DNA of 6,847 bases from Candidatus Neomarinimicrobiota bacterium (GCA_018651745.1 JABIDL010000042.1:1-6847); one strand, 5' to 3'. Positions 1-6,847 are shown, counted from the first letter of the stretch. Notes: generated by a model not told the origin, from the letters alone. Translations and numbers: made by a program.

Positions 1-383
1 CCAAGAACGTGGCCGTCTTTCACCCGTTTATTATCTGTAATTGCAATGCCCACGCGGTGGTTAGCCAAGCCGGGAACGAGCCCGCTTTCCACTAAAATTT
101 GTGCTCCGTTGCAGATACCCAAAACCGGTTTTCCGTTTTTCGCTTCAAGTTTGATTTGTTTCATAATAGGATCAAGCGCCGCAATCACGCCGGCGCGAGA
201 ACGGTCTTCGTAAGCAAATCCGCCTACAATAATAATGCCGTCAAAGTCCGACAATTTTTCTGCCGGTTCATTCCATAAAAATTCAACTGGATTTAGTCCC
301 ACTCGACGGCAGGCCATAAGCGTTTCCCGTTCGGTGTTTGATCCAGGGAATTGGATGATAGCTATGTTTATTTTGTTTGTCAT
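1..383 (-). CDS. purQ: Phosphoribosylformylglycinamidine synthase, glutaminase subunit PurQ (partial, C-terminus missing)
   Basis: PurQ is the class I glutamine amidotransferase subunit of FGAM synthase. It releases ammonia from glutamine and passes it to PurL for conversion of FGAR to FGAM. I translated this from the minus strand: the ATG is the complement of 381-383 and 127 codons stay open to the window edge. Visible motifs are FPGSNTERE (residues 12-20), GGFAYEDRSRAG (54-65) and the nucleophile elbow GICNGAQ (89-95) with the catalytic cysteine at 91. The catalytic His/Glu pair would lie beyond the edge. The GGFxYEDRxRAG form, instead of the GGFSYGDYLR of short Bacillus-type PurQ, suggests the longer PurQ type (inference from memory). 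The start lies 12 nt after the stop of the upstream TPR-like gene, so the two are probably co-transcribed. No Shine-Dalgarno sequence precedes the ATG (the upstream bases are AT-rich). Confidence 0.95.
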   Translation of the reverse strand, partial: MTNKINIAIIQFPGSNTERETLMACRRVGLNPVEFLWNEPAEKLSDFDGIIIVGGFAYEDRSRAGVIAALDPIMKQIKLEAKNGKPVLGICNGAQILVESGLVPGLANHRVGIAITDNKRVKDGHVL

Positions 384-395
384 ATTTGATAGTTA

Positions 396-1094
396 TTAAT
401 TCAAAATGAACTCATCCGAACTCATTATTTTTGAGACAATTTCATCATTTAATTCGTCCAAATTGATAAAAGAATTAGCAAGGTCAATTAGTAATTTTTT
501 AGATGCATTATTTACCAACCATTCAGCGTCTTCTTTTATTTTTTGAAAGGATTCACTCCCATGAAAATGGTGGAATTTTGCCATCATTCTTATTCCGACC
601 AATTCTTGTTCATAATCGAAACTATCAATAACAGGTGATACTTCACTTTTTCTTATTAAATCTATTGCAACATCAGTTCTTAATATTGCGAATTCCCAAT
701 TTTTTGCTTTTAAAAATGCCTTGGCTTCTCGATAATAGTAAAATGTAACAATTGATGGAAGTTGTCGATTTTTTGATAATCCATATTGTGATAGAATTCC
801 AGAATTGGCGCAATGAAAGCTCCAGGCTTCATTATCTGGTTGTCCTAATTCACCATATATATGTCCCATTAAATTATCGATTTCATGATTTTCTTCATTT
901 GCTGATGCACAACCAAGTTTTACCAATGCAGCATTATATTCTTTTTTATCAAAAAGATATTTTGCTTCCTTATAAAATTCATCACACCGTAACCTTTTCT
1001 TTTTCTTGTCATTAAAAAAGAAAACCAGCCACCCAACAGTAAACCCCAATAACGAAGAAATTAAGAAGAATTCAATTGATGAAAGACCAAACAT
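396..1094 (-). CDS. Membrane-anchored TPR-like protein of unknown function, inserted in the purine operon
   Basis: I do not recognise this 232-residue protein as a named family. Residues 7-27 form one hydrophobic segment (phenylalanine- and leucine-rich), followed at once by a basic stretch DKKKKRLR. This suggests a single N-terminal anchor with the rest in the cytoplasm. Residues about 37-100 read like one or two tetratricopeptide helix pairs (FYKEAKYLFDKKEYNAALVK, then NLMGHIYGELGQPDNEAW). Residues 117-147 look like another (YYREAKAFLKAKNWEFAI). The C-terminal part (180-232) is helical-looking without a motif I know. No catalytic motif is visible. The gene is AT-richer than the pur genes (sampled lines about 28-30% GC against about 48% in a sampled line of purM) and lies 42 nt after purM and 12 nt before purQ. 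Its position in the operon gives co-transcription but need not mean a role in purine synthesis. It starts at ATG with no clear ribosome binding site, only an A-rich leader. Confidence 0.8.
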   Translation of the reverse strand: MFGLSSIEFFLISSLLGFTVGWLVFFFNDKKKKRLRCDEFYKEAKYLFDKKEYNAALVKLGCASANEENHEIDNLMGHIYGELGQPDNEAWSFHCANSGILSQYGLSKNRQLPSIVTFYYYREAKAFLKAKNWEFAILRTDVAIDLIRKSEVSPVIDSFDYEQELVGIRMMAKFHHFHGSESFQKIKEDAEWLVNNASKKLLIDLANSFINLDELNDEIVSKIMSSDEFILN

Positions 1095-1106
1095 TATAAT
1101 TTTTTT

Positions 1107-1131
1107 CTTTGTGTTCTCTGCGTCTCTGTGG
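1107..1131 (-). repeat. One-armed copy of the octamer-built intergenic repeat
   Basis: On the minus strand, 5 nt after the purM stop codon, three tandem degenerate units are seen: CCACAGAG (1131-1124), ACGCAGAG (1123-1116) and AACACAAAG (1115-1107, one extra base). These match the purM-distal position and order of the first arm in the two complete copies at 2190-2256 and 4601-4662. The second, inverted arm is absent: A-rich sequence and then the start codon of the TPR-like gene follow directly. No matching arm is seen between that gene and purQ either. Confidence 0.75.
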
Positions 1132-1136
1132 CTATT

Positions 1137-2180
1137 TTATTTAAGGATAACATTTTTCTCTCCACTTATAATCGATCCAATCTCATATACTTTTGTTAAA
1201 TCTTTTAGTGCATCTGTTACTTCATTTACATCAGAAGGATCTAGAATAAAGACCATTCCGATTCCCATGTTGAATGCGCGAAACATTTCGTTTTCATCCA
1301 CATCACCAATGGATTGCATCACATCAAAAACTGGAAGTGATGGCCAGGATTCTTTTTGAAGTTTAACGCCACATCCATTTGGTAAAATTCTCGGGATATT
1401 TTCTACCAGTCCACCGCCGGTAATATGGGCAATTCCTTTCATCTCAATCCCTGAATCCAAAACAGAAAAAACATGATTTGTATAATTAATATGTGGTTCC
1501 AATAATGTGAGCCCAACAGATTTTTCCAATTCAGGAATCGTATCATTCACATCATAACCGCCGATTTCAAAAAAGAGTTTTCGCGCGAATGAATAGCCGT
1601 TGGTGTGTAAACCGTTAGAAGGAAGTCCCAATACCACATCACCGGGTTTAATGTTTTCGCCCGTAATAATTTTTTCTTTTTCTACGACACCCGTAATGAT
1701 GCCAACCAAATCGTGTTCACCGGGTAAATAAGTATCGGGCATTTCTGCTGTTTCACCACCTACCAAAGACACGCCGGTTTCTTTGCAAGCTTTTACCATC
1801 CCGGATACAATTTCTTCAACAATTTCGGGTTTCAGCTTATCATTGGCGATATAATCTAAAAAGGTGAGTGGCCGAGCGCCCATGACCAAAATATCGTTGG
1901 CGGCCGCGCTCAAAAGATCAACCCCGATGGTATCAAACTTTTCCATCTTGCGAGCGATAATTGTTTTCGTCCCCACACCATCAATACTCTGAACCATGAC
2001 GGGATGATCGTAATTTTCAAGTATAGGTTTCAGATCGTAAAGCGAACCGAAACTACCGAGCCCTGTAAGCACATTGGATGTAAAAGTTGACTTAACCCCA
2101 TCTTTAATGCGATCGACTGCTTCGTTGCCAGCATCAATATCTACACCGGCTGATTTGTAATCTATTTTTTGTTTAGCCAT
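1137..2180 (-). CDS. purM: Phosphoribosylformylglycinamidine cyclo-ligase (AIR synthetase) PurM
   Basis: PurM uses ATP to close FGAM into 5-aminoimidazole ribonucleotide, step five of IMP synthesis, in the cytoplasm. The 347-residue length is normal for the family. Characteristic motifs are in order: YKSAGVDIDAGN (8-19) at the N-terminus, DGVGTK (67-72) in the ATP-binding region, AANDILVMGARP (93-104), VGGETAEMP (140-148), GLPSNGLHTNGYS (185-197) and HITGGGLVENIPR (252-264) in the C-terminal domain. It is a structural homologue of PurL, which lies immediately upstream, and its product step follows that of PurL/PurQ. The ATG start is supported by the family-typical N-terminus a few residues later. 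No Shine-Dalgarno sequence is present, and the end of an inverted repeat lies 9 nt before the ATG. The TAA stop is followed 5 nt later by a half copy of the same repeat. Confidence 0.98.
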   Translation of the reverse strand: MAKQKIDYKSAGVDIDAGNEAVDRIKDGVKSTFTSNVLTGLGSFGSLYDLKPILENYDHPVMVQSIDGVGTKTIIARKMEKFDTIGVDLLSAAANDILVMGARPLTFLDYIANDKLKPEIVEEIVSGMVKACKETGVSLVGGETAEMPDTYLPGEHDLVGIITGVVEKEKIITGENIKPGDVVLGLPSNGLHTNGYSFARKLFFEIGGYDVNDTIPELEKSVGLTLLEPHINYTNHVFSVLDSGIEMKGIAHITGGGLVENIPRILPNGCGVKLQKESWPSLPVFDVMQSIGDVDENEMFRAFNMGIGMVFILDPSDVNEVTDALKDLTKVYEIGSIISGEKNVILK

Positions 2181-2189
2181 ATTATTTTA

Positions 2190-2256
2190 CCACGAAGACA
2201 CGAAGGCACAGAGAATGAAACAAAATATTTTCTCCGTGTGCTCTGTGTCTCTGTGG
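2190..2256 (-). repeat. Complete octamer-built inverted repeat between purL and purM
   Basis: On the plus strand the left arm is three tandem octamers: CCACGAAG (2190-2197), ACACGAAG (2198-2205) and GCACAGAG (2206-2213). The right arm is the inverse: CTCCGTGTG (2232-2240, one extra base), CTCTGTGT (2241-2248) and CTCTGTGG (2249-2256). The arms are separated by an AT-rich loop of 18 nt (2214-2231). The RNA of the operon could fold this into an imperfect stem of about 24 bp. The element begins one base after the purL stop codon and ends 9 nt before the purM ATG, so it fills nearly the whole 77-nt gap. No U-run follows on the transcribed strand, which argues against an intrinsic terminator. Confidence 0.85.
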
Positions 2257-2257
2257 T

Positions 2258-4591
2258 TTAAAGTTTGTTTCGAAGACCATTTGTCCATGCTTCTTTTGTT
2301 TTATTTACAGATACTTTGATAACACCATTGATTTGAATTTTGCTTCCGCCCGTTGTACCGATTTCAATAGCATTCAATCCATATTTTGAAAATACGGTAT
2401 TTATTTTATCTAAATTTTCCGGCGATACTTCTAACGCGAATCCACCCGTTTCAGAAAATAAAATTTTATCAGTTGAAAGTTCGGAATCAATTTTTACTTT
2501 GCATCCAATCGCGTTCTCAAAAGTCATTTCTGCAATTGCAGAAGCAATACCGCCGTCCGCAATATCATGACAGGATAAAATTAAACCTGCATCAATGCAG
2601 TCAGTGAGCGCAAAGATTTGGTTTTTAACTTCTTTTAAATTTGGTTTTGGCACGTTGGCGCCCAACTCATCAAAAAGACTATAATAAACCGATCCACCCA
2701 ATTCATCTTTCCGTTCGCCAATCATAAGTAAAACAGAATCGGATTTTTGAAAATGCATAGGAATAGTATTATTCACATCTTTTAACCGACCCAAGCAACT
2801 CACAATAGGGCTCGGTGGAATTGCACCCCTTTTTGATTCATTATAAAAACTCACATTCCCCGCAATAATGGGCGTGGCATCATTGGGGTTATCTTTTAAA
2901 GTGATGGCGTTGCACGCATCGGAAACACCGCGAGTCGCTTCCACAAATTCCCACATTTGGTTGGGCTTTTCAGGGTTCCCAAAACAGAGACAGTCTGACA
3001 AAGCGTGGGGAGTTGCGCCCACGGCTGCCACATTCCGCATGGATTCCACCACAGCATTTACACCGCCCCAATAAGGGTCAATAAGTCCGTATCTTGGATT
3101 ATGATCAGTAGAAAGAGCAATGCCTATATTCCGAATCTCTTCGGGATAATTTTCAGAATTAAAGGGCGCCAATACGCCCGAATCTGCCAACCCCGTTTCT
3201 GTATGAATTCGCCCTTGCACCTGTTTATCGTATTGTTCGTAAATAGGTTCACGGCTGGCCATATTTTCATGAGATAAAATATCCAACAAAACTTGATTGT
3301 AGTCTGTCGGTTCGGGAAGTTCCGGTTCAGTAAAAATTTGTTTCCGCGCTTTGTAAGGGCGATCATATAAAAAACCTTCCGTTACTTCTTTCGCTGGAGC
3401 GTTCACGATTTCTTCATATCCATTATGGACTATATATTGACCGTCATTTCGGATTTTTCCTATAACCGATGCGCGCGCTCCTTCACTCACCCCCGGTAAA
3501 TCAAAGACTGAATTATAATGGTCTAAAACTATAGGCGTTACATCAGGCGAGCATACCCACATAAATCGCTCTTGTGTTTCGCTACAGAGATAAACAGACG
3601 GATGTAATCCATCCATGCCAATATGAATTTTATCCATCCAGACTTCTGCGCCATAGCCGGATGTTTCGGCCAATTCCACACTGGCACACGCCACACCGCC
3701 TGCACCCAAATCCTTGAAACCGATTTTATCGATTAGACCTTTTTCTTTTAAAATGTCAAACAGGGCATAGGATGATTTTAGCAAGTGCCGCTCCAAAAAC
3801 GCATTTGGCTCCTGAACAGCTCCTTTGTTTTGTTCTTTCATTTCTTCTTCTAATTCTAATGAAGCAAAGCTGGCGCCGCCAAACCCACTATTATCTGTGG
3901 GTTTCCCCAGTAAAATCAAATCAAATCCATCCGCATTTTTTGGGGCGTAAGAATGAATAATATCATCTTCCCGAACGATACCAAGCGTTACGAGTGTAAC
4001 TAAACAATTTTCATTATAACCTTCATGAAAATATAAATCGCCACCAATATTGGGGATGCCTAACGGGTTCCCATAACCCGCCACACCCGCCACTACACCA
4101 TCGTGAATCCATTTTGTTTTATTATTGTTAATATTTCCGAATCGAAAAGAATCGGTGACAGCAATCACTTCTGCGCCCATACATAATACATCGCGAACAT
4201 TCCCGCCCACGCCGGTTGCTGCGCCTTCGTAGGGCACAATTTGAGATGGGTGATTATGGGATTCGTGACTCATAACAATGCACCAGCGATGGCCGTTATT
4301 ATCTGTGGCGACAGCTACAACGCCCGCATCTTCTTTGGCACCCAAAACTACATCAGGACCTTCTGTGGTAAATTGTTTTAAATGGTTGCGACTGCTTTTG
4401 TAGGAACAGTGTTCTGAACCCTGAATAGAAAATAAAATAAGTTCAGCCAACGATGGCGCGCGGCCCAACATTTCATTTTGGATCTTAAGCACCTCATCTG
4501 GCGTAAGTGGAATATTGAGTTCAACAAGTTTGGATTTGATATCAGAATCAGAAAGCCCGGCGAAGTCGATAATTTCTTTTGTAAACGCCAT
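2258..4591 (-). CDS. purL: Phosphoribosylformylglycinamidine synthase, synthetase subunit PurL (small type)
   Basis: PurL is the ATP-dependent synthetase subunit of FGAM synthase. It activates FGAR and receives ammonia from PurQ, normally in a complex that also needs PurS. At 777 residues it is slightly long for the small PurL class (about 720-760, from memory) and much shorter than the roughly 1300-residue fused enzyme of E. coli. Visible motifs: SEHCSYKSSR (59-68) with the presumed catalytic His61, SHESHNHPSQIVPYEGAATG (108-127), KDLGAGGVACASVELAE (293-309) opening the second subdomain, PYWGGVNAVVESMRNVAAVG (506-525), and in the last quarter LSCHDIADGGIASAIAEM (672-689) and LFSETGGFALEV (711-722). 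The two PurM-like halves are both complete, with no frameshift. The ATG at 4591 gives the expected N-terminus. There is no Shine-Dalgarno sequence, and an inverted repeat ends 9 nt upstream. Confidence 0.98.
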   Translation of the reverse strand: MAFTKEIIDFAGLSDSDIKSKLVELNIPLTPDEVLKIQNEMLGRAPSLAELILFSIQGSEHCSYKSSRNHLKQFTTEGPDVVLGAKEDAGVVAVATDNNGHRWCIVMSHESHNHPSQIVPYEGAATGVGGNVRDVLCMGAEVIAVTDSFRFGNINNNKTKWIHDGVVAGVAGYGNPLGIPNIGGDLYFHEGYNENCLVTLVTLGIVREDDIIHSYAPKNADGFDLILLGKPTDNSGFGGASFASLELEEEMKEQNKGAVQEPNAFLERHLLKSSYALFDILKEKGLIDKIGFKDLGAGGVACASVELAETSGYGAEVWMDKIHIGMDGLHPSVYLCSETQERFMWVCSPDVTPIVLDHYNSVFDLPGVSEGARASVIGKIRNDGQYIVHNGYEEIVNAPAKEVTEGFLYDRPYKARKQIFTEPELPEPTDYNQVLLDILSHENMASREPIYEQYDKQVQGRIHTETGLADSGVLAPFNSENYPEEIRNIGIALSTDHNPRYGLIDPYWGGVNAVVESMRNVAAVGATPHALSDCLCFGNPEKPNQMWEFVEATRGVSDACNAITLKDNPNDATPIIAGNVSFYNESKRGAIPPSPIVSCLGRLKDVNNTIPMHFQKSDSVLLMIGERKDELGGSVYYSLFDELGANVPKPNLKEVKNQIFALTDCIDAGLILSCHDIADGGIASAIAEMTFENAIGCKVKIDSELSTDKILFSETGGFALEVSPENLDKINTVFSKYGLNAIEIGTTGGSKIQINGVIKVSVNKTKEAWTNGLRNKL

Positions 4592-4600
4592 TTGATTATG

Positions 4601-4662
4601 CCACGAAGGCTCGAAGACACAAAGATACTATAGATTTATTCTGTGTCTTTGTGCCTTTGTGG
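4601..4662 (-). repeat. Complete octamer-built inverted repeat between purA and purL
   Basis: The left arm on the plus strand is CCACGAAG (4601-4608), GCTCGAAG (4609-4616) and ACACAAAG (4617-4624). The right arm is the inverse: TTCTGTGT (4639-4646), CTTTGTGC (4647-4654) and CTTTGTGG (4655-4662). A 14-nt AT-rich loop separates them. The flanking G (4600) and C (4663) extend the pairing by one. The element starts 7 nt after the purA stop codon and ends 9 nt before the purL ATG, the same distance as in front of purM. The octamers agree with the copies at 2190-2256 and 1107-1131 but differ from them at several positions, so the copies are old or under weak constraint. Confidence 0.85.
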
Positions 4663-4669
4663 CTGAGAT

Positions 4670-5998
<1,329 letters not shown>

Positions 5999-6079
5999 TC
6001 ATGCTTTAAACTTGGGAATAAGGTATTCTAAGATTACATCTGCAAAACGATTACAGGAAAGTTAAGAATGGAATATTTT

Positions 6080-6102
6080 TTAGGTGCCTTTTAGGCACCT
6101 AA
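6080..6102. repeat. Perfect 10-bp inverted repeat (hairpin) in the divergent region
   Basis: TTAGGTGCCT (6080-6089) and AGGCACCTAA (6093-6102) are exact reverse complements with a TTT loop. There is no U-run after the stem on either strand (five T precede it on the plus strand, which read as A on the minus strand), so it does not look like an intrinsic terminator. It lies about 118 nt upstream of purA and 98 nt upstream of ssb, so it could be an operator-like dyad or an untranslated-leader hairpin of either transcript. Confidence 0.7.
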
Positions 6103-6125
6103 GTAGTGGGTAAGAAAAAAAAGAG

Positions 6126-6155
6126 TTGCACTGCCCTATAAAAAACCTGTAATCT
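6126..6155 (+). promoter_or_regulatory. Possible ssb promoter
   Basis: TTGCAC at 6126-6131 is a fair -35 box, and TAATCT at 6150-6155 with an 18-nt spacer could be a weak -10. An alternative -10, TATAAA at 6137-6142, matches the consensus better but has only A-rich sequence in the -35 position. Either would leave a leader of some 40-55 nt before the ssb start. The exact promoter cannot be settled by eye. Confidence 0.3.
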
Positions 6156-6187
6156 AATAGCACGCGTATGATACATAACACAAGTTG

Positions 6188-6194
6188 AAAGGAG
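6188..6194 (+). promoter_or_regulatory. Ribosome binding site of ssb
   Basis: AAAGGAG lies six bases before the ATG at 6201 and is strongly complementary to the usual 16S rRNA tail. It fixes the ssb start. It is the only clear Shine-Dalgarno sequence among the genes in this window, in contrast to all five minus-strand genes. Confidence 0.85.
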
Positions 6195-6200
6195 TACATC

Positions 6201-6611
6201 ATGCAAAAAGGAAGTGTAAATAGAGTAATGCTCGCGGGGCATTTGGGTGGCGATCCTGAAAGCCGTTTCACCCCATCCGGGACAGCGGTAACCAACTTTA
6301 CCATGGCTACGAACGAAACGTTTAAAAATAGCGATGGTGAATATCAGGACAAAACCGAATGGCATCGCTGTGTTCTTTGGGGAAAGTCAGCAGAAGTTGC
6401 TGGTGATATCCTAAAAAAGGGCCAGCTAACCTATGTGGAAGGACGTTTACAAACCCGCTCTTGGGAAGACAAGAATGGAGTCAAGCGTTATACCACAGAA
6501 GTTGTTTGTGATAATTTCACAATGCTTGGTCGGCGTTCTGATAATCAGGGCGGAAATTCGCAAAGTCCAGATGGCGGTTCGCCTAAAGATGAGGACGACC
6601 TCCCGTTTTAA
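6201..6611 (+). CDS. ssb: Single-stranded DNA-binding protein SSB
   Basis: SSB coats single-stranded DNA during replication, recombination and repair and recruits partner proteins through its acidic tail. Residues 1-110 form the OB fold: SVNRVMLAGHLGGDPESRFT at the start, VTNFTMATNE (30-39), the conserved TEWHRCVLWGKSAEVA (52-67), KKGQLTYVEGRLQTRSWED (72-90) and the closing strand with TEVVCDNFTMLG (99-110). Aromatic residues W54, W60 and W88 are in the usual DNA-contact positions. A short glycine/serine/asparagine-rich linker (111-128) leads to the acidic tip DEDDLPF, the canonical partner-binding end. At 136 residues it is shorter than the 178 of E. coli, mostly in the linker. It has its own ribosome binding site and a terminator, so it is probably monocistronic. 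It has no purine-related role that the sequence shows. Confidence 0.97.
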   Translation: MQKGSVNRVMLAGHLGGDPESRFTPSGTAVTNFTMATNETFKNSDGEYQDKTEWHRCVLWGKSAEVAGDILKKGQLTYVEGRLQTRSWEDKNGVKRYTTEVVCDNFTMLGRRSDNQGGNSQSPDGGSPKDEDDLPF

Positions 6612-6636
6612 TTAGGTTGTTTTAGTAATCTGGACA

Positions 6637-6671
6637 GAAAGGGGGCTGTAATTAGTCCCCTTTCTTTTTTT
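6637..6671 (+). terminator. Intrinsic terminator of ssb
   Basis: A stem GAAAGGGG (6637-6644) pairs with CCCCTTTC (6657-6664). It is extended inward by a G-T wobble and two more pairs, closing a six-base loop, and is followed by a run of seven T (6665-6671). It begins 25 nt after the ssb stop codon. Confidence 0.9.
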
Positions 6672-6755
6672 AGGGCTTGGGTGTTTCTAATACCCGTTAT
6701 ATTTAATTATGGGTCATGACTAGAATGCATAAGATAAAAGGCTGTAAGTTCTTAT
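6672..6755 (+). mobile_element. Probable left end of an IS1595-type insertion sequence
   Basis: The noncoding stretch between the ssb terminator and the transposase start should contain the left terminal inverted repeat. The G-starting word GGGTGTTTCTAATACCC (6679-6695) is the best candidate for it. A further GGGT at 6711-6714 can pair with the ACCC at 6692-6695. Without the right end, neither the exact border nor a target duplication can be shown. Confidence 0.4.
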
Positions 6756-6761
6756 ATGACA

Positions 6762-6847
6762 ATGAGAAACAAGTATGTTAGGCGTTCCCATATTTCCGAG
6801 AAGAAATTTAGACAATTGGTTAAGCTGTTTTCTTTGGATCTTGACGC
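6762..6847 (+). CDS. IS1595 (ISXO2-like) family transposase, N-terminal fragment cut by the window edge
   Basis: From the ATG at 6762 the frame stays open to the window end and reads MRNKYVRRSHISEKKFRQLV followed by KLFSLDLDA (29 residues, the last codon inferred from two bases). This closely resembles the opening of IS1595-type transposases as I remember them (NKY..RS.ISE.KFR...KLFSLDL.A). In that family the N-terminus carries a helix-turn-helix or zinc-ribbon region before the DDE-type catalytic domain, none of which is visible here. An in-frame ATG two codons earlier (6756) is an alternative start, and neither has a clear ribosome binding site. Whether the gene is intact beyond the edge is unknown. 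Confidence 0.75.
   Translation, partial: MRNKYVRRSHISEKKFRQLVKLFSLDLD

Follow-up and report, generated by a model that had tools for sequence, protein, structure and literature searches.

The window analysed here is a stretch of 6,847 bp that makes up one entire contig (C42) of a 1.86-Mb genome of Candidatus Neomarinimicrobiota, and it carries a purine operon on the minus strand. The genes follow each other in the order purA, purL, purM, an orphan ORF of 232 aa and the start of purQ (Table 1). According to the original prediction, three gaps of this operon share one inverted-repeat element whose arms, each made of three tandem octamers, face each other across a loop of 14-18 nt. This architecture is true of the two full palindromes, in the purL-purM and purA-purL gaps, and these do share a common element. 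The gap between purM and the orphan ORF has one arm, and neither a partner arm nor a fold was present when both were sought there; hence the window does not contain three copies of the same element. The two palindromes have fold z-scores of -5.6 (2190-2256) and -6.9 (4601-4662), and their ends read ACCAC...GTGGT and GCCAC...GTGGC.

Table 1. Genes, palindromes and arms of the 6,847-bp window
Feature	Position	Strand	Remarks
purQ start		-	minus-strand operon, beyond the 232-aa ORF
Orphan 232-aa ORF	396-1094	-	minus-strand operon, after purM
Solitary arm (half element)	1107-1131	-	between purM and the 232-aa ORF
purM (AIR synthase)	1137-2180	-	flanking cistron
Palindrome 1	2190-2256		purL-purM gap; two arms and an 18-nt loop
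Palindrome 1, left arm	2190-2213	+	three tandem octamers CCACGAAG ACACGAAG GCACAGAG
Palindrome 1, loop (AT-rich, 18 nt)	2214-2231		relatives G083 and G084 have a GxxExxY gene here
Palindrome 1, right arm	2232-2256	-	faces the left arm; reverse complement CCACAGAG-ACACAGAG-CACACGGAG
purL	2258-4591	-	flanking cistron; anchor for comparing junctions in 21 relatives
Palindrome 2	4601-4662		purA-purL gap; two arms and a 14-nt loop
Palindrome 2, left arm	4601-4624	+	three tandem octamers CCACGAAG GCTCGAAG ACACAAAG
Palindrome 2, loop (14 nt)	4625-4638		relatives G083 and G094 have a GxxExxY gene at the purA-purL junction
Palindrome 2, right arm	4639-4662	-	reverse complement CCACAAAG GCACAAAG ACACAGAA
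purA (adenylosuccinate synthetase)	4670-5962	-	flanking cistron

The pattern YCACRRAG-NCNCRRAG-NCNCRRAG, with at most two mismatches, finds 18 arms in the host genome and none when the same pattern is read backwards as a control. Paired arms without a gene occupy 8 places in this genome, nearly all of them between co-directional ORFs. The genome thus has copies beyond those of the window, and the impression that similar repeats occur in other environmental genomes was right, as they are found across genomes. The loops differ among the palindromes of the host genome, so these do not look like the products of a single gene-less copy that multiplied recently.

Such repeats often accompany genes of the GxxExxY family, a lead that was then tested. 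The host genome harbors three GxxExxY genes and all three have arms. The gene at C15:3635-3985 sits exactly between inward-facing arms (C15:3559-3583 and 4036-4060) of the same octamer type as in the window, while the other two are flanked by inverted arms of other motifs, TTGGACAGGATTACAGGATTACAGGATAA/TTAGACAGGATAACAGGATTGACAAGATAA and ATTCACAACGAATAAAACGAAGCAAACGAA/ATTAACAACGAATTAAACGAATATAACGAA, that form ACAGGATTN and AACGAATN ladders. Complete arm-gene-arm units measure about 440-490 bp with GxxExxY as the sole gene inside, and in many gene-bearing copies the arms stand about 400 nt apart. A scan of 84,980 species genomes yielded 80 GxxExxY loci spread over many phyla, among them Bacteroidota, Cyanobacteria, Chloroflexi, Planctomycetota, Acidobacteria and Spirochaetes, and 79 genes had enough flanking sequence. 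In these named genomes, a set biased to relatives of the C15 protein, an inverted repeat with a score of at least 30 spans 58 of the 79 genes and 2 of 123 control positions taken at a distance of 1.9 kb (median scores 38 and 20). A strong spanning repeat is absent in the remaining 21, and none spans Methanothrix L124, the sole archaeal locus. Octamers also stand on both sides of two plasmid copies, which come from cultivated Bacteroides and Bernardetia. Carriage by phages was considered and rejected, with 0 matches in 50,697 phage records and one among IMG/VR viral contigs; plasmids gave matches in 8 of 72,556.

The arm-flanked pattern is also seen for GxxExxY genes within the window's own phylum, where the gene occurs in 107 of 245 genomes at 0 to 17 copies. 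Genomes with the strict palindrome have it in 18 of 19 cases (Fisher p = 1.7e-6 against the overall frequency); in G065 a palindrome is present and no GxxExxY gene was detected. Among 119 cases, the gene runs in the direction of both neighbours in 102 and against two neighbours that agree with each other in 4. Ordinary ORFs of the same loci are mostly co-directional as well (116 versus 19). GxxExxY thus behaves as a member of an operon, and read-through probably accounts for its expression.

GxxExxY proteins are a 130-aa family of PD-(D/E)XK nucleases (TIGR04256/PF13366, PDDEXK_3), of which the C15 gene product is a full member with 137.9 bits for TIGR04256 (cut-off 35) and 132.8 bits for PF13366 (cut-off 22). 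Across 58 sequences the motif G-x-G-x-x-E-x-x-Y and a D, a K and a Q are invariant and E-x-K is nearly so, and dN/dS ranges from 0.03 to 0.18 in 14 close pairs. The protein is under purifying selection and its catalytic core is conserved. The structure, modelled with high confidence (pLDDT 94), aligns to PD-(D/E)XK enzymes, namely Cas4 SSO0001 (Z 9.6), Hjc (Z 7.2) and restriction enzymes (Z about 6); a Foldseek search alone returned no match with E <0.001. Fold and conserved residues are those of a PD-(D/E)XK nuclease, and the corresponding activity is predicted. A role as a defence system was rejected, PADLOC giving no match except a weak resemblance to Cas4. The NCBIfam and Pfam records retrieved for GxxExxY name no function and do not mention flanking repeats. 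In the open-access papers searched, GxxExxY, PF13366, TIGR04256 and the repeat strings are mentioned in passing and none describes the element. The arm-flanked GxxExxY element is apparently both undescribed and very widespread.

Each arm contains about three tandem cores of 7 nt, each with a spacer of 1-2 nt, and the core differs by protein clade: CRCnnAG, CRCnnAT, ACAnGAT or AACGAA. Arm classes were assigned by regular expression for 176 genes, giving 112 of class A (CRCnnAG), 18 of B (CRCnnAT), 5 of C (ACAnGAT), 1 of D (AACGAA) and 40 unlabelled. On a protein tree built on 117 columns, the four classes of the 136 labelled genes require 3 changes, the minimum possible, compared to at least 20 (mean 23) with shuffled labels; an IQ-TREE subset again gave 3 versus 18-22 when shuffled. 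Within class A, core position 2 requires 11 changes versus 28 and position 5 requires 17 versus 31. More than one motif class occurs within one genome in ten genomes, and hence a shared host is not the cause of the match between motif and clade. The two arms of one element are also more alike than arms across elements (26.8 versus 16.5, p = 3e-23), and they stay so, at 25.2 versus 22.9, when the comparison is confined to genes whose proteins are >65% identical. This greater likeness in gene-bearing elements fits end recognition or homogenisation. Taken together, the arm and protein sequences strongly suggest that the octamer arms are recognised by their GxxExxY protein, although the match may come from a simple joint divergence of arms and gene. 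The clade of a GxxExxY protein would then predict its DNA motif, and the earlier idea of a protein-binding array is supported in this one form, an octamer motif that tracks the GxxExxY protein tree.

With purL as an anchor, the same junction can be followed within the family. At the purA-purL gap, G000, G093 and G085 have a palindrome and G084 has a decayed one. G083 and G094 have the complete GxxExxY element there, and in G086 and others the gap is closed, with stop and start overlapping. The purL-purM gap holds a palindrome in G000 and G093 and an arm-gene-arm unit in G083 and G084, while stop and start overlap without any element in G105, G086 and others. Sites free of the element, which the original prediction proposed to look for in relatives, therefore exist; at some gap-free purine junctions stop and start abut instead of overlapping. 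In G083 a palindrome lies directly downstream of the GxxExxY gene. At the icd/MmgE junction of another family, the species differ in having a class A element, a class B element, a gene-less B palindrome or nested A and B elements with remnants of one class outside the other. In G232 this junction carries an element with an internally deleted GxxExxY gene, and this partly deleted nuclease gene is a bridge between gene-bearing and gene-less forms. Some species of genus g62 keep the gene, and G007 and one G008 contig have a solitary right arm alone; these solitary arms resemble the one at 1107-1131 of the window. An exact empty site with a target duplication was sought at the purine, icd/MmgE and peptidase/carbamoyltransferase junctions, and no clean joint was found; at the empty purine junctions, where stop and start overlap, the divergence is too great for placing a joint or a target-site duplication. 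These states show that fixed sites between cistrons gain and lose elements and that gene-bearing forms can turn into gene-less ones. They bear on insertion itself indirectly at most.

The gene lies between inward-facing arms, the arm motif matches the protein clade, and the element is present or absent at orthologous sites. We consider it likely that the palindromes of the window are gene-less forms, decayed or non-autonomous, of a selfish element composed of arm, GxxExxY gene and arm. Among the three roles first suggested for the repeats, a small non-autonomous mobile element comes closest: the copies are many, sites with and without them exist, and the arm-flanked nuclease is the likely autonomous partner. 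The GxxExxY nuclease would recognise its own octamer arms and cut at or near them, and repair of the break or gene conversion would then spread the element. Settling between co-directional cistrons would allow expression by read-through and leave the host genes unbroken. Loss of the gene would leave the two facing arms behind as a hairpin like those of the window. No PD-(D/E)XK protein is known to integrate DNA by itself. Counted against the preferred reading are the 40 of 176 unlabelled genes and the 21 of 79 named genes without a strong spanning repeat, the G065 palindrome without a detected GxxExxY gene and the different loops within one genome. Also counted are the exact junction and target-site duplication, which are undefinable at the sites compared, the co-directionality with neighbours that an ordinary operon gene would have, the skew of the named set to C15-protein relatives, and the predominance of MAGs among the genomes.

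The alternation of gene-bearing and gene-less states at one site could also be read as homing. Here the palindromes would be a resident target that spread by other means, and GxxExxY a homing gene that cuts them and enters the loop by arm homology. The joint change of motif and protein, the arms on both sides of the gene and the palindrome directly downstream of the gene in G083 are in line with homing. However, it does not account for how the palindromes spread, the internally deleted gene of G232 and the solitary arms of G007 and G008 point to loss from gene-bearing forms, and the palindrome copies of the host genome have no common loops. We regard homing as unlikely. Less probable again is a host binding array, in which a regulator or nucleoid protein of the host would bind the octamers, with GxxExxY as its autoregulated, immobile gene. 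Tandem short cores do suit repeated protein contacts, and the motif-clade match requires binding alone. Presence and absence at orthologous junctions, the nesting of elements of different classes and the patchy spread of the gene through the phylum nevertheless fit mobility better, and the nuclease catalytic residues are kept.

The location between co-directional cistrons, the orientation of the gene along its neighbours and the stable predicted folds would suit a function in RNA, with the arms as hairpins of the operon mRNA (stability, translation spacing) and GxxExxY as an RNase or accessory gene. Yet the compensatory stem changes that this function, the RNA-stabilising hairpin of the original prediction, should bring were not seen. 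Arm identity in the palindromes of the host genome is 18.0/24 within and 17.8 between elements (permutation p = 0.42; p 0.42-0.64 over such tests), and as arms resemble each other no more closely within a palindrome than between palindromes, the stem pairing follows from the shared arm motif. A search of Rfam gave no family match, and a scan for intrinsic terminators found none at the palindromes, its matches lying inside genes alone. A structured or RNA-stabilising element was rejected on the missing covariation and the missing Rfam match. The wide separation of the arms in gene-bearing copies also speaks against it, as does a protein placed in the neighbourhood of DNA nucleases, and the ordinary genes of the same loci are mostly co-directional too. 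An RNA role is very unlikely in our view. We give hardly any credence to REP/REPIN-type repeats moved by a Y1 (RAYT) transposase, for which the short extragenic palindromes in several copies and the one Y1 match of the genome (C30:13038-13289) could be cited, as the arms are octamer ladders and this single Y1 gene has no octamer array in its 3.25-kb locus, which ruled the candidate out, while all three GxxExxY genes are flanked by arms.

The preferred reading, that of gene-less forms of a selfish arm-GxxExxY-arm element, connects two puzzles, a common protein family that has no known function and the tandem-octamer palindromes between genes. If it is true, such repeats can be annotated as the ends and relics of elements, the GxxExxY family gains a testable function, namely to recognise the arms that flank its genes, and a mobile element made of one small nuclease gene joins the known routes by which bacterial DNA spreads. 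More tentatively, and as something possible rather than probable, GxxExxY elements may constitute a large mobile class of many phyla, with a single gene in about 450 bp, moved by nothing more than a PD-(D/E)XK nuclease that recognises octamer-ladder ends, with no need for a transposase, recombinase or reverse transcriptase. These elements would then be the source of the CACAGAG, CACGAATT and ACAGGATT repeat types in environmental genomes.

Several known systems resemble this element in part. REP/REPIN elements and their RAYT (TnpA-REP) transposases comprise extragenic palindromes in gene-bearing and gene-less forms that are recognised by the enzyme (PMC3116915, PMC3733652, PMC8266576). The elements of the window share with them the short extragenic palindromes, both forms and a DNA-processing enzyme, whose recognition of the repeats is presumed here. 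The RAYT enzyme, however, is an HUH tyrosine transposase and not a PD-(D/E)XK nuclease, the arms described here are ladders of three 7-nt cores with the gene inside the palindrome, and neither end of the two window palindromes has a GTAG or CGTC tag. MITEs are likewise gene-less inverted-repeat copies of an element whose complete form carries its enzyme gene, and in our case terminal inverted repeats are common to the gene-less form and the arm-flanked element of autonomous type. Unlike in MITEs, the loops vary among copies, and the partner enzyme is a small nuclease on its own, encoded by the sole conserved gene inside the arms, instead of a DDE-like transposase. No target duplication was found at the junctions compared, whose empty forms are too diverged for placing one. 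Homing endonuclease genes, some of them of the PD-(D/E)XK type such as I-Ssp6803I, are likewise elements made up of a single small nuclease gene that is under selection and whose DNA motif changes together with the nuclease. The difference lies in where the conserved motif and the gene are found: in homing systems the motif is a split host target and the gene sits within genes or introns, whereas here the motif forms the element's own ends and the element lies between cistrons.

The GxxExxY element, in which a small nuclease gene lies between two inward-facing octamer arms, is present in three cyanobacterial genera (loci L096, L111 and L115). At these loci it is positioned 3' of a methionine gamma-lyase-like gene and is followed by a convergent FrhB-like gene, and the junction looks to be common to all three genera. 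Another junction, that between icd and MmgE, carries GxxExxY elements in the sister species of genome G231; in G231 itself (L238) it is filled by a different inverted repeat, TGAGCCTGTCGAAGG ... CTTCGACAAGCTCAG.

In genome G065 a search for the GxxExxY gene detected none, despite the presence of a strict palindrome, the gene-less form of paired arms. This palindrome may be a stranded relic, or else the gene was missed. The 232-aa ORF beside the solitary arm in the window had zero matches in Pfam, NCBIfam and PADLOC, and no relatives of it were found among the 39 family genomes.

Locations of the orphan ORF and of the palindrome in G065
Feature	Location	Strand	Remarks
Orphan ORF, 232 aa	window 396-1094	-	between purM and purQ, adjoining solitary arm
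Strict palindrome	G065:C18:15831-15879		genome 97%-complete

The flanks of the GxxExxY gene take several forms. At L100 each side has a complete palindrome of ~125 bp instead of a single arm. In L253 and L255 the right arm is amplified in tandem 3' of the gene, ahead of a carbamoyltransferase gene; here a ~35-70 bp unit with the octamer arm at its end is repeated 4 to 10 or more times. A variant repeat, CACAACGG / CAGAACGA, forms long arrays that flank the gene on both sides at L105 (Flavobacterium).
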